From assembly GCA_029560585.1 (NCBI GenBank), contig JAKQKQ010000149.1, positions 1-64,000 of the forward strand: DNA of 64,000 nucleotides. The letters run 5' to 3'. How positions within the stretch are numbered: position 1 is the stretch's first letter; every line of letters starts with the position of its first letter. The stretch comes from Verrucomicrobiota bacterium. GTDB taxonomy: Bacteria; Verrucomicrobiota; Verrucomicrobiia; JADLBR01. Below the pieces are notes generated by a model, which was given only the letters and a program-made list of their open reading frames with translations, made no database searches and was not told where the DNA came from. Made by a program: the position numbers and the translations under genes. Positions 1-64,000 of the stretch are shown one piece after another.

Positions 1-142
1 GCCACCGATCCGCGAAACACACTCTGCAACCGCGAAAAATCCCAGTCTTTGCCAGACCTTTCCCAATAAATGGCTCTCATGGCGCGGTTTTCCCAGAGCC
101 CGGAATTTCACAGCCAGCAAGGCTGTGAAATATCCGGGCTAA
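1..142 (+). repeat. R1 element, copy A (cut by window edge)
   Basis: This is the right-hand part of a 230-bp dispersed element whose full copies lie at 24739-24968 (opposite orientation) and 51959-52188. It differs from the equivalent part of the 51959 copy at only about three of 141 positions. The right end is an imperfect palindrome with arms around TTTCACAGCC and GGCTGTGAAA, ending in CTAA at 139-142. The left half lies outside the window. The stop codon of the neighbouring minus-strand gene is inside the last bases of the element. An in-frame reading across it is not taken as a gene because the open frame does not outlast the repeat in a conserved way. Confidence 0.9.
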
Positions 143-777
143 GACTTGCGCGGTGGAGTCTGTGGTTCTCCGGCGTCCTCGTCGGATCCGAACTCGCGCC
201 AGGAGCGCGCCGCCTCGTGCTGAGCACGAAACTCTTCCAGGTGACGGGCGCGCTGGGCTTCGACCTCGGCTTTGGGCACGAATTCGATGCGGGTGCCATT
301 CTGGAGTTCCCACGTGTATCCGGGGCCTTGGACCCTCTTGGCGAGATTCATGCTGAAGCGGTTTCCGCCGATGAAAAGATTCGGCGGGCGCCACTCGTAT
401 TCTGATGGGACGCCGAGCGATCCAAGCTTCACGAGGTATTTCCGGGATGAGGGAAGGGAGGTGCGGCCCGACTTTTCCGCCGATCTCGCGACGATGCGCC
501 GCATCCAGCCGAAGGGCACCAGCACCAATGTCATGATCAAGAGCGTTCCAACCAGCACGATCCCTGCGCCCTTGAGCACCGTCGGTGCATTCCGCTCAAC
601 CACGTCCCGCATGTCGTCGCCCGTGCCGCGCCTGGACGAATAAGTAGATGGCCCTCGTGCATCCAGATGCCAGCCCGCGGGAGTGCGCGCCCCCTGGGCG
701 GGTGAGTCGCACGGCGGGAAGAGCAATGCGGTGACCGCAATCAACGAGAGGACAATCCCCCTAGGATGACTTTTCAT
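139..777 (-). CDS. Exported, single-span membrane protein of unknown function
   Basis: The product has 212 residues. An N-terminal signal sequence spans about residues 1-28 and one transmembrane helix about 67-90, followed by a short basic stretch. The C-terminal half is charged and soluble, ending in a Glu/Arg-rich segment (about 165-200) likely to be helical. I do not recognise the family. The ATG is preceded by a strong GGAGGCGGA-type ribosome site. It lies 31 nt downstream of folE2 on the same strand, so the two may be co-transcribed, but nothing links them functionally. Its TAG stop (139-141 on the plus strand as CTA) is the terminal tetranucleotide of repeat R1. Confidence 0.72.
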   Translation of the reverse strand: MKSHPRGIVLSLIAVTALLFPPCDSPAQGARTPAGWHLDARGPSTYSSRRGTGDDMRDVVERNAPTVLKGAGIVLVGTLLIMTLVLVPFGWMRRIVARSAEKSGRTSLPSSRKYLVKLGSLGVPSEYEWRPPNLFIGGNRFSMNLAKRVQGPGYTWELQNGTRIEFVPKAEVEAQRARHLEEFRAQHEAARSWREFGSDEDAGEPQTPPRKS

Positions 778-808
778 TCCGCCTCCAGTCGCGTGGCCCC
801 GGCATCTA

Positions 809-1636
809 TTATCCTCGCTCGACGATCGCGAACGCCGAGTGGTTGTGGATGCTTTCGATGTTCTCGGCCTCCACGCGGTACCACGAGATGTCGGGGTGCC
901 GATCGAGCCGCACCGCCACGTTGCGCACCAGGTCCTCGACGAAGACCGGGTTGTCGAACGCCTGCTCGGTGACGAATTTTTCGTCGGGCCGCTTCAGCAG
1001 GGAGAAGACCTCACAGCTGGCGGAGTCCTCCACCATCCTGATCAGGTCCTCTATCCAGACGGGCCGGGCCCCGAATCGCACCGACACCGTCACGTAACCC
1101 CGCTGGTTGTGGGCGCCCCGGTCGCTGATCGCCTTGCTGCACGGGCAGAGCGTGGTCACGGGCACGATCACCGTGCACACGAAATCCATCCGCCCACCCT
1201 CGGAGGCCGCCTCGAAACGGACGGCGTAGTCCATCAGGCCCATCGCCCCACTGACCGGCGCTCGCTTTTCCAGGAAATATGGGAATTCCATGTTGATGTG
1301 CGCGCAATCTGCCTTCAGCCGCTGACGGAGGTCCTCAAGAATGGACGGGATACTGCGCACGTGGATCTCGCGACCGTGGGCGTTGAGCGCTTCGAGGAAA
1401 CGGCTCATGTGCGTGCCCTTGAAGTGGTGGGGGAGATCGACGGACATGTCGATCAGCGCGACCGTCTCCTGGGTTTCGTGTTCCTTGTCGCGGACGCGGA
1501 TTGGATGCCGGACACCCTTCACCCCGACCCGGTTGATCGGGATCTGACGGTGGTCCGTCTCGCTCTGTTTGTCGTGAAGCGGGCTGGCTGGCTCGCGCCC
1601 CGCTGCCCTGACGGCGGTCGCCATAAGGTAATACAT
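809..1636 (-). CDS. folE2: GTP cyclohydrolase IB (FolE2 type)
   Basis: This is the metal-dependent, zinc-independent alternative to FolE. It converts GTP to 7,8-dihydroneopterin triphosphate, the first step to folate or to queuosine-type deazapurines. At 275 residues the length is normal. Family motifs are present: HMSRF (about 76-80), LCPCSKAIS (163-171) with the cysteine pair that includes the known catalytic Cys, and HNQRG (176-180). ATG codons at 1636 and 1624 are both possible. No other folate gene is in the window, so which pathway it feeds cannot be told here. Confidence 0.93.
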   Translation of the reverse strand: MYYLMATAVRAAGREPASPLHDKQSETDHRQIPINRVGVKGVRHPIRVRDKEHETQETVALIDMSVDLPHHFKGTHMSRFLEALNAHGREIHVRSIPSILEDLRQRLKADCAHINMEFPYFLEKRAPVSGAMGLMDYAVRFEAASEGGRMDFVCTVIVPVTTLCPCSKAISDRGAHNQRGYVTVSVRFGARPVWIEDLIRMVEDSASCEVFSLLKRPDEKFVTEQAFDNPVFVEDLVRNVAVRLDRHPDISWYRVEAENIESIHNHSAFAIVERG

Positions 1637-1731
1637 TAAGCCCCACAGGCGACAAACGCCAGCCCGGGGTATTTCGCCTCTATGGCCCCCATTGGGGCCC
1701 TGCCCCTTTCTGGGCGGGGCAGGATTCTATG

Positions 1732-1760
1732 TTGACGGCCGGGCTGCCCGCGGGTATCGG
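1732..1760 (+). promoter_or_regulatory. Sigma-70-type promoter for the isomerase gene at 1773
   Basis: TTGACG (1732-1737), a 17-nt spacer, then TATCGG (1755-1760). The expected transcription start lies only a few bases before the ATG at 1773, so the leader would be very short. Confidence 0.5.
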
Positions 1761-1772
1761 GATTTGCGCCCG

Positions 1773-2588
1773 ATGCGAAAAGCTGCGCCCCCCATCAAGT
1801 TTGCCGTCTTCCTCGCGCGTCGTGACGAGGCCGCCCTGGACGACCTGCTGGCGGCGCTCGCGCGCGCGGGTGCCCAGGGCGTCGAACTTTGCCCCCCGGC
1901 ATTCTTTCCGGATCCGGTCCAGGTCACGCGGACCGAGCGTGCGGAGTTTCGCGCCCGAGTCGAGCGGCACGGCCTGCGCATCATAGGATTCCACGGCCTG
2001 CTCGAGGGCCACCGATCCCTCGGTTTCTTCGCAGGCGAAGCCACGGTGCGCCAGACCCTCCAGTTGCTCAAGGAACAGATCAAACTCTGCCAGGAACTCG
2101 GCGGCACCGCGGTCACCCTGGGTTCGCCCAAGGAGCGTTCGCACGGCCTTGACATCGAGCCGGAGGTGGCAATCCGGCTCGCGGCGGACGAATTCCGGCG
2201 GCTGGTGCCGATCTGCGAGTCTCGCCGGGTCTGTTTCGCGGTGGACCCGGCATCGCCCGAGGAGACGGATTTCATCCGGTCATTCGACGAGGGGAGCCGC
2301 CTGCTGTCCCTCGTGCGGCACAGCCGGATCCGGCTGGCGCTCGATCTTCGCTCTTGGCACCGCACGGGCGGGTCCCTCCCCGCGCTCGTCCAAGAGCGCC
2401 TGCCGTGCATCACGCACGTGCGGGTGCGCGAGGGCCTTGAGCCTCACCTGCCACACCCCTGTTATGGGGAGGCACTTTCTGCGGCCGGCTACCGGGGATG
2501 GCTGAGCGCTGATCTCGGCCCATCCGGCACGCCCGATTTCGGGCGGATCGCCGCGGTCCTCGCCCAGCTCCGGGGGTGCTACAGCTGA
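1773..2588 (+). CDS. Sugar phosphate isomerase/epimerase-like TIM-barrel protein
   Basis: The product has about 271 residues with the layout of the xylose isomerase-like / AP-endonuclease 2 TIM barrel: an early strand KFAVFLARRD, GVEL near residue 41, GFHGLLEG near 75, a GTAVTLGSP strand and a late LALDLRSWH strand. The usual metal-binding Glu/Asp/His set is only partly evident, so substrate and even catalysis are uncertain. ATG 1773 was chosen because upstream residues would be encoded in the promoter and read as low-complexity sequence. It is divergent from folE2. Confidence 0.65.
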   Translation: MRKAAPPIKFAVFLARRDEAALDDLLAALARAGAQGVELCPPAFFPDPVQVTRTERAEFRARVERHGLRIIGFHGLLEGHRSLGFFAGEATVRQTLQLLKEQIKLCQELGGTAVTLGSPKERSHGLDIEPEVAIRLAADEFRRLVPICESRRVCFAVDPASPEETDFIRSFDEGSRLLSLVRHSRIRLALDLRSWHRTGGSLPALVQERLPCITHVRVREGLEPHLPHPCYGEALSAAGYRGWLSADLGPSGTPDFGRIAAVLAQLRGCYS

Positions 2589-2637
2589 GGATTCGCCCCG
2601 GGACCCCAAAATTCCTTGGCCTTTTGCGCTTGCGATT

Positions 2638-3258
2638 ATGCGGAACTCGAAAAGAATTCGTAGCATGCTGCGTCTGATGTTAGCGGTGCTCGGCCCGGTC
2701 CTCGCGGTTCTCCCCGCGATTGCCCAGACCCCACGCATGGCCGTGGTCGATTTCGATCAGATCAATCAGGCGTACTCCAAGTCCAAGGCGCGATTCGATG
2801 AGCTCAAGGCCGACGAGACCCGGATCAAGGCCGAGCTCGCCAAAGAGTTCGAGGGCTACAAGCAGCTCGTGGATCAGGCCCGCCTCATCCAGAAGCAGTT
2901 CAACGATTCCGCCTCCAACCCGGCCATCCGGGAGGCCAAGCTCAAGGAGGCGCAGGAGCTTTTCGCCAAGGCCCAGGCCGAGTCCCGCCGGCTTCAGTCG
3001 GTCAAGAAGGACAAGGAAACCGCCTACCAGAAGAAATACGCGGATGCGACCGCGGAGGTGCTCCGCGACATCCAGGCGGTCGCCGCGGCGTATGCGTCCG
3101 AGAAGGGCATCGACATCATTTTCGACAAGAGCGGCAAGACGCGCAACGCGGCGCCAATGGTGCAGTTTGCGGATACCCCGCTCGATGTGACGGCCGATGT
3201 CGTGGCACGGCTCAATCAGCGGGCCGTGGCCGCACCCACCACCCCGCGGGCGCCGTGA
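2638..3258 (+). CDS. Periplasmic OmpH/Skp-family chaperone
   Basis: A 206-residue exported protein with a signal peptide (about 1-30, ending AIAQ), a first beta strand MAVVDFDQI typical of OmpH/Skp, a long charged coiled coil (about 45-150) forming the chaperone tentacles, and a closing segment GIDIIFDKSG before the last helix. Skp-type proteins carry unfolded outer-membrane proteins across the periplasm, which supports a diderm envelope. The usual bamA/lpxD neighbours are absent. The stop overlaps the GTG of the next gene by 4 nt. Confidence 0.88.
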   Translation: MRNSKRIRSMLRLMLAVLGPVLAVLPAIAQTPRMAVVDFDQINQAYSKSKARFDELKADETRIKAELAKEFEGYKQLVDQARLIQKQFNDSASNPAIREAKLKEAQELFAKAQAESRRLQSVKKDKETAYQKKYADATAEVLRDIQAVAAAYASEKGIDIIFDKSGKTRNAAPMVQFADTPLDVTADVVARLNQRAVAAPTTPRAP

Positions 3259-3770
3259 GCCACCTCGCCGAACTCCGCACCGAGTTCATACGCAGCTGGG
3301 GCGAGATGGGCACCTGTTGGGGCATCAATCGCACCATGGCGCAGATCCACGCGCTGCTGATGATCAGCACCCGCCCGCTCTCCACCGACGATGTCATGCG
3401 CGAGCTCAAGATCAGCCGAGGCAACGCCAGCATGAATCTGCGCGAGCTCATTTCGTGGGGCCTCGTCAGAAGGCACATCGAGATCGGCGACAGAAAAGAG
3501 TATTTCGTTAGCGTCAACGAGGTCGCGGAGATTTTTTGCAACATCGTCCGCGAGCGGAAGAAGCGCGAGATAGAGCCCGTCATCCAATCGCTGGAGCGCT
3601 GCACCCGCGAGGCCAGCAAACTCAGGCCCGACGAGGGTGAGATTGCCGTGTTCCGCAGGCGCACCGGCGAACTGCTGGATTTCATGCGCCTCGCCAATCA
3701 GGCCATGGAGCGCCTATCCCGGCAGGCCGACGGGCGCGTCTTTCGGACCATGCTGCGCGCACTCGCCTGA
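3255..3770 (+). CDS. GbsR/MarR-type winged-helix transcriptional regulator
   Basis: The product has 171 residues. A winged helix-turn-helix lies at about 35-100: LSTDDVMRELKISRGNASMN is the helix-turn-helix and the wing is GLVRRHIEIGDRKEYF. A helical C-terminal dimerisation region follows. The arrangement matches GbsR-like MarR relatives that sense osmolytes or metabolites in other bacteria. The effector here is unknown. The GTG start overlaps the skp stop, so it is translated from the same message and may autoregulate the skp-ppk2-ybgC set. Confidence 0.75.
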   Translation: MSHLAELRTEFIRSWGEMGTCWGINRTMAQIHALLMISTRPLSTDDVMRELKISRGNASMNLRELISWGLVRRHIEIGDRKEYFVSVNEVAEIFCNIVRERKKREIEPVIQSLERCTREASKLRPDEGEIAVFRRRTGELLDFMRLANQAMERLSRQADGRVFRTMLRALA

Positions 3771-3785
3771 AGAAAGGGTGAACCT

Positions 3786-4547
3786 ATGCCAACCTCCGGC
3801 GACCTCATCATGGTGAAGTCCGGCGCGGCCCGCCTGCGGCTCGACGACCTGTCCCTCAAGGGAGACAAGCGGCTCAAGGAGATCTACGACGAGCTGCTGC
3901 TCGAGCTCCACACCCGGGCGGTGCGACTCCAGGCCAAGCTCGCCGAGGCGAAGCGCTCCGCGGTCATCGTCATCGAGGGTCCCGACGCGGCCGGGAAGGG
4001 CGGCGCCATACGGCGGTTCGTCGAGCGCCTCGATGCCCGCCGGATACACATCTACAGCGTAGGAAAACCGACGCACGACGAGATCTCTCGCCATTACATG
4101 TGGCGTTTCTGGCGGCGCATGCCCGCCCGCGGCGAGATCGTGATCTTCGACCGCTCCTGGTACGGGCGCGTGCTGGTCGAGCGCGTGGAGGGCCTGGCCA
4201 CCGAGACCGAATGGCGCCGGGCCTTCGACGAGATCAACCGCTTCGAGCAGATGCTGATCGACGATGGCACCATCGTCATCAAATTCTATCTCCACATTGG
4301 CAAGGACGAGCAACTCGACCGCTTCCGCGCGCGCCAGGCCGATCCCCTCAAGCAGTGGAAGATCACCGATGAGGACTGGCGCAATCGCGAGAAGTGGGAG
4401 GCGCACAACGAGGCCGCCGAGGAGATGTTTGCCCTGACCGCGTCCGATCAAGCCCCCTGGTGCATCATCGCCTCCAACGACAAGAAGTGCTCGCGGATCG
4501 CTTTTGTCCAGGAGGTCGTCAGGCGCCTCGATGAGGAGCTGGGATGA
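3786..4547 (+). CDS. Polyphosphate kinase 2 family (PPK2)
   Basis: PPK2 enzymes transfer phosphate between polyphosphate and nucleotides. The 253-residue single-domain protein has the Walker A motif GPDAAGKGG (65-73), the lid-type segment MWRFWRRMPARGEI, and Walker B FDRSWYGRVLVE (about 121-132) followed by the late family motif HIGKDEQLDRFRAR. The length fits one-domain PPK2. Whether it acts on AMP, ADP/GDP or all of them cannot be read from motifs. AAAGGG lies at good spacing before the ATG. Its ATGA overlaps the following thioesterase gene. Confidence 0.92.
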   Translation: MPTSGDLIMVKSGAARLRLDDLSLKGDKRLKEIYDELLLELHTRAVRLQAKLAEAKRSAVIVIEGPDAAGKGGAIRRFVERLDARRIHIYSVGKPTHDEISRHYMWRFWRRMPARGEIVIFDRSWYGRVLVERVEGLATETEWRRAFDEINRFEQMLIDDGTIVIKFYLHIGKDEQLDRFRARQADPLKQWKITDEDWRNREKWEAHNEAAEEMFALTASDQAPWCIIASNDKKCSRIAFVQEVVRRLDEELG

Positions 4548-4972
4548 GCGCCCTGCCCGACGACCCATCGATCGCCGTCGATATCCGCGTGTACTACTAC
4601 GACACGGATGCGGCGGGCGTCGTTCACAACATCGCCTACCTTCGATTCATCGAGGAGGCCCGGACCCGGCTGGCCGAGTATCTGGCGTGGCCGCTGGAGG
4701 ACATGGCCGCCGGTCCCGTTGTCCCGGTCGTGGCCCGCACGGAGATCGATTACCTGAGGCCCGCCAAACTGGCCGATCGGCTCCGCATCGAGGGCCGCCT
4801 CGCGTCCGTTGGAACGGCGAGCTTCGAGATCGAGTTTTCCGTCACGCGGCCCGCCGACGGCGCGCGCATCGCGCGCTGTCGCCAGAAACTCGTGGGCGTC
4901 CACGGTGCCACCGGGCGCCCCTGCCGCACGCGCCCCGATTGGCGCAGCCGGTGGCCCCACCTTGCCGCGTAA
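4544..4972 (+). CDS. ybgC: YbgC/4HBT-family acyl-CoA thioesterase
   Basis: A 142-residue hot-dog-fold protein. The N-terminal motif YYYDTDAAGVVHNIAYLRF carries the family catalytic Asp, followed by the EEAR helix; EIDYLRPAKLADRL is the second conserved strand-turn. YbgC-like enzymes hydrolyse short acyl-CoA or acyl-ACP and are often tied to Tol-Pal or phospholipid turnover. Here it is the last gene of the skp-regulator-ppk2 message. The C-terminus beyond residue 125 is basic and poorly conserved. Confidence 0.85.
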   Translation: MSALPDDPSIAVDIRVYYYDTDAAGVVHNIAYLRFIEEARTRLAEYLAWPLEDMAAGPVVPVVARTEIDYLRPAKLADRLRIEGRLASVGTASFEIEFSVTRPADGARIARCRQKLVGVHGATGRPCRTRPDWRSRWPHLAA

Positions 4973-4979
4973 CGGCCCG

Positions 4980-5636
4980 TCAGTCTTGTTCTGGGACGGC
5001 TTGCGGGATGGCCGTGTCCCGGGATGGTCGCCGGACGAAGAAGTAATAGAGGGCGCCCAGCACGAGTGCGCCGAGCCCCAACCATTTCGACAGCGTGTGG
5101 GTGAGGTTGCTGGTCTCCTCGATATCCGCGCCCATCGTCACGCCGACCCAGCACAGGACGGCGCTCCATATGGTCGAACCGAGCAGGGTGTAGATGGAGT
5201 ACTTCGTGAAGTTCATCCTGACGATGCCCGCGGGGATGCCGATGAGGTGCCTGATGACAGGGAGCAGGCGCGAGATGAAGATGCCAGCCGGCCCGTAGTG
5301 CCCCGCCCAGTGCTCGGCCATCTCGACCTTGTGATGGGTGATGCCCACGTAGCGCCCGAACCGCATGACGAAAGGTCGGCCGCCGAACCTCGATGCCCAG
5401 TACATGACTGTCGCGCCAAGCCAGGAACCGATGGCCCCCGCCAGCGTTAGCCCGATCAGGCAGGGCACGCCCCCGCCGTTCCGATTGTAAAACAGGTATG
5501 CGGCCGGAGGAATGACGATCTCGCTTGGCAGTGGCACGATCGAGCTTTCGACGGCCATCAGCAACGCGACGAGGGCATAGCCGCCGTCTGCCAGGCGCGC
5601 CAGATACCAGTCGGATAGGGCCTTGAACATCGTCAT
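4980..5636 (-). CDS. DedA-family membrane protein
   Basis: The product has 218 residues, about five to six membrane segments and DedA/VTT signatures: ESSIVPLPSEIVIPPA near residue 30, GSWLGATVMYWASRFGG near 70-90 and FISRLLPVIRHLIGIPAG near 120-140. DedA proteins are linked to undecaprenyl-phosphate or phospholipid flipping and the proton motive force. It converges on the ybgC-like gene with a 7-nt gap. A second, more divergent VTT protein is encoded 430 bp upstream. Confidence 0.88.
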   Translation of the reverse strand: MTMFKALSDWYLARLADGGYALVALLMAVESSIVPLPSEIVIPPAAYLFYNRNGGGVPCLIGLTLAGAIGSWLGATVMYWASRFGGRPFVMRFGRYVGITHHKVEMAEHWAGHYGPAGIFISRLLPVIRHLIGIPAGIVRMNFTKYSIYTLLGSTIWSAVLCWVGVTMGADIEETSNLTHTLSKWLGLGALVLGALYYFFVRRPSRDTAIPQAVPEQD

Positions 5637-6063
5637 AGAATAGCAGGCCGTCGGACTTTTGGAAGCCCGGCGGCCCCCAGAAACTGGACTGATTTTCGGG
5701 GAGCGGGTCGGCCAGATTCCGACGAATTCCTGCCAGAAACTTCGGGCGCTGTTCGCGGGCGCGGCTCATGCCCCGACCCAGGATCTGGGCCGGGAGGGTC
5801 TTGGACTGCGGTGGCAGAGTCCGGCAACCGCCGGACTCTGCCACCGCAGTCCAAAACGGCACCGCCCTCAGAAGTTTCACCATGAATAATCCGGCGCGTG
5901 GACGTTTCTGGCTAGTGCCGCCCCCTCGCGTCGGGGGCGGCGCTGACCCGAAACGTCAAATCGCGGAACATGCGGGCCGCCTGTGTGAGGCGGCTGGGCA
6001 ATCCCGAGAATAGGAAAACCTGCAGGCCGGACGGCCGTGGTCGAGGATACCGGTGGGGCGCCT
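5637..6063. repeat. Gene-free repeat island (R3 copy, TIR-like hairpin end, palindromes)
   Basis: The island begins with TAGCAGGCCGTCGGACTTTT, related to the hairpin at 51564 and to the terminal repeats of the element at 34928. About 5731-5820 is an R3 module, reverse complement of the copies at 21752 and 37400. A perfect 25-bp inverted repeat follows (separate entry). Near 5969-5992 is GCCGCCTGTGTGAGGCGGC, related to palindromes at 35017 and 51815. No credible gene was seen. Confidence 0.7.
5801..5854. repeat. Perfect 25-bp inverted repeat with 4-nt loop
   Basis: The arms 5801-5825 and 5830-5854 are exactly complementary around the loop AACC. The arm core is GGTGGCAGAGTCCGGC. There is no T-run on either side, so it is not a classical terminator, though it could stop the minus-strand transcript arriving from 6064. 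The outer part of each arm, ending ACCGCAGTCCAA, is the edge of the R3 module, so the structure looks like two R3 edges meeting head to head. Confidence 0.85.
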
Positions 6064-6663
6064 TCACCTGGGCCAGTAGTGCCAGAGCACTAGTGCGCCG
6101 ATCACGAGGGCCGCAATGGTCACGCAGATGATCGCCTTGGGGGAGCGCAGGAACGCGCGCACGGGACCCGCGCCGTATCGCACGGTGGCACCCGTGGCGA
6201 GCATCCGCCCGCCCCTTCCGATGAGGGAGGCCAGAAGGAATCCGGGTAGCTGGATCCCGAATACGCCGCCGCAGATCGCCAGCACCTTGTACGGTAACGG
6301 CGAGATCGACAGCGTGAGGGTGCCAAGGAATGCCGCGCCCGCGAACTCGGCCTTGAAGGCCTCAACACGTTCCGGTGTAAAACCGGGCACCCAGCGGAAC
6401 AGCGCCGGCGCCACCGCGTCCCACGCGCATGCCCCGAGCCACCAGCCGAGGATGCCGCCCGCGACAGAGGTCACCGCACACCACATCGAAAGCCCCACCC
6501 ACCGGCGCGGGTTGGCCGCGACCATCGGCACCAGCAGGTAGTACGGCGAGATCGGGAACACCGACGAGTTGCCAAAGGACACCGCCATGAGCACCCAGAA
6601 TCCGGCCGGCGTCCGCGCCCAAGCCGCGCACCGTTCGGTAAACGACTCCAGCCAGCGCTTCAC
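6064..6663 (-). CDS. YqaA-like VTT-domain membrane protein
   Basis: The product has 199 residues and about five membrane segments. FGNSSVFPISPYYLLVPM replaces the proline-rich re-entrant start of DedA proteins, and SISPLPYKVLAICGGVFG is the second half-repeat, as in YqaA relatives. Function is probably lipid movement or membrane homeostasis. The GTG at 6663 is preferred: earlier codons lie inside the preceding gene and read as Arg/Pro-rich shadow. The 11-nt gap to that gene suggests an operon with the exported protein and the TauE exporter. Confidence 0.75.
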   Translation of the reverse strand: MKRWLESFTERCAAWARTPAGFWVLMAVSFGNSSVFPISPYYLLVPMVAANPRRWVGLSMWCAVTSVAGGILGWWLGACAWDAVAPALFRWVPGFTPERVEAFKAEFAGAAFLGTLTLSISPLPYKVLAICGGVFGIQLPGFLLASLIGRGGRMLATGATVRYGAGPVRAFLRSPKAIICVTIAALVIGALVLWHYWPR

Positions 6664-6674
6664 TGGAAACCCGG

Positions 6675-7262
6675 CTACCCGTCCGTCTGGACGGCGAGGA
6701 CTTGGCCGTTGCGGGCCGCCACGATCACGCGGCCGAACTTCTCGGTCTCGCCGCCTCGGGCCACGTAGACATCGACGGTCCACACGGGCTGCCCGAATAC
6801 GTGGGACTGGCGCAGTTCGAACGAGCTGCCCACGATCTTCAGGCCCTTGAGCGGACCGACGTCGCGCACCGTGGCGAGGATCTGCGAGGTGTCCACGGTC
6901 ATGTCGGCGGCGGGGACGACCTCCGCCGGCTTGTACGGCACCACGCGAAGGCGGCGCACCTCGGTGGCGCCCTCCTTGAGGTCTCGCACCTGATCGCCGA
7001 CCACATGGACGCGTCGGCCCTGCTGGACGGCCTCCGGCACATAGAACCAGATGTACCAGTCAAGGGGGGCAACGTAGGTGTCCACGCGCGGTCCGAGTAT
7101 CGCGATCACGTTCGCGCGATGCTCTGGGGCGATGGTCTTGGCCGCGATATCGCGCGCCTGCAGCCCCGTGATGGGTTTGACCGGTTCATCGTGGGCGAGG
7201 ACGTGGCCCGCGCACGACATGGCGAGGACCAGGCAAGTGGACATGGTGGATCGAATTCTCAC
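6675..7262 (-). CDS. Exported protein of unknown function
   Basis: From the GTG at 7262 the product is 195 residues with a signal peptide (RIRST, then a hydrophobic core ending VLAHDE). An ATG at 7244 is an alternative, but it drops the basic n-region. The mature part is beta-rich with repeated strand pairs (ILGPRVDTYVAPLDWYIWFYV; WTVDVYVARG; FGRVIVAARNGQVLAV). The last segment resembles PepSY-like repeats, but that is too weak to name. It sits 5 nt after the TauE-type gene. Confidence 0.65.
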   Translation of the reverse strand: MRIRSTMSTCLVLAMSCAGHVLAHDEPVKPITGLQARDIAAKTIAPEHRANVIAILGPRVDTYVAPLDWYIWFYVPEAVQQGRRVHVVGDQVRDLKEGATEVRRLRVVPYKPAEVVPAADMTVDTSQILATVRDVGPLKGLKIVGSSFELRQSHVFGQPVWTVDVYVARGGETEKFGRVIVAARNGQVLAVQTDG

Positions 7263-7267
7263 GACCC

Positions 7268-8041
7268 TTAACCTAGCCCACCCAGGAAGCCCATCAAGGC
7301 GGTTCTGGCCCCGAGCAACTCCAGGCCGGTTAGAAACAGCAGGACATACATGATGGCGCCGAAGCGGTCGCTGTCGAAACGGCGATTCAGCCAGATGCCG
7401 ATGAGGCTCCCGACGATGATCGCCGGGATCCCCAGGAGCGAGAGCCACAGGGTGTGGCCGGTGATAAGCCCCTGGTGCAGGTAGGGCGGCACCTTGAGGA
7501 GATTCAGCACGGCGAAGAACGCGCTATTGGATCCGACGTAGATCATGGGCGACAGATGCTGGGGCACCAGATACATCATCAGTACCGGGCCCGCCGCGTG
7601 CGCCAGCGTCGAGGTGAAGCCCGCCGCGATGCCCGTGACCGAACCCCAGGGCCAATTGGGGTGCCAGCGCTCCTCGATGCGCAGGATGATGCGGCGCCAC
7701 CACTGCAGCCCGCAGAAGAGCAGGCAGACCGCGCCGATCATCACGCGCAGCTGGTGATCCGACACCGTCGCGAACATCAGCGCGCCCGCCGCGATGCCCG
7801 CGATCATGCCCGGCCAGAGGTACGCCAGCGTCCGCCAGCGCACGTCCCTCCAATAGTGCCACACCGCGATCGCGTCCGACACGATCAGCAGCGGCAAAAG
7901 GATCCCCACCGCATCCCGCGGGGGAAACACCGCCGCCAGCAGCGGCGTCGCCAGCACGCCCGGCCCGCCGCCAAAGCCCACCTTCGATATGCCGGTGAGC
8001 GTCAGGGCCGCCGTCGCCACGATCCATTCGATTGCCGTCAT
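7268..8041 (-). CDS. TauE/SafE-family anion exporter
   Basis: The product has 257 residues and about eight membrane segments. GISKVGFGGGPGVLATPLL is the first half-repeat motif and GFTSTLAHAAGPVLMMYLVP the second, both typical of TauE/SafE (DUF81) proteins. Relatives export sulfite, sulfoacetate or other small organosulfur anions. A sulfatase lies 30 kb away, but nothing here fixes the substrate. First gene of a three-gene minus-strand set. Confidence 0.87.
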   Translation of the reverse strand: MTAIEWIVATAALTLTGISKVGFGGGPGVLATPLLAAVFPPRDAVGILLPLLIVSDAIAVWHYWRDVRWRTLAYLWPGMIAGIAAGALMFATVSDHQLRVMIGAVCLLFCGLQWWRRIILRIEERWHPNWPWGSVTGIAAGFTSTLAHAAGPVLMMYLVPQHLSPMIYVGSNSAFFAVLNLLKVPPYLHQGLITGHTLWLSLLGIPAIIVGSLIGIWLNRRFDSDRFGAIMYVLLFLTGLELLGARTALMGFLGGLG

Positions 8042-8173
8042 GAGAGAACCCGCCTGCCACGACTAGCCACCGCCACGCCGAAACCAAGAACAATGCGCCG
8101 CCGACGCGCGGGCGTCCCAACCAGTCGGCCGTGCATTTCTGTGGGATGGCGGGAATCAATTGCTTCGTGGCGT

Positions 8174-8203
8174 TTGACGGCGCTGATTCTGTGATAGCAT
8201 CAC
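8174..8203 (+). promoter_or_regulatory. Candidate promoter with palindromic operator before the SMR gene
   Basis: TTGACG (8174-8179) and TAGCAT (8195-8200), with a rather short 15-nt spacer. The -10 box sits inside the palindrome GTGATAGCATCAC (8191-8203), a plausible repressor site. About 80 nt of leader follow, ending in a good GAAGGAG ribosome site. Confidence 0.4.
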
Positions 8204-8286
8204 GGTCACGACGGCCTGTTTGAGGTGGCGCGTGACGCCGGCGCCCCACTTGCCGCTGTCGAAAATGATGACGCGAAGGAGAGAGA

Positions 8287-8610
8287 ATGGCATGGATATA
8301 TCTGTTTCTCGCCGGCCTTTCTGAGGTCGGTTGGCCCGTGGGTCTGAAATTGGCGCAACAGAGTGCCGCGAGGACGACGGGCATTATTATGGCGGTGGGG
8401 TTCATGGCCGTCAGCGGTTTCTTCCTCTGGCTGGCGCAGAGGGAGATCCCGATCGGCACCTCCTATGCGGTGTGGACAGGAATTGGGGCGGCCGGCACAT
8501 TCTTTGTCGGCGTACATTTCTACGGCGACTGTGTGAACGCGGGCAGGTATCTGGGGGTCGCCCTGATCATTGCCGGCATCGCCACATTGAAACTCTCTCA
8601 TTCCCAGTGA
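8287..8610 (+). CDS. SMR-family exporter, guanidinium exporter (Gdx/SugE) type
   Basis: The product is 107 residues with four membrane helices. The substrate-binding Glu is residue 13 in GLSEVGWPVGLKLA, and the W-x-x-GLK segment that follows marks the Gdx/SugE branch rather than the drug-exporting EmrE branch, as does PIGTSYAVWTGIGAAG. Gdx proteins work as antiparallel dimers exchanging guanidinium for protons. The loop YGDCVNAGRY departs from the usual GE...R signature. No guanidine riboswitch was found in the leader. Start fixed by GAAGGAG at 8277. Confidence 0.88.
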   Translation: MAWIYLFLAGLSEVGWPVGLKLAQQSAARTTGIIMAVGFMAVSGFFLWLAQREIPIGTSYAVWTGIGAAGTFFVGVHFYGDCVNAGRYLGVALIIAGIATLKLSHSQ

Positions 8611-8646
8611 GAGCGTGTTCCCGGCGTTTCGAGGGGAGCCGCCTGG

Positions 8647-9840
8647 TCACGCCTTGCGCGTGAGGATCTCAACGGAGCGCGCGATATCTTCCTCGGTGGT
8701 GTAGAGGTGGGGTGAGAACCGGATCCACTCGGTCCCGTCGCGGGTCCATCGGAGGGAGGCGGTCACGCGATTTTCGGCGAGTGCGGCGAACAGCCGTTTC
8801 ATCTGCGCGCCAGGTTTTCGGAATGTCAGGATGCCGCCGCGGCAGTTCTCGGGGTCGGCGGCGAGGAATTCGAAGCCGGCATCGCGCAGGGAGGCGACGG
8901 CGAGTCGGCGCAACCGAAGGAGGTGTTCTTCGATTGCGTCGATGCCGACGGATGCCAGCAGTTCGAGGGAGGCGGTCATGCCGACGATGCCGAGCATGTT
9001 TCGGACGCCCGATTCATAGCGTGCGGCGCCCTCGATGGGTTCGATGGTTTTGGCGGCGATGAAGTGCGGCGAGCGGATATTGTCCGCACCGAGGATGGCG
9101 GGCCGGAGCCGGCCCTGGGCGCGTTCCTTCACGATGAGGATGCCGGCGGCCAGCGGGCCGAGCATCCATTTGTGGGAGTCGGCGGCGACGAAATCCGCCT
9201 CTTCCAGCGGGGTCCGCACGGCCCCGAGTGTCTGGATGCCATCGAGGGAGAAGAGCGCGCCGGCCGCGTGCGCGACGCGACCGATCGCGGTGACATCGAT
9301 GGGCTTGCCGCTGAGGAAGTGGGCGGAGGCGAGCGCGACCAGGCGGCAGCGGGGCGTCGCGGCCGCCGCCACCAGCTCCGGCGTAATCTCGCCCAGGCGT
9401 TCGGGTCGCAATGGCACCGGCCGGACGCCGGCGCGCTCTAGGTCGCGCCACGGGTAGACGTTGGCGGGGTAGTCATCGTCGTAGAAGACGACCTCATCGC
9501 CGGGGCGCCAGTCCAGGCCATTTGCGATGAGGCCGAGGCCCAGGCTCGTGGGGCCGAGGAGGGCGACCTCCGAGGGCAAGACCCCGAAGAGGCGCGCGGC
9601 CGCCTCGCGCGCCCGGTCGAGGCGGATGCGGAAATCGACCTCCTGGTGCATCAGGGCCGCGTTGCGCGCCTCAGCGATGATGGCATCGACGGCGGGTTGG
9701 GGCAGCGGGCTGACGCCCGCGTGCGCGAGGAAGACCTCGCGGTCCGTGATGGGGAACAGCCTGCGGCGCAGCCCGGCATTGCGGTGCAACGATTCGAGGG
9801 AAACGCCCTCGAATGGGGCGGTCTTGACGTCGGGTTTCAA
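8647..9840 (-). CDS. Class V aminotransferase-like PLP enzyme
   Basis: About 397 residues with the fold-type I layout. AADSHKWMLGPLAAGILIVK carries the PLP lysine, LDGIQTLGAV the PLP-ring Asp, and YESGVRNMLGI the late active-site Arg region. The closest named relatives are isopenicillin-N epimerase/cysteine desulfurase-like proteins. No Cys-bearing loop typical of a desulfurase was noticed, so an aminotransferase or lyase role is more likely. No clear ATG: TTG at 9840 begins just after the preceding gene's stop, while the ATG at 9903 lies inside that gene. Confidence 0.75.
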   Translation of the reverse strand: MKPDVKTAPFEGVSLESLHRNAGLRRRLFPITDREVFLAHAGVSPLPQPAVDAIIAEARNAALMHQEVDFRIRLDRAREAAARLFGVLPSEVALLGPTSLGLGLIANGLDWRPGDEVVFYDDDYPANVYPWRDLERAGVRPVPLRPERLGEITPELVAAAATPRCRLVALASAHFLSGKPIDVTAIGRVAHAAGALFSLDGIQTLGAVRTPLEEADFVAADSHKWMLGPLAAGILIVKERAQGRLRPAILGADNIRSPHFIAAKTIEPIEGAARYESGVRNMLGIVGMTASLELLASVGIDAIEEHLLRLRRLAVASLRDAGFEFLAADPENCRGGILTFRKPGAQMKRLFAALAENRVTASLRWTRDGTEWIRFSPHLYTTEEDIARSVEILTRKA

Positions 9841-9850
9841 GGCGAGGCGC

Positions 9851-11143
9851 CTACCACGAGATGAGTTGGATGGGGCCGGCGGTGATGGCCTCGGCCTCCT
9901 CAACGGCCAGCCAGCGCTCCTGAAATTCGGGTCCCCACGAATCCGAGATCGCGATTTCTTCGGTCTTCGGGTTATAGCCGATGATCATGCGCATGTGGCC
10001 ATTGTCGCGGGAGGGTTTCAGGCTCTTTGCCGCCTTGCGCGCCGCCTTCAGTTTTTCGCTCCACTCCGCCCAATCGGTGACCTTCTTGCGGTCCTCCGCC
10101 CGATATATCAGCTCCCGCTCGAACTTGAGATCCACCAGCACGCTCCACATCAACGGGAGGCCGTCGTCGATGTGCGCCGCGAGCTTCCGGATGTTGGGAC
10201 CTCCGGATACGGCCGCGAGCCTGCGGCCGTTGCGCTGCACGATGTCCTCGGCGTTGGCGGTCATCACGCCGACGATCGTCCCGCCGGCGAACTGGGTGCC
10301 GCCCGCCATGGCGAGCACGTACATGTCCGCGGGGATTCCCATGTAGCGGAGGAACCGCTCCCAGGTGGCGGGGACGCAGAAGCCCTTGGGCCCCTGGTCG
10401 ACCATGGGGATCTGGCCGACGACCACGTCGCCATTGGGGCGCTGCTCGACCCGCTGTTTGAGGATGGGGCGCAGGTCGGCATCCTTGACGCGCTGGGGTT
10501 TGCCCCCGCTGTCGGCCTCCGCGATGGGCATGATGCGGACGCCCACGTACTCGTCCTCGGGCGCGGCCAGCAGGATCGCGTGGCCCTTCCAGTCCCATCG
10601 GAGGACTTTCTCGCGGGTCGCCTTGCTCTGGCCAAACTTATCGCGCTGGGGTTGCCCCAGGCCCGCGGTCAGCGCCGCCTCGACCGTCTCCGCCTCGGCC
10701 TTCAGTTGCTTTGGGAAATCCTTGAGCGCCTTCTTGATCTTTTCCTGCATGGCCTCGCGCGCCTTCTTGTCCTGCACGAAGCTGTCCAGATCGCTGGTGA
10801 TAAAGGCGCCCGCGACATCGCCCTTGTTGAGGAACACGAGCGAGAAACGCGCGGGTTTTCCTTCCTCACCATAGAGCGCCAGCGAGAAGGGCCGGGCCCC
10901 GAGCATCTTCACGTCGGCGCCGGCATAGAGCCGATAGCTGCTGAGGGTCGTGGTCTTTGATTCCTTGGGCCACTTCAGGCGCTCGGCGACCGCATCGTCG
11001 GCGTCATCCCACAGGTTGTCGTCGGCCCAGATCGGCGCGCCGAAGATCGCGTTGAGTTTCTCGTAGCCTGGTTCCTCGGACCGCGCCGCGCCGGCCGCCA
11101 GTAGGACCAGGAGTGGAAGTGTGACCCTCGCCCTCATAGGCAT
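9851..11143 (-). CDS. Exported papain-like (C39-type) cysteine peptidase
   Basis: A 430-residue protein with a signal peptide (1-22). The N-terminal 230 residues are a separate, partly helical region. The C-terminal part has a papain-fold triad: DQGPKGFCVPATWERFLRYMG with Cys256, DNGHMRMIIGYN with His383, and ISDSWG with Asp401. The DQG-x-x-GFC spacing fits C39-like secreted peptidases of PVC bacteria. The substrate is unknown; no ABC exporter or bacteriocin-like precursor is adjacent, so leader processing is unlikely. ATG start; the 3' end runs into the aminotransferase gene. Confidence 0.75.
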   Translation of the reverse strand: MPMRARVTLPLLVLLAAGAARSEEPGYEKLNAIFGAPIWADDNLWDDADDAVAERLKWPKESKTTTLSSYRLYAGADVKMLGARPFSLALYGEEGKPARFSLVFLNKGDVAGAFITSDLDSFVQDKKAREAMQEKIKKALKDFPKQLKAEAETVEAALTAGLGQPQRDKFGQSKATREKVLRWDWKGHAILLAAPEDEYVGVRIMPIAEADSGGKPQRVKDADLRPILKQRVEQRPNGDVVVGQIPMVDQGPKGFCVPATWERFLRYMGIPADMYVLAMAGGTQFAGGTIVGVMTANAEDIVQRNGRRLAAVSGGPNIRKLAAHIDDGLPLMWSVLVDLKFERELIYRAEDRKKVTDWAEWSEKLKAARKAAKSLKPSRDNGHMRMIIGYNPKTEEIAISDSWGPEFQERWLAVEEAEAITAGPIQLISW

Positions 11144-11238
11144 CCATCCTGCCAGACGCCCGCGCCGTTTTCAATGCCTGTGAGCCGCATATCCCATGCG
11201 TGGGGTCCGGGCGTCATGGCGGGACGGGGCCAAAAGGT

Positions 11239-11270
11239 GGCGGGGCGCCGCCTTTTGGCGACGCCCCGCC
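11239..11270 (-). terminator. Hairpin terminator after RNase P RNA
   Basis: In the minus-strand RNA a 14-bp GC-rich stem (one G-U pair) closes an AAAA loop and is followed by ACCUUUUGG. It lies 5 nt beyond the predicted 3' end of rnpB and about 95 nt before the start of the protease gene, so it should separate the two. Confidence 0.75.
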
Positions 11271-11275
11271 ATTGG

Positions 11276-11688
11276 TCGCGAGGGCCGTAAGCCGGATTCT
11301 GTTCCGACGGCCCGGCTTTCGCCCGACCGCCGGGACGGCCATTTCTCTTCCCGCCTTGCGGCGAGACCCCGGTTTCCCGCAAGCGGGATTCCGGTGGTGC
11401 GACTAATACCCGGGGCATACGCGCGAGCCACGCAAGCCCCTGCTTTGTCTTGCACCGCGCGAGGTTTTTCGTGCCCCCGATGTCGCCATCGGAGCGGTGG
11501 GCTCTTACCCCGCCTTTTCACCCTTGGTCGCCCGAAGGCGGCCGGTATGTTTTCTGTGACACTGTCTGTCGCCGGGGGCTTTCGCCTCCGGCTCCCCACC
11601 TTTCGGTGGGCGCGCTGCTCTACGGTGTCCGGACTTTCCTCCCGCACCGCCCTCGCGGACGGCGCGAGCGGCCATCGCACCCTCGCGA
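11276..11688 (-). ncRNA. rnpB: RNase P RNA, bacterial type A
   Basis: The catalytic RNA of RNase P, which removes 5' leaders from tRNA precursors. Read on the minus strand it has the universal blocks in order: GAGGAAAGTCCGGAC near the 5' end, a cruciform region with AGACAGTGTCACAGAAA, GGGTAAGAGCCCACCG, and ACAGAATCCGGCTTA at the 3' end. The terminal stem P1 pairs TCGCGAGGG (5') with CCCTCGCGA (3'), which sets the ends. The length of about 413 nt is at the long side of normal. A long open frame running through this region from 11450 on the plus strand is not coding before 11825. Confidence 0.97.
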
Positions 11689-11693
11689 TTTAA

Positions 11694-11722
11694 CAAATAC
11701 CCCCGGGGAGACCTCCTGTCAA
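11694..11722 (-). promoter_or_regulatory. Sigma-70 promoter of rnpB
   Basis: On the minus strand: TTGACA (11717-11722), a 17-nt spacer and TATTTG (11694-11699). The predicted start, about 6-7 nt on, coincides with the 5' end of the P1 stem at 11688, so promoter and RNA model support each other. Confidence 0.85.
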
Positions 11723-11824
11723 AGTCTGGCCGACCGGCGTCGCAGTGGGAAAGGCGGCGGGGCCTTTGGCAACCGATCCGCATGGACGCCCGGCGGCGGT
11801 TTTGCTACGCCATCTACGTTCCTG

Positions 11825-14417
<2,593 letters not shown>

Positions 14418-14440
<23 letters not shown>

Positions 14441-15110
14441 GCCGGCCGAGCAACTCGATGACCTCGATGTCGCCGGGGTGGGTGACCTTGAGATTGGGTT
14501 CGGGACAAGACACGACCTTCACGCGGTGGCCGTAGTGCTCGGCCACGGCCGTGTCATCGGTCGCGAGCGCTCCCTCCTCGATCCAGCGGCGGTAGCAATC
14601 GACGATGAGGTCGCGGCGGAAGATCTGCGGGGTCTGGACGGCCATGAGCGTGTTCCGGGGCGGTGTTCGAACGACCCACTGGTCTGCGTCGATCTCCTTG
14701 ATGGTGTCGGTGACGGGCGCCCCGCAGACGGCGGAGCCAAACTCAAGGGCCGCGCAGGCCACGCGCCGAACGATTTCGACCGTCACCATGGGGCGCGCGG
14801 CGTCGTGGATCAATGCCAGGTCACAGCCCGCGCCCCCCGCCTGGAGCCCGCGCCATACGGAATCCTGGCGCTCCGCGCCGCCGGGGAGGATCTTCGCCAG
14901 CTTCGAGATGCCCTCGGCAATCGCGAGTGCCTCCAGACGGGAGCGGGCCTCCTCGCGGGTGACGACGATGACCTCGGCCACCTCGACGCATCCTTGAAGG
15001 GCGCGCAGGCAGTGGGCGATCACGGGACGACCGAGCAGGGGCAGCCAGAGTTTGTCGGTGCCCATGCGCCGGCTGCTGCCGGCGGCGACGACTATGGCAG
15101 AGATTTTCAT
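14418..15110 (-). CDS. ispD: 2-C-methyl-D-erythritol 4-phosphate cytidylyltransferase
   Basis: IspD joins CTP and MEP to CDP-ME in the non-mevalonate isoprenoid pathway. The 230-residue protein shows [17 protein letters not shown] (CTP-binding loop), [23 protein letters not shown], the TDTIKE segment and TPQIFRRD. Its ATG overlaps the mlaD stop, making it the last gene of the rplS-mla operon. It gives the precursor for the polyprenyl synthase at 46818. The 3' end overlaps the histidine kinase gene by 23 nt in convergent orientation. Confidence 0.96.
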
Positions 15111-16000
15111 CGGCGCTTGGAGCGTGAGTCGGGCGCGCGGTTCACCTGGGCGGGTTTCTGCTTCTGTTTCTCCTCGTCGGGATTGACCTCGCGATAGAAA
15201 AGCACGCCCTTCTCGCGGAGGCTGTGGACAAAGACGCGGATATCTTCGGCAATCTTGCGGTCTTTCGTGAGGGCGTGGAGGGCGCCCTGCCCGTTCTCGG
15301 CTTGCGAGAGGATGCGGTCGGCGCGGGCCAGCGCCGAGTTCAGGTTGGACATCGCGCCGTGCAGATCATCGCGGGCCTTATCCGTGAGGAATTCTGTGTT
15401 GATGCGCCCGACGGTGTTGTCGATGTGTCTTACCGACGAATTGAGGTTGGAGACGGTGCTGCGCACATCGGCCTGTGTTTCTGGGGTGAGGATGCCCTGG
15501 TCGATCTTGCTGATGGCCGAGTCGAGCTTTTCGCCGACCTGCTTCATTTGGCCCAGCACGGGTTCGATTTTGCTGGTGAGGTCGTCCAGGCTTGGCGAGC
15601 GGGCGCCATCGACCACGCTCCCCGGTTTGATCGGGGGCTTGTTGACGTCGGTGACCGGCTCGATCTCGACGCAGGGGTCCGCCAGCATGGCGGTCTGCTT
15701 GATGGTGAATTTCGAGCCCTCGCGCACGACCACGCCAGCCTGCAGGCCGATGCGGACCCGCGCGCGGCTGCGGTCCTCGTTGAATCCGGGCTCAGCCAGG
15801 ACTTTCCCGACCTCGACGCCGGCCATGCGCACCTTGGCATTTTTGATGATGCCGCTGGCCGACGGGAATTGCACGACGAGCTCATATTCTGTTCGGACGG
15901 CGGTTCCCGACTGCCCGAGTTTGAGGACGAGCAGCGCGGCCACGGCGATGCCGGCGAGCACGAACAGCCCGACGGTGATTTCGATTCCCTTGCGTTCCAT
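15107..16000 (-). CDS. mlaD: MlaD-type MCE-domain substrate-binding protein
   Basis: A 297-residue protein with an uncleaved N-terminal anchor (about 8-28), one MCE domain (about 38-120, with FPSASGIIKNAKVRMAGVEVGKV) and a long helical C-terminal region (about 130-260). MlaD hexamers hold phospholipid between the inner-membrane ABC complex and the periplasm. The C-terminal tail ends in a Lys/Arg/Gln-rich stretch. It follows mlaF by 20 nt; no mlaB, mlaC or mlaA is present here. Confidence 0.92.
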   Translation of the reverse strand: MERKGIEITVGLFVLAGIAVAALLVLKLGQSGTAVRTEYELVVQFPSASGIIKNAKVRMAGVEVGKVLAEPGFNEDRSRARVRIGLQAGVVVREGSKFTIKQTAMLADPCVEIEPVTDVNKPPIKPGSVVDGARSPSLDDLTSKIEPVLGQMKQVGEKLDSAISKIDQGILTPETQADVRSTVSNLNSSVRHIDNTVGRINTEFLTDKARDDLHGAMSNLNSALARADRILSQAENGQGALHALTKDRKIAEDIRVFVHSLREKGVLFYREVNPDEEKQKQKPAQVNRAPDSRSKRR

Positions 16001-16020
16001 AAGCTATGCCTCCAGTCCGT

Positions 16021-16779
16021 TCAAAGATCCGTCACATCCGCCGAGATGCCATTGACAAATTTGTGAATGATCGGGTCCGCGCTCTGGCGCATGTGGTCCG
16101 GCGTGTCGACCGTGTAGATCCTGCCCTCGTGGAGCATGGCGATGCGGTGCGCGATGGTGTAGGCGCTGTGCATGTCGTGGGTGACGACGATGCTGGTCAC
16201 GCCATAGCGCTCGCGCATCTTGACGATCAGCTGGTCGATGCTGTCGGCCATGATGGGGTCGAGGCCGGTGGTGGGCTCGTCGTACAGCACGACCTCCGGC
16301 TTCCGGATGATAGCGCGGGCGAACGCCACGCGCTTGCGCATGCCGCCGCTCAGTTCCCCGGGCATCTTCTTCTCGTGGCCGAGCATCCCGACGGCGTCCA
16401 GCGCCTCCCGCACCCGATCGGTGATCTCGGCGGCGGGGGTGCCCCTCTCTTCGCGGAGCGGGAATGCGAGGTTGGCCTCGACGGTGAGGGAATCGAAGAG
16501 CGCGCCCCCCTGGAATACGATGCCAATCTTCTTGCGGATGGGCACGAGCTCCACCTCGCTGAGGGGGACGACGTCCTGCCCATCGACCTCGATGCGGCCC
16601 GAGTCGGGCTTCATGAGGCCTATGAGGTGTTTCAGCAAGACGCTCTTGCCCCCGCCGCTGCGGCCGATGACCACGAGGCATTCGCCGCGGCGGATTTCGA
16701 GATCCACTCCCCGGAGCACCTGCTGGCGGCCCAGTCGCTTCTGCACGCCCGCGTAGCGGATGGCGATGTCGTCGTCCAT
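16021..16779 (-). CDS. mlaF: MlaF-type ABC transporter ATPase
   Basis: The 252-residue ATPase of the phospholipid/organic-solvent-resistance ABC transporter. Walker A is GRSGGGKS (about 39-46), the Q loop VFQGGALFDSLTV, the signature LSGGMRKRVAFARA, Walker B VVLYDEPTTGLDP and the H-loop His in VVTHDM. All catalytic residues are present. It starts 3 nt after mlaE. Confidence 0.95.
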   Translation of the reverse strand: MDDDIAIRYAGVQKRLGRQQVLRGVDLEIRRGECLVVIGRSGGGKSVLLKHLIGLMKPDSGRIEVDGQDVVPLSEVELVPIRKKIGIVFQGGALFDSLTVEANLAFPLREERGTPAAEITDRVREALDAVGMLGHEKKMPGELSGGMRKRVAFARAIIRKPEVVLYDEPTTGLDPIMADSIDQLIVKMRERYGVTSIVVTHDMHSAYTIAHRIAMLHEGRIYTVDTPDHMRQSADPIIHKFVNGISADVTDL

Positions 16780-16782
16780 GGC

Positions 16783-17574
16783 TCAGCCCAGCGCCGTGTT
16801 GAGGACCAGCGTGAAAAAGAAGTTCGAGATCAGCACGATGATGGACCCATAGACCGCGGCGTCGGTGGTGGCCCGGCCGACGCTTTCGGCACCAGCCTCC
16901 GCCAGGAGCCCCTTCTCGCAGGCCACGGTCGCGATGATGACGCCGAAGAAGACCGCCTTGATGAGGCCGACGAAGATATCCTGGGGCGCGACGTTATCCG
17001 CGATGTGCTGCCAGTAGTAAGTGCCATCGACGCCCATGAGTGGGACCGCCACGAGGTAGCCGGCGATCGTCCCGCAGCCGATGGCCATGCCGGTGAGCAG
17101 GGGCATCGAGACCGTGAGGGCGATGAAGCGCGGGACGATGAGGTACTCGATGGGGTACACGGCCAGGGCCCGGAGGGCGTCGATCTGCTCGGTGGTCTTC
17201 ATGGTGGCCAACTCGGCTGCCATGGACGACCCGACCCGGCCGGCTATCATGAGGGCGCTGAGCACCGGGCCCAATTCGCGGCACATGGCGAGGGTGGCCA
17301 CGATGCCGGTGGCGGAATCCATCTGGAGCCGGTGAAAGTGGAACTGGGTCTGGGCCGTGAATACGGCGCCGGTGAACAGTCCGGTGACGAGCACGACCAT
17401 CAGGGAGCGCACGCCGACGGAATAGAACTGCTGGATCATCAGCGACCAGCGGAGGCGGCGGGTGAATATGCAGCGCACGGTCTCCATGCCCAGCATGGTG
17501 AGTTCCCCGAGCTCACGCACGAGGCCGAGGGCCCCGCGCCCCAAAGCGGTAGGTATGAAGAATAGGGCCCGCAC
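16783..17574 (-). CDS. mlaE: MlaE-type ABC transporter permease
   Basis: A 263-residue permease of the MlaE/YrbE family with an N-terminal amphipathic region and about five membrane segments. Family segments GLFTGAVFTAQTQFHFHRL, LGPVLSALMIAGRVGSSMAAELATMKTTEQIDAL and GVDGTYYW are intact. It forms the membrane dimer of the MlaFEDB-type complex. It starts 6 nt after yraN; the coupling to yraN, rnhB and rplS is tight throughout. Confidence 0.94.
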   Translation of the reverse strand: MRALFFIPTALGRGALGLVRELGELTMLGMETVRCIFTRRLRWSLMIQQFYSVGVRSLMVVLVTGLFTGAVFTAQTQFHFHRLQMDSATGIVATLAMCRELGPVLSALMIAGRVGSSMAAELATMKTTEQIDALRALAVYPIEYLIVPRFIALTVSMPLLTGMAIGCGTIAGYLVAVPLMGVDGTYYWQHIADNVAPQDIFVGLIKAVFFGVIIATVACEKGLLAEAGAESVGRATTDAAVYGSIIVLISNFFFTLVLNTALG

Positions 17575-17580
17575 TCATCG

Positions 17581-18084
17581 TCAATATAGATAGGGTTTTG
17601 GCAGGTCAAACGCATTTGGGATGAGCCCGAAGCGTGGCGTTGCACCGGGCGCGAGGAAGACCTCGATGACGTCGAAGCGGAAACAGATCGGGGGATTACC
17701 GAGCAGACGGAGGTAGGCCAGGGCGGCCCGGCCGAGGCGGCGCTGTTTCTTGGTCGTGACAGCCTCGCCCGGCCCTCCGAAATCCTTGCGGCTGCGGGCC
17801 TTGACCTCGACGAACACGAGCACCCGGCCGTGGCGGCACACCAGGTCGATCTCGCCGCCGGCCGCGGCAAAACGCCGGGTCAGGACGCGATAGCCGCGCT
17901 GGCGAAGGAATCCGGCCGCGGCGCGCTCGCCAAATTCGCCGCGATCGCGGGCGTCATCCGAGGCCGGGCAGGGACGCCTGTGCCACGGGCGAAAAGCTTC
18001 TCCGATGCGCCGGGCAAGGGCCGATGCGCCGGAGCGCGTCCAGATGTTCGGCCGTGCCGTAGCCCTTGTTTCTGTCGAACCCAT
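17581..18084 (-). CDS. yraN: YraN/UPF0102-family nuclease-like protein
   Basis: The conserved UPF0102 fold starts at RGEFGERAAAGFLRQRGYRVL and continues with GGEIDLVCRHGRVLVFVEVKARS, the D-(x)n-EVK endonuclease-like core. YraN homologues are linked to Holliday-junction or competence-type DNA processing but are poorly characterised. The only in-frame ATG is at 18084, which makes the gene overlap the end of rnhB by about 130 nt. A shorter form starting near 17970 from a non-standard codon is equally possible. Order rplS-rnhB-yraN is conserved in many bacteria. Confidence 0.82.
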   Translation of the reverse strand: MGSTETRATARPNIWTRSGASALARRIGEAFRPWHRRPCPASDDARDRGEFGERAAAGFLRQRGYRVLTRRFAAAGGEIDLVCRHGRVLVFVEVKARSRKDFGGPGEAVTTKKQRRLGRAALAYLRLLGNPPICFRFDVIEVFLAPGATPRFGLIPNAFDLPKPYLY

Positions 18085-18577
18085 ATCCCGGGAATTCCCC
18101 GTTCATCCGCCGCATGAGGCGGTCCCGCGTCACCTTTGCAATGATGGAGGCGGCGGCGATGGAAAGCGAGCGCGCATCGCCGCGGACGATGGCGCGGTGC
18201 GGGAAGGCGAACTCCCGAAATGGCAGGCCATCGAGCAGCGCCAGGTCGGGCGGCGGGTCGAGTGCGGAGAGCGCGATCTCCATGGCGCGTCGGGTGGCCT
18301 GGAGGATGTTGATGCGGTCGATCTCTGGGGGGCCGATGACACCCACGGCCCACGACACTTCGGCCGAGCCGATCAGTGCCTCGTAGAGTGCCTCCCGCCG
18401 GGGCTCGGTCAGCTTCTTGGAATCATTCAGGCCCTGGACCGGCGGGATGCCGGGGAAGACGACCGCGGCCGCCACGACTGGACCCGCGAGGGGTCCGCGC
18501 CCGGCCTCGTCCACGCCGGCGATACAGTGATAGCCTTCCCTTCGCGCTTTGTTTTCGAACTCGAGGTCCGGTGGCAT
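17954..18577 (-). CDS. rnhB: Ribonuclease HII
   Basis: Removes RNA, including single ribonucleotides, from RNA-DNA duplexes. The 207-residue protein has GVDEAGRGPLAGPVVAAAVV with the first DE pair, LNDSKKL, ALLDG with the next active-site Asp and the late ASIIAKVTRDRLM segment with the last acidic residue, so the DEDD set is complete. It begins 37 nt after rplS. Confidence 0.96.
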   Translation of the reverse strand: MPPDLEFENKARREGYHCIAGVDEAGRGPLAGPVVAAAVVFPGIPPVQGLNDSKKLTEPRREALYEALIGSAEVSWAVGVIGPPEIDRINILQATRRAMEIALSALDPPPDLALLDGLPFREFAFPHRAIVRGDARSLSIAAASIIAKVTRDRLMRRMNGEFPGYGFDRNKGYGTAEHLDALRRIGPCPAHRRSFSPVAQASLPGLG

Positions 18578-18614
18578 GGTCGGCGCGGTGCGCCGCCGCG
18601 GCTCGCGGTGGGGC

Positions 18615-19025
18615 CTACTCGGCCTTCGGGCGCTTGGCCGCCTTGGCGACCTTGGCTGCCTTGCCGGCCGCCTGGGGCGCCTTGCGTTCCTTGACCATCA
18701 TCGCCGCCTTGCCCTTGCGGTCGCGGAGGTAATACAGCTTGGCGCGCCGGACGTGCCCCTGTCGAACGACCTGCACCTTCTCCACGCGAGGGGAGTGGAG
18801 CGGGAAGATCCTCTCCACGCCCTCCCCAAAGGAGATCCGTCGGACGGTGAACTTGGAATGGATGCCGCGGCCCTTCCGCGCAATGACGATGCCCTCGTAG
18901 ACCTGCACGCGATCCTTGTCGCCCTCGCGAACGCGGGTGTGAACCTTGACGGTGTCACCCACGTTGAACCGCGCGACTTCCTTCTTGAACTGCTCCGCTT
19001 CAATCTTGTCGACGATCGCATTCAT
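18615..19025 (-). CDS. rplS: 50S ribosomal protein L19
   Basis: A 136-residue L19. FNVGDTVKVHTRVREGDKDR, QVYEGIVIARKGRGIHSKFTVRRIS, GVERIFPLHSPRVEKV and VRRAKLYYLRDRKGKAA are all typical. The last 25 residues are an Ala/Lys-rich extension beyond the normal C-terminus. The start has a strong GGAGGATGG site, and a sigma-70 promoter lies about 60 nt upstream. First gene of a seven-gene run to ispD. Confidence 0.97.
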   Translation of the reverse strand: MNAIVDKIEAEQFKKEVARFNVGDTVKVHTRVREGDKDRVQVYEGIVIARKGRGIHSKFTVRRISFGEGVERIFPLHSPRVEKVQVVRQGHVRRAKLYYLRDRKGKAAMMVKERKAPQAAGKAAKVAKAAKRPKAE

Positions 19026-19087
19026 GATCCATCCTCCTGCGCGGCACCCAGGCCGCCGTAGCCTTCCCCGCAGAAAGCGGGCCGGAA

Positions 19088-19116
19088 AGTAAACGCCGGG
19101 ACGCGGCCGGAGTCAA
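19088..19116 (-). promoter_or_regulatory. Sigma-70 promoter of the rplS-mla-ispD operon
   Basis: On the minus strand TTGACT (19111-19116), a 17-nt spacer and TTTACT (19088-19093). The leader to the rplS ATG is about 55 nt and ends in a strong ribosome site. Confidence 0.7.
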
Positions 19117-19163
19117 GGGCCAACGGATAGGATTTCCTTCTGGCGGCCCTGCGGGGGGAACCG

Positions 19164-19365
19164 CCCCCCATCGCCTTCCGGGGGGCTGGCGGCGATGCCT
19201 GAACCGGTCCCACCACGGGAATCGCCTGGCAGAGGAGCCACACCGGGGGTCGGGGGGAACGCCGAGCACGCCTTGCTCGGGCCGGTGGCCTTTCCCGATC
19301 AGGGACTCAGGGAATCGGGAACCGGCGGCCCGCGTTTCTGCCTTCCTGAGTTCCGGATTGAAAAG
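19164..19365 (+). repeat. R4 repeat module plus R3-type edge, upstream of the AbrB/PIN pair
   Basis: The segment CCGGGGGGCTGGCGGCGATG... to CAGAGGAGCCACACCG (about 19164-19245) matches 21489-21572, and the end (GGCGGCCCGCGTTTCTGCC, CTGAGTTCCGGATTG, about 19330-19360) matches 21842-21866. The 440-nt gap between rplS and the toxin-antitoxin genes otherwise holds only the two opposed promoters; no gene was seen. Confidence 0.6.
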
Positions 19366-19434
19366 GGCCGATGGCTTTGCGGACAACCGATACCGCCGAG
19401 ACACGAAGAGCCAATTCCCCTCTCTGCCAGACAC

Positions 19435-19463
19435 TTGATTTCCTTACATGGAGCGCTTACATT
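19435..19463 (+). promoter_or_regulatory. Promoter of the AbrB/PIN toxin-antitoxin pair, with direct repeats
   Basis: TTGATT (19435-19440), a 17-nt spacer, TACATT (19458-19463); the GTG start follows 6 nt later, so the message is probably leaderless. Two TTACAT direct repeats (19444-19449 and 19457-19462), 13 nt apart, overlap the spacer and -10 box and are a natural candidate operator for the antitoxin. Confidence 0.6.
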
Positions 19464-19469
19464 TTCGCC

Positions 19470-19748
19470 GTGAAAGCCACGCTTACCAGCAAAGGCCAGA
19501 TCACCATCCCCAAGGCCATCCGCGACCGCCTGGGTCTCAAGGCGGGCGACGAACTGGAATTCGACGCGAGCGCCCCCGGCTTGAGCGCGCGGCGCGTGGT
19601 GAACAAACTGGCTTGGTCCCGGGTCCTGAAAAGGTGGCGGTCCGCTCGGGGCGCCAGTCTCAAGGGACATCGCTGGGGCCGCATGACCTCCGCCGAGATC
19701 CTAGACGAGACGCGCGGCCCGGTCGAGCTGCCACGGGGCAAGGCCTGA
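19470..19748 (+). CDS. AbrB/MazE-type (SpoVT) antitoxin
   Basis: The product has 92 residues. The swapped-hairpin AbrB DNA-binding fold covers about 1-45 (ATLTSKGQITIPKAIRDRLGLKAGDELEF is spread over this range), and the rest is the toxin-binding tail, basic in the middle and ending MTSAEILDETRG. Such proteins neutralise a partner toxin and repress their own promoter. The GTG at 19470 is preferred over upstream ATGs because it fits the family N-terminus and the promoter. It overlaps the PIN gene by one base. Confidence 0.88.
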   Translation: MKATLTSKGQITIPKAIRDRLGLKAGDELEFDASAPGLSARRVVNKLAWSRVLKRWRSARGASLKGHRWGRMTSAEILDETRGPVELPRGKA

Positions 19749-20152
19749 TGCGCACCGCGGTTGATTCGTCGGTGCTCTGGGCCATCCTCAACGCCGAGCC
19801 GGGCTGGGAGGCATGGGTCGCAGTGCTCCAGACTGCCGCCGCCGAAGGCGAACTCTTGGTCTGTCCCATCGTTTTCGCCGAGGTGGCGCCATCCGTCTCT
19901 TCGGCGGACGAGTTGCTTTCCATCCTTCACGGCCTCGGCGTGGCCTATGATCCACTCCTCCCCGGCGCCGCATTCCTCGCAGGCCAGACCTTCAGGAAGT
20001 ACCGCGACACGGGCGGACCCCGCGACCGGATGATCCCCGATTTTCTGGTTGCCGCGCACGCCCAGCATCAGGCCGACCGCCTCGCCGCCACCGACCGCGG
20101 ATACCTTCGCAGATATTTTCCGAAGCTCGCCCTGCTCGCTCCAGGAGACTGA
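19748..20152 (+). CDS. PIN-domain ribonuclease toxin (VapC-like)
   Basis: A 134-residue PIN domain. The four acidic positions are present: Asp in AVDSSVLWAI, Glu in VCPIVFAEVAP, Asp in RMIPDFLVAAHA and Asp in AATDRGYLRRYF. PIN toxins cleave tRNA or rRNA when the labile antitoxin is lost. TGATG overlap with the antitoxin indicates translational coupling. The AbrB-with-PIN pairing is a known type II combination. Confidence 0.88.
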   Translation: MRTAVDSSVLWAILNAEPGWEAWVAVLQTAAAEGELLVCPIVFAEVAPSVSSADELLSILHGLGVAYDPLLPGAAFLAGQTFRKYRDTGGPRDRMIPDFLVAAHAQHQADRLAATDRGYLRRYFPKLALLAPGD

Positions 20153-20488
20153 CCTTGCAAGTTCGTCGCCCGGGTCGGACCACAGGTTCCAGTGGCAACG
20201 GATCCTCCAGCGGCTCGGTCAGCATGTATCGCTATACCGGGGCGAACGCCTTGGCGTTGCGCCACGTGATTCCAGTGGCTTCGGCCACGTTGCGCATTGC
20301 CGGTCTTCACACGAGGGGTTCGTTGCGGTGCGCGCCGTCATTCCGCAAGTAGATGCGGTGTGGCACATCGGACTCGGTCATCGCGGGATCGGTCGCGCTT
20401 GGCGGGAGAGTTGTAACGGCAACACCGCATCTCGAACAGGGTGTGGTTTCGTTTGCGGTCAACTCAAGCCCCGTTTGCCCGCGGTTGT
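20153..20488. other. 336 bp without a recognised gene
   Basis: Short open frames exist on both strands, but none has a ribosome site, a recognisable domain or sustained codon bias. No strong hairpin or copy of the window's repeat families was seen. It may hold the decayed end of an older gene downstream of the PIN gene. Confidence 0.4.
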
Positions 20489-21451
20489 TCACCGCGTGGG
20501 CTCCGGCTGCGGCGCATGGACGCCCCACATCTTCTCGATCATCGCGAAACCCGCCGGATCGCGGCAACGCAACGCCTTGCGGTCGAACGGCTCGTATTCG
20601 CCGCTCAGGAAATAGGCGCACGACAGTTCGGCAAAGTACTCGAGCTGATTTCGCGAGGCGTACGCGCGGTCGAGGCGCCCGCCCGTGACATCCCTCACAC
20701 CCTCGTAAAGCTTGCGCGCCACCGCATTCTTCCACGCCGCGAGGATATCGGGTTGTTTTTCCGCCCATTGCTCGAGCTGCCAGGCGTGTGCAAACTCGTG
20801 AATGAGCACGCGCAGCGCCCACTCGTCGGTGATCGCCGTGTAGTTGCGGGCCGAGTATACGACCAGCGCGCTGCTCCAACGCGGATCGAGATGCGCGCGG
20901 TGTTTTGGGGCGTGCGGTTGGAAGTATTCCGCGCCACTATCGCGGCCGCCGGCCTGCGCCTCCTTGCCGAGCATCAGGAAGATCGGAAGCCGCTGGAGGC
21001 GCGCGTGGGTATGCGCGGGCAGCAGGCGGAGCAACTCGCGGAGCTTCGCATCCAGCCGGCCGAGCGCGCGCCCGGCAAGTTCCGCATGTTGCGCGGCAAG
21101 CTCGCGTTCGAGCCAAATCTTCCAGCCGCCCGCCGGGCGCCCGACGTATTCGCGCGGCGGCTCGCGAAAGTTCACGAACTTGGGCGGTACGAACAAGCGC
21201 GGGGCCGGGCGGGTCGCCCGCATTCCCGTTGTCCCGTCCTGGCCCGATTTTGCCTTGATGAGATCCCACGGGCCCTCGGGGATCCGCCCATGATGCGTGC
21301 ACGGAAAGTCGCGGCGGTCAACGGCGGGGGCCTCGGCGGTGAAGAGCGGATGGAAGACAATCAGCCCGGCGCAGATGCCCGTCACCAAGCGCGCGAGCGG
21401 CCGGATTCGACAAGGCGCACCCGAAGGTGTGGTGCTCGGTCGTGACAACAT
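20489..21451 (-). CDS. Exported zinc metallopeptidase-like protein (HExxH)
   Basis: From ATG 21451 the product has about 320 residues with an N-terminal hydrophobic segment (about 22-40), signal peptide or anchor. The motif VLIHEFAHAW gives HEFAH at about 218-222, and NQLEYFAELSCAYF about 55 residues later supplies a probable third zinc ligand Glu, a gluzincin-like arrangement. The middle region is Arg/Leu-rich helix. No named family could be fixed. Upstream codons to 21538 fall in repeat DNA and were excluded. Confidence 0.65.
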   Translation of the reverse strand: MLSRPSTTPSGAPCRIRPLARLVTGICAGLIVFHPLFTAEAPAVDRRDFPCTHHGRIPEGPWDLIKAKSGQDGTTGMRATRPAPRLFVPPKFVNFREPPREYVGRPAGGWKIWLERELAAQHAELAGRALGRLDAKLRELLRLLPAHTHARLQRLPIFLMLGKEAQAGGRDSGAEYFQPHAPKHRAHLDPRWSSALVVYSARNYTAITDEWALRVLIHEFAHAWQLEQWAEKQPDILAAWKNAVARKLYEGVRDVTGGRLDRAYASRNQLEYFAELSCAYFLSGEYEPFDRKALRCRDPAGFAMIEKMWGVHAPQPEPTR

Positions 21452-21488
21452 CAGAGACCACGCGTCGGATCCCGCGGACGCGACCGGC

Positions 21489-21865
21489 CCCCACCGCCAT
21501 CCGGGGGGCCGCCAGCCCGCCTGAACCCGTTGGGCCATGGCATTGGCGTAGCAGACGAGCCACCGGAACTCGAGCGGGAAGGCCGACGTCGCCCTTCGCC
21601 GAGCGCATCAACAGGTCCGCGATGCAGCGGCCCTTCACCCCCTCCGGCCTCCGTGCGTCTGTGGTGAAAAGAACTTTCACGGAACGAGAACGCCAGCAGC
21701 CGCGTCGTGTCGCAATCGTCGCAGCGGATGCGCGCGAAACCGTAGGACAGGTCACCGCAGTCCAAAACCCTTCCGGCCCGGATCTTGGGTTGGGGCACGA
21801 GCCGCGCACGCGAACAGCGCCCGAAGTTCCTGGCCGGGAAACGGCGGCCCGCATTCCTGAGTTCT
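21489..21865 (+). repeat. R4 plus R3 repeat modules; gene-free stretch 21452-22011
   Basis: About 21489-21572 matches the R4 module at 19164. About 21752-21840 is an R3 module (CACCGCAGTCCAAAACCC, then GGCACGAGCCGCG, CGCCCGAAGTT) matching 5731-5820 in reverse and 37400-37481. About 21842-21866 matches 19330-19360. Between the modules I see no gene. The rest, to 22011, shows only GTGTGGCTGTTTTCCGGTTAG-like filler. Confidence 0.65.
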
Positions 21866-22011
21866 GGATTGGGCGGGCTCGAAACTCGGGGGGATCTCTT
21901 AGAATCGGACTACCCGATTCTACTTGAGAAAACGCGTATTGCCCCTTGCAGGCCCTTCGCTGCGGGCCGGTTGTGTGGCTGTTTTCCGGTTAGCCGGGTG
22001 GCACAAGACGG

Positions 22012-22485
22012 TCAGATATCGAAGTTGAGGATGCCCTTGTTTTGCTGCTGGCGTTCGGCGGCACCGTTCAGGGCGTCCTGGAGGGTGAGGTTGTCGAGGA
22101 CGGTGGTGGCGGCGGCGTGGAGGTGTCGCATGGCGATGCGGACGGCGCAGCTTTCCGGATCGGGGCAGGAGCATTCGACGGGTTCACCCCATGGGACGCT
22201 GGCGCAAGGGACGGGTGCGAACGTTCCTTCCATGACCCGGATCACTTCGCCAAACCGGATTTCGGGCGGTGGGCGATTGAGGCCGTAGCCGCCCTCGACG
22301 CCACGGCGGCTTCTGAGGATGTCGGCGTTGCGCAGCACCAGGAGGATCTGCTCCAGAAATTTCTCTGGGATATGGGTGCGTTCGGCGAGTGCGCCGATGG
22401 GGAGCAGCCGGTGGCCCTGCGCCTCGGCGGCGGCGATTTCGACCAGTGCGCGGAGGGCGTATTCGCACTTGCGGGAGAGTCTCAT
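22012..22485 (-). CDS. Rrf2-family transcriptional regulator with four cysteines
   Basis: A 157-residue Rrf2 protein. The winged helix is at 1-80 (MRLSRKCEYALRALVEIA start; IPEKFLEQILLVLRNADIL; SRRGVEGGYGL wing). Cysteines at 94, 105, 107 and 113 lie in the loop where IscR and NsrR bind an Fe-S cluster, which suggests redox, NO or Fe-S sensing, although the spacing differs from both. It lies 21 nt downstream of the transpeptidase-like gene on the same strand. No Fe-S assembly operon is adjacent. Strong ATG, no clear ribosome site. Confidence 0.85.
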   Translation of the reverse strand: MRLSRKCEYALRALVEIAAAEAQGHRLLPIGALAERTHIPEKFLEQILLVLRNADILRSRRGVEGGYGLNRPPPEIRFGEVIRVMEGTFAPVPCASVPWGEPVECSCPDPESCAVRIAMRHLHAAATTVLDNLTLQDALNGAAERQQQNKGILNFDI

Positions 22486-22506
22486 CGGTGTGTGCCGGGA
22501 TTGGCC

Positions 22507-24162
22507 TCAGGGATCCTTAGCGGAGAATCCCGCCGCCTTGGCTATTTGGGCATCGCGCTCGGGCACCAGCCGGAATTGGAGGTGGCCCGCGTCATCCACG
22601 TAGATGTCTCTGCAGAGAATGATGACGGGGAGCGGCTGCGAGAGGGGGGCGCGCTCGGATTTCGTGGAATCCATGGCCTTGCGGACGCGGCGGGCATCCC
22701 AGCTAGACTCCTTGGCGAGCACGAAGGTGGCGAGTTTCTGGGGCTCCTCGACGCGTATCCATCCTCGGCCTATGTCGAGCGTCGTGGTCTCGAACCCGGG
22801 ATCCTTTTCCCTGCCGTGGAGGTAGATGGCGAAGTAATTCGGGACCATGAACTTCACCTGGCCGAGGGGATTATCGCGGCCCGGTTTCTGACGGAGGAAG
22901 AGCTTGCCCGCCTGGACCTGGTCGAAACTGGCCTCGTCGGGCGGGTGGATGACGGCGCCGGGGTGGTAGTCGCTGACGATCTCGAAGCCCTGTGCCTGGA
23001 ACCAGGCGGGGTCCTTGCGGGCCTTGGGGAGGATTTCCCCGGTGGCGACATGGGGGGGCACGCTCCACGACGGCGCGAACTCCAGATACTCGAGCTTGTC
23101 GGCGAATGAGTCGCCGGCCAAGTCGCGGAGGGCGTGGCCGTGGTTCACGCGCATCCTGAAGGCGGGCCGGCGCCTCTCGTAGGCGATGAGTTCCCGCTGC
23201 GGCAACAATACCACGAGCCCGCGCTCGGGCGGCTGGCGCTCTCCCCACCGCCAGCGCTCCAGATTGATTCTCACCTGGAGGATCCGTTCGCCGACCGACT
23301 CGTTGAGGGCGCCGCGCGTCATCGGGCCAACGATGCCATCCACCTGGAGTTCGTGGCGTGCCTGGAATTGGCGGACGGCATTGTCCAGGGCGCCATCAAA
23401 ACGCTCGTGCCAGCCCGCCGGTTCTTCCCCCTTGCGCGGGGCGAGGCGCGCCGGGAGATCCTCCTCGGCGGCGAGGCGCCGTCGCAGGGCGACGACGGCG
23501 CTGCCGCGGCTGCCTATCCGGAGGGAACGGCCGATGTTGGGGACGTCCGGCCAACCCCCGGTTGCCGCGATATCCCGATAGCGCTTGAGCGCGGCCTTGA
23601 GCGCGACGTAGCCGTCCCACGTGGGTTCCATGCTCGCGAGACGCCCGGCGAAGTCACCGTTCGCCAAGGCGCTCTCGAGTTCGGGGACGAGGTCGGGCAC
23701 GGCCGGTTGCCACTGGGCTGAGGGGGGGTCGGCGGGAGGCCTGGCGCGCCCGACGCGAATGTCGTGTGCGATCTCAAAGAACGCGGTGGTGAGGGTGATG
23801 TCGCGGCGCGCGATAGTCTCCGGCACGCTCGTTGGCGCGGCGGCGTCGAAGTCGGCGGGCAGGTAGTTCTTCGGGTTGAGGCCGAGATCGCCCACCCTGC
23901 CGATCGCCTCCAGAAATTTAGCGGCGGCGCCATCGGCGCCCCAGGCGGGCTCATTTTTTCGGCCCGCGTAAAACCGGGTCACGGCATCGGACACGATGGC
24001 GTCGTTGGTGAGTGCCCCCGGCGCGTCGCGCAAAAACTTTTCGATCGCCGCGGTTCCAAGTGATGGGCCGGGGATCGTGGCCTCGGGCACGCCGGTGGTC
24101 GGTTGCTGGGCGTGGGCCGCTGCCATCGACCCGGCCAACGCAAGAATAAGGGACGGGCACAT
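22507..24162 (-). CDS. YcbB-like L,D-transpeptidase homologue lacking the catalytic cysteine
   Basis: About 551 residues from ATG 24162 (GTG 24186 is also possible), with a signal peptide. An N-terminal helical region with the YcbB layout leads to a peptidoglycan-binding repeat (LRIGSRGSAVVALRRRL ... FQARHELQVDGIVGPMTRGAL) and a YkuD-type catalytic domain. The conserved lead-in PNYFAIYLHG is intact, but where the family has S-x-GC-I-R-x-E this protein has DIGRGWIRVEEP. The codon at 22759-22761 is TGG (Trp, about residue 468), one base from a Cys codon. The frame is otherwise open and conserved, so it may bind rather than cross-link peptidoglycan. Confidence 0.85.
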   Translation of the reverse strand: MCPSLILALAGSMAAAHAQQPTTGVPEATIPGPSLGTAAIEKFLRDAPGALTNDAIVSDAVTRFYAGRKNEPAWGADGAAAKFLEAIGRVGDLGLNPKNYLPADFDAAAPTSVPETIARRDITLTTAFFEIAHDIRVGRARPPADPPSAQWQPAVPDLVPELESALANGDFAGRLASMEPTWDGYVALKAALKRYRDIAATGGWPDVPNIGRSLRIGSRGSAVVALRRRLAAEEDLPARLAPRKGEEPAGWHERFDGALDNAVRQFQARHELQVDGIVGPMTRGALNESVGERILQVRINLERWRWGERQPPERGLVVLLPQRELIAYERRRPAFRMRVNHGHALRDLAGDSFADKLEYLEFAPSWSVPPHVATGEILPKARKDPAWFQAQGFEIVSDYHPGAVIHPPDEASFDQVQAGKLFLRQKPGRDNPLGQVKFMVPNYFAIYLHGREKDPGFETTTLDIGRGWIRVEEPQKLATFVLAKESSWDARRVRKAMDSTKSERAPLSQPLPVIILCRDIYVDDAGHLQFRLVPERDAQIAKAAGFSAKDP

Positions 24163-24243
24163 CGAGGCTACTGTATCACACTGCACGGCAATGCGGGAGA
24201 GGGAATCCGAGCCGAGTCAGGCCCTTGGGGCCACGTGCCACAG

Positions 24244-24272
24244 TTGCCCCGTGGGCCCGGACGGGTTATGAT
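24244..24272 (+). promoter_or_regulatory. Sigma-70 promoter for a leaderless gene
   Basis: TTGCCC (24244-24249), an exact 17-nt spacer and TATGAT (24267-24272). The ATG at 24280 follows after 7 nt, the distance expected for transcription starting on the start codon. Confidence 0.65.
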
Positions 24273-24279
24273 GGTGTCG

Positions 24280-24720
24280 ATGGCGCGCCCCCCCCGGCGA
24301 TCTTGGCTGGTCGTCCTTCTGCTGCTTGCGGCGGGAGTGGCATGGCTCATCGCGAGGGCTCCCGAGGGCCGGCGCGAATGGCTCTCGGCCACCGGGCCAG
24401 CCCAGGTGTCGATCGACCATTGCGCGCCCATGATGGATGACTCCGCCGTGGCATTCGTGCAACTGCACCGCGACCTGGACCACGCGGTGCGCCGCGGGCA
24501 ACTCTCCCGCGTGCGGGAGGATTCTGCGGCGCTGGCCCGCCATCTCACGCCCGTCGATCCCATCGCGGCGGCCGCCGCGCTTCACCTCGCCGAATCCCGG
24601 GACGTCGCGACGGCGCGCCAGCGCTTTGAGCAGATGGATAGTCTCCTCCGTGACACCGCTCGCCCCCGCGCCTCCGACCAGGGCCAGCCCAACGTGATCG
24701 TGGCGCCCGCGGTCAATTGA
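24280..24720 (+). CDS. Small membrane-anchored or exported helical protein
   Basis: From ATG 24280 the product is 146 residues: a basic start (ARPPRRS), one hydrophobic segment (about 8-27), then a soluble helical region. Its pattern of a first helix (VAFVQLHRDLDHAVRRGQL), a second (ALARHLTPVDPIAAAAALHLA) and an ending arm recalls the DUF3347-like periplasmic helical domain, but only weakly. The upstream ATG at 24268 overlaps the -10 box and is not preferred. Confidence 0.6.
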   Translation: MARPPRRSWLVVLLLLAAGVAWLIARAPEGRREWLSATGPAQVSIDHCAPMMDDSAVAFVQLHRDLDHAVRRGQLSRVREDSAALARHLTPVDPIAAAAALHLAESRDVATARQRFEQMDSLLRDTARPRASDQGQPNVIVAPAVN

Positions 24721-24738
24721 TGTCCGCGCCCCCGCCGA

Positions 24739-24968
24739 TTAGCCCGGATATTTCACAGCCTTGCGGGCTGTGAAATTCCGGGCTCTGGGAAAACCGCGCC
24801 ATGAAAGCCATTTATTGGGAAAGGTCAGGCAAAGACTGGGTTTTTTCGCGGTTGCGGAGTGTGTTTCGCGGACCGGTGGCCCCAGACCCGTCAAAGTCGC
24901 GTTCTTCGGAGCGCGGTTTTCCTTTGAGCCTGCATATTTCACGCGGAAGCGTGAAATATGCAGGTTAG
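24739..24968 (-). repeat. R1 element, copy B (complete, 230 bp)
   Basis: Bounded by TTAG at 24739 and TTAG at 24965-24968. Read on the minus strand: a hairpin of 18-bp arms (CCTGCATATTTCACGC/GCGTGAAATATGCAGG), a subterminal 12-mer GGAAAACCGCGC, a unique core, its inverse GCGCGGTTTTCC and the second hairpin (TTTCACAGCC.../...GGCTGTGAAA). The core is close to the copies at 1 and 51959. The stop of the lrp-like gene lies in the terminal bases. Confidence 0.93.
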
Positions 24969-25444
24969 GGCGACACCTTCAGTTTCTCGTCCGGGGTCTC
25001 CGCCTGCATGAGGACGCCCTGCTCCTTGTAGGTCTTGAGCATGAAGTGCGTCGCGGTGGAGAGGACGCCCTCGAGCGTGGCGAGTTTCTCCGAGACGAAC
25101 GTGGCCACCTGCCGCAACGTCTTGCCCTCCACGATCAGCAGCAGGTCGTAGGAGCCGCTCATCAGGAAACACGACGTCACCTCGGAAAATTTCGCGATCC
25201 GCGCCGCCAGCCGGTTGAAGCCCCCGCCGCGCTCGGGCGCGAGTTTGACCTCGATGACGCCCTTGACCAATTCGGAGACCGCCCGCTCGTCGTCGATGAT
25301 CGCCCTGTAGCCGAGGATGATCTTGTCCTCCTCGAACTTACGGATGCGGGCGATGACCTCCTCCTCCGTCAGGTTCAGCATCTTGCCGATGGTGGCGGGT
25401 TTCGCGTACGCGTTCTCTTCGAGCATGCGGAGGATCGGGTCCAT
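24965..25444 (-). CDS. Lrp/AsnC-family regulator
   Basis: From ATG 25444 the product is 159 residues. The helix-turn-helix is at about 15-50 (ATIGKMLNLTEEEVIARIRKFEEDKIILGYRAIID) and the RAM/AsnC ligand-binding domain at about 65-145 (VIEVKLAP; SCFLMSGSYDLLLIVEGKTL; THFMLKTYKEQG). Such proteins form octamers responding to amino acids. Upstream frame to 25630 is unsupported. Its TAA stop is part of repeat R1 copy B. Confidence 0.88.
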   Translation of the reverse strand: MDPILRMLEENAYAKPATIGKMLNLTEEEVIARIRKFEEDKIILGYRAIIDDERAVSELVKGVIEVKLAPERGGGFNRLAARIAKFSEVTSCFLMSGSYDLLLIVEGKTLRQVATFVSEKLATLEGVLSTATHFMLKTYKEQGVLMQAETPDEKLKVSP

Positions 25445-25527
25445 GGGGAAAGTAAAGACTCCCCTGGGGTCCAAATCAACGCCCAACAAAGAAGTTGGTT
25501 GTTGGATGTTGGCCGTTGGGCTTTTGG

Positions 25528-26373
25528 TCAGGTCGTTTGGGGTCGGATCTCGGCCGCATCGAATTCCTCGACCAGGTCCAGGATCACGTCGGCCATGTGG
25601 GGCTCGGTGCCGATCGCGGAGGTGTACCACAGGCGCCGGTCGCCGAGGTGATGCGGGCCCCGCGCCAGCGAGTCCTCATTTAATGGGGGGGAGGCGGGGG
25701 CGCGCAGCCCTAGTGCCGAGGGGATGTCCTCGAGGCAGTGCTGTCCGTTGCCGATGAAGAACGGGACGGCGACCACGTCGCGGTGCGCCGTGACTTCGCG
25801 CCAGCGTCCGATCAGGGGCTCCTGGTCGAGGAAGGCGGCCCGCACCTCGCCGAACAGTCCGAGCGCCCCCACCGCCGCCACCTGGCGGCGGATGGCGACC
25901 GCGGAGTTCACATCCCGGCCCGTCCCGTGGCCCAGGATGAGCAGGCAGGCGTCGGCCGGATCCTGGTCGGCGCCGAGCGCCGCCAGCGCCCGATGCTGCA
26001 ACACCGCCGTCATCGAGTGGTGTGAGCCCACCGGCCTGCAGTAGTACAGCCGGCGCCCGTCGCGGCAGGTGACTTGCCCTTCGAGCCCAAACTCGCGGGG
26101 AAAGACAGTGCGCGTGAAGTAGCCCTCGCTGATGAAATTCGGGACGATGTAGACCTCGGGGGACCGCACCGCGCCGAGCACCTCCCGGGGCCTCGGCCCC
26201 TCCTTCCAGAAGGCCGCGGCCACTTCCGCGAACGGCCCGCGGGCGCGAAGCGCGCGAACGAGCTCGTGCGTCGGTCGGCTGGAGCCCGCGCTCTTGCTCG
26301 AGCCGTGCGCCGCCAAAACGAGAGCGGCGCCGGGCCAGGCCCGGCGCCGCTCCGGCTGTAAGTCTGATCTCAC
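25528..26373 (-). CDS. CbiX/SirB-like sirohydrochlorin chelatase family protein
   Basis: 281 residues from GTG 26373, with two chelatase half-domains. The first begins LVLAAHGSSKSAGSSRPTHEL with the metal-site His and continues EVAAAFWKEGPRP; the second has CLLILGHGTGRDVN and EVRAAFLDQEPL. A duplicated CbiX arrangement would insert Co, Ni or Fe into sirohydrochlorin, but no tetrapyrrole genes are adjacent, so the substrate is open. The N-terminal ERRRAWPGAAL is encoded by a perfect 27-nt palindrome. It lies 55 nt after fba on the same strand. Confidence 0.75.
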   Translation of the reverse strand: MRSDLQPERRRAWPGAALVLAAHGSSKSAGSSRPTHELVRALRARGPFAEVAAAFWKEGPRPREVLGAVRSPEVYIVPNFISEGYFTRTVFPREFGLEGQVTCRDGRRLYYCRPVGSHHSMTAVLQHRALAALGADQDPADACLLILGHGTGRDVNSAVAIRRQVAAVGALGLFGEVRAAFLDQEPLIGRWREVTAHRDVVAVPFFIGNGQHCLEDIPSALGLRAPASPPLNEDSLARGPHHLGDRRLWYTSAIGTEPHMADVILDLVEEFDAAEIRPQTT

Positions 26374-26427
26374 CGGCGCGGAAACGTGCGCCCGGCCGCT
26401 CCGGGCGCAAGCCCGCGTTTCCGGCGG
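26324..26427 (-). repeat. Two strong hairpins between fba and the chelatase gene
   Basis: The first (26324-26350) is a perfect palindrome: 13-bp GC arms GCGGCGCCGGGCC around a single A. The second (about 26373-26427) is a long imperfect hairpin whose ends CGCGGAAACG/CGTTTCCGGCG and middle GCGCCCGG/CCGGGCGC pair. No U-run follows either. They could stabilise the fba message or limit read-through; the first is within the chelatase reading frame. Confidence 0.6.
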
Positions 26428-26428
26428 G

Positions 26429-27385
26429 TCATTTCTTCTTGGAGACCTTCGCCCGCACGTCGTCGAGCTGCCCGGCCGAGCCGAGTTTCCCGTTCTTGTG
26501 CGCGATGAAGTTCGCGTACTCCTCGATGAAGATCTTGCCCGGCGGGCGGAAGTCGAACTCGGTGGGCTTGTCGCGGAAGAACTCGCGGTGCACGCGGGTC
26601 CAGACCAGTCGGCCGTCGGTGTCGATGTTGATCTTGGTGACGCCGAGCTTGGCGGCGGGCAGGTACTCGTTCTCGTCCACGCCGACCGCGTCGGCCAGTT
26701 TGCCGCCGGCCGCGTTGATCCGGTCGACCTCGGACTTCGGCACCGAGGAGGAGCCGTGCATGACCAGCGGGAAGCCTGGCGCGAGCTTCTTGATTGCCTC
26801 GAGCACCTCAAAGTGCAGCGATTGGTGGCCCTTGAACTTGTATGCCCCGTGGCTGGTGCCGATCGCCGCCGCGAGCGAATCGCAGCCCGTCGCCTTGATG
26901 AACTGCGCGGCCTCCTTCGGGTCGGTCAGGCACGCGTTGCCCTCGTCCACCTTGATGTCCTCCTCGACGCCCCCCAGCATCCCGAGCTCCGCCTCGACGG
27001 AGATGCCCTTCTTGTGGGCCGCGTCCACGACGCGCTTGGTAATCTCGACGTTCTTCTCGAAAGGTTCGTGGGAGGCGTCGATCATCACCGAGCTGTAGAA
27101 GCCGGATTTGATGCAATCGTAGCAGGTCTCCTCGTCGCCGTGGTCGAGGTGCACCGCGAAGACCGCCTCGGGGAAGATCTCTTCGGCCGCGCGGATGATC
27201 GCCTCGAGCATGCGCTTGTCGGTGTACTTCCTTGCGCCCTTCGAGATCTGAATGATGAAGGGGGCCTTGGATTGGACGCAGCCGCGGAACAAGCCCATGG
27301 CCTGCTCGGCGTTGTTGATGTTGTATGCGCCGACGGCGTACTTGCCGTAGGCTATCTTGAAGAGCTGGTCTGTCGTGACGATCAT
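26429..27385 (-). CDS. fba: Class II fructose-bisphosphate aldolase
   Basis: Zinc-dependent aldolase of glycolysis and gluconeogenesis, cleaving fructose 1,6-bisphosphate. The 318-residue protein has the zinc histidines in AVHLDHGDEE, GTSHGAYK and VMHGSSSVP, and the catalytic Asp of LDHGD; NIDTDGRLVWTRVHREFF is the phosphate-binding end. It may also act on tagatose or related bisphosphates. AGGAG lies at good distance before the ATG. Convergence with carbohydrate genes elsewhere in the window is only general. Confidence 0.93.
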   Translation of the reverse strand: MIVTTDQLFKIAYGKYAVGAYNINNAEQAMGLFRGCVQSKAPFIIQISKGARKYTDKRMLEAIIRAAEEIFPEAVFAVHLDHGDEETCYDCIKSGFYSSVMIDASHEPFEKNVEITKRVVDAAHKKGISVEAELGMLGGVEEDIKVDEGNACLTDPKEAAQFIKATGCDSLAAAIGTSHGAYKFKGHQSLHFEVLEAIKKLAPGFPLVMHGSSSVPKSEVDRINAAGGKLADAVGVDENEYLPAAKLGVTKINIDTDGRLVWTRVHREFFRDKPTEFDFRPPGKIFIEEYANFIAHKNGKLGSAGQLDDVRAKVSKKK

Positions 27386-27560
27386 GTCTGTGTCTCCTGT
27401 GTGTGCTGGATGATTCGGCGGAACGGTAGGTGCTGAGCGAGGAGAAGCAATGCAAAAATGACCCCCGAGATATCAGTTGGACTAATGCGTTGAATCGGGG
27501 CGCGGTCTTGGCCCCCCGGCCGCGTCGGCCACCGCGCGCGGCGTTATTCGACGGCAACCT

Positions 27561-27620
27561 GTTGGAGTTCAGCCTGTAGGCTGAATCGGGCACGAAGCAG
27601 GCTAAAGCCTGGACTCCAAC
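27561..27620. repeat. Paired REP-like hairpins
   Basis: The unit is GTTGGAGTTCAGCCTGTAGG... followed by ...CAGGCTAAAGCCTGGACTCCAAC. The outer GTTGGAGT/CTCCAAC boxes are inverted, and each side folds internally (TTCAGCC-TGTA-GGCTGAA; AGGCT-AAA-GCCT). This two-hairpin arrangement is typical of bacterial REP pairs. The 340-nt gap between fba and psd has nothing else recognisable. Confidence 0.7.
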
Positions 27621-27727
27621 GGCTTCGGTCGAGCGAACCAGAAGCCCTGCCCCCGCGCGGTCGGGCGGCCATCTTCGGCTTGGCTTCCGTGGGGATGGGG
27701 ATAAGAATGACCGATTAGATTGCGACT

Positions 27728-28381
27728 ATGTCTTGCCGTGCGCTGTTCGAGGGTTGGTTGCCGTTGCTCGTCGCCGTTGCCGTTGCGGCGGTGGGGTGGC
27801 GGTTGGCCGGGCCGTGGGGGGCGACGCCGGGGGTCCTGGCGCTCATCGGGGTGATCTGGTTTTTCCGCGATCCGGAGCGGCGCCCGCCCGATGATCCGGC
27901 GGCGATCATCGCCCCGGCAGATGGGCGGGTCGTCCAGATAGAGCAGGGCGCGGAGTTTGCCGCGGCGGGGGGCCGGGGGCGCCGGATATCCATCTTCCTG
28001 TCGGTGTTCGACGTCCACATCAATCGTGCGCCGGTCGCCGGCACGATCCGCTCCTCGGAGCACTCGCCCGGGATCTTCTTGGACGCGAGGCGGCCGGAGG
28101 CGGCCGGGCGCAACGAGCGCCGCGACTGGGTGATCGAGACGGGGCGGGGTCCCTGTGCGGTCGCGCAGATCGCGGGACTCATCGCCCGCCGGATCGTGGC
28201 CTGGAGCAGACCGGGCGATCGCGTGGCGGCAGGCGAGCGCATCGGCATGATACGGTTCGGGTCGCGCACCGACCTGCTGATCCCCGAATCCGCGGACGTG
28301 GCCGTGCGCGTAGGCGACCGCGTCCGGGCCGGGGAGACCATCGTGGCCCGGTGGCGGCATCTGGCCGGGGAGGCACCATGA
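27728..28381 (+). CDS. psd: Phosphatidylserine decarboxylase proenzyme
   Basis: Makes phosphatidylethanolamine from phosphatidylserine. The 217-residue short (type II, Sinorhizobium-like) form has an N-terminal membrane helix (about 10-45), FFRDPER, APADGRVVQIEQ, FLSVFDVHINRAPVAG, and the self-cleavage motif FGSRTD, where Ser becomes the pyruvoyl group. A -10-like TAGATT lies 6 nt before the ATG with no ribosome site, suggesting a leaderless message. ATGA overlap with pssA. Confidence 0.94.
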   Translation: MSCRALFEGWLPLLVAVAVAAVGWRLAGPWGATPGVLALIGVIWFFRDPERRPPDDPAAIIAPADGRVVQIEQGAEFAAAGGRGRRISIFLSVFDVHINRAPVAGTIRSSEHSPGIFLDARRPEAAGRNERRDWVIETGRGPCAVAQIAGLIARRIVAWSRPGDRVAAGERIGMIRFGSRTDLLIPESADVAVRVGDRVRAGETIVARWRHLAGEAP

Positions 28382-29220
28382 GCGGCGAGGGGGATCACGG
28401 CCCCGAGGAACTGCCGAAGGTCTATCTGCTGCCGAACCTGATGACCGCGGGAAATCTTTTCTGCGGTTTCATGGCGGTGCTGCAGATCATCGAGGGCACC
28501 CTGAGGCAATCGACGGGCCACGAGGAATGGGTCCAGCGCTACACCGCGAGTCTGTCGTTCATCCTGGGGGCGTTCATCTTTGATCTTCTCGACGGGCGGC
28601 TGGCCCGGCTGGGCGGTCGCGAGAGCCCGTTCGGCCGAGAGTTCGATTCGATCGCGGACGTGATTTCCTTTGGCATCGCGCCCGCCCTGCTGGTGTACAA
28701 GATCGTTTTGGCGGAGTTTCCCATAAGGATCGGGTGGCTCATCGCCTTCTTCTATCTCCTGTGCGGCGCGCTGCGGCTGGCGCGGTTCAACGTCGTGGCC
28801 GCCCGTGACCAGGGTTGCGCCAAGGGGGAGTTCATCGGTTTCCCGATACCCGCGGCGGCGGGCGTCATCGCGTCGATCACCCTGCTGCTGCTGCTGCATT
28901 TCCACGCGAGCGAGCGCGAGATCGGCATCTGGAAATTCTCCCTGCCGGTGCTGATGGTCTTCCTTTCGTGCATGATGTTCAGCAGGGTCCGCTACCCGAG
29001 CTTCAAGATGATCGATTGGGGCACGAGGCGTTCGCTGCCCCGTTTCATCGCCACGTTCTTCGTGATCGCCCTGGTGTTCATTTACTGGCGGTGGATGCTC
29101 TCGGTCGTCTTCATCGGATACCTCCTCTATGGGTTCCTGCGCCCGCGGCTGTCCCTGCGGCTGCGCCGGGAGATCGAGGAGGATGTCGAGGAAGAGGAGT
29201 CCGCGGCCGCGAAGCCCTGA
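28378..29220 (+). CDS. pssA: CDP-diacylglycerol-serine O-phosphatidyltransferase
   Basis: Makes phosphatidylserine for Psd. 280 residues, about seven membrane segments, and the CDP-alcohol phosphatidyltransferase motif FDLLDGRLARLGG...FGREFDSIADVISFGIAPALL with all its Asp residues. The C-terminus is a charged tail (EEDVEEEESAA). ATG 28378 overlaps psd's stop; an in-frame ATG at 28351 lies inside psd and is less likely. Confidence 0.94.
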   Translation: MSGEGDHGPEELPKVYLLPNLMTAGNLFCGFMAVLQIIEGTLRQSTGHEEWVQRYTASLSFILGAFIFDLLDGRLARLGGRESPFGREFDSIADVISFGIAPALLVYKIVLAEFPIRIGWLIAFFYLLCGALRLARFNVVAARDQGCAKGEFIGFPIPAAAGVIASITLLLLLHFHASEREIGIWKFSLPVLMVFLSCMMFSRVRYPSFKMIDWGTRRSLPRFIATFFVIALVFIYWRWMLSVVFIGYLLYGFLRPRLSLRLRREIEEDVEEEESAAAKP

Positions 29221-29236
29221 TCCGCGCCCGGCCGAT

Positions 29237-30034
29237 TCACCGGCCCCGGCCCGGCGGCAGGCGCACGGGCGGCGCGATGACGACGAAAACATTTTTCTTC
29301 AGGAAGGACGACACGCGCAGTCGGGCGCGGGCGGTCGCCTTCGCGTCGTAATCGGCGCTGGCCGGGGTGGCGAACATGTGTGGCGCATCCAGCTCCAGGA
29401 ATTCGAATTGCACGCCGGCCGCGCGCAGCGCCTTGCGAAAACTGCCGGTGATCTCCGGCGTGATCCACGTGTCGCGTGTCCCGTAGATGCCCAGCACCGG
29501 GCCGTGGAGTTGCCGAAGGCGATCCTCGTCCAGCACCACCGGGCCGTAGTAAAGGACGCAGGCGTCGATGTTCGGGTTGCCGATGGCGCTCTCGAGGGCG
29601 AGCCCGGCCCCCATGCTCCAGCCGATGATCCCGATCTTCTCCACCTGGAATCTCCGGTCCTCGTGCAGCAGCCGGATCGCCGAATGGATGATGCGCAGCG
29701 CGCCCGGGCGGTTGATCTCGCTCATGCTGACCTGGGCCTCGGCCGTTGTCTTGGGCACCTTCCTGTCGTAAAAATCGACCGCCACGACGATGTAGCCTTC
29801 GCCGGCCAGGGCGTCGGCGGTCTTCGCGAGGGCCCCCGTCAGCCCCCACCAGTCGTGGACCAGCACGAGGCCGCCCACGGGCGGCACGACGGGCAGCGAA
29901 ACATAGACCTTCTCGACTGAACCCAGATGGGCCAGGGACTCCATCTTGCCGGCCGCCGGGTTGGCCGACTGGGCGCGCGTGGTCCCACACAGGCAGAGGA
30001 CCAGCCCCATCGCGCAAAGTGTCCGACGATTCAC
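29237..30034 (-). CDS. Exported dienelactone hydrolase-family protein
   Basis: About 265 residues from GTG 30034, with a signal peptide (NRRTLCAMGLVLCLCGTTRAQS). The alpha/beta-hydrolase core has VLVHDWWGLTG, a nucleophile elbow GWSMGAGLAL with Ser in place of the Cys of true dienelactone hydrolases, an acid in YGTRDTW and His in DAPHMFA. The substrate is unknown. The region before the GTG (TTGCAC ... CAATAT, 4 nt gap) looks like another leaderless promoter. Convergent with pssA by 17 nt. Confidence 0.83.
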   Translation of the reverse strand: MNRRTLCAMGLVLCLCGTTRAQSANPAAGKMESLAHLGSVEKVYVSLPVVPPVGGLVLVHDWWGLTGALAKTADALAGEGYIVVAVDFYDRKVPKTTAEAQVSMSEINRPGALRIIHSAIRLLHEDRRFQVEKIGIIGWSMGAGLALESAIGNPNIDACVLYYGPVVLDEDRLRQLHGPVLGIYGTRDTWITPEITGSFRKALRAAGVQFEFLELDAPHMFATPASADYDAKATARARLRVSSFLKKNVFVVIAPPVRLPPGRGR

Positions 30035-30136
30035 GCCGATATTGTTATGAAAACCGGCGCCGAGTGCAAGGGGGCGCTTGCGCGGGCATTGCCAGAGGGA
30101 CTGGACCATGGGACACTCGGCCGGATCGTTGGATGT

Positions 30137-32908
30137 ATGAGTTCCCATCTTGAGCGCGAGTGGCAACTGATCGAGGGCAGGATGCGGCGCGAGGCCAGCG
30201 CCGGCGACGACCGCCTGGCGGCCTGCAGGCGATTCCTGAAGTCAGCGATGCTGCGGACCCGCCAGGAGCATCGCTGTGGCGTGGGCGGTCGGACCGTGGC
30301 CCGCGAGCGCAGCCAGATTATAGATATTCTCCTTCGGCATCTCTGGGCCGAAGTCCTCGCCGAGAAAGGCCAGCCGACCGCGGGGCTCGCGATCATCGCC
30401 ACCGGCGGATACGGCAGGGGGGAACTGAACCCCGGCAGCGACGTCGACATCATGTTCTTGCATCGGCCGATCCCAGAGGAGGCGGAGAAGATCCTCCACG
30501 GTGCGATCGAGGCGGTCCTGTACCTGCTGTGGGACCTGGGGCTCAAGGTTGGCCACAGCACCCGCACCATCGCGCAGGCGCTGGCCCACGGCAATGAGGA
30601 CGGCGAGTCGAAGACGGCGCTCATCGAGGCGCGACTCGTCACGGGCGACGAGAGGCTGGCGGGCGCGCTCGCCGACGAATTCCAGCGGAAGTGCATGCGG
30701 GGCAGCGAGGCCGATTTCATCCGGTGGAGGCTCCAGGACCAATCGAGGCGGCACGAGAAATACGGCTCCACGGTTTTCATGCAGGAGCCACACATCAAGG
30801 AGGGCTGCGGTGGCCTGCGCGACTACCACAACCTCCTCTGGATAGCGTTCGCCTGGAAGCGCCTGCGCAACACGCGGCAGCTCGCCGACGAGGGCATCAT
30901 GACCGGCGGCGAGCGCGATCAGGTCGAGCGCGCCGTCGATTTCCTGATGCGGGTGCGCAACGAGATGCATTTTCTCGCCGACCGCCCCAACGACCAGCTG
31001 ACGCTCCCGATCCAGGGCCGCGTGGCCACGGGGCTGGGCTACGACCAGAGGCCGCCCTATCGCCGCGTCGAGGCCTTCATGAAGGAATATTACTCGGCCA
31101 CGCAGGATATATTTTTCCTGACGAACGCCTGCGCCCGCCGCATGGCGCAGACCGGGGTCGCCAAGCAGCGCGCGTGGTTCCCGTTCCTGACGGGCGGTCG
31201 CGGGAAGGTGGAGCGCGCCGACGGTTTCACCATCGCCGCGGGCGAAATCAACGCGGAGAACCAGGGCGTCTTCGGCGAGGATCCGGCCCGGTTGCTCCGC
31301 GTATTCCTGATCGCGCAGCGCCGCAATCTCACCCTGGGTTTCGACCTGCTGCGGCTCATCCGGCGCAGGCTCAAGATGGTGGACCACCGCTACCTTGGGC
31401 TGAAGACCACGCGCGAGATGCTGCTCGAGATCCTCCGCCACAAGGGCCAAGTCGGCCGCATCCTGCGGCTCATGCACCAGTGCGGCCTGCTGGGCAGGCT
31501 CGTCCCCGAATTCGCCCCGCTGTCCTTCCTCGTGCAGCACGAGTTCTTCCACCGATATTCCGCCGACGAGCACACCCTCGTCTGCCTCGAGGAGCTCGAC
31601 CGGCTCATGCAGCTCAAAGACCCGGGGGGGCGCCTCGCCCGCTACCAGGAACTCCTGCGCGGCGTGGAGCATCCCGAGGTGTTGCACCTCGCCGTCCTGT
31701 TGCACGACGCGGGCAAGGGACACACGAGGCACGACCACGCGGAGATGAGCGCGTTCTTGGCGGTCCGCGTCGCCAAGCGCCTGCGGCTGCCGTCGGAGCA
31801 ACTGAAACTCCTGGCATTCCTCGCCGATCATCACCTCACGTTTTCTCTGACCGCGCAGCGCCGCAATGTCGATGACGCGGACACGATCCGCGAGTTTGCC
31901 CGCATCGTGGAGGACCCGCTCCGGCTCGACCACCTGATGCTTCTGACGTATGCGGACGGGCGGGGGGTTTCCGGCGGCGGCGGCTGGTCTGACTGGAAAG
32001 AGACCCTGATCTGGCAGCTCTACGACGAGACGAAGCTGTTCCTCGAGGGAAGCCCCGAGTTTGAGCGCAAGGCGGCCGAGCGCGTGGGCCGCCTCCGCGG
32101 CGAGGTCGAGGCCCTGGTGGCGCGCGAGGTGTCCGCCGAGGAGATCGAGGCCCACTTCAAGATGATGAGCGGGCGCTACCTCCAGATCATGGATGCCCGC
32201 CAGATCGCGCATCACCTGCGCGCCATCCGCGCCTTCATCGCATCCATGGAGACATCCGGCAACCCGTTGGAACCCGTCGTCTCCTGGGAGCACCGCGGGG
32301 ACCGCGGCCACTCCCTCATGACGCTCGTCACGTGGAACCGCGAGCAGGTGTTCAGCCGGACGGCGGGCGCCATCTCCGTCGGAGGTCTCAACATCTTGAG
32401 GGCCGACGTTTTCACCCGGGCCGACGATATCGTGGTGGACACGTTCTGGGTGTGCACCGAGCGCAACGAGGCCGTCACCGACCCCCGCGACCAGAAGGCG
32501 GTCGAGCGCATCCTGCGCGTTGCCTTCGCGGAGGCCGAATACAACTTCGAGCCCGAGCTGGCCCGCGTCCGATCCAAGATGCATTTCGACAAGTGGTGCG
32601 GCGACGACTTTCCCACCCGCCTGACCATCGACAACGAGAGCCTCAAGGATTACACGCTCGTGGAAATCGAGACCCCCGACCGCCTCGCGCTGCTGCACGA
32701 CATCGTCCTCAACCTTACGGGCGAGGGCGTGCAGATCATGTTCGCCCGGATCGAGACCGAGAAGGGCGCCGCGATCGACACATTCTACATCGTCGGCCCG
32801 GATGGCGCGAAGATCACCGACGAGGGGCTCACGGATCGCATCAAGCACCGCATCCTCGATATCACCGACGGCGCCCTCGCGCGCCTCAGGCGGGGCGCGA
32901 ACGGCTGA
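30137..32908 (+). CDS. glnD: Bifunctional PII uridylyltransferase / uridylyl-removing enzyme
   Basis: GlnD modifies and demodifies PII proteins according to glutamine. 923 residues from ATG 30137. Nucleotidyltransferase domain at about 60-200 with ATGGYGRGELNPGSDVDIMFL; GlnD linker; HD domain near 530-650 with LLHDAGKGHTRHDHAEM; two ACT domains near 740-800 and 850-920 (YTLVEIETPDRLALLHDIVLNL). All catalytic motifs are intact. No glnB or amtB is in the window. The open frame extends upstream to 29927 without support. Confidence 0.95.
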   Translation: MSSHLEREWQLIEGRMRREASAGDDRLAACRRFLKSAMLRTRQEHRCGVGGRTVARERSQIIDILLRHLWAEVLAEKGQPTAGLAIIATGGYGRGELNPGSDVDIMFLHRPIPEEAEKILHGAIEAVLYLLWDLGLKVGHSTRTIAQALAHGNEDGESKTALIEARLVTGDERLAGALADEFQRKCMRGSEADFIRWRLQDQSRRHEKYGSTVFMQEPHIKEGCGGLRDYHNLLWIAFAWKRLRNTRQLADEGIMTGGERDQVERAVDFLMRVRNEMHFLADRPNDQLTLPIQGRVATGLGYDQRPPYRRVEAFMKEYYSATQDIFFLTNACARRMAQTGVAKQRAWFPFLTGGRGKVERADGFTIAAGEINAENQGVFGEDPARLLRVFLIAQRRNLTLGFDLLRLIRRRLKMVDHRYLGLKTTREMLLEILRHKGQVGRILRLMHQCGLLGRLVPEFAPLSFLVQHEFFHRYSADEHTLVCLEELDRLMQLKDPGGRLARYQELLRGVEHPEVLHLAVLLHDAGKGHTRHDHAEMSAFLAVRVAKRLRLPSEQLKLLAFLADHHLTFSLTAQRRNVDDADTIREFARIVEDPLRLDHLMLLTYADGRGVSGGGGWSDWKETLIWQLYDETKLFLEGSPEFERKAAERVGRLRGEVEALVAREVSAEEIEAHFKMMSGRYLQIMDARQIAHHLRAIRAFIASMETSGNPLEPVVSWEHRGDRGHSLMTLVTWNREQVFSRTAGAISVGGLNILRADVFTRADDIVVDTFWVCTERNEAVTDPRDQKAVERILRVAFAEAEYNFEPELARVRSKMHFDKWCGDDFPTRLTIDNESLKDYTLVEIETPDRLALLHDIVLNLTGEGVQIMFARIETEKGAAIDTFYIVGPDGAKITDEGLTDRIKHRILDITDGALARLRRGANG

Positions 32909-33027
32909 CGGCGACCGCGGCACGCCGCGGCGCGCGCGACGATTGGGGCGATCCGCGCCCAGGGTGCACACTGGCCAAGGATCGGATTGTCGCGGGGCCG
33001 CGCCCGCCCTTACGCTTGCGGCGTGGA

Positions 33028-33357
33028 GTGGCCGTGAAGAAGGGCAGGAAACGATCGGGGGATGCTGGCACAGCCGAGCTGGACTTGCACGGCATGCGCG
33101 TAGCGGAGGCCCTGGCGATTTTTGCGAACGCCTACAATCGGCGCGTGGCGGGCGGGGATGTCTCGCCCCTGAGGGTCATCCACGGCTACGGCTCATCCGC
33201 TGGCGAGGGCGCGATCGGCCGCGAACTGCGCCGCTATCTGGCGAGGCATGCCGACGCGGTTGGCTTCATGGCGGGGGAGGAGTTTTCGATCAATCCGGGC
33301 TTCACCGTCGTATATCCGAGGAGGCCGTTGCCGCCTCCGCCGCGCGGGTGTGGATGA
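33028..33357 (+). CDS. Small Smr-domain protein
   Basis: About 109 residues (GTG 33028; GTG 33034 also possible). A basic N-terminus (KKGRKRS) precedes one Smr domain: ELDLHGMRVAEALAIF, then RVIHGYGSSAGEGAIGRELRRYL. Smr domains nick DNA or cleave RNA; small stand-alone forms are probably endoribonucleases. DLHG and HGxG motifs are both present. A weak TTGTCG/TACGCT promoter ends about 11 nt before the start. Confidence 0.82.
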   Translation: MAVKKGRKRSGDAGTAELDLHGMRVAEALAIFANAYNRRVAGGDVSPLRVIHGYGSSAGEGAIGRELRRYLARHADAVGFMAGEEFSINPGFTVVYPRRPLPPPPRGCG

Positions 33358-33468
33358 ATCGATTTCTATCGGGTCGTTCGAATCATGTCTCCATCGGCCC
33401 GGCCACGAGCACAGGTGGCCAATATCGCCTCTCAGATGAATCCGAACGGGATCCAACGCCCCCATTCG

Positions 33469-33558
33469 GGAGTGCCGCCGGCCCCGGCGTCCGCGATTCA
33501 CCAGTCGCGCAACGCCCGGGCCAACCCGGCCCGCGAGGCCGCGGGCCCTCCCCAGGAT
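33469..33558 (+). repeat. R6 repeat module in a gene-free stretch (33358-33628)
   Basis: About 90 bp from GGAGTGCCGCCGGCCCCGGC through GACCCGGCC-type sequence to GGGCCCTCCCCAGG. It aligns with 58269-58361 and, in reverse, with part of 35172-35262, sharing the core GCCGGCCCCGGCGTCCGCG. No gene was seen between the Smr gene and the following methyltransferase-like gene. Confidence 0.7.
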
Positions 33559-33628
33559 GCTCGCATGGCGCATCCATCGAAAGGCCAGGACACGCCCACT
33601 GTCGATGTTGCTTGTCGGGCACTCCGCA

Positions 33629-34096
33629 CTAGATCCACCGCCTGACGCGCGCGCGGTAGTCGGCGTAGGCGTGGCCGAAGCGCTCCGCCATGCGGCGCTC
33701 CTCGTGCGGGATGTAGAGGAAGTGCATCACGAGGAAAAACCCGGCGGGCGGGATGAGGAAGGGGAGGGAACCGACGGCCAGTGCGACGGAAAGCAGGAGG
33801 GCGGTGGCGGCGACGTACATGGGGTTGCGGCTGAATCGGTAGGGGCCCCCGACGACAAGAACGTTCGGTTGACTGCCGGGCATGGGCGAGGTCCGTTGCC
33901 GCGCGAAGAATGCGAGGGACCAGGCAAGGATGGCCGTGCCCACCAGCGCCAGAGCCAGCGCGCAGGGGGGGCAGCGGAGCGGTGTGCCCAGCTCGGGCGC
34001 CCACGGGATATGCATTCCCGCCGCGATGCCGAGCAACACCAGCCCGACGATCGGCGGCTTGAGATAGGCGACGGATTCTTTCCCTGACGATGGCAT
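33629..34096 (-). CDS. Isoprenylcysteine methyltransferase-like (ICMT/PEMT) membrane protein
   Basis: The product has 155 residues and four membrane segments. The C-terminal family signature is clear: GGPYRFSRNPMYVAATALLL, then PHEERRMAERFGHAYADYRARVRRWI. Bacterial members use SAM to methylate unknown small or lipid substrates. ATG 34096 gives the normal length; ATG 34123 is possible. Divergent from the DUF1080 gene. Confidence 0.85.
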   Translation of the reverse strand: MPSSGKESVAYLKPPIVGLVLLGIAAGMHIPWAPELGTPLRCPPCALALALVGTAILAWSLAFFARQRTSPMPGSQPNVLVVGGPYRFSRNPMYVAATALLLSVALAVGSLPFLIPPAGFFLVMHFLYIPHEERRMAERFGHAYADYRARVRRWI

Positions 34097-34215
34097 GACA
34101 GATGTTCGGACGCGGCGGGCCAAAAGTCAAAACTCCCGGCATTGCGCGGCGGTGGCGGCTCGCGTAGACTTTCAGCGCGATGGGCGCACCAACGCGAACC
34201 GAAAGGAATCGAATC

Positions 34216-34929
34216 ATGAGAGTCTTCATGCCGGCTATCCAACTTCTGATCACGGCCCTCTTCGCGTCGGTCGCGCCGCTTCCCGCCGCGGATTCCGTCG
34301 AAGGGTGGCAGCCCTTATTCGATGGCAAGTCTCTCGAGGGCTGGGCGACCACCGGAAAGTCCGAGGGATGGGCGGTGGAGGCCGGCGCGATCGTGTGCCA
34401 GGTCCAGGGCGGCGGATATCTCTACACGAAGCGGCAGTATGAAGATTTTGCGATCTCGCTCGAATTCAAGGTTTCGCCGCCCGCCCCCAAGGTGAATCCC
34501 AAGACGAAGAAGGAGGAGATGCACAAGTGCAACAGCGGCGTGTTTGTGCGCTGGTCAGACCTGAAGAATCCTGTCCACACCGGCATCGAGGTTCAGGTCT
34601 TCGACAGCGTCGGCACCGCGGTGCCGGGCAAACACGATTGCGGCGCCCTCTACGACATGGTCGCCCCGAGCAAGAACGTCGAGAAGCCGGTCGGCGAGTG
34701 GAACCGGATGGTCATCACGTGCAAGGGGCCGATCATCTCCGTCGAGCTAAACGGCGAGAAGATCTGCGAGATGAACGAGGACCAATACGACACGGCCGGC
34801 CAGAACCCCGATGGGACAAAGAACAAATACAAATTCCCGTGGAAGACGATGCCGCGCAGAGGCCACATCGGATTCCAGGATCACGGCCACCGCGTCTGGT
34901 TTAAGGACGTCAAAATCAAGGCACTCTAG
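34216..34929 (+). CDS. Exported DUF1080 (3-keto-disaccharide hydrolase-like) protein
   Basis: 237 residues with a signal peptide (1-25) and one concanavalin-like DUF1080 domain: WQPLFDGKSLEGW, YEDFAISLEFKV, NSGVFVRWSDLKNPVHTGIEVQVFD, GALYDMVAPSKNVEKPVGEWNRM, RRGHIGFQDHGHRVWFKDVKIK. Members act on 3-keto-glycosides or bind glycans and are very abundant in planctomycetes and relatives. GAAAGGAAT gives a ribosome site. The final base pair of its TAG stop starts the inverted-repeat element at 34928. Confidence 0.92.
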   Translation: MRVFMPAIQLLITALFASVAPLPAADSVEGWQPLFDGKSLEGWATTGKSEGWAVEAGAIVCQVQGGGYLYTKRQYEDFAISLEFKVSPPAPKVNPKTKKEEMHKCNSGVFVRWSDLKNPVHTGIEVQVFDSVGTAVPGKHDCGALYDMVAPSKNVEKPVGEWNRMVITCKGPIISVELNGEKICEMNEDQYDTAGQNPDGTKNKYKFPWKTMPRRGHIGFQDHGHRVWFKDVKIKAL

Positions 34930-35293
34930 CAGCCTGTTGAAAAACCCCCTGATGGCGTGCGTGGCCGGATTCCGCCGGGAGGGCCCGCGGCCTGAGCGTG
35001 TCTCAAAACCTCTGAGCCGAGCCGCCTGGCACAGGCGGCCTACAAATTTTGTAGGGCATCTCTGCGAGATGCCGTGCATTGTCGCGCGCCGCACACCATT
35101 GGAAGTCCCCTCTATCATCAGATGGGTATTGATTGTTGGGTGTTCCGTGTTGGGCGTTTGAGTTTTGAGACAGTCTCGCCTCGCGGGCCGCGAATGAGAG
35201 ATGCCTTTCGCTACCCGGTGGGACGCGGACGCCGGGGCCGGCGTCCCTCCCATACCCAACGCGGCTGTTGTGTGGGTTTTTCAACGGACTGCT
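34928..35293 (+). mobile_element. 366-bp MITE-like element with 20-bp terminal inverted repeats
   Basis: Left end AGCAGCCTGTTGAAAAACCC (34928-34947) and right end GGGTTTTTCAACGGACTGCT (35274-35293) are inverted repeats matching at 18 of 20 positions. No transposase is encoded. Inside are other repeats: palindromes at about 35017-35077, the phrase TTGATTGTTGGGTGTTCCGTG near 35129, and an inverted R6 module (about 35172-35262). The gap continues to 35380 with nothing recognised beyond ATCCGTGGTATCCGTGGTT. It may be a non-autonomous transposon or a nest of insertions. Confidence 0.65.
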
Positions 35294-35380
35294 TGGGGTC
35301 CGCGCGGATGCCAAGGGTGATCCTTGCCCAGCGAACAAAATCCGTGATATCCGTGGTATCCGTGGTTCGATTGTCCGCGA

Positions 35381-37330
35381 ATGACGGGTGACAGTTGTTC
35401 GTTGGACGGCGATCCGCGGATCTACGAGATCCAGACGAAGGCAACGGGTCCCGAGGGGTCGCTGCCGCTGACGGAGGCTATCCTGCGCGACAGCCCGAGC
35501 GGAAACATCTTCGGGTTGACGCAGAATGCCGGGATGGGGTGGCGGGCGGATGAAGTGGGCAGGAAACCATTCCTGATCCTTAGCACGCAGGGGGGATTGC
35601 GCGGGCCGGACGGAACGCCTATCGCGCTCGGCTATCACGTGGGCCACTGGGAGATTGGTTTGCTCGTGGAGTCGGCGGCACGTGAACTGCGCGCGCAGGG
35701 CGCGCTGCCGTTTGCCGCGTATTGCTCCGACCCTTGCGATGGGCGCACGCAGGGCACGACCGGGATGTTCGACAGCCTCCCCTATCGCAACGATGCCGCG
35801 GTCATTTTTAGGCGACTCATCCGGTCGCTGCCCCAGCGCGCGGGAGTGATCGGCGTGGCCACTTGCGACAAGGGTCTGCCCGCCATGATGATGGCGCTGG
35901 CGGCCACGCGGGATCTCCCGTGCGTTCTGGTGCCGGGTGGGGTGACCCTGCCGCCCGAAGGCGGCGAGGACGCCGGGCAGATCCAGACCATTGGCGCGCG
36001 CTTCGCGCATGGATTGATCTCGCTCCAGGATGCCGCAGATCTTGGGTGCCGCGCCTGCGCCACGCCCGGCGGCGGTTGCCAATTTCTAGGGACCGCCGCC
36101 ACGTCCCAGGTCGTTGCCGAGGCGCTCGGCATGGCACCGGTCCACTCGGCGTTGGCCCCCTCGGGCCAGCCGGTCTGGACGGATATCGCGAGGCGGGCCG
36201 CACGAGCGGCGTGCGCGATGGAGAAACGGGGCCTTGCCAGCCGCGATATCCTCACCCCCGCGAGCATCCGCAATGCGATGGCGGTGCACGCGGCGTTTGG
36301 CGGTTCCACGAACCTGCTCTTGCATATACCCGCCATAGCGCATGCCGCGGGACTGCCTCGCCCGGGCGTCGAGGACTGGATCGGCATCAACCGCCGCGTG
36401 CCGCGGCTGGTGGACGTCCTGCCCAATGGTCCCGAGAATCACCCCACGGTCCGCGTGTTCCTCGCGGGCGGCGTGCCCGAGGTCATGCTGCACCTCCGCG
36501 AGCTGGGGGCGCTGGACGGCTCCGTCCTCACCGTGGGTGGAGGGACGCTCGACGAGAGCCTCGACGCCTGGCGCCGATCCGAGCGCCGCGTCCGGTTCAG
36601 GGCGATCCTGCGCGAGCGGGATGGCGTGGACGCCGATGACGTGATTTCTTCGCCGTCTCGCGGGCGGGACCGCGGGCTCGCCAGCACCGTGATGTTCCCG
36701 CGCGGCAACGTCGCGCCGGGGGGCTCCGTCGTGAAAAGCACCGCCATCGATCCCTCCTTGGTGGATGCGGGTGGCGTCTATCGTCTGGAGGGCCCGGCGC
36801 GGGTGTTCGCCCGCGAGAGCGAGGCCATGCGCGCGATCAAGGAGGGTCGCGTCCGGGCCGGCGATGTGGTCGTGCTGTGCGGTTGCGGGCCCATGGGCAC
36901 GGGCATGGAGGAAACCTACCAGCTCACCTCTTCGCTGAAGCATCTGCCCTTCGGCAAGGGCGTGGCCCTCGTGACGGATGCGCGCTTCTCCGGGGTTTCG
37001 ACCGGCGCGTGCATCGGCCACGTTGGCCCGGAGGCCCTCGCGGGCGGACCGATCGGCAAACTGCGCGACGGGGATCGGATCCGGATCGTCCTGGATCGAA
37101 ACCGCCTCGAGGGCACTGTCGATTTCGTGGGCACGTCGGCGAAGCCCTGCTCTCCCGAAGAGGGCGCCGTGGCGCTCGCGGCGCGTCCGCCGAGGGAAGA
37201 TATTCGCCCACATCCCGATTTGCCCGATGACACACGCCTCTGGGCCGCGCTGCAGCAACTCGGCGGCGGCACATGGGGCGGCTGCGTCTATGACACCGAT
37301 GCGATCCTGGCCGCGCTGAAAAGGCTGTGA
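35381..37330 (+). CDS. yjhG: D-xylonate dehydratase, YjhG/YagF family
   Basis: IlvD/Edd-fold Fe-S dehydratase. The 649-residue length and close resemblance to E. coli YjhG over the whole protein ([13 protein letters not shown] start; [105 protein letters not shown]) support D-xylonate or a related pentonate/hexonate as substrate, giving a 2-keto-3-deoxy acid. All three cluster cysteines are present. The partner aldolase and transporter are not adjacent. ATG 35381 matches the family start. Confidence 0.9.
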
Positions 37331-37399
37331 CGTTGCCGCGCCGAATTGGCCGTTGGTCCGGCACAGGCAAAACGGTGGCGCCGCCCCGATCCGGGGCAC

Positions 37400-37481
37400 T
37401 GCCACTTCAGTCCAAAACCTCCCCGGCCCGGATTCTGGGTCAGGGCACGAGCCGCGGCTGCGGACACCGCCTGAAGTTTCG
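37400..37481 (+). repeat. R3 repeat module, copy C
   Basis: CACTTCAGTCCAAAACCTCC through GGCACGAGCCGCGG to GCCTGAAGTTTCGGATCAG matches 21752-21840 and the reverse of 5731-5820. It fills most of the gap between the convergent dehydratase and sulfatase genes and ends within a few bases of the sulfatase stop. Confidence 0.7.
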
Positions 37482-37483
37482 GA

Positions 37484-39412
37484 TCAGAACCGCCACTCGT
37501 TGATGAGGGCCCCATCGGGTCCCTTGAGGCGGATCCACTCGATCTGGCCCTCGCCCGGACCGCTGGCGGGATCGATGCGCAGGGCGTCCAGACCGCCCGG
37601 AATGGGCAGGGTCACCGTGTACTCGTGCCACTGGGCGTCATGCTCGGGCGCGAAATTGATGTGGTTGCCTAGGAACGAAAGTTTCTTCCCCTTTGCCCAG
37701 AAGACTTGGCCCGGACCGGACAGCGAGGACTTCATGCGGATCTCGACCGTCAGCGGACCCCTGTCCGCCGAGGCGTCGCGGCTGGACATATAGGGGTCTT
37801 TGCCACCGGAGCGCAGGATCAGCCTCCCGCCCTTGACGGAGAGCGCGAGATCGGGATTGCCTGTCCAGCCCGCGGCAGCGGCGCTGGCCCCGCCCTTGTT
37901 GTAGGGCGGGTTGGCCCGCGGGATGACCGCGCCGCTGTCCCTGAGGAAGCCGTCGATGAGCGCGTTGAGATCGCGCACCTTGTCCGGGTGCCGTTCGGCC
38001 AGATTGTGCGATTCGCCGATATCTTCATTGAGATTGTACAATTCGAAGCGGTCGGTCTGATCCTCGTTATCGGCGAAGAGGCGCAAGAGCTTCCACTCGC
38101 CGGAGCGCACCCACGTGCACGGGATGGCGCCGCTCGCCGGGGTGTAGTGCGGGAAGTGGCAGAAGGTGGGGCCGCGATCGTGCGGTTCGCCCCGCAGCGC
38201 GGGAACGAAGCTGCGGCCATCGAGTTTCATCCCGGCGGGTCGTTCGACGCCGCAGATCTCCAATAGCGTCGGGAGGAAATCGACGCTCTGGATGATGGCC
38301 TCGCTCCTTGAGCCGGGCCGGGTGACGCCCGGCCAGACGACGATGCAGGGCTCGCGGGTGCCGCCCTCGTAGATGCTGGCCTTGCCACCGCGCAGCGGCG
38401 CGTTGCTCGTCGGAGGGATCCCGGCGAACGGGGCCGCCTGCGCCGTGCCTTCCCCGCCGCCGCCGCCCTTTGCCTTCTTTTCTCCCATCGCATCCCAATT
38501 CACCCCGCCGTTGTCTGAAAAGAAGATGATCACGGTCCGGTCCGCGATGCCGGCTTCATCGATCGCCCGGATCAGTTGACCCACGGCGGTGTCGAGGCAT
38601 TCGACCATCGCCGCGTAGAGCGGATTGCGCTGCGGTGCATCGGGAGGGAGGGTCTTAGCCCTGGCCAGATATTTTGGGAGCAGCGCGGCCTTGGATTGGT
38701 AAGGTGCGTGCACCGAGAACGCCCAGTAGTGCATCAGGAAGGGCTGGCCCTTGTTCTCCCTGATGAATTTCACCGCTTCGGCCGCCAGCAGATCCTCGAT
38801 GTGTTCGCCGGGCTTGGCGGGCATGGCGAACTTCGGCGATTTCCACGGGGCGGTGTACGCGCCCGGGGGCCCGGGTCCCGCCCAATGGGGCACGTCAATA
38901 TCAAAACCCTGCTGCAGCGGGCTGTACGGCTCCGGCCCCAGGTGCCACTTGCCAAAATGCGCCGTCCGGTAGCCGGCGCCCTTCAGCAGCTCCGCGATCG
39001 TCACGTAGTCGGTTTTGAGGCGGGTGGCGCTGTCGGCCTGCAGCGCGCGATTCTGCGGCGGCCCCTTGTCCACGATTCTCTCCTCGAGCTTCTCCTGCGG
39101 CACATGGCACGCGGGGGCCGTGATCCCCACCCGCGCGGGATACAGGCCTGTCACAATGCTCGCGCGCGTCGGAGAACACAGCGGGTTCGCCGCATACGCT
39201 TGCGTGAACCGCATCCCGCGGCCCGCCAGCGCATCGATGCGCGGCGTCTCGTGGAACGTGCTCCCGAAACATGCCACATCCCGCCAGCCCAGATCGTCGG
39301 CCAAGATGAACAGGATGTTGGGCCCTTGCGCCGGGACGGGGGTCGCGGCGGAGGATTGTCCACACGCGCAGGTCCACGCGACCCCCAGCGCCGTGAGAAT
39401 TTGCCGAGTCAT
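37484..39412 (-). CDS. Exported arylsulfatase-type sulfatase
   Basis: About 642 residues from ATG 39412 with a signal peptide (1-23). Metal site NILFILADDLGW (Asp39, Asp40); the formylglycine motif is NPLCSPTRASIVTG with Cys79 converted by FGE; GYRTAHFGKWHLG and the late FFSDNGGVNWD site follow. After about residue 500 an extra beta-rich region (GRLILRSGGKDPYMSS; LTVEIRMKSSLSGPGQVFWAKG) resembles a carbohydrate-binding/LamG-like domain. It probably desulfates a glycan. No FGE gene is present here. Divergent from the beta-helix gene. Confidence 0.93.
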   Translation of the reverse strand: MTRQILTALGVAWTCACGQSSAATPVPAQGPNILFILADDLGWRDVACFGSTFHETPRIDALAGRGMRFTQAYAANPLCSPTRASIVTGLYPARVGITAPACHVPQEKLEERIVDKGPPQNRALQADSATRLKTDYVTIAELLKGAGYRTAHFGKWHLGPEPYSPLQQGFDIDVPHWAGPGPPGAYTAPWKSPKFAMPAKPGEHIEDLLAAEAVKFIRENKGQPFLMHYWAFSVHAPYQSKAALLPKYLARAKTLPPDAPQRNPLYAAMVECLDTAVGQLIRAIDEAGIADRTVIIFFSDNGGVNWDAMGEKKAKGGGGGEGTAQAAPFAGIPPTSNAPLRGGKASIYEGGTREPCIVVWPGVTRPGSRSEAIIQSVDFLPTLLEICGVERPAGMKLDGRSFVPALRGEPHDRGPTFCHFPHYTPASGAIPCTWVRSGEWKLLRLFADNEDQTDRFELYNLNEDIGESHNLAERHPDKVRDLNALIDGFLRDSGAVIPRANPPYNKGGASAAAAGWTGNPDLALSVKGGRLILRSGGKDPYMSSRDASADRGPLTVEIRMKSSLSGPGQVFWAKGKKLSFLGNHINFAPEHDAQWHEYTVTLPIPGGLDALRIDPASGPGEGQIEWIRLKGPDGALINEWRF

Positions 39413-39535
39413 GGAACATCCTATTCCCCAGAAATGATCGATGTCGCGCAAGAAATTCCGCCCATCGACACGTTCCGTGGGATTCGCTAAGGACGTGATG
39501 GGTTCGGCCGGCGCCCCGTCCGGCAAGGAGTTCCG

Positions 39536-41185
39536 ATGCAGAGGATTGCCCGGTTCTGTTTCGCAAATCTCGTCATGATGGTGCTGGCCGCAAGTCTGGC
39601 GGTGGTCGGTGCGGACGCTTCCGCGGACAAGACGCCAGGCGGGGTTGCCTCAGCGTCCATAGCGGCACTGATCGAGCGGGCCGCGGATGGCGCGACCGTC
39701 AGGCTGGAACCCGGCGTGTACCGCGAGACCGCGGTCATCAATAGACGCGTGACGCTGGACGGGGGTGCCGGTGCTGTGATCGATCCGACGGAACCGTTCA
39801 TCCCGAAATGGGTCCCCGCGGACGATGTCGGGGCAAATGTCTGGAGATGCCCCTCCGATAAAACACCGCAGTCGCTGGTCATCGACGGGAAGATTCTCGC
39901 GGCCCTGCGGGACGATCGCGTGCAGCAGTCCGGGGACTGGCATTGGAGGAAGCTGCTCGCGTCCGGAACGCCGCTCTCCGGTTTTCGGCATATCCGCGGC
40001 ATCTGGCTCTGGCGCCGATCGGAAAAGTGCATCTATGTGCACCTGGGCGATGGATCGGCACCCGCCTCGCATCGGTGGTCGGTGCTGTGGCGAAGAGAGC
40101 CGGCGCTCTCGCTCGCCGCCGATGGCGCGCGGGTTTCCGGTGTTACGTTCTCGGGGGCCTCCTGCGCCGTGGAGATCGGCGAGGGGGCGAGGCGTTGCGC
40201 GGTTGAGAATTGTTCGGTCCGCTCGTACGAAAACACCGGCATTCGCATCACCGGCGGCGCATCGGATTGTCGCGTCGTATCAAACGAGGTGACCCGTGGC
40301 TCGTATGAGAATTGGGCACCTTCGGCGCGGGGAGGCAGGGAGGCCAAGGAAGAGTATGAGATCTGGCAGGTGCACAAGCTGGCGGGGAACTATGACCGCG
40401 TTGGCATCAATGCCTTCCGGGCGGGAAAGGGCAACGCCATCCTCTCGAACTACGTGCATCAGACATTCGACGGGATCGACACCGGCGATTATGCGGTCGA
40501 GAAGCTGTCGATCCCGCTCGCCCATCCCGGAGACGGCGAGGGGACCGAGATCGCCTGGAACGTCATCGAGGACGTGCGCGACTCCGGCATAGAACTCGGT
40601 GCCGGTGCCATCGGCGTATGCGTTCACCACAACCGCCTGACGCGCACGCACGGCGGATTCCGGTTCAAGCTGCCGCGCATCGGCCCGATCTATATCCACC
40701 ACAACGTGCTCGAAGACGATCGCGGGTTCAACTTCTGGTTCAGCATGGATTCGTCTCCCGCGGAGGGGTACGTCTACCACAACACCGTCGTTGGGCGGTC
40801 CGCGGCGCTGGCGTATAGCAGCCTCGTCGAAGGCGCCGACCTGAGCGGGACGCCGCGCTGGCACCTACTCAACAACCTCTTCGTCTGCACGAACGGCTTC
40901 TTCCGCGATCGCACGAAAGGCGCGCTCGCGCCGAATTTCGTCTCTTCGCACAACGTGATCGTCGGCGGGGGAGACCCGTGGCCGGGCGATCCTTCCAAGG
41001 ATGCGACATCGCGATACGTGGGCGCGGTCGAGCTGGATGCGGCATTGCATCCCGGGGAGAGAAGCCCCGCCGCGGGTGCGGGGCTGGACCTGAGCACCTA
41101 TCGCGGCGGGCGACCGCTTCCCGGATGCGAGCCCGGCTATTTCACGGGCAAGGCCCCGGATGCGGGGGCATTCCGCGCGCGGTAG
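39536..41185 (+). CDS. Exported right-handed parallel beta-helix protein
   Basis: 549 residues, signal peptide about 1-30 (FANLVMMVLAASLAVVGADA), opening with the DUF1565-like rung SIAALIERAADGATVRLEPGVYRETAVINRRVTLDGG. Repeated rungs (VSGVTFSGASCAVEIGEG; VENCSVRSYENTGIRITGG; IAWNVIEDVRDSGIELG; IYIHHNVLEDDRGFNFWF) form a pectate-lyase-like helix. Such proteins bind or cleave polysaccharide; no lyase-specific residues were assigned. AAGGAG lies before the ATG. Likely partner of the sulfatase. Confidence 0.85.
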   Translation: MQRIARFCFANLVMMVLAASLAVVGADASADKTPGGVASASIAALIERAADGATVRLEPGVYRETAVINRRVTLDGGAGAVIDPTEPFIPKWVPADDVGANVWRCPSDKTPQSLVIDGKILAALRDDRVQQSGDWHWRKLLASGTPLSGFRHIRGIWLWRRSEKCIYVHLGDGSAPASHRWSVLWRREPALSLAADGARVSGVTFSGASCAVEIGEGARRCAVENCSVRSYENTGIRITGGASDCRVVSNEVTRGSYENWAPSARGGREAKEEYEIWQVHKLAGNYDRVGINAFRAGKGNAILSNYVHQTFDGIDTGDYAVEKLSIPLAHPGDGEGTEIAWNVIEDVRDSGIELGAGAIGVCVHHNRLTRTHGGFRFKLPRIGPIYIHHNVLEDDRGFNFWFSMDSSPAEGYVYHNTVVGRSAALAYSSLVEGADLSGTPRWHLLNNLFVCTNGFFRDRTKGALAPNFVSSHNVIVGGGDPWPGDPSKDATSRYVGAVELDAALHPGERSPAAGAGLDLSTYRGGRPLPGCEPGYFTGKAPDAGAFRAR

Positions 41186-41254
41186 GGGGAGTTCTGCCGC
41201 CGCGCTGGCGCAAGGCGGCTCTCTTGGGCAGGATGGGTCTGTATGCGATCGGAC

Positions 41255-41626
41255 ATGAATGCGGATCTGCACGTGACTCCAGATCTGGCTGCGGGGCGGC
41301 ATTACGCGGGGGATGAACTGCCGCTCGGGGCGCTGCTGCTGGGGATCGTGCGCGAGGGGCAGCGCGATGTGGGCGCGCTGCTGCTGATGCCGCGCGGGCT
41401 CTGGGTCCGATACAATTCCGGTGAAGTGCGGCCGCTGCCCATGGTGGTGGGCGCGCTGTGGCTCAGGGCGTTGCGGGCGAAGCGCCGGCTGGCGGTCGAG
41501 GAGATCGGGCCTTTGGCGGGGGTGAAGCCAGAGACCTATGGGGCATGGGAGGCGGGCGAACAACCCGTTTCCGTGAACCACATCCGGCGGTTGCTCCACG
41601 CGCTGCACATGGACGCGGGGACGTGA
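41255..41626 (+). CDS. Small protein with C-terminal helix-turn-helix
   Basis: 123 residues from ATG 41255 (ATG 41243 possible). The first 65 residues are of unknown fold (PLGALLLGIVREGQRDVGALLLMPRG is a likely beta hairpin). The C-terminal 60 form an XRE-like domain: LRALRAKRRLAVEEIGPLAG, VKPETYGAWEAGEQPVS, VNHIRRLLHAL. It is probably a local regulator of the flanking glycan genes, which is inference from position only. Confidence 0.6.
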   Translation: MNADLHVTPDLAAGRHYAGDELPLGALLLGIVREGQRDVGALLLMPRGLWVRYNSGEVRPLPMVVGALWLRALRAKRRLAVEEIGPLAGVKPETYGAWEAGEQPVSVNHIRRLLHALHMDAGT

Positions 41627-41727
41627 CCGGGACCGGGGTGGACCCGCTTGCTTGGAATTGCAAGCTAAAGCGGCGCGATCGCGCGCCGCACCAAAAGCTG
41701 GCGCCCTCCTCGGCTCCACTCGGCACG

Positions 41728-41771
41728 CTAACCTGCATGGTTTACGCGGAAGCGTGAAATATGCAGACTAG
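41728..41771. repeat. Solo R1 left-hairpin, 44 bp
   Basis: CTAACCTGCATGGTTTACGC-GGAA-GCGTGAAATATGCAGACTAG in two arms: the left terminal hairpin of R1 without core or right half, bounded by CTAA (41728-41731) and CTAG (41768-41771). It shows that the hairpin alone can occupy a site. It lies in the 260-nt gap upstream of the GH32-like gene. Confidence 0.85.
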
Positions 41772-41886
41772 CTTGAGGATCTTCATGCTCGAAGGCAGCC
41801 CGCCCGCCCCAGGCGATCGGGGACATTGCCTTCCCCCTTGGTGCCGAGGTTTTGCAAATCGGCGACCACCGTGCTCCAATGCGCGG

Positions 41887-44232
41887 ATGAAGATTCGTTT
41901 TCGGTCAGCGGCTGCGGTTGCGGGCGTGGTCTTGGGCGCGGCCGCCAGTGCTGCCGAGAAGGGCGCGGCGCCGGTCGACCCGAAGGCAGTTCTTGCGGAT
42001 GCTGTCGCGGCATGGCACTTCGGGGATCTGAATTCGGCCGATGGCGCCAGTCCGCTCCAGGCGCGCGAGGGGGCGCGGGTTGGGGTGGAGCTGGCGGGAG
42101 CCGATCGGGAGGCGTCACTGGCGCGCGGTGGCGATGGGAGGGTCGCCGAAATCGATGGCGGGTTTTTCGATGCGGGCCAGGGCGGCGGCGGGAGATTGAA
42201 CATCAGGGGCGAGGCCATGACGATGCTGCTGCGCCTGCGGAACCCGTCGGGCAAATGGTCTCCGGGGGAGTTGTTCTGCAAGCACGGCGGTCACCAAAGA
42301 CTCGTCTATAACCTGTATATCAATGGCGACCAGATCGGCTTCGAATTCGGGGCCGAGAGTGTCCCGGCCCTGGCCGGACAGGTGTCGTTTGGATCTGATG
42401 AGCTGGGCGCCGGCAAGTGGCACGACCTGATCGCACGCTACGACGGGCGAGAGCTGACACTTTTCGTGGACGGGTTTGTCGCGGCGCGGTCGAGGGCGGG
42501 CGGGGCGCTGCGGGGCGCCAACCCGGAACCCGTGCTCATCGGGCGCCGCGGTTTCCGCGGGCAGATCGACCACGCGGCGCTCTGGTCGCGTGCGCTGAGC
42601 GACGCGGAGGTCGCCGCGCTCAGCGGCGGCGAGGTGGCACTCGCGGGCCGCCGCGAGACGATGGCCAGGCAGATCGAGGCCAAGATCGGGCGGGAGGGAC
42701 TCACGCTGGCCGATCAATTGCGTGGCGCGCGCGAGCTGCGGGAGCGCCTTTGGAACGACCCGCACCGGCCGCGCTACCACCTGCTGCCGCCCGACGGCTC
42801 CTGGAACGACATCAACGGCACGATCTTCTGGAAGGGCCGCTACCACGTGTTCTTCCTCGGGCGCCTCGCCCCCGACCGCGATACCATCCTGAGCGGCAAA
42901 GACACGGATCATGCGCGCGAGACATGGCTCCACGCCTCCAGCAGGGATCTCGTCCACTGGATCCATCACCCGCCCGCGCTGGTGCCCGTGTTCGACGGGA
43001 GTATGCCGCGCGGATTATACAGCGGCGACATGATAAACGACGCGCCCGTGCCGACGATCATCGTCCACGTGCCAGGGCAGGGGACCTGCATCTATACCGC
43101 AGAGGACGACGAACTGATCCGCTGGAAGCCGCACCCGAACAATCCCGTGATCCCCGCCACGAACGCGCCGCCCGAGGCGGTCATCTTCGATCCGTGCGGA
43201 TGGCGGGAGGGCGAGACCTACTACGCCCTCGTCGGCAACAAGAACAAGACGCCGGGCTTCGAGGGCGATGGCAGCAGCCTCTTCCGATCGCGCGATCTCG
43301 CGCGATGGGATTACGTGGGGCCGTTCTACAAATCGGAACGGCGCTGGACGGGCGAGGACGAGGATTGCGCCTGTCCGGATTTCTTTCCCCTCGGCAACCG
43401 GCACATGCTGCTGATGCACACGCACCGGCCCTACGGGCAGTGCCAGTATTACATCGGGCGCTACGAGAAGGAGCGATTCTATCCGGAGGTGCATGGGAGA
43501 ATGAGTTGGCCCGGCGGGCAGATATGCGCGCCCGAGACGCTCCTGGATGATAGGGGGCGTCGCATTTTCTGGGGCTGGATCCGCGAGCAGGGACCGGCCA
43601 CCAACGGCTGGGCCTCGGTCGCGAGCCTGCCGCGCGTCCTCTCGTTGGGCGATGACGGCACGCTGCGCATCGAGCCCGCGCCCGAGCTGCAGGCGTTGAG
43701 GTGCAATCGCCGCCAGCGCGAGGACCTGGACATCCCCGCCGATGGTGAGGTTGCGCTGGAGAAAGTGCGCGGGGATTGCATCGAGATCTCGGTGACGGTC
43801 GTTCCGGGCGACGCGAGGGAATTTGGGCTCAAGGTGCGCCGGTCGCCGGATGGCGCCGAGGAGACCGGCGTCGTTTGCGCGCCGGGGGCAAAGGCCATCA
43901 AGATCGAACTTGCGAAATCCACGCTGAGCCCCTCGATAAAATATCCGGCGATGGACGTGAGATACGCGCAGGCGAAGGGCATCCCGGAGTCCGAATGGCA
44001 CACGCGGGAGCAGGTCGCGCCGTTCGAGCTGGCGCCCGGCGAGCCGCTCCGGCTCCGCGTCTTCCTGGACCGCTCCGTGCTGGAGGTCTACGCCAACGAC
44101 CGCCAGTGCATAACCCAGCGCATCTATCCCTCGCGGTCCGATAGCCTCGGCGTCTCCCTGTTCGCCCGAGGAGGGCGGGCCACCGTCCGGGCGCTCGAGG
44201 CGTGGGACATGAGCCCCGCCAATAGCTGGTGA
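41887..44232 (+). CDS. Exported LamG plus GH32-like glycosidase
   Basis: 781 residues from ATG 41887, signal peptide about 1-21. An N-terminal LamG/concanavalin-like domain (about 40-260: GELFCKHGGHQRLVYNLYIN; LTLFVDGFVAA; VLIGRRGFRGQIDHAALWSRAL) precedes a GH32-type five-bladed propeller and C-terminal beta sandwich. The nucleophile motif WMNDPNG is here SWNDINGT (Asp near 308), the RDP motif is IFDPCGW and the EC acid region is EDCACPDFFP. C-terminal DRSVLEVYAND is typical GH32. It may cleave a fructan or other furanoside, but the altered motifs leave specificity open. TTGCAA-17-TCCAAT ends 6 nt before the ATG. Confidence 0.85.
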   Translation: MKIRFRSAAAVAGVVLGAAASAAEKGAAPVDPKAVLADAVAAWHFGDLNSADGASPLQAREGARVGVELAGADREASLARGGDGRVAEIDGGFFDAGQGGGGRLNIRGEAMTMLLRLRNPSGKWSPGELFCKHGGHQRLVYNLYINGDQIGFEFGAESVPALAGQVSFGSDELGAGKWHDLIARYDGRELTLFVDGFVAARSRAGGALRGANPEPVLIGRRGFRGQIDHAALWSRALSDAEVAALSGGEVALAGRRETMARQIEAKIGREGLTLADQLRGARELRERLWNDPHRPRYHLLPPDGSWNDINGTIFWKGRYHVFFLGRLAPDRDTILSGKDTDHARETWLHASSRDLVHWIHHPPALVPVFDGSMPRGLYSGDMINDAPVPTIIVHVPGQGTCIYTAEDDELIRWKPHPNNPVIPATNAPPEAVIFDPCGWREGETYYALVGNKNKTPGFEGDGSSLFRSRDLARWDYVGPFYKSERRWTGEDEDCACPDFFPLGNRHMLLMHTHRPYGQCQYYIGRYEKERFYPEVHGRMSWPGGQICAPETLLDDRGRRIFWGWIREQGPATNGWASVASLPRVLSLGDDGTLRIEPAPELQALRCNRRQREDLDIPADGEVALEKVRGDCIEISVTVVPGDAREFGLKVRRSPDGAEETGVVCAPGAKAIKIELAKSTLSPSIKYPAMDVRYAQAKGIPESEWHTREQVAPFELAPGEPLRLRVFLDRSVLEVYANDRQCITQRIYPSRSDSLGVSLFARGGRATVRALEAWDMSPANSW

Positions 44233-44312
44233 GGGACCAGCGGCCGGCGCCGCGTCGCGCCGGCGGGAGATTTGTCCTCGTTTTGCGCGGTGGACCCGCT
44301 AATGACGTTCGC

Positions 44313-46346
44313 GTGAAGAAGTGGCTGTCGGTTCTGGCATGGGTCCTCGTGAGTCTGGCTGGCGCGGGCTCGCTGGCGGTCGTGGCGTTGGCGCGGGGGG
44401 AATCGGTGAGCGCGCTTTGGCTGGTGGTGGCGGCCTTTTGCGCCTTCGCGGTGAGCTATCGATTCTATAGCGCGTGGCTCATGGCCAAGGTGCTGGTGCT
44501 CGACGAGCGGCGCGCGACGCCGGCGTGCGTGCACGACGATGGCAAGGATTTCGTCAAGACGAACTCGTGGATGGTGTTCGGGCATCATTTTGCGGCGATC
44601 GCCGGGCCGGGGCCGCTGGTGGGACCGGTGCTCGCGGCGCAGTTCGGCTACTTGCCCGGGGCGCTGTGGATCCTGGTGGGGGCGACGCTGGGGGGCGGCG
44701 TGCACGACGCGGTGGTGATGTTCTGCTCGATGCGGCGCGATGGAAAATCTCTGGGGCAGATGGTCAAGGAGGAGATCGGGCAGTTTGCGGGGGTGATCGC
44801 CCTCGTGAGTATCTTGTCGATCATGGTGATCCTGATCGCGGTGCTGGCGCTGGTGGTGGTGAAGGCGTTGGCGGAGAGCCCGTGGGGACTGTTCACGATT
44901 GCGATGACCATACCGATCGCGATGGCGATGGGCGGTGCGCTGCGATTCGCGTGCCCGGACCGCATCGGGATGGTGAGCGCGTTCGGGGTGATCGCGCTGC
45001 TGGCGGCGGTCTGGGGCGGGCAATATGTGGCGCACCATCCGGTGTTCGCGCAGGTGATGACGCTGGACGGCCGATCGCTGGCCTGGGCGGTGATCCTGTA
45101 CGGTTTTGCGGCCTCGGCCCTGCCGGTGTGGCTGCTCCTGGCGCCGCGGGATTACCTCAGCACCTTCATGAAGATCGGGACCGTCGCCGCGCTGGCGGTC
45201 GCGATCCTTTTCATCGCGCCGCAGATGCACATGCCGCCGCTGACGAAATTCATCGACGGGACCGGTCTGGTGTTCGCGGGACCGGTCTTCCCCTTCTGTT
45301 TCATCACGATCGCGTGCGGTGCGGTGTCCGGCTTCCACGCCCTGATCTCTTCTGGGACGACGCCGAAGCTCATCACGCGCGAGTCGTGCGTGCGGACCAT
45401 CGGGTACGGGGCGATGATAACGGAGATGCTGGTGGGGATCATGGCGCTGATCGCGGCCTGCGCGCTGGAGCCGGGGGTCTATTTCGCGATCAATATGAAG
45501 GGCGATCCCGCCGCGGTGGTGCAGACGGTGACGGCCGCGGGGTTTCCGGTCACGGTCGATCAGATGGAGCGGCTGGCGCACGAGCTTGGCGAACACACGA
45601 TGTTTGGGCGGACGGGCGGCGCGCCGACGTTTGCGGTGGGGATGGCGGTGATGTTTTCCAAGGTGCTCGGGAGCCAGGGCGCCATCGCCCTCTGGTATCA
45701 CTTCGCGATCATGTTTGAGGCGCTGTTCATCCTGACGACCATCGACGCGGGGACCCGCGTTGGGCGGTTCCTCTTGCAGGATTTGCTGGGGCAGATCTGG
45801 CGGCCGCTGGCCGATACCCGGTCCAATGTGTCGAACGTGTTGACCAGCGCGCTCTTCGTGGCGACCTGGGGGTGGTTCCTGTACCAGGGCGTCATCGATC
45901 CGCTGGGCGGAATCAACAGCCTTTGGCCGATCTTTGGCATCGCGAACCAGCTGCTCGCGGTGATCGCGCTCGCGTTCGGGACCGCGGTGCTGATCAAGAT
46001 GGGCCGGGCGCGATACATCTGGGTGACGCTCGCGCCGCTGGGATGGCTGTTCACGGTGACGATGGTGGCGGGCTGGATGAAGATCTTCAGCGCCGATCCG
46101 AGGCTCGGTTTTCTGTCGGCCGCCGCCGGTCTGCGCGATAAGATCGCGGCGGGCGGGGCGCCGGAGCAGTTGGCCGAGTGGCGACACCTGCTGTTCAATA
46201 ACATGGTCAACGTCTTCGTGACGGGGGCGTTCATGGTGCTGGTGCTGTCCATCGTCATCGCCTGCGCCAGGGAGTGGTGGCTGCTCTTGAGTCGGACCAA
46301 ACGCGCGGAGCTGCGCGAGTCGCGATACGTGACGCTCCCGGCGTGA
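44313..46346 (+). CDS. cstA: CstA-family peptide/pyruvate transporter
   Basis: 677 residues from GTG 44313, with about 15 membrane segments. Family hallmarks: DDGKDFVKTNSWMVFGHHFAAIAGPGPLVGPVLAAQFGYLPG near the start, GGGVHDAVVMFCSMRRDGKSL, FITIACGAVSGFHALISSGTTPK and TTIDAGTRVGRF. CstA takes up peptides or pyruvate under carbon limitation. A -10-like TAATGA sits 7 nt before the GTG, with no ribosome site. Convergent with the zinc-ribbon gene. Confidence 0.94.
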   Translation: MKKWLSVLAWVLVSLAGAGSLAVVALARGESVSALWLVVAAFCAFAVSYRFYSAWLMAKVLVLDERRATPACVHDDGKDFVKTNSWMVFGHHFAAIAGPGPLVGPVLAAQFGYLPGALWILVGATLGGGVHDAVVMFCSMRRDGKSLGQMVKEEIGQFAGVIALVSILSIMVILIAVLALVVVKALAESPWGLFTIAMTIPIAMAMGGALRFACPDRIGMVSAFGVIALLAAVWGGQYVAHHPVFAQVMTLDGRSLAWAVILYGFAASALPVWLLLAPRDYLSTFMKIGTVAALAVAILFIAPQMHMPPLTKFIDGTGLVFAGPVFPFCFITIACGAVSGFHALISSGTTPKLITRESCVRTIGYGAMITEMLVGIMALIAACALEPGVYFAINMKGDPAAVVQTVTAAGFPVTVDQMERLAHELGEHTMFGRTGGAPTFAVGMAVMFSKVLGSQGAIALWYHFAIMFEALFILTTIDAGTRVGRFLLQDLLGQIWRPLADTRSNVSNVLTSALFVATWGWFLYQGVIDPLGGINSLWPIFGIANQLLAVIALAFGTAVLIKMGRARYIWVTLAPLGWLFTVTMVAGWMKIFSADPRLGFLSAAAGLRDKIAAGGAPEQLAEWRHLLFNNMVNVFVTGAFMVLVLSIVIACAREWWLLLSRTKRAELRESRYVTLPA

Positions 46347-46400
46347 GCGGGCACGGGTGCGCCGCGCCCTCGCCCGGGCCGGGCGCCCGGCGGCGGGATC

Positions 46401-46682
46401 CTACCAGCACCGCAGCAGGGCCATGGCGAGCATGACCGCGAGCAGGATCCCGGTGATCCACCAGATGGGGTGGATTCCACGCGGCGGGGCCGGCCCGGTG
46501 CCGAATTCCTCACGGATGAAAGAATCGTAGTCGAATCCGTCATCCGGCAGGTCGAGGCCGGAGCCCGCGTCATCCTCGCGCCAGCCGGATCGGTCGTCGG
46601 CGCCGCATTCCGGGCACGCACGCGCCCGGGGCGGGACCGGGGCCCCGCAGACCGGGCAATCGCCGGGAGGCCGGAACACCAT
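46401..46682 (-). CDS. Zinc-ribbon protein with C-terminal membrane helix
   Basis: 93 residues from ATG 46682. Zinc ribbon DCPVCGAPVPPRARACPECGADDRSGW (two CxxC pairs, residues about 8-32), an acidic linker with LPDDGFDYDSFIREEFG, and a C-terminal transmembrane helix (about 72-92). This short architecture is familiar from Verrucomicrobiota and relatives, but the function is unknown. Divergent from the polyprenyl synthase gene, with 135 nt between. Confidence 0.8.
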   Translation of the reverse strand: MVFRPPGDCPVCGAPVPPRARACPECGADDRSGWREDDAGSGLDLPDDGFDYDSFIREEFGTGPAPPRGIHPIWWITGILLAVMLAMALLRCW

Positions 46683-46817
46683 GGCCACAGGATGCGGCGT
46701 CCGGCGGTCGGCGCGAAAGGAAATTCGAATCTTTGCATTTTGGCCGATCATCGGGTGGGGTGAATACCTCAGGGGAAGAGCGGTTGCGCGGGACAACGCC
46801 TATGTTATCTCGCCCAA

Positions 46818-47903
46818 ATGGCAGGCCCAAACCTTTTGACTCCGGATGCGATGCGGGAGACACATGGTCGATTCGAGACCTATCTCCACGAGTTTCTTGC
46901 CCGGCACCAGGAGCGCTACGCTTACGGCGATTGGGTCGAGTGCCTTTATCTTGACGTCGCGGAGCACGTCACACGAAAAGGCAAACGGGTACGTCCGTTG
47001 CTGTTTCTCGGGTCGCTCGCGGCGTTTTCTGACAATGGCGAATCGCTTGCAGAGCCGGCACTGCGGATTGCCGTGGGCGTGGAGCTCTTGCACGCATCGA
47101 TCCTGATTCGAGATGACGTGATAGACCGCAGCGAGCGACGGTGGGGGTTGCCGACATTCCAAAAGCAGGTCGAGGGGCGGCTGGGCAGGCGGGCCGGGCG
47201 GGAGCGGGCGGGGCAAAACATCGCGATGGTGGTAGGCGAGATTCTCCACGCCCTGGCCATCGAGTGCGTCGCCGCGGCCGACTTCCCGGAAGAGCGACGG
47301 GATCTGGCGCTGCGCGAATTCTTGTCACTTGCGACGGAGACGTGCTGCGGGATGATCCAGGAGACCACGCTGGGATTGCGGGATATCTCGCGGGTCTCCG
47401 CCGAGGAGATCCGCCAGATGTATGCCCTGAAGACGACCCGCTACACGATCGAAGGCCCACTCGTTCTCGGGGCGATGCTGGCCGGTGCCTCGGACGACAC
47501 GATTCTGGCGATCCGGGAGTTTTCTGTGCCCGTGGGATTGGCTTTTCAGATCGCCAGCGATCTGCGGGACTTCGGGCATTTCGATGTCTCGGATCCCCTG
47601 TTCCAGAGCGACCTGCTCGAGGGGAAGAAGACGCTGCTGGTGCGCGAAGCCTTCGAGAGGCTAAACGAATGCGAGCGATCTTTCCTGCAACTCTGCATGG
47701 ACAACCCCTCACTCGGCGAGCCCTCGATCCACAAGGTCGATGAGCTGATCCGGAAATCTGGTGCGGTGGCCGTCCTCGAGGCCGAGGTCACGCGCCTTTT
47801 CGGGATGGCGCGGGAGATACTGGAGACGCCGGTCCTGACGCCGGCGCAACGCGATGGACTCCGCTTTCTCAAGGCTTGCGTGCGCTCGCAGGTTGCGCGG
47901 TGA
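46818..47903 (+). CDS. Trans-isoprenyl diphosphate synthase
   Basis: 361 residues, all-helical polyprenyl synthase. First aspartate-rich motif LIRDDVIDRSERR (DDxxD), preceded by GKRVRPLLFL; lysines of ALKTTRYTIEGP; the second motif reads QIASDLRDFG, so the first Asp of the usual DDxxD is Ser. Chain length cannot be deduced. It uses IPP/DMAPP from the MEP pathway (ispD here). TTGCGC-16-TATCTC ends 6 nt before the ATG and there is no ribosome site, again fitting a leaderless message. Confidence 0.88.
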   Translation: MAGPNLLTPDAMRETHGRFETYLHEFLARHQERYAYGDWVECLYLDVAEHVTRKGKRVRPLLFLGSLAAFSDNGESLAEPALRIAVGVELLHASILIRDDVIDRSERRWGLPTFQKQVEGRLGRRAGRERAGQNIAMVVGEILHALAIECVAAADFPEERRDLALREFLSLATETCCGMIQETTLGLRDISRVSAEEIRQMYALKTTRYTIEGPLVLGAMLAGASDDTILAIREFSVPVGLAFQIASDLRDFGHFDVSDPLFQSDLLEGKKTLLVREAFERLNECERSFLQLCMDNPSLGEPSIHKVDELIRKSGAVAVLEAEVTRLFGMAREILETPVLTPAQRDGLRFLKACVRSQVAR

Positions 47904-48002
47904 GCGGGCGCCGGATCGGCAACAGCGGCAGGTGGCGGCCGACCGATAGCGGCATTCCACCCCGCTCAGGTTGGACGGCCAGACGCCCCTGCGCGATGCG
48001 GA

Positions 48003-49127
48003 TCACGTCGGCCCCAGCTGCGGTGGCGGGATCATGGCAGGTTTCCGCGCCGCGGTGGTCTGCGCGAGGGACCTGCGCCCCGCGCGCGACGACACGATGG
48101 CGCCGAGGCCGACAAAGCTCCCGGCGATGAATATCAGCATGCCGAGCGCACCGAGCGCGAGCCCAAATGGCGCGCGGGGGCCGGTCGTGATGTTGATGAT
48201 GTCGCCGAGGATGGCGGCGGCCTGTAGCACCGCGAGGCCGATCATGGTCTGGAACATCGGGCCCCTTGAACCAAACCAGCGGCGCCCGAGGGCATGGCCG
48301 AACGCCACGTATCCCACCAATTGGCCGAGTCCCACGGCGAGCACGGCGAGGGGCACCAGCGGTAGCCCGACCACCGTTATCGCGAGAATGATGAGCGCCA
48401 CCGGCAACACGATCATCAGCGTAAGCCCGAGGAGCGCCGATCGCCCGAAATCGCCTTCGACATGCTCGGTCACCCGCGCGAACTGCACGGGGATGAACGT
48501 CGTCATCAGCAGGGCGATGAAGGCCAATAGCCCGAAGAAGGCGATCTCCAGAAAGAAGAATAAAACGGCCTGATGGTGCGCCTTTCCGGTGCGGTCGGCG
48601 GTGGCGATGGTGGCCTTTCCAAAGCCGGGCGCGATCGGACCCAGATGCTTCATCAGGTCGAGGGGGAAGCTGGCGACGTTCACCTTGTTGCCGCCGATTT
48701 TTGCGGCCGGATCGATTTCGGCGGCGCTTCCGACCGTGACGAGGTCGCCGCCGATCTGTGCGCTCGGCCCGACCTTCACCGTTCCCCCGACGCAGACGGC
48801 ATCGCCATTCACCTTGCCGTTGATGGTGAGATTGCCGGCGACCACGACGGCCGCGCCCGCGACGGTCTCATGCTCGCCAATGACTGCACTTTGACCCATG
48901 AGAACGAGGTCGCCCGACGTCTGCTTCGCGGTCGTCACCGGGGTTGCCGGGGTGGATTTGGCGGCCTCGGGCATCTTGAGTTGGGGACTCGCGTTAGTGG
49001 GGTTGGTGGGGACACTAGTGGCATCGGTCGCCCCCCGGCATGGCGCCAGGGAGGCCACATGGAATAGTGCGACAACGAGCGCCGTCGCGTGGAGGGTGGG
49101 TAGCAGGGCGTGCTTTGCGGTTTTCAT
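48003..49127 (-). CDS. Exported bactofilin-like polymer-forming plus membrane protein
   Basis: 374 residues with a signal peptide (about 1-33). A Thr/Pro-rich linker leads to a short right-handed beta-helix typical of bactofilin/polymer-forming domains (about 70-155: DLVLMGQSAVIGEHETVAGAAVVVAGNLTINGKVNGDAVCVGG...), then four or five membrane segments (about 185-360). Such proteins often sit beside ECF sigma and zinc-finger anti-sigma genes and are thought to act in envelope sensing. It begins 9 nt after the anti-sigma gene. Confidence 0.8.
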   Translation of the reverse strand: MKTAKHALLPTLHATALVVALFHVASLAPCRGATDATSVPTNPTNASPQLKMPEAAKSTPATPVTTAKQTSGDLVLMGQSAVIGEHETVAGAAVVVAGNLTINGKVNGDAVCVGGTVKVGPSAQIGGDLVTVGSAAEIDPAAKIGGNKVNVASFPLDLMKHLGPIAPGFGKATIATADRTGKAHHQAVLFFFLEIAFFGLLAFIALLMTTFIPVQFARVTEHVEGDFGRSALLGLTLMIVLPVALIILAITVVGLPLVPLAVLAVGLGQLVGYVAFGHALGRRWFGSRGPMFQTMIGLAVLQAAAILGDIINITTGPRAPFGLALGALGMLIFIAGSFVGLGAIVSSRAGRRSLAQTTAARKPAMIPPPQLGPT

Positions 49128-49136
49128 AGGGATTCC

Positions 49137-49712
49137 TCAGAGGGACAGGATGGGTACACGGGCGAGGCGATGGCCGAACTTCGTGACGATGACCATCACC
49201 AGCAGGGCCGCAAGTGCGGAGGCGTAATACGTGGCCAGCCAATCGACGCCCGGCCACGACAGCTTGGCCAGGGCGCCGCCGATGGGCACCATGCATCGGC
49301 CGAGCGTGATGGCCGTTCCAGCCATCGTATTCGCCAAAGGTGCGACCACCCGCGTGGCGCAACTGACGGCATCCCAGATCGATTCCGACAGGGTAAGCCA
49401 AGTCGCAACGAACAGGGCAGATGCGATGCAGGTGCCCACTGCCGCGGCCCACGAGAGACGCCGCTGAACGCGAACACGGCGCATCCGCGCGGCGGCGATG
49501 CCCCGGGCGATGGATGCCGCAAACCCCGGCCCCGGCTCGGGTGTGGGCAGCGCGCGCAACGAGGCGATCGCCAATTCGCCGGCCGAGAGCAGCCCGGCGC
49601 ACGCGCCGCACGCTCCCACGTGGAGGTCGAGGCGGCGGCGATCGTTTTCCGCCAACTCGCCATCGAGGGAGGCATGGATCATCGGGCGGATCTTATCGCA
49701 CGGGTCGGTCAT
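49137..49712 (-). CDS. Membrane-anchored zinc-finger anti-sigma factor
   Basis: 191 residues. The anti-sigma zinc finger is H31-x3-C35-x2-C38 in LDLHVGACGACAGLL, after a helix SLDGELAENDRRRLD. Hydrophobic segments near 87-106 and 160-178 suggest two membrane spans. It should hold the adjacent sigma factor inactive until an envelope signal arrives. It starts 11 nt after the sigma gene. Confidence 0.87.
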   Translation of the reverse strand: MTDPCDKIRPMIHASLDGELAENDRRRLDLHVGACGACAGLLSAGELAIASLRALPTPEPGPGFAASIARGIAAARMRRVRVQRRLSWAAAVGTCIASALFVATWLTLSESIWDAVSCATRVVAPLANTMAGTAITLGRCMVPIGGALAKLSWPGVDWLATYYASALAALLVMVIVTKFGHRLARVPILSL

Positions 49713-49723
49713 AGGTTGCTCTA

Positions 49724-50299
49724 TCACGTGGATACGAACGGCAGCAGGATTTGTTGCAATTTTTCCCGGCCGCGATGGATGCGGATTTTGACGGTGGCCA
49801 TGGGCAGGCCGAGCGCCTCGCTGATCTCCTCGTAACTGAGGCCATCGACGTGGCGCAGCACCAGCACCGACCGATAGGGGGGCGGCAGGCTCTCCAGGGC
49901 TCGCTCCACGGCGCGGGCGAGTTCGGCGCGCCCCGCGAGGTCGACCGGCGAGGGGCCCGGATCGGGGATGCGCGAGCCCGGGTCGAAGGCGTCGCCCGCG
50001 GGATCGAGCGGGATCGTGGGGACGCGGCGCTTTCGCAGGGCATCCAGACAGTGGTTGTGGGCGATGCGGAAGAGAAAGGGCGACAGCGCCCTGTCCGGGT
50101 CGAATTGCGGGATCGCGAGGTGCAGTTTCACGAAGATCTCCTGCGCGAGATCCTCGGCCCCGGAGCCGCACATGCGGTAACAGTACGACAGGATGCGGCG
50201 GCCATAGATATCGATTATCTTGGCGAACGCGTCGCCGTCGCCGGCGCGGGTGGCCCCGACGAGTGCCCGTTCATCCGGTGCTTTTTCGGAATCGTGCAT
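49724..50299 (-). CDS. ECF RNA polymerase sigma factor
   Basis: 191 residues. Sigma region 2 at about 25-95 (YGRRILSYCYRMCGSGAEDLAQEIFVKLH; FDPDRALSPFLFRIAHNHCLDALRKRR) and region 4 at about 125-180 (ALESLPPPYRSVLVLRHVDGLSYEEISEALGLPMATVKIRIHRGREKL). The linker is long and Pro/Asp-rich. First gene of the sigma/anti-sigma/bactofilin-like set, with a candidate self-regulated promoter at 50316-50357. Confidence 0.93.
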   Translation of the reverse strand: MHDSEKAPDERALVGATRAGDGDAFAKIIDIYGRRILSYCYRMCGSGAEDLAQEIFVKLHLAIPQFDPDRALSPFLFRIAHNHCLDALRKRRVPTIPLDPAGDAFDPGSRIPDPGPSPVDLAGRAELARAVERALESLPPPYRSVLVLRHVDGLSYEEISEALGLPMATVKIRIHRGREKLQQILLPFVST

Positions 50300-50315
50300 C
50301 TATGTTGGGCCGGCC

Positions 50316-50357
50316 CCTGTCAGGGATAATATACGCTGCCGACAGGTGCTTGTTACA
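50316..50357 (-). promoter_or_regulatory. Candidate promoter and operator of the sigma gene
   Basis: On the minus strand: TGTAACAA, about 16 nt, then CGTATATT. The AAC plus CGT pair at this distance resembles ECF-dependent promoters, so autoregulation is likely. The inverted repeat CCTGTC (50316-50321)/GACAGG (50341-50346) flanks the -10 region. The plus strand carries TTGGGC-16-TAATAT over the same bases, a possible opposing start. Confidence 0.45.
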
Positions 50358-51549
50358 GCGCGCCGCCGTTGCCGCGATACAAGAATTCTCGGACAAGCAT
50401 GGTCGCGTGTGCCTGGTGCTGCGTGACATCGATGCGCAACTTCGGGTCGGCCGCCCCGTTCATGACCCCCCCGACGGCCTTCGGATCCTGCGTCGAATGA
50501 AAGCGCAGGTACGCGTTTTGCGACGGGTTGCCCACCTGCCACGACAGCAGCCTGGCGAGTCCCCGCTGGATGACCGATTCGATCTTCTCCATCGCCGCGC
50601 GGTCATTTGCGAGGCGGGCAAGCTCCCATGCGTGCGCCAATCCCTCGTATGCGTAGCCCGTGTTGCGGCCGCGCTCGAGCGTCCGGTGGACGTCGATCAT
50701 CCAGTAGGCCAGATCGATGACGCGGCGCGGGTATGCCTCAACGTTTGGCCAACCCGACGTGGCAAGTTCGTAGAATGACATCGAACCCCACTGATAGAAT
50801 CCCTTGGTCTGGTCGCTGTCGGGATGACGCTTCAGCGCGGCGACCACGTGTTCGGAATACATCGCCTCGGCAGAGGCGAGTGCGGCGCCCTGATACTTCG
50901 TGAGGCCCAGATACTTGGCCGCCCTCACAAGTGCCAGCAGCGTCTCACCGTCGGAATAGGGCGATGGCTCTCCGGAACCCCGCCCGTCCTCGAGCCCATA
51001 CCCGCCATGGAAGAGGCCCCCCGGCGTCCGCAGCGAGATCAAGAACTCGAGATACTGCTCAAGCTGCAGCCGGTGCGCGGCGTCCGGCGCCGTCGAGGAA
51101 CGCAGGAACTCGATGAGCGCGAGCGCCATGAGCGCAACGGTCCCCGTCTTGCCCTCGTCTTCTCCCGGATAGCGGATGAAGCGTTTGCCATCCCGTAGCC
51201 CGCTTGCGCGCTTGAAGAAATCCAATCCCTTCCGGATGGCCGCCGAGGTTCGCTCCGACGGGGTGCGGCGATGGAGCAGGCAAAGACCCCAGAGGGCACC
51301 CGCCTGACGGACGGAGCTATCCTCCTCGCTTTCGCACTTCCGCGTAAAATCGTACTCGTAGGTGAAGTTCCCGGCCGCCTTCTGGTTGTTCAGCAGGAAT
51401 TCGAGATTCATGGTGATCGCGTGGTCAATCGCATCCGCGGGAATTCTTTCCGCGGCCCGCGGGGTTGTATCGGGCGCGGCGCGCAAGGGGAACGAGGCGA
51501 TGACCACTAGCCCGAGCATCAACAGAGCGGCCCTCAGCGCACCCATCAC
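50353..51549 (-). CDS. Exported alpha/alpha-toroid protein
   Basis: 398 residues with a signal peptide (about 1-25). Helical repeats of prenyltransferase/squalene-cyclase or glycosidase type: HAITMNLEFLLNNQKAAGNFTYEYDF, VRQAGALWGLCLLHRR, ALMALALIEFLRSS, LEFLISLRTPGGLFHGGYG, SDGETLLALVRAAKYLGL, GYAYEGLAHAWELARLA. This looks like a six- or seven-hairpin toroid. No catalytic residues can be assigned. Distance to the sigma gene is 53 nt, but it lies upstream of that gene's own promoter. Confidence 0.65.
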   Translation of the reverse strand: MMGALRAALLMLGLVVIASFPLRAAPDTTPRAAERIPADAIDHAITMNLEFLLNNQKAAGNFTYEYDFTRKCESEEDSSVRQAGALWGLCLLHRRTPSERTSAAIRKGLDFFKRASGLRDGKRFIRYPGEDEGKTGTVALMALALIEFLRSSTAPDAAHRLQLEQYLEFLISLRTPGGLFHGGYGLEDGRGSGEPSPYSDGETLLALVRAAKYLGLTKYQGAALASAEAMYSEHVVAALKRHPDSDQTKGFYQWGSMSFYELATSGWPNVEAYPRRVIDLAYWMIDVHRTLERGRNTGYAYEGLAHAWELARLANDRAAMEKIESVIQRGLARLLSWQVGNPSQNAYLRFHSTQDPKAVGGVMNGAADPKLRIDVTQHQAHATMLVREFLYRGNGGAL

Positions 51550-51563
51550 GCGCCCAGGTTAGC

Positions 51564-51595
51564 AGCCTGTCGGACTTTGGGAAGTCCGACAGGCT
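51564..51595. repeat. Perfect 14-bp hairpin, TIR-like family
   Basis: AGCCTGTCGGACTT-TGGG-AAGTCCGACAGGCT, extended outwards by TTAGC/TAA. The left edge TAGCAGCCTGTCGGA is the same type as 5639 and the terminal repeats of the 34928 element. It marks the start of an 841-bp gene-free repeat island (51550-52390). Confidence 0.8.
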
Positions 51596-51620
51596 AACTC
51601 GAGAATTCAGATGCCGGGCA

Positions 51621-51677
51621 GTAGGAGCCTGCTTGCAGCCGATTCCGTGCGCGAATCGCGCGCAAGCGCGCTCCTGC
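51621..51677. repeat. R2 REP pair (GTAGGAGC family)
   Basis: GTAGGAGCCTGCTTGCAGCC faces ATCGCGCGCAAGCGCGCTCCT across a short spacer. It is the same unit as 55924-55973. The GTAGGAGC...GCTTGC form closely resembles the REP sequences of pseudomonads mobilised by REP-associated tyrosine transposases. Between here and 51958 are weaker palindromes (CCGGCAGCCGCCGG; GTCGCCTGTGTCAGGCGGC) and no gene. Confidence 0.75.
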
Positions 51678-51958
51678 GTCTCATCTTCACCTCCGGTGGT
51701 CCGGCAGCCGCCGGATGAGGTCTGGGTTCCAGATTGCGTGGGACTGGCGTCGGTCACGCCAGACATTCGCACGCGTTTGGCGTCTCGAAGAGACTCCCCA
51801 CAGGTCTTGTGGGTCGCCTGTGTCAGGCGGCAACGGGCGTCGAGTTTCCCCATGAATGTTGCGGCGCCCTCCGGCGCCGTCCGCGGGGGCGATCGACTCT
51901 CCAAGGATCGCGCCCGCCACCCGGCCAGGGGAAGGATCGCGATCTGGATGGCGCAGCA

Positions 51959-52188
51959 CTAGCCTGCATGTTTCACACTTCCGCGTGAAACATGCAGGCT
52001 CAAAGGAAAACCACGCTCCGAAAAACGCAATTTTGGAGGGTCTGGTGCCACCGATCCGCGAAACACACTCTGCAAGCGCGAAAAGTCCCAGTCTTTGCCA
52101 GACCTTTCCCAATAAATGGCTCTCATGGCGCGGTTTTCCCAGAGCCCGGAATTTCACAGCCCGCAAGGCTGTGAAATATCCGGGCTAG
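51959..52188 (+). repeat. R1 element, copy C (complete, 230 bp)
   Basis: Bounded by CTAG (51959-51962) and CTAG (52185-52188). Left hairpin 51961-52000, subterminal GGAAAACCACGC, core, inverse GCGCGGTTTTCC, right hairpin about 52143-52187. It is about 98% identical to copy A over 141 bp. Downstream, 52189-52390 holds the leader of the isomerase gene with an AAGGAG site. Confidence 0.93.
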
Positions 52189-52390
52189 GGCTTTCCCGGC
52201 GACGGGAAGAAGGCCCAGGGCGTGTTCAAGAAAATGGCGATGAAGATCCGGTTTCGGGAATGAGGCGGATCCGGGCGCGCCGGAGATGTCGTGTTTGGCA
52301 TATCCGATGTCGCATGGGCACAATACTTAATTCACAGCGGGACCTTAGACTGCATACTGCAAGGGCGCTCGACGAAAGGAGACTGCGGCG

Positions 52391-53386
<996 letters not shown>

Positions 53387-53434
53387 TCGGCGAATCGACG
53401 GGAGAGGGGTTCCGGCATCCGCAATCAGGAGACC

Positions 53435-54466
53435 ATGAACTCACGAGAAAGGGTCCTGGCCGCGATTGGGCGCCGGCAGCCGGATCGCACGCCACGCGAT
53501 TTCTGGGCCGAGCCCCCCGCCTGGAACCGGTTGCTCGCGCACGTGGGCCACGACGATCGAGACCGGCTGCTCGACGAGCTGGGCATCGACGTGTTCCACC
53601 TTGACGCGCCCGCCCCCTCCGAGAAGGCCGTGGGCAACGGCCTGTTCCAGAACTTCTGGGGCGAGCGCTACGTCTACAAAAACACCCCGTGGGGACCCAT
53701 GCGCGAAGACGCCAAGGGCGCCCTCGCCGATGCCCGGGAGTTCGGCGACCTCGAGTCCTTCGATTGGCCGTCGCCCGATTGCCTCGACCGCTCGGGGCTC
53801 GTGGAGCAATGCGCCCGCCACGACGACCGCGCACTGATCTATGGCTTTGCCGACATCTGGCAGCGGCCCGCCCTCGTGCGCGGATGGGAGGAGATGTTCA
53901 TCGACATGGTCGAGCGCCCCGAATGGGTCCACTTCCTCTGTCGGAAGTTTGCCGACTTTTATTTGGAGGACTACACGCGCGCCGCGGAGATCACCGGTGG
54001 CCGGATCGATCTCTACCTGCTTATCAGCGATCTGGGGAGCCAGCAGGGGCCGTTGATTTCGGCGCCGATGTTCCGCGAGTTTGTGGCGCCGTACATCAGG
54101 GAGATGGTCGATCGCATCCACCACCTGGGTGGGCGCGTGCTGTATCACAGCTGCGGCCTGATCCAGCCCCTGATCCCGGAACTCGTCGCGCTGGGCATCG
54201 ACATCCTGGACCCCATCCAGCCGGTGGGCCCGGCCATGCGGCCCGAGAACCTCAAGCGCGAATTTGGTGAACGCCTCTGCTTTCACGGGGGCATCGACAT
54301 GCAGGAGCTGTTGCCGAAAGGGTCGCCCGCCCAGGTCGAGGCCGAGGTAAGGCGATATTGCGAAGTGCTTGGCGCCGGCGGCGGATACATCCTCGGCCCA
54401 GCTCACCTCTTCCAGCCCGATGTGCCGCCCGAGAACGTGCTGGCGGTCTATCGGGCCGCGCCATGA
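53435..54466 (+). CDS. UroD-like protein, methyltransferase/decarboxylase superfamily (first)
   Basis: 343 residues with the UroD TIM barrel, but not canonical HemE: the start is SRERVLAAIGRRQPDRTPRDFW, and LYHSCGLIQPLIPELVALGIDILDPIQP carries an H-S-C motif like the zinc site of MtaA-type corrinoid methyltransferases. CFHGGIDMQELLPKG and ILGPAHLFQPDVPPENV close the barrel. The substrate is unknown; related genes in PVC-type genomes sit with sugar genes. CAGGAGA precedes the ATG. Confidence 0.82.
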   Translation: MNSRERVLAAIGRRQPDRTPRDFWAEPPAWNRLLAHVGHDDRDRLLDELGIDVFHLDAPAPSEKAVGNGLFQNFWGERYVYKNTPWGPMREDAKGALADAREFGDLESFDWPSPDCLDRSGLVEQCARHDDRALIYGFADIWQRPALVRGWEEMFIDMVERPEWVHFLCRKFADFYLEDYTRAAEITGGRIDLYLLISDLGSQQGPLISAPMFREFVAPYIREMVDRIHHLGGRVLYHSCGLIQPLIPELVALGIDILDPIQPVGPAMRPENLKREFGERLCFHGGIDMQELLPKGSPAQVEAEVRRYCEVLGAGGGYILGPAHLFQPDVPPENVLAVYRAAP

Positions 54467-54491
54467 GCCCAACCGACATGGAGGTCGCGTG

Positions 54492-54923
54492 ATGCGTGGC
54501 CAAAATCCTGTCCGCGGTGGGGCAGGCAATCCTGCCCGCCTTTGCCCACTTAGCACGGGCGCCGCCCTCGTCAGCCAGGAGCAAGAACCGCTCCAGTGGG
54601 CCGGCGTTCAGCGAGACATCGCGATCGTGCTCATGAGCACCGGCCAACTGAGCGACGCGGAGACCGTCTGGCGCAATATTCTTGAAATCCATCTCCGGCA
54701 TCTCAAGCCGCAGCATCGCGACGTGATCGGGGCCCGGAACGTCCTCGCCAGCACGCTCTCCAGGGAGGGAAAGCACGCCGAGGCCGCCGAACAGTATCGC
54801 GAGGTGCTGGCCGTGCTCGAACGATCTCGTGGCCCGGGCGACCCCGATGTCCAACGCGCCCGGCGCAACCTCGAACGCGCCACGAAGGCCACCGCCGCGG
54901 CACCCGAAACCCCCAGCCCATGA
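54492..54923 (+). CDS. Small TPR protein between the two UroD-like genes
   Basis: 143 residues from ATG 54492. The first 25 are encoded partly by an R5 repeat (54520-54538) and are probably not original coding sequence. The rest has two kinesin-light-chain-like TPR repeats: VQRDIAIVLMSTGQLSDAETVWRNILEI and VLASTLSREGKHAEAAEQYREVLAVLERS. It resembles a fragment of a longer TPR protein. ATGA overlap with the next gene argues that its frame is translated. Confidence 0.55.
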   Translation: MRGQNPVRGGAGNPARLCPLSTGAALVSQEQEPLQWAGVQRDIAIVLMSTGQLSDAETVWRNILEIHLRHLKPQHRDVIGARNVLASTLSREGKHAEAAEQYREVLAVLERSRGPGDPDVQRARRNLERATKATAAAPETPSP

Positions 54924-55927
54924 CTGGCATCATCCGCGAGGAGCGCGTGCGGCGCGCAATCGAATTCCGGAGCCCCGACCGGGTGCCCGTCGTATTCTGG
55001 AATCGCGATCAGGATCAGGGTGACGTGATGCTGTATCACCTTTCGCTTGGCGTGCCGGGCGAGGGCACCGCCAACGCGTGGGACTGGTCGGTGAACGAGT
55101 GGGGCTATCATCTGGTGAAACTGGGGGATGGCACGATGGGCCACCCCGTCGAGCCCGTCTACCGCGAGATGCCCGTGGCGCAGCACATCCGCGTGCCCGC
55201 CCTTCGGGAGGAGGAGCGGATGTCGGCGGTTCCGGCGTTCTTGAAAACATGCGGCGATCGCTATCGGCTGGCCAGCTTCGACCTGAGCGGTTTCACGGTC
55301 TATACCTTTCTGCGGGGTTTTGCAGATGCGATGGAGGACTTCCTCCTCGATCCCGCCGGATTCACGCGTCTGATGGACCGCATCATCGATTTCGAGTGCG
55401 ACCTCATGCGCATGGCCGCGCGCCACGGTTTCCATGGGATCCATTTCGCCGACGACTGGGGCACGCAGTCCGGAATGATGATCTCGCCCGCTCTCTGGCG
55501 GCAGCTCTTCAGGCCGCGTTACGCCCGCCAGTTTGCGCTCGCCCGCGAACTCGGGCTCCACACGTGGTACCACTGCTGCGGCGAATTCCTGCCCATCATG
55601 GGAGATTTCCGCGAGATTGGCGCGGACGTGCTCAACATCTCCCAGCCCAACGTCAACGACATCGCCGAGGTGGGCCGACGCCTGCGCGGCCGACAGTGCT
55701 TCATGATGCCCATCAGCTACCAGACGGTGTCCATCACGGGAACGCCCCAGGACATTCGCGCCGAGGCGCGCCGCCTGTATGATTTTCTCGCCACGCTCGA
55801 GGGCGGCTTCATCGGCTACGTCGAGGAATACTCCGTGATGGGGATGAGCGAGGAGAACTATAGGGCCTGTGGCCAGGCGTTCCGCGAACTGACCCAGCCG
55901 CGAAAGCGCCCGAACCGAAGGCTGTAG
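54920..55927 (+). CDS. UroD-like protein, methyltransferase/decarboxylase superfamily (second)
   Basis: 335 residues; starts IREERVRRAIEFRSPDRVPVVFW. It has HFADDWGTQSGMMISPALWRQLFRPRYA and WYHCCGEFLPIMGDFREIGADVLNISQPN with the H-C-C zinc-site-like motif. It is only distantly similar to the first UroD-like protein, so the two are not a recent duplication. Both may form one enzyme system or be parallel activities. The TAG stop is part of the GTAG of an R2 repeat. Confidence 0.82.
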   Translation: MTGIIREERVRRAIEFRSPDRVPVVFWNRDQDQGDVMLYHLSLGVPGEGTANAWDWSVNEWGYHLVKLGDGTMGHPVEPVYREMPVAQHIRVPALREEERMSAVPAFLKTCGDRYRLASFDLSGFTVYTFLRGFADAMEDFLLDPAGFTRLMDRIIDFECDLMRMAARHGFHGIHFADDWGTQSGMMISPALWRQLFRPRYARQFALARELGLHTWYHCCGEFLPIMGDFREIGADVLNISQPNVNDIAEVGRRLRGRQCFMMPISYQTVSITGTPQDIRAEARRLYDFLATLEGGFIGYVEEYSVMGMSEENYRACGQAFRELTQPRKRPNRRL

Positions 55928-55973
55928 GAGCCCGCTTGCCGGCGATCCAAATCGCGCGCAAGCGCGCTCCTAC
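55924..55973. repeat. R2 REP pair (GTAGGAGC family)
   Basis: Bounded by GTAG (55924-55927) and CTAC (55970-55973). GTAGGAGCCCGCTTGCCGGC faces CGCGCAAGCGCGCTCCTAC. It provides the stop codon of the UroD-like gene and separates it from the convergent DUF4886 gene. Confidence 0.85.
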
Positions 55974-56027
55974 GTCCGATGTTTTGGTCCGCCGCGAAGC
56001 CGTGAGAGATCTCCCGCGGATCAAACT

Positions 56028-56999
56028 CTATCGGACGGCGGGCGACACCCGCGTCCGCGACTCTGCCACGGCGCGATGGGCGGTCTCTTGGAGAAACCGT
56101 GCATAGGCGGATTCGATGCCCGGCGGGACGAATGAATTGCCCACGACGCTCGCACCGAAGAGGACCTCAAACCACACGCAGCCGCCCAAATATTCGCCGG
56201 TCGTGTTCGCGTGATGGCCATCCATGCGGATCACCCTCGTGCCATCTTTGAGCGTCTTCCACTGCCAGCCCACGTGGAGCGAGTGCGTTTGATCGGGGAG
56301 AGCCGGATATCGGGCCGTCTTGAAATCGAATGACGTGTCCGGCCTGAAGCCCCATTCCCGATCGGTGTCTGCGAGGAAGAAGGCATCGCCCACTGGGATC
56401 CGACGAATGCCGAGCTCTTGCGCGATGGACCCGTAGGCCTCCCGAATGCCGCGGTACATCGCTTCCTGCGAGGTTGGCTCGCCCGGCTTTCCCGAGGGGC
56501 TTGTGAAGCGCGGGTCGTCCCGGCGATACGCCCAGGTCTCGTGGATCAGCGCCTCCGCGCCTGGTGCATTTCGGCGGATGCAGTCATTCAACCATGCGGC
56601 GAACGGCCGGAAGGTTTCGACATCGTGGCTCTTGATGCTCGCCTGCTGGATCGTGACGAAATCCCACGGCCCGTCGCACAGTTCCTGCTCGAGGCTGCGG
56701 CCATTGGCATAGAGCCCGTCCTTGTTCTCTGGATCGCGTTCGTGCGCCTGCGCCTTGGCCGCATGCAATTCCAGCGACGCTCCCCCCACGATGATCGGGC
56801 GGTGGATCAACGAATACTCCCCCGCCTTCGCAAGATCCCCGAGGAATCGAGTCGCATTCTTTGAGAAGCTGTTGCCGATCGTCAGCAGGCGAACCGTCTT
56901 CGTTTCGCCCTGTCGCTGTGCGGGCGGCTCGACCGCGGCGAGGGGGATGCCGGTGAGGAAGCCTAGGAGGAGGACTGCAGTTTTCATTCGGGTATTCAC
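56028..56999 (-). CDS. Exported DUF4886 SGNH-hydrolase-like protein
   Basis: 323 residues from GTG 56999 (ATG 56987 also possible), with a signal peptide. RLLTIGNSFSKNATRFL gives the GNSFS nucleophile block, WDFVTIQQAS the second SGNH block and DGHHANTTGEYLGGCVWFEVLFG the catalytic Asp-His block. Members are probably carbohydrate esterases. It begins 9 nt after rhmD on the same strand, so it is likely co-transcribed. Confidence 0.85.
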   Translation of the reverse strand: MNTRMKTAVLLLGFLTGIPLAAVEPPAQRQGETKTVRLLTIGNSFSKNATRFLGDLAKAGEYSLIHRPIIVGGASLELHAAKAQAHERDPENKDGLYANGRSLEQELCDGPWDFVTIQQASIKSHDVETFRPFAAWLNDCIRRNAPGAEALIHETWAYRRDDPRFTSPSGKPGEPTSQEAMYRGIREAYGSIAQELGIRRIPVGDAFFLADTDREWGFRPDTSFDFKTARYPALPDQTHSLHVGWQWKTLKDGTRVIRMDGHHANTTGEYLGGCVWFEVLFGASVVGNSFVPPGIESAYARFLQETAHRAVAESRTRVSPAVR

Positions 57000-57008
57000 A
57001 GTAGCGTC

Positions 57009-58187
57009 TCAGCGGGGGTAAGGTCGGTGCAGGGTGCAGTCGGGGTTGAGACGGACGCCAAAGCCGGGTCGATCGGGGAGTTTCATGCGACCGTTAACCG
57101 GCACGGGTTCGTCAAGCAGCAGCGGGGCGAACATCGGCACAACCCGATCGGCCTGCGGGGCCATCATCAGGAATTCGGCGAAAGGGCTGTTGTGCCGCGT
57201 CACCACGAAATGGTAGCTGTACACGCTTGAGCCGTGTGGGACCACGAGCGCGCCATGCGCGTCGGCCAGGGCCGAGATCTTGAGAAGTTCCGTCAGGCCG
57301 CCGCACCAGCCCACGTCGGGTTGGATGATATCGCAGCAGCCCATTTCCAGCAGCAGGCGGAAGCCATGGCGGGTGGACTCGTGCTCGCCGGTGGTGACCA
57401 GCATCTGTGGTGGCACCCGGCGGCGCAGTTCGCGGTACCCCCAATAGTCGTCCGGCACCAGGGCCTCCTCGATCCACTTCAGGCCATAGTCGTGGGCCCC
57501 GTGCGCCAGCCGGACGGCGTAGTCGAGGTCCAGACTCATCCAGCAGTCGAACATGAGCCAGAAGTCGTCGCCGACCCGGTCGCGCATCACCCGCAATTCG
57601 TCGAGGTTCTTCCGCAGGCCCGCGTCGCCCTCGGCGGGCCCGTGATGAAGAGGCAGCTTCCCGCCGATGAAGCCCATCTCCCTGGCGAGATCGGGCCGCG
57701 AACTGGTGGCATAGAAGGTGAGCTCTTCGCGCACGGCCCCGCCCAGCAGGTGGTAGACGGGCTCGCGGCGGATCTTTCCGAGAAGATCCCAGAGGGCCAG
57801 ATCGACTCCGCTGATGGCGTTGAGCACGATTCCCTTTCGTCCGTAATACAGCGTGGAAAGGAACATCTGGTCCCAGATGAGTTCCAGATCGGTGACTTTC
57901 CGGCCCTCGACGAAACGGGCCAGGTGCTTTTCCACGATCCACGCGGCGGGCTCGCCGCCGGTCGTCACGGCGAACCCGATGGTGCCATCGCTGGCCTCGG
58001 CCTCGACCACGAGCGTTCCGAGGACATTTATCCCGAAGGACCGCCGGCTCCGACGATATTCGGGGTATTTCGCCATCGGCGTGGCGATATGGTCATCGAT
58101 CCAGTGGTCGCCAGTCTGGTCATGATAATCGGCGCCGCCGCCGCGCAGGGTGAAGGCGCGAATTCGATCAATCGTTGGCGTGCTCAC
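57009..58187 (-). CDS. rhmD: L-rhamnonate dehydratase
   Basis: Enolase-superfamily enzyme converting L-rhamnonate to 2-keto-3-deoxy-L-rhamnonate. The 392-residue protein matches E. coli RhmD throughout: [107 protein letters not shown] and [14 protein letters not shown]. Metal Asp/Glu/Glu and catalytic His are present. L-lyxonate or L-mannonate are possible alternative substrates. GTG start. Its likely partner transporter is on the same strand, upstream. Confidence 0.93.
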
Positions 58188-58235
58188 GGCGCCAGTCTGT
58201 CAGGAGACCGCGGCGCTATGGAAGCCGCCATTTTG

Positions 58236-58398
58236 GCCGACGTCTCACAGAGACGCCGTACAGTGGCATCCGTGGGAGGGACGCCGGCCCCGGCGTCCGC
58301 GACCCGCCAATCGGGCGGCGCCCGCGCTGACCCGGCCCGTGAGGCCGTGGGTCCCCCCCAGTGTTTTCGCGGGGCCCGAAGGGCGCGAGCCCTTCGCT
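58236..58398. repeat. Repeat island: palindrome, R6 module, hairpin
   Basis: 58236-58263 is a palindromic GACGTCTCACAGAGACGCCGT unit shared with 35051 and 63727. 58269-58361 is an R6 module like 33469. 58376-58398 is the hairpin GAAGGGCGCGAGCCCTTCGC, which reaches the stop codon of the following transporter gene. Confidence 0.7.
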
Positions 58399-59680
58399 AC
58401 GGGTGCGTTTCACGAACAGGAATCAGCATGACGAGCGCAGCCCCCATGGCGGTCGCTATTGCCAGGACGCAGGTGCCGGCCGTGGTCGAGGCGAATGTTT
58501 GATCGGCCCAGGCGCGGACATTCGGCGCGATGAAACCCCCGATCGCACCAAACGAGTTGATCAGGGCGATGCCGCCGGCCGCCGCGGCCCCGGCGAGTTC
58601 GTTCGTCGGGAATGTCCAGAAGATCGGCTGGACGCCGATGAAACCAGCCGCCGCAATGCACAAGGCCGCCAGGGCGACGGTGGGCGAGTGGCTCGAGGAT
58701 AGCGCGATGCCGCCCGCCGCCGAAAAAAGCGCCAGCGCCGCCACGCCGCGCGGGCGACCGACGCGCGCCGCCCAAACTGGAACCAGCCAGGCCGCCGCGA
58801 GGGCGCAGACCCATGGGACTGCCGTGACGCAGCCGACCTCGAGGCCGGCCTGCCGGCCGAGCAGTCTTTCCACTTGGGCGGGCAGGTAGAACGTCACGCC
58901 ATAGACGCTCATCTGGATCAGCAGGTAGAGAAATGCATAGTGCAGCACGCGCGGATGCCGCAGCGCGGCCAGCACCTGGCGCGGGCCGTGCGCCCGCTTC
59001 GCTTCGGTCTCGGCGTCGAGCGTCGCCTGCAGCGTCCGCCTTTCGCTATCCGAGAGCCATCCGGCATCGTCGGGGCGATTCGGCAGATACCAGAAGACCG
59101 CGATTCCCGCGATCGAGGCGGCCACGCCTTCGACGAGAAACATCCACTGCCAGCCGCGCAATCCCAGTGATCCCTCCATGCCCATCAGCCATCCGGAGAG
59201 CGGGCCGCCCAAGATGAATGCCAGCGGCGCGCCGAAGTAGAACAGGCCGAGCATCCGACCGCGTTGCGCCGATGGAAACCAGCAGGTCAGATACAGGATG
59301 ATCCCGGGAAAGAAGCCCGCCTCCGCAACCCCAAGAAGAAACCGCAGGGCATAGAAGACATTCTCTCGCCAGGCGAACATCATCCCTGCGGAAACCAACC
59401 CCCAGCTCACCATGATGCGGCACATCCACGCGCGTGCGCCCAGCCGGTACATCATCAGGTTGCTGGGGACCTCGAGCAGCGCGTAGCCCAGGAAGAAGAC
59501 CCCGGCGCCAAACGCATAGGCCGCCTCGCTTAACCCGGTGTCCGCCAGGAGCCGCTGCTTCGCGAACCCCACGTTCGCCCGGTCGAGAAACGCCAGGATA
59601 TAGAGCAGCAGCAGGAACGGCAAAAGCCTCCACGCCGCTTTTCGGATGGCATCTGCCAGAGGTTCGTTGGCGCGGTGCAT
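58397..59680 (-). CDS. MFS transporter, anion:cation symporter family (RhmT-like)
   Basis: 427 residues from ATG 59680 with 12 membrane segments. The ACS-family signature is clear: LLYILAFLDRANVGFAKQRL in TM1-2, EVPSNLMMYRLGARAW, RFLLGVAEAGFFPGIILYLTCWFP, and a central hydrophilic loop (about 205-235). Relatives carry hexuronates, galactonate or rhamnonate. Next to L-rhamnonate dehydratase, rhamnonate uptake is the natural guess. It starts 14 nt after the DUF6259 gene. Confidence 0.88.
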   Translation of the reverse strand: MHRANEPLADAIRKAAWRLLPFLLLLYILAFLDRANVGFAKQRLLADTGLSEAAYAFGAGVFFLGYALLEVPSNLMMYRLGARAWMCRIMVSWGLVSAGMMFAWRENVFYALRFLLGVAEAGFFPGIILYLTCWFPSAQRGRMLGLFYFGAPLAFILGGPLSGWLMGMEGSLGLRGWQWMFLVEGVAASIAGIAVFWYLPNRPDDAGWLSDSERRTLQATLDAETEAKRAHGPRQVLAALRHPRVLHYAFLYLLIQMSVYGVTFYLPAQVERLLGRQAGLEVGCVTAVPWVCALAAAWLVPVWAARVGRPRGVAALALFSAAGGIALSSSHSPTVALAALCIAAAGFIGVQPIFWTFPTNELAGAAAAGGIALINSFGAIGGFIAPNVRAWADQTFASTTAGTCVLAIATAMGAALVMLIPVRETHP

Positions 59681-59694
59681 AGGGCGCCCAGGGG

Positions 59695-61950
59695 TCACTC
59701 GCGGGTGATCTCGATGAGGCATGCGCCGCGGGGAGGAAGGCTCACCTCTAGGGGCCTGCCGGGCGCATCTTGGCCCAACGGGGTCCGGCCGGATTCGTCG
59801 ATGCGACAGACGCGCCTGTCTGTTACATCGAGGGGTAAGGTGAAGCCAAGGGGTTCATCCGCGATGCTCGCAAGCGCGATGGCGACGTCGCCGTCGGGCG
59901 CGCGCCATGCGCCCGCAATTACCGAGGGCAATCGTTTCTGAAACTCTGTGAGGCCGCCGCGCTGGCCGGCATAGATGGATAGGCGCGACATGTCGGCGGT
60001 GATATCTGGCACCGCCAATTCAGGGGGCCGAAGGTATTCGCCATGGAGGAGGTATTTCAGGCCTTTCTGGCGGATGCGTGCCAGCCGCAGGGCATAGGCG
60101 ATCTCCTCGGGCCTGTCCCGAAGATGGGAGGGCTGAAAGTTGGCGATCGTCGGCTGCTGGCCCCACGCGAACGCACGCGCCTGCTCGAGGCAGAACTGTT
60201 TGGAGTATTTTCTATCAAGCAGTGCCAGTGGTTCCTTGGGCGCAAATTCGGCCGGCCAGAGATCATCGTATGGCGGCATTGTCAGGGAGGAGTAATTGCC
60301 GAACTGGATCGCGTGCGCATGATAGACGGCCTGGAAGAAAGGGATCGTCTCCCACCCGACGGTGGGTGCGGCATATCGCTCGCGGCTTACCTCGAGGCTC
60401 AGCATCAAATCCAGATATGGGAGCCAGGGTTCACCGCATCCCTCGCCCGCCAGCGCGATGGGCCGCGCGTCCTTGCAGCGGCCGCGGATATCGCCCGAGA
60501 GCTGCCGAAAACCCTTCATCCAGTAGGTGCCGCCGCCGAGCGGGTGGCCGTGCGCGGGGTCGAAGCAGGCGAGGCTGCTGCACGCCTGATCCATGTAGAT
60601 GCCATCCACGCCGAGCTCTTTGATCGCGCGTTCCGCAAGTCCCGCGTATTTGTTTCGCCAGAATGCGGTGCCCATGCACATCGATACACAGGGCTGTTTG
60701 GTGAACGTGTTGTAGACCTCCTCCTTGTACGCGCCGTTCGGGCCGCGGACCGCGAATCGCTCCGCCCCCTCGTCCCGCCAGCTTTTCGTGGTGACGCCCC
60801 AGAGTCGCTGGTTCATGTAGACCAACGCGTGGACGTCGCTTTCGTGCGCGCGCGCCAAGGCCTTTCGAAATGGGTCGGCACCCTCGCGGGGCGGCAGATA
60901 TTCCGGGAAACCCGCGTCATACGAGCACCCGTGCCACCAGTGCCAGAGGACACTGACCGGCAGGCCCAATTCGCGCTGCAGGGCCACGGCGGGTTCCAGG
61001 ACGCCGGGGGAGCGACCGCGATTCCACACCCAGAGTGCCGTCTTCGTCGCCCATTCTGGCACCAGGCCGCAGCCCAGCCGACTTTGCTTGGCCCACGGTT
61101 GCTCCTTGGCCCAAGCGCGGTACCGTTCTGCCGCCGTGATCCAGTCGCCGCGGAAGGTCCCGAGGATTGCGCCATAGCCCAGGGGGTAGCCTTCCGCGCC
61201 GCGCGCGCCATTCTCGGGAAGATGGGAGATTTCGAATTCGATGCCGCCCTTTCCATCTCCTCGGACGGCGAAACTCTTGCGAAATCCGGCCGCATCGTCA
61301 CACGCCAAATACAGGCCCGGACCGTCTTCTTGATAGAACGCCATGCACTGGAGTGACATCGTGCCGGGATATTCCCACGAGTAACGCGCGCCTTGACCCT
61401 TGGAACCGGCGAGCGCCTTGCGCGGATCCAGAAGCATCTGCCCCATCCATGCGGGCACCGCCAGAACCTCATTCGTCTGGGGCGGTATCCCCGAAAGCCG
61501 CGGGAAGCGGACTTCCTCAAGCGCGGAGTCCCGCGGCTTCTGCACCGACAGTTCCCAGCGACTGACGGCCTCATTGGGATCCAGGCGGACGACGGCATCC
61601 ACGCGCAGGCCGGCGACGCCGACCCCACCGAATCCGTCCCAAGTCAGTCGCAACTTTCGCGGGTCATCCGAAAGTCTCTGTGCGTCGAATCGGGTCGCGC
61701 TGGATGCGTCGAGCGCATTGGTCTTCGCACCCGACACGAGCCGAAGCGACCAGAGGGCCGGCGCGTTCGTCGATGCGAAGTTGTGCTCCGGCCGTTCGTT
61801 CATGAGCTTAACGAGTTGCCCCGTTTCGCTGATCCCGACCTGGATGCGTCCGTTCGAGATTTGGGTCGCCTCCGCCGCGCCCAGGTGCAGCGGAAAAGAC
61901 AGCGCGCTGAGCCAAGTGCAGACTATCCGTTGAATGTGTGCCTGTTTCAT
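59695..61950 (-). CDS. Exported DUF6259-like glycoside hydrolase
   Basis: 751 residues from ATG 61950, signal peptide about 1-28. An N-terminal beta-sandwich (ISNGRIQVGISETGQLVKLMNE start, as in GH97/GH36-like families) is followed by a TIM barrel with LPVSVLWHWWHGCSYD, HALVYMNQRLWG, VDGIYMDQACSSLACFDPAHGH and IALAGEGCGEPWLPYLDLMLSLE. The Asp of IYMDQ and the Glu of AGEGCGE are plausible catalytic acids. The likely substrate is a plant or algal glycan. The transporter and dehydratase follow on the same strand. Confidence 0.75.
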   Translation of the reverse strand: MKQAHIQRIVCTWLSALSFPLHLGAAEATQISNGRIQVGISETGQLVKLMNERPEHNFASTNAPALWSLRLVSGAKTNALDASSATRFDAQRLSDDPRKLRLTWDGFGGVGVAGLRVDAVVRLDPNEAVSRWELSVQKPRDSALEEVRFPRLSGIPPQTNEVLAVPAWMGQMLLDPRKALAGSKGQGARYSWEYPGTMSLQCMAFYQEDGPGLYLACDDAAGFRKSFAVRGDGKGGIEFEISHLPENGARGAEGYPLGYGAILGTFRGDWITAAERYRAWAKEQPWAKQSRLGCGLVPEWATKTALWVWNRGRSPGVLEPAVALQRELGLPVSVLWHWWHGCSYDAGFPEYLPPREGADPFRKALARAHESDVHALVYMNQRLWGVTTKSWRDEGAERFAVRGPNGAYKEEVYNTFTKQPCVSMCMGTAFWRNKYAGLAERAIKELGVDGIYMDQACSSLACFDPAHGHPLGGGTYWMKGFRQLSGDIRGRCKDARPIALAGEGCGEPWLPYLDLMLSLEVSRERYAAPTVGWETIPFFQAVYHAHAIQFGNYSSLTMPPYDDLWPAEFAPKEPLALLDRKYSKQFCLEQARAFAWGQQPTIANFQPSHLRDRPEEIAYALRLARIRQKGLKYLLHGEYLRPPELAVPDITADMSRLSIYAGQRGGLTEFQKRLPSVIAGAWRAPDGDVAIALASIADEPLGFTLPLDVTDRRVCRIDESGRTPLGQDAPGRPLEVSLPPRGACLIEITRE

Positions 61951-62328
61951 CAGTTGGCCGCGTGGGCCACTACCATTTTTGCCGCGACGACCGGCAAGCG
62001 TCGATCGGAAAGCAGCCAGTCGGCCCGAGCCGAGGTTGGGCGTGGAATCTGGATCGGATGCCTCCGTGGTGCAGGCAATCTTGCCTGCGGCGGTGGTTCT
62101 TGGCGGGTGGTGGCAAACAGGATTGCCTGGCCCATGGTGCCCGGGGATCTGTAGACGGGTGATTTTGGCGTCGCGCACCATTCTCGGATCGTTTATCCGA
62201 TCGCGCTGGAATCCTGGTGCTCAATCGGGCACGTTCCCCCGATGGCCGAGGCGTTCCATCTGGCGGTGACAACATCTTTCGTTTTCCTGGCGGCGAGATC
62301 CAGGCACCGGTGCGCTCGCGTCGGGTCG
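61951..62328. repeat. 378-bp intergenic region with an R5 REP pair
   Basis: It separates the divergent DUF6259 and sialidase-like genes. GCAGGCAATCTTGCCTGC (62071-62088) is a palindrome, and CAAACAGGATTGCCTGG (62114-62130) is its partner; a related unit GGGCAGGCAATCCTGCCC lies at 54520. No gene was found. The opposed promoters could not be placed with confidence. Confidence 0.6.
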
Positions 62329-63714
62329 ATGTTCGCCTTTGTCATCGCCGTGCACATGTGCGCTCCGCCCCTGTCGGCCAATGCTGACGCTCCGGGCCAG
62401 CCCCCGATCCGATGGGTGCCGCCCCCCGGCTTCTCAAAGGAGAAGTCCGGGCTTGGTCTGCCCCAACTGGATGGGGTGACGCACCAAATCCTCTACGATC
62501 CGCGGCCCTCGCGGGCCAACTTGGACGAGGGCGGCGACGGTCGGTACGAGAGCGTCCGCCACGGTACCTACAACCACCATCAGCGCATTCTCATTTTCCA
62601 AGACAAGTGCATCGTTTATTGGACCAATCACAGCCGCGATGAGAACGGCCCCGGCCAGCGGCTTCTGGCGAAGGCGGGGACCTTCACCCCGGATAGGGCA
62701 GACATCGTTTGGGGTGGCGATGAGACGCTCGTGGAATTGTCCCCCGCGCCGATGCCTGTGCGACGGCGCGGATGGACCCATGACCCGGAGAGCATGTGCG
62801 AGGGCTACGCGGCGTCCACGCTGGAGCTGATCAACGGTCGACTCTATGTGCGCGGCAGCCTCGTCGCCTGCCATGGCTGGACCGACGACGTGAAATATCA
62901 CGGGCGGTGCCGCAAGCCGATCCCGGCGGCCCATTGGAGCGATGGCCGAGACACAAAACGCGGATTCCGCTGGGATCTCTGGTGGCCACTCGGCATGGAA
63001 TTCGTACAACGCTGGAATCTCAAGGGCCGGTCGCTCGAACCCGATTCGCCACTATATAGGATAAGCGAGCCGCTGGGCCGGGTGGAGGTCACGCCAGGCC
63101 GGTTTAAGACCGTGCCAGCACCGATCGAACCATACGCGGGCGCGCGGCCGTTCGCCGAGGCCCCGGCCGAGATGCAGGAGGATGTGGTCCACGGCAAGCG
63201 CGAGAGATTTCAGCGATCGCCGAAGTGCGCGCCGGGCACCGACAAGGTCGCGGCCGATGGGAAGAACGGTCTCGCTCACCACACCGAATTCCGGCGACCC
63301 GACGGCAGATGGGTTGCGGTCCGAGACAATTTGCTGGTCCCGGAGTACTACTACGCCGCCGTGAAGGATAACCACGATGAGGACTACCCGCCCGCAGTTC
63401 GCACCGATCTCTTCGGACAGGCGATGCCGGTCGCCGGGGAACTGCCGGACGGTCGCCCCTGGATCATCTGCAACAATGGTCCGCGGACCGACATGTATCT
63501 CACCCTATCGGAAGATGGTGTGACGTTTGATAAGACCTGGCTCTTGCTGCACGTGGACCGCGTGGCCGAAGAGGGGGTCTGCAAAGGGTCACGGGGCGGG
63601 CCGCAGTATTTTCAGGCCGTCACGGTCGGCCCCAACATCTGGGTCGTCTACAGCATTGCCAAAGAACAGGTGGGTACCACGAAGATCCCACTGCGATTGC
63701 TGGTTCGAGAATAA
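62329..63714 (+). CDS. Exported sialidase-like beta-propeller protein
   Basis: 461 residues from ATG 62329, signal peptide about 1-20 (FAFVIAVHMCAPPLSANADA). Beta-rich throughout with propeller-like blades: NHHQRILIFQDKCIVYWTNH, EGYAASTLELINGRLYVRGSLV, HHTEFRRPDGRWVAVRDNL, LPDGRPWIICNNGPRTDMYLTLSEDGVTFDKTWLLLHV and GPNIWVVYSIAKEQVGTTK. The DGVTF turn is like an Asp-box relic. It probably binds or cleaves a glycan; active-site Arg residues could not be assigned. Upstream frame from 62242 is unsupported. Confidence 0.65.
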   Translation: MFAFVIAVHMCAPPLSANADAPGQPPIRWVPPPGFSKEKSGLGLPQLDGVTHQILYDPRPSRANLDEGGDGRYESVRHGTYNHHQRILIFQDKCIVYWTNHSRDENGPGQRLLAKAGTFTPDRADIVWGGDETLVELSPAPMPVRRRGWTHDPESMCEGYAASTLELINGRLYVRGSLVACHGWTDDVKYHGRCRKPIPAAHWSDGRDTKRGFRWDLWWPLGMEFVQRWNLKGRSLEPDSPLYRISEPLGRVEVTPGRFKTVPAPIEPYAGARPFAEAPAEMQEDVVHGKRERFQRSPKCAPGTDKVAADGKNGLAHHTEFRRPDGRWVAVRDNLLVPEYYYAAVKDNHDEDYPPAVRTDLFGQAMPVAGELPDGRPWIICNNGPRTDMYLTLSEDGVTFDKTWLLLHVDRVAEEGVCKGSRGGPQYFQAVTVGPNIWVVYSIAKEQVGTTKIPLRLLVRE

Positions 63715-63726
63715 GAGACTTCCATT

Positions 63727-63777
63727 GTAGGCCGTCTCTGTGAGACGGCGTGTCGGCGGCTGGCACAGCCGCCCTAC
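63727..63777. repeat. GTAG...CTAC-bounded palindrome pair; no gene to window end
   Basis: GTAGGCCGTCTCTGTGAGAC... is followed by CGGCGGCTGGCACAGCCGCCCTAC in two hairpins. The same pair in other order is at 35017-35077. From 63778 to 64000 nothing recognisable is seen. Confidence 0.75.
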
Positions 63778-64000
63778 AGCAATTTTTCACCGCGGCGATG
63801 CCCCGTCTGCGGGGCGTGGGATCTGGCTCGAAAATAGTCCAGCCGGCAGCGGCCTTTGACTTTGCTCAGACCGAACGGCGGAGTCTAGTCGAATGCGTGG
63901 GCGTTTGGTCTCTCGTGCCGAGCAGTGATCAGCCCGGCCATTCTGTTCGCGTGTCGTTATCCCGCCCCGTGGTCGGAATCCCGAATGAGAGTCCGCCGCA

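Follow-up and report, generated by a model that had tools for sequence, protein, structure and literature searches.

R1, a dispersed repeat with palindromic ends in a Verrucomicrobiota genome, is very probably an IS1380-type MITE

Several bacterial MITEs have been named, including RUP, NEMIS, Nezha and MITEAba12 (PMC3733652, PMC6382973). REP-like repeats are on record for the Verrucomicrobia, in Opitutus terrae (PMC3733652), and the IS1380 family of insertion sequences is the prokaryotic outgroup of piggyBac (PMC10813416). Here we analyzed a dispersed repeat, R1, in a 64 000-nt stretch of Verrucomicrobiota DNA (hereafter the window; C204:1–64000), which comes from an assembly of 7.06 Mb in 336 contigs with 96% completeness (G000). 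As both its ends and its target duplication match those of IS1380 elements, we consider R1 to be an IS1380-type non-autonomous MITE, mobilized in trans by a DDE transposase of the IS1380 family, with a probability of about 0.92.

The original prediction described R1 as a dispersed element of 230 bp. Comparison of 49 long copies confirmed that the repeat is real and corrected its extent: the precise unit is 222 bp, starting with CCCGGATATTTCAC and finishing with GTGAAATATGCAGG, and the four outermost base pairs at either end of the 230-bp repeat lie outside it and are duplicated target. R1 codes for no gene, and each of its ends consists of a TIR followed by its own inverse, i.e. a full palindrome. 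The first complete copy (24743–24964, forward strand) runs from R-end to L-end between two TTAG target-site duplications (24739–24742 and 24965–24968). It comprises an R-end palindrome (24743–24783, forward strand) with the IS1380 TIR CCCGGATATTTCAC as its outer arm, a subterminal 12-mer GGAAAACCGCGC (24788–24799, forward strand) that is also conserved in a same-genus genome (G001), the inverted 12-mer (24911–24922, reverse strand; GCGCGGTTTTCC on the forward strand), and an L-end palindrome (24929–24964, forward strand) whose outer arm is the TIR CCTGCATATTTCAC on the reverse strand. The second complete copy (51963–52184, reverse strand) is inverted with respect to the first and is flanked by CTAG at 51959–51962 and 52185–52188; with their flanks, the two copies form an inverted repeat (I1) with 90% identity over 241 nt. 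A third copy (1–138, reverse strand) adjoins the target-site sequence CTAA at 139–142, which includes the stop codon of an ORF on the reverse strand (139–777). It is indeed incomplete, as was claimed, yet it is cut by the start of contig C204 and not just by the window edge, since the window starts at base 1 of that contig. A solo L-type palindrome (41732–41767, within 41728–41771) has CTAA on its left and CTAG on its right. The two complete copies, the solo hairpin, both 12-mers and the YTAR outer flanks were thus found as originally placed, and the reported 98% identity between the copies at 1–142 and 51959–52188 over 141 bp was reproduced, with 3 differences.

Conservation along the unit is uneven. 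The outer arms and subterminal 12-mers have an entropy of 0.13–0.22 bit per column, against 0.49 for the core and 0.82 for the tip of the R hairpin, the most variable part of R1, with 15 different tips among 48 copies. The hairpin stem remains paired despite this variation, and comparable tip variation was seen at hairpins of two other genomes (G092 and G633). The L-end and R-end termini differ from each other by a GG/GC asymmetry that is paralleled at the two ends of a complete IS1380. By hairpin comparison, the solo hairpins of G000 are mainly one-ended remains, and two R/L hybrid solo hairpins (L039 and L175) resemble deletions between R and L hairpins.

The genome-wide search proposed in the original prediction returned well over 100 copies of R1 in G000, with precise rather than random ends. 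Searching with the 230-mer gave 220 first-look candidates, 40 of which were scored; nearly all of these were full-length, with 93–100% identity. The right-hairpin arm had 161 matches against 3 for its reversed control, and the left-hairpin arm 323 against 14, so that the matches are not due to chance. Several contigs begin or end within R1, which indicates that the assembly is broken by the element. No copies were returned from contigs of named genomes, a set from which the source genome itself is possibly absent.

We then considered whether the YTAR flanks belong to the element or to its target. Identical 4-bp flanks were present in 37 of the 49 long copies; CTAG/CTAG was the commonest pair, with TTAG/TTAG in 4 copies and CTAA/CTAA in 2. 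Rarer letters in the left and right flanks are correlated: Fisher's test gives P = 0.001 at position 1 of the tetranucleotide and P = 0.0003 at position 4. A T as the first base of the left flank occurs in 9 copies, and 5 of the 9 do not have it on the right, a mismatch we assume to reflect mutation after insertion or exchange between copies. The two flanks of each copy were also joined and matched against fetched DNA of G000. This yielded the empty sites that had been sought: four copies (L126, L155, L158 and L040) sit in other repeats of the genome, and where those repeats are uninterrupted the 4-bp target is present only once (CTAA, CCAG, CTGG, and CAAG/CGAG in place of CTAG). Identical, covarying flanks together with four empty sites therefore show that YTAR is a 4-bp target-site duplication and part of the target, not of R1. 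An orthologous empty site was sought in G001, where conserved flanks map to contig C8 and no element was found; the intergenic sequence there is too diverged for a base-exact site. The view that R1 is mobile, non-autonomous and recently active is supported by its precise ends and target-site duplications, by the four empty sites in paralogous repeats and by a nearest-neighbor identity of 97% among copies, in agreement with the recent movement first proposed.

The window contains further dispersed repeats. An intergenic palindromic repeat AATCGCGCGCAAGCGCGCTCCTACG, often following GTAGGAGCCTGCTTGCAGGCGAT, lies at 51654–51687 and 55950–55983, and the 4-nt loop of one such repeat is the exact insertion site of an R1 copy (L040). 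The GGCGGTTGCCGGACTCTGCCACCGCAGTCCAAAACCC family occurs at 5719–5857, 21753–21847 and 37403–37478, as well as at loci L113, L124 and L055, and one of its copies holds an R1 insertion (L158). A repeat of ~100 bp, GGGACGCCGGCCCCGGCGTCC, lies at 33468–33569, 35217–35252 and 58273–58375 and is common to other contigs; the flanks of R1 copy L155 match it as an empty site.

At its termini, R1 has the 14-bp TIRs of the IS1380 family of insertion sequences (CCCGGATATTTCAC and CCTGCATATTTCAC). Of 384 genomes of the class, 39 contain the terminus TARCCYGSATATTTCAC, against one reversed-control match. Most of these matches mark the ends of other short elements, whose cores are unrelated; next to the terminus, two genomes have a transposase of the IS1380 family. 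A complete IS1380 from a genome of the same class (L227/L231; L227 in G261) spans 1570 bp and reads CTAG, CCCGGATATTTCAC, transposase, ATGAAATATGCGGG, CTAG, with CCCGGATATTTCAC/CCCGCATATTTCAT as its TIRs. Its transposase matches NF033539 with 413.7 bits and PF13701 with 557.5 bits, and IS1380 copies in G246 and G100 have the same ends. Relatives of the L227-type transposase were located at 80 loci in named genomes; the ends of 52 of these were scanned by script, and many showed CCCGGATATTTCAY-type ends with 4-bp repeats. Methylobacter marinus A45 has five IS1380 copies, each bounded on both sides by CCCGGATATTTCAT and flanked by direct repeats (CTAC, TTAG, CTAG, CTAG and CTAA), and IS1380 loci with this or a closely similar TIR occur in Cycloclasticus, Methyloglobulus, Singulisphaera, Marinobacter, Variovorax and others. 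Past the 14-bp TIR, no homology between R1 and the IS1380 interior was noticed by eye.

R1 is thus short, multicopy and free of a transposase gene, with IS1380 TIRs and an IS1380-like duplication, as expected of a MITE. Judging from these shared termini, an IS1380 transposase is presumably the enzyme that moved R1. Its predicted recognition sites are the terminal 14 bp on both sides of R1 (R end, CCCGGATATTTCAC; L end, CCTGCATATTTCAC), and the excised R1 would be joined to a 4-bp staggered cut at YTAR, CTAG being the best target, leaving 4-bp direct repeats. Insertion at the stop codon of a gene would be harmless, because YTAR contains TAA/TAG and the stop would be rebuilt. At the first copy, the Lrp/AsnC-type gene (24965–25630, reverse strand) takes its TAA stop codon (24965–24967) from the duplicated TTAG.

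A partner insertion sequence in the same genome is usual, but not required, for a MITE. No IS1380 gene with R1 ends was found in G000, and searching it with the L227 protein gave no match. A PF13701 search returned one divergent IS1380-like gene near a contig end (L009, C4:4829–6019; 73 bits, 482-aa frame), which was rejected as the R1 partner as it is without CCCGGATATTTCAC ends. A locus at which 1.27 kb separates an R from an L hairpin (L063) was rejected as an autonomous copy, because it holds ordinary genes between two separate remnant hairpins. As the assembly consists of 336 contigs at 96% completeness, a multicopy insertion sequence could be missing from it. Broken IS1380 relics are present in pieces in G001, 75–79% identical to L227, one of them with the end CTAA-TCCGGACATTTCAT. 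We infer that the IS1380 partner has been lost from G000 or is unassembled in it.

The layout of R1 raises the question of whether it moves as a single strand instead, as an IS200/IS605-derived or REP/REPIN element whose hairpins and conserved tetranucleotide are recognized by a Y1/RAYT tyrosine transposase, the relationship that the original prediction had pointed to. Hairpins at both ends, intergenic dispersal, high copy number and the presence of RAYT-type genes in G000 all fit this idea. However, none of the six Y1/RAYT-type places in G000 has R1 hairpins or 12-mers within about 1.5 kb, and no transposase bordered by the same hairpins was found there. IS200/IS605 elements would show a fixed cleavage tetranucleotide without target duplication, and REPs a GTAG or CGTC tag beside the palindrome; the outer flanks of R1 are instead variable YTAR, differing from copy to copy, duplicated and covarying, and reduced to one 4-bp copy at empty sites. 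HUH transposition is not known to give a target-site duplication. Together with the match of the R1 ends to IS1380 TIRs, these results refute single-strand movement in the main, and we regard it as very improbable. A PF01797 search of three genomes, with the loci scanned for hairpins, yielded no RAYT partner for R1. In a quick scan, the six places (L068, L071, L073, L077, L080 and L082) showed no long near-perfect hairpins within about 1.5 kb.

R1 could also be a MITE belonging to a different DDE family that duplicates YTAR, such as the IS5 or IS701 groups. YTAR is used in papers on IS711 insertion sites (PMC2266754, PMC3163539), but R1 shares its 14-bp termini exactly with IS1380 elements that themselves bear the same YTAR duplication, leaving such an origin hardly plausible. 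Less remote, yet still unlikely, is that R1 is maintained as a hairpin useful to the host, either stabilizing mRNA ends or acting as a terminator between genes, with its spread being secondary. Many copies are indeed intergenic or have an end that coincides exactly with a neighboring stop codon, and the palindrome arms are far more conserved than the core. However, 29 of 49 copies overlap a stop codon, a proportion without clear enrichment over the YTAR sites of the window as a whole (26 of 59) and roughly that expected from the target sequence; for the same reason, specific targeting of stop codons was rejected. Moreover, no T-run follows the R1 hairpins, an Rfam search gave only chance miRNA matches, with no family reaching its gathering score, and conserved ends are equally expected of transposase sites.

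To place the palindromic ends of R1, we compared related elements in other genomes. Elements of G001 have R1 ends and a different core; the elements of G000 and G001 are about 67% identical, and their ends and 12-mers hardly differ. Stand-alone palindromes of 35–40 bp, each a pair of IS1380 TIRs directly abutting one another, occur in a genome of the same class (G045) and in two from other classes of the phylum (G533 and G633), with 4-bp direct repeats (TTAG, TTAA, CTAG, CTAA, ATAG and CTAT) on either side. Identical flanks were found in 9 of 12 compared palindromes, among them TTAG/TTAG, CTAA/CTAA, ATAG/ATAG and CTAT/CTAT, pairs that palindromic extension cannot explain; as these 12 were hand-picked, the shuffle test on their flanks is only indicative. 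The two-hairpin layout is found again in G045 with other loops, over about 215 bp and with one terminal hairpin of the GC type and the other of the GG type (C217:27937–28152 and C377:24510–24727, match coordinates only), and elements of about 140 bp in a complete genome (G092) have a hairpin at one end only. Many IS1380-ended short elements of about 130–190 bp without terminal hairpins, with cores unrelated across genera of the class, were also seen in G276, G108, G229, G023 and G379 (L177–L224).

The 35–40-bp palindromes may be very small mobile units and a source for R1-like composites, and the palindromic ends of R1 may have arisen from such stand-alone mini-elements. We further propose, tentatively and at less than even odds, that these palindromes are mobile alone, which would place them among the smallest DDE-mobilized elements, and that R1-like elements are two such units around a core, a DDE counterpart of REPINs evolved independently of RAYTs, with the hypervariable tips resulting from a hairpin form opened off-centre. 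Another reading is that the palindromes reflect an inverted TIR duplication whose retention is due to its terminating transcripts or assisting the transposase.

If R1 is an IS1380-type MITE, REP-like intergenic palindromes in a bacterial phylum can derive from an ordinary DDE transposon family and not from RAYTs, and the hairpin layout alone is therefore unfit to infer single-strand transposition. The 35–40-bp form offers a test of the minimum DNA that a DDE transposase needs for movement, and IS1380-type ends provide a ready marker for IS1380 MITEs across the Verrucomicrobiota. MITEs themselves are well known; no description of an IS1380 MITE with palindromic ends was found in the literature searched, which included few of the subscription journals. 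Like REPs, REPINs and BIMEs (PMC2817692, PMC3116915, PMC3733652), R1 has two inverse hairpins around a spacer and also occurs as solo hairpins; unlike REPs and REPINs with their RAYTs, it has no GTAG/CGTC tag and no linked RAYT, and it shows 4-bp target duplications and DDE-type IS1380 termini. With IS1380 insertion sequences (NF033539, PF13701), it shares identical 14-bp TIRs and the 4-bp YTAR duplication, but it is gene-less, measures 222 bp against about 1.57–1.76 kb, and has each TIR doubled to a palindrome. R1 resembles RUP, NEMIS, Nezha and MITEAba12 (PMC3733652, PMC6382973) in being short and non-coding, with TIRs, target duplication, high copy number and presumed in-trans mobilization, in its case by an IS1380 partner. 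It differs from them in that both of its ends are full palindromes and that related organisms have a 35–40-bp form made of two TIRs only.
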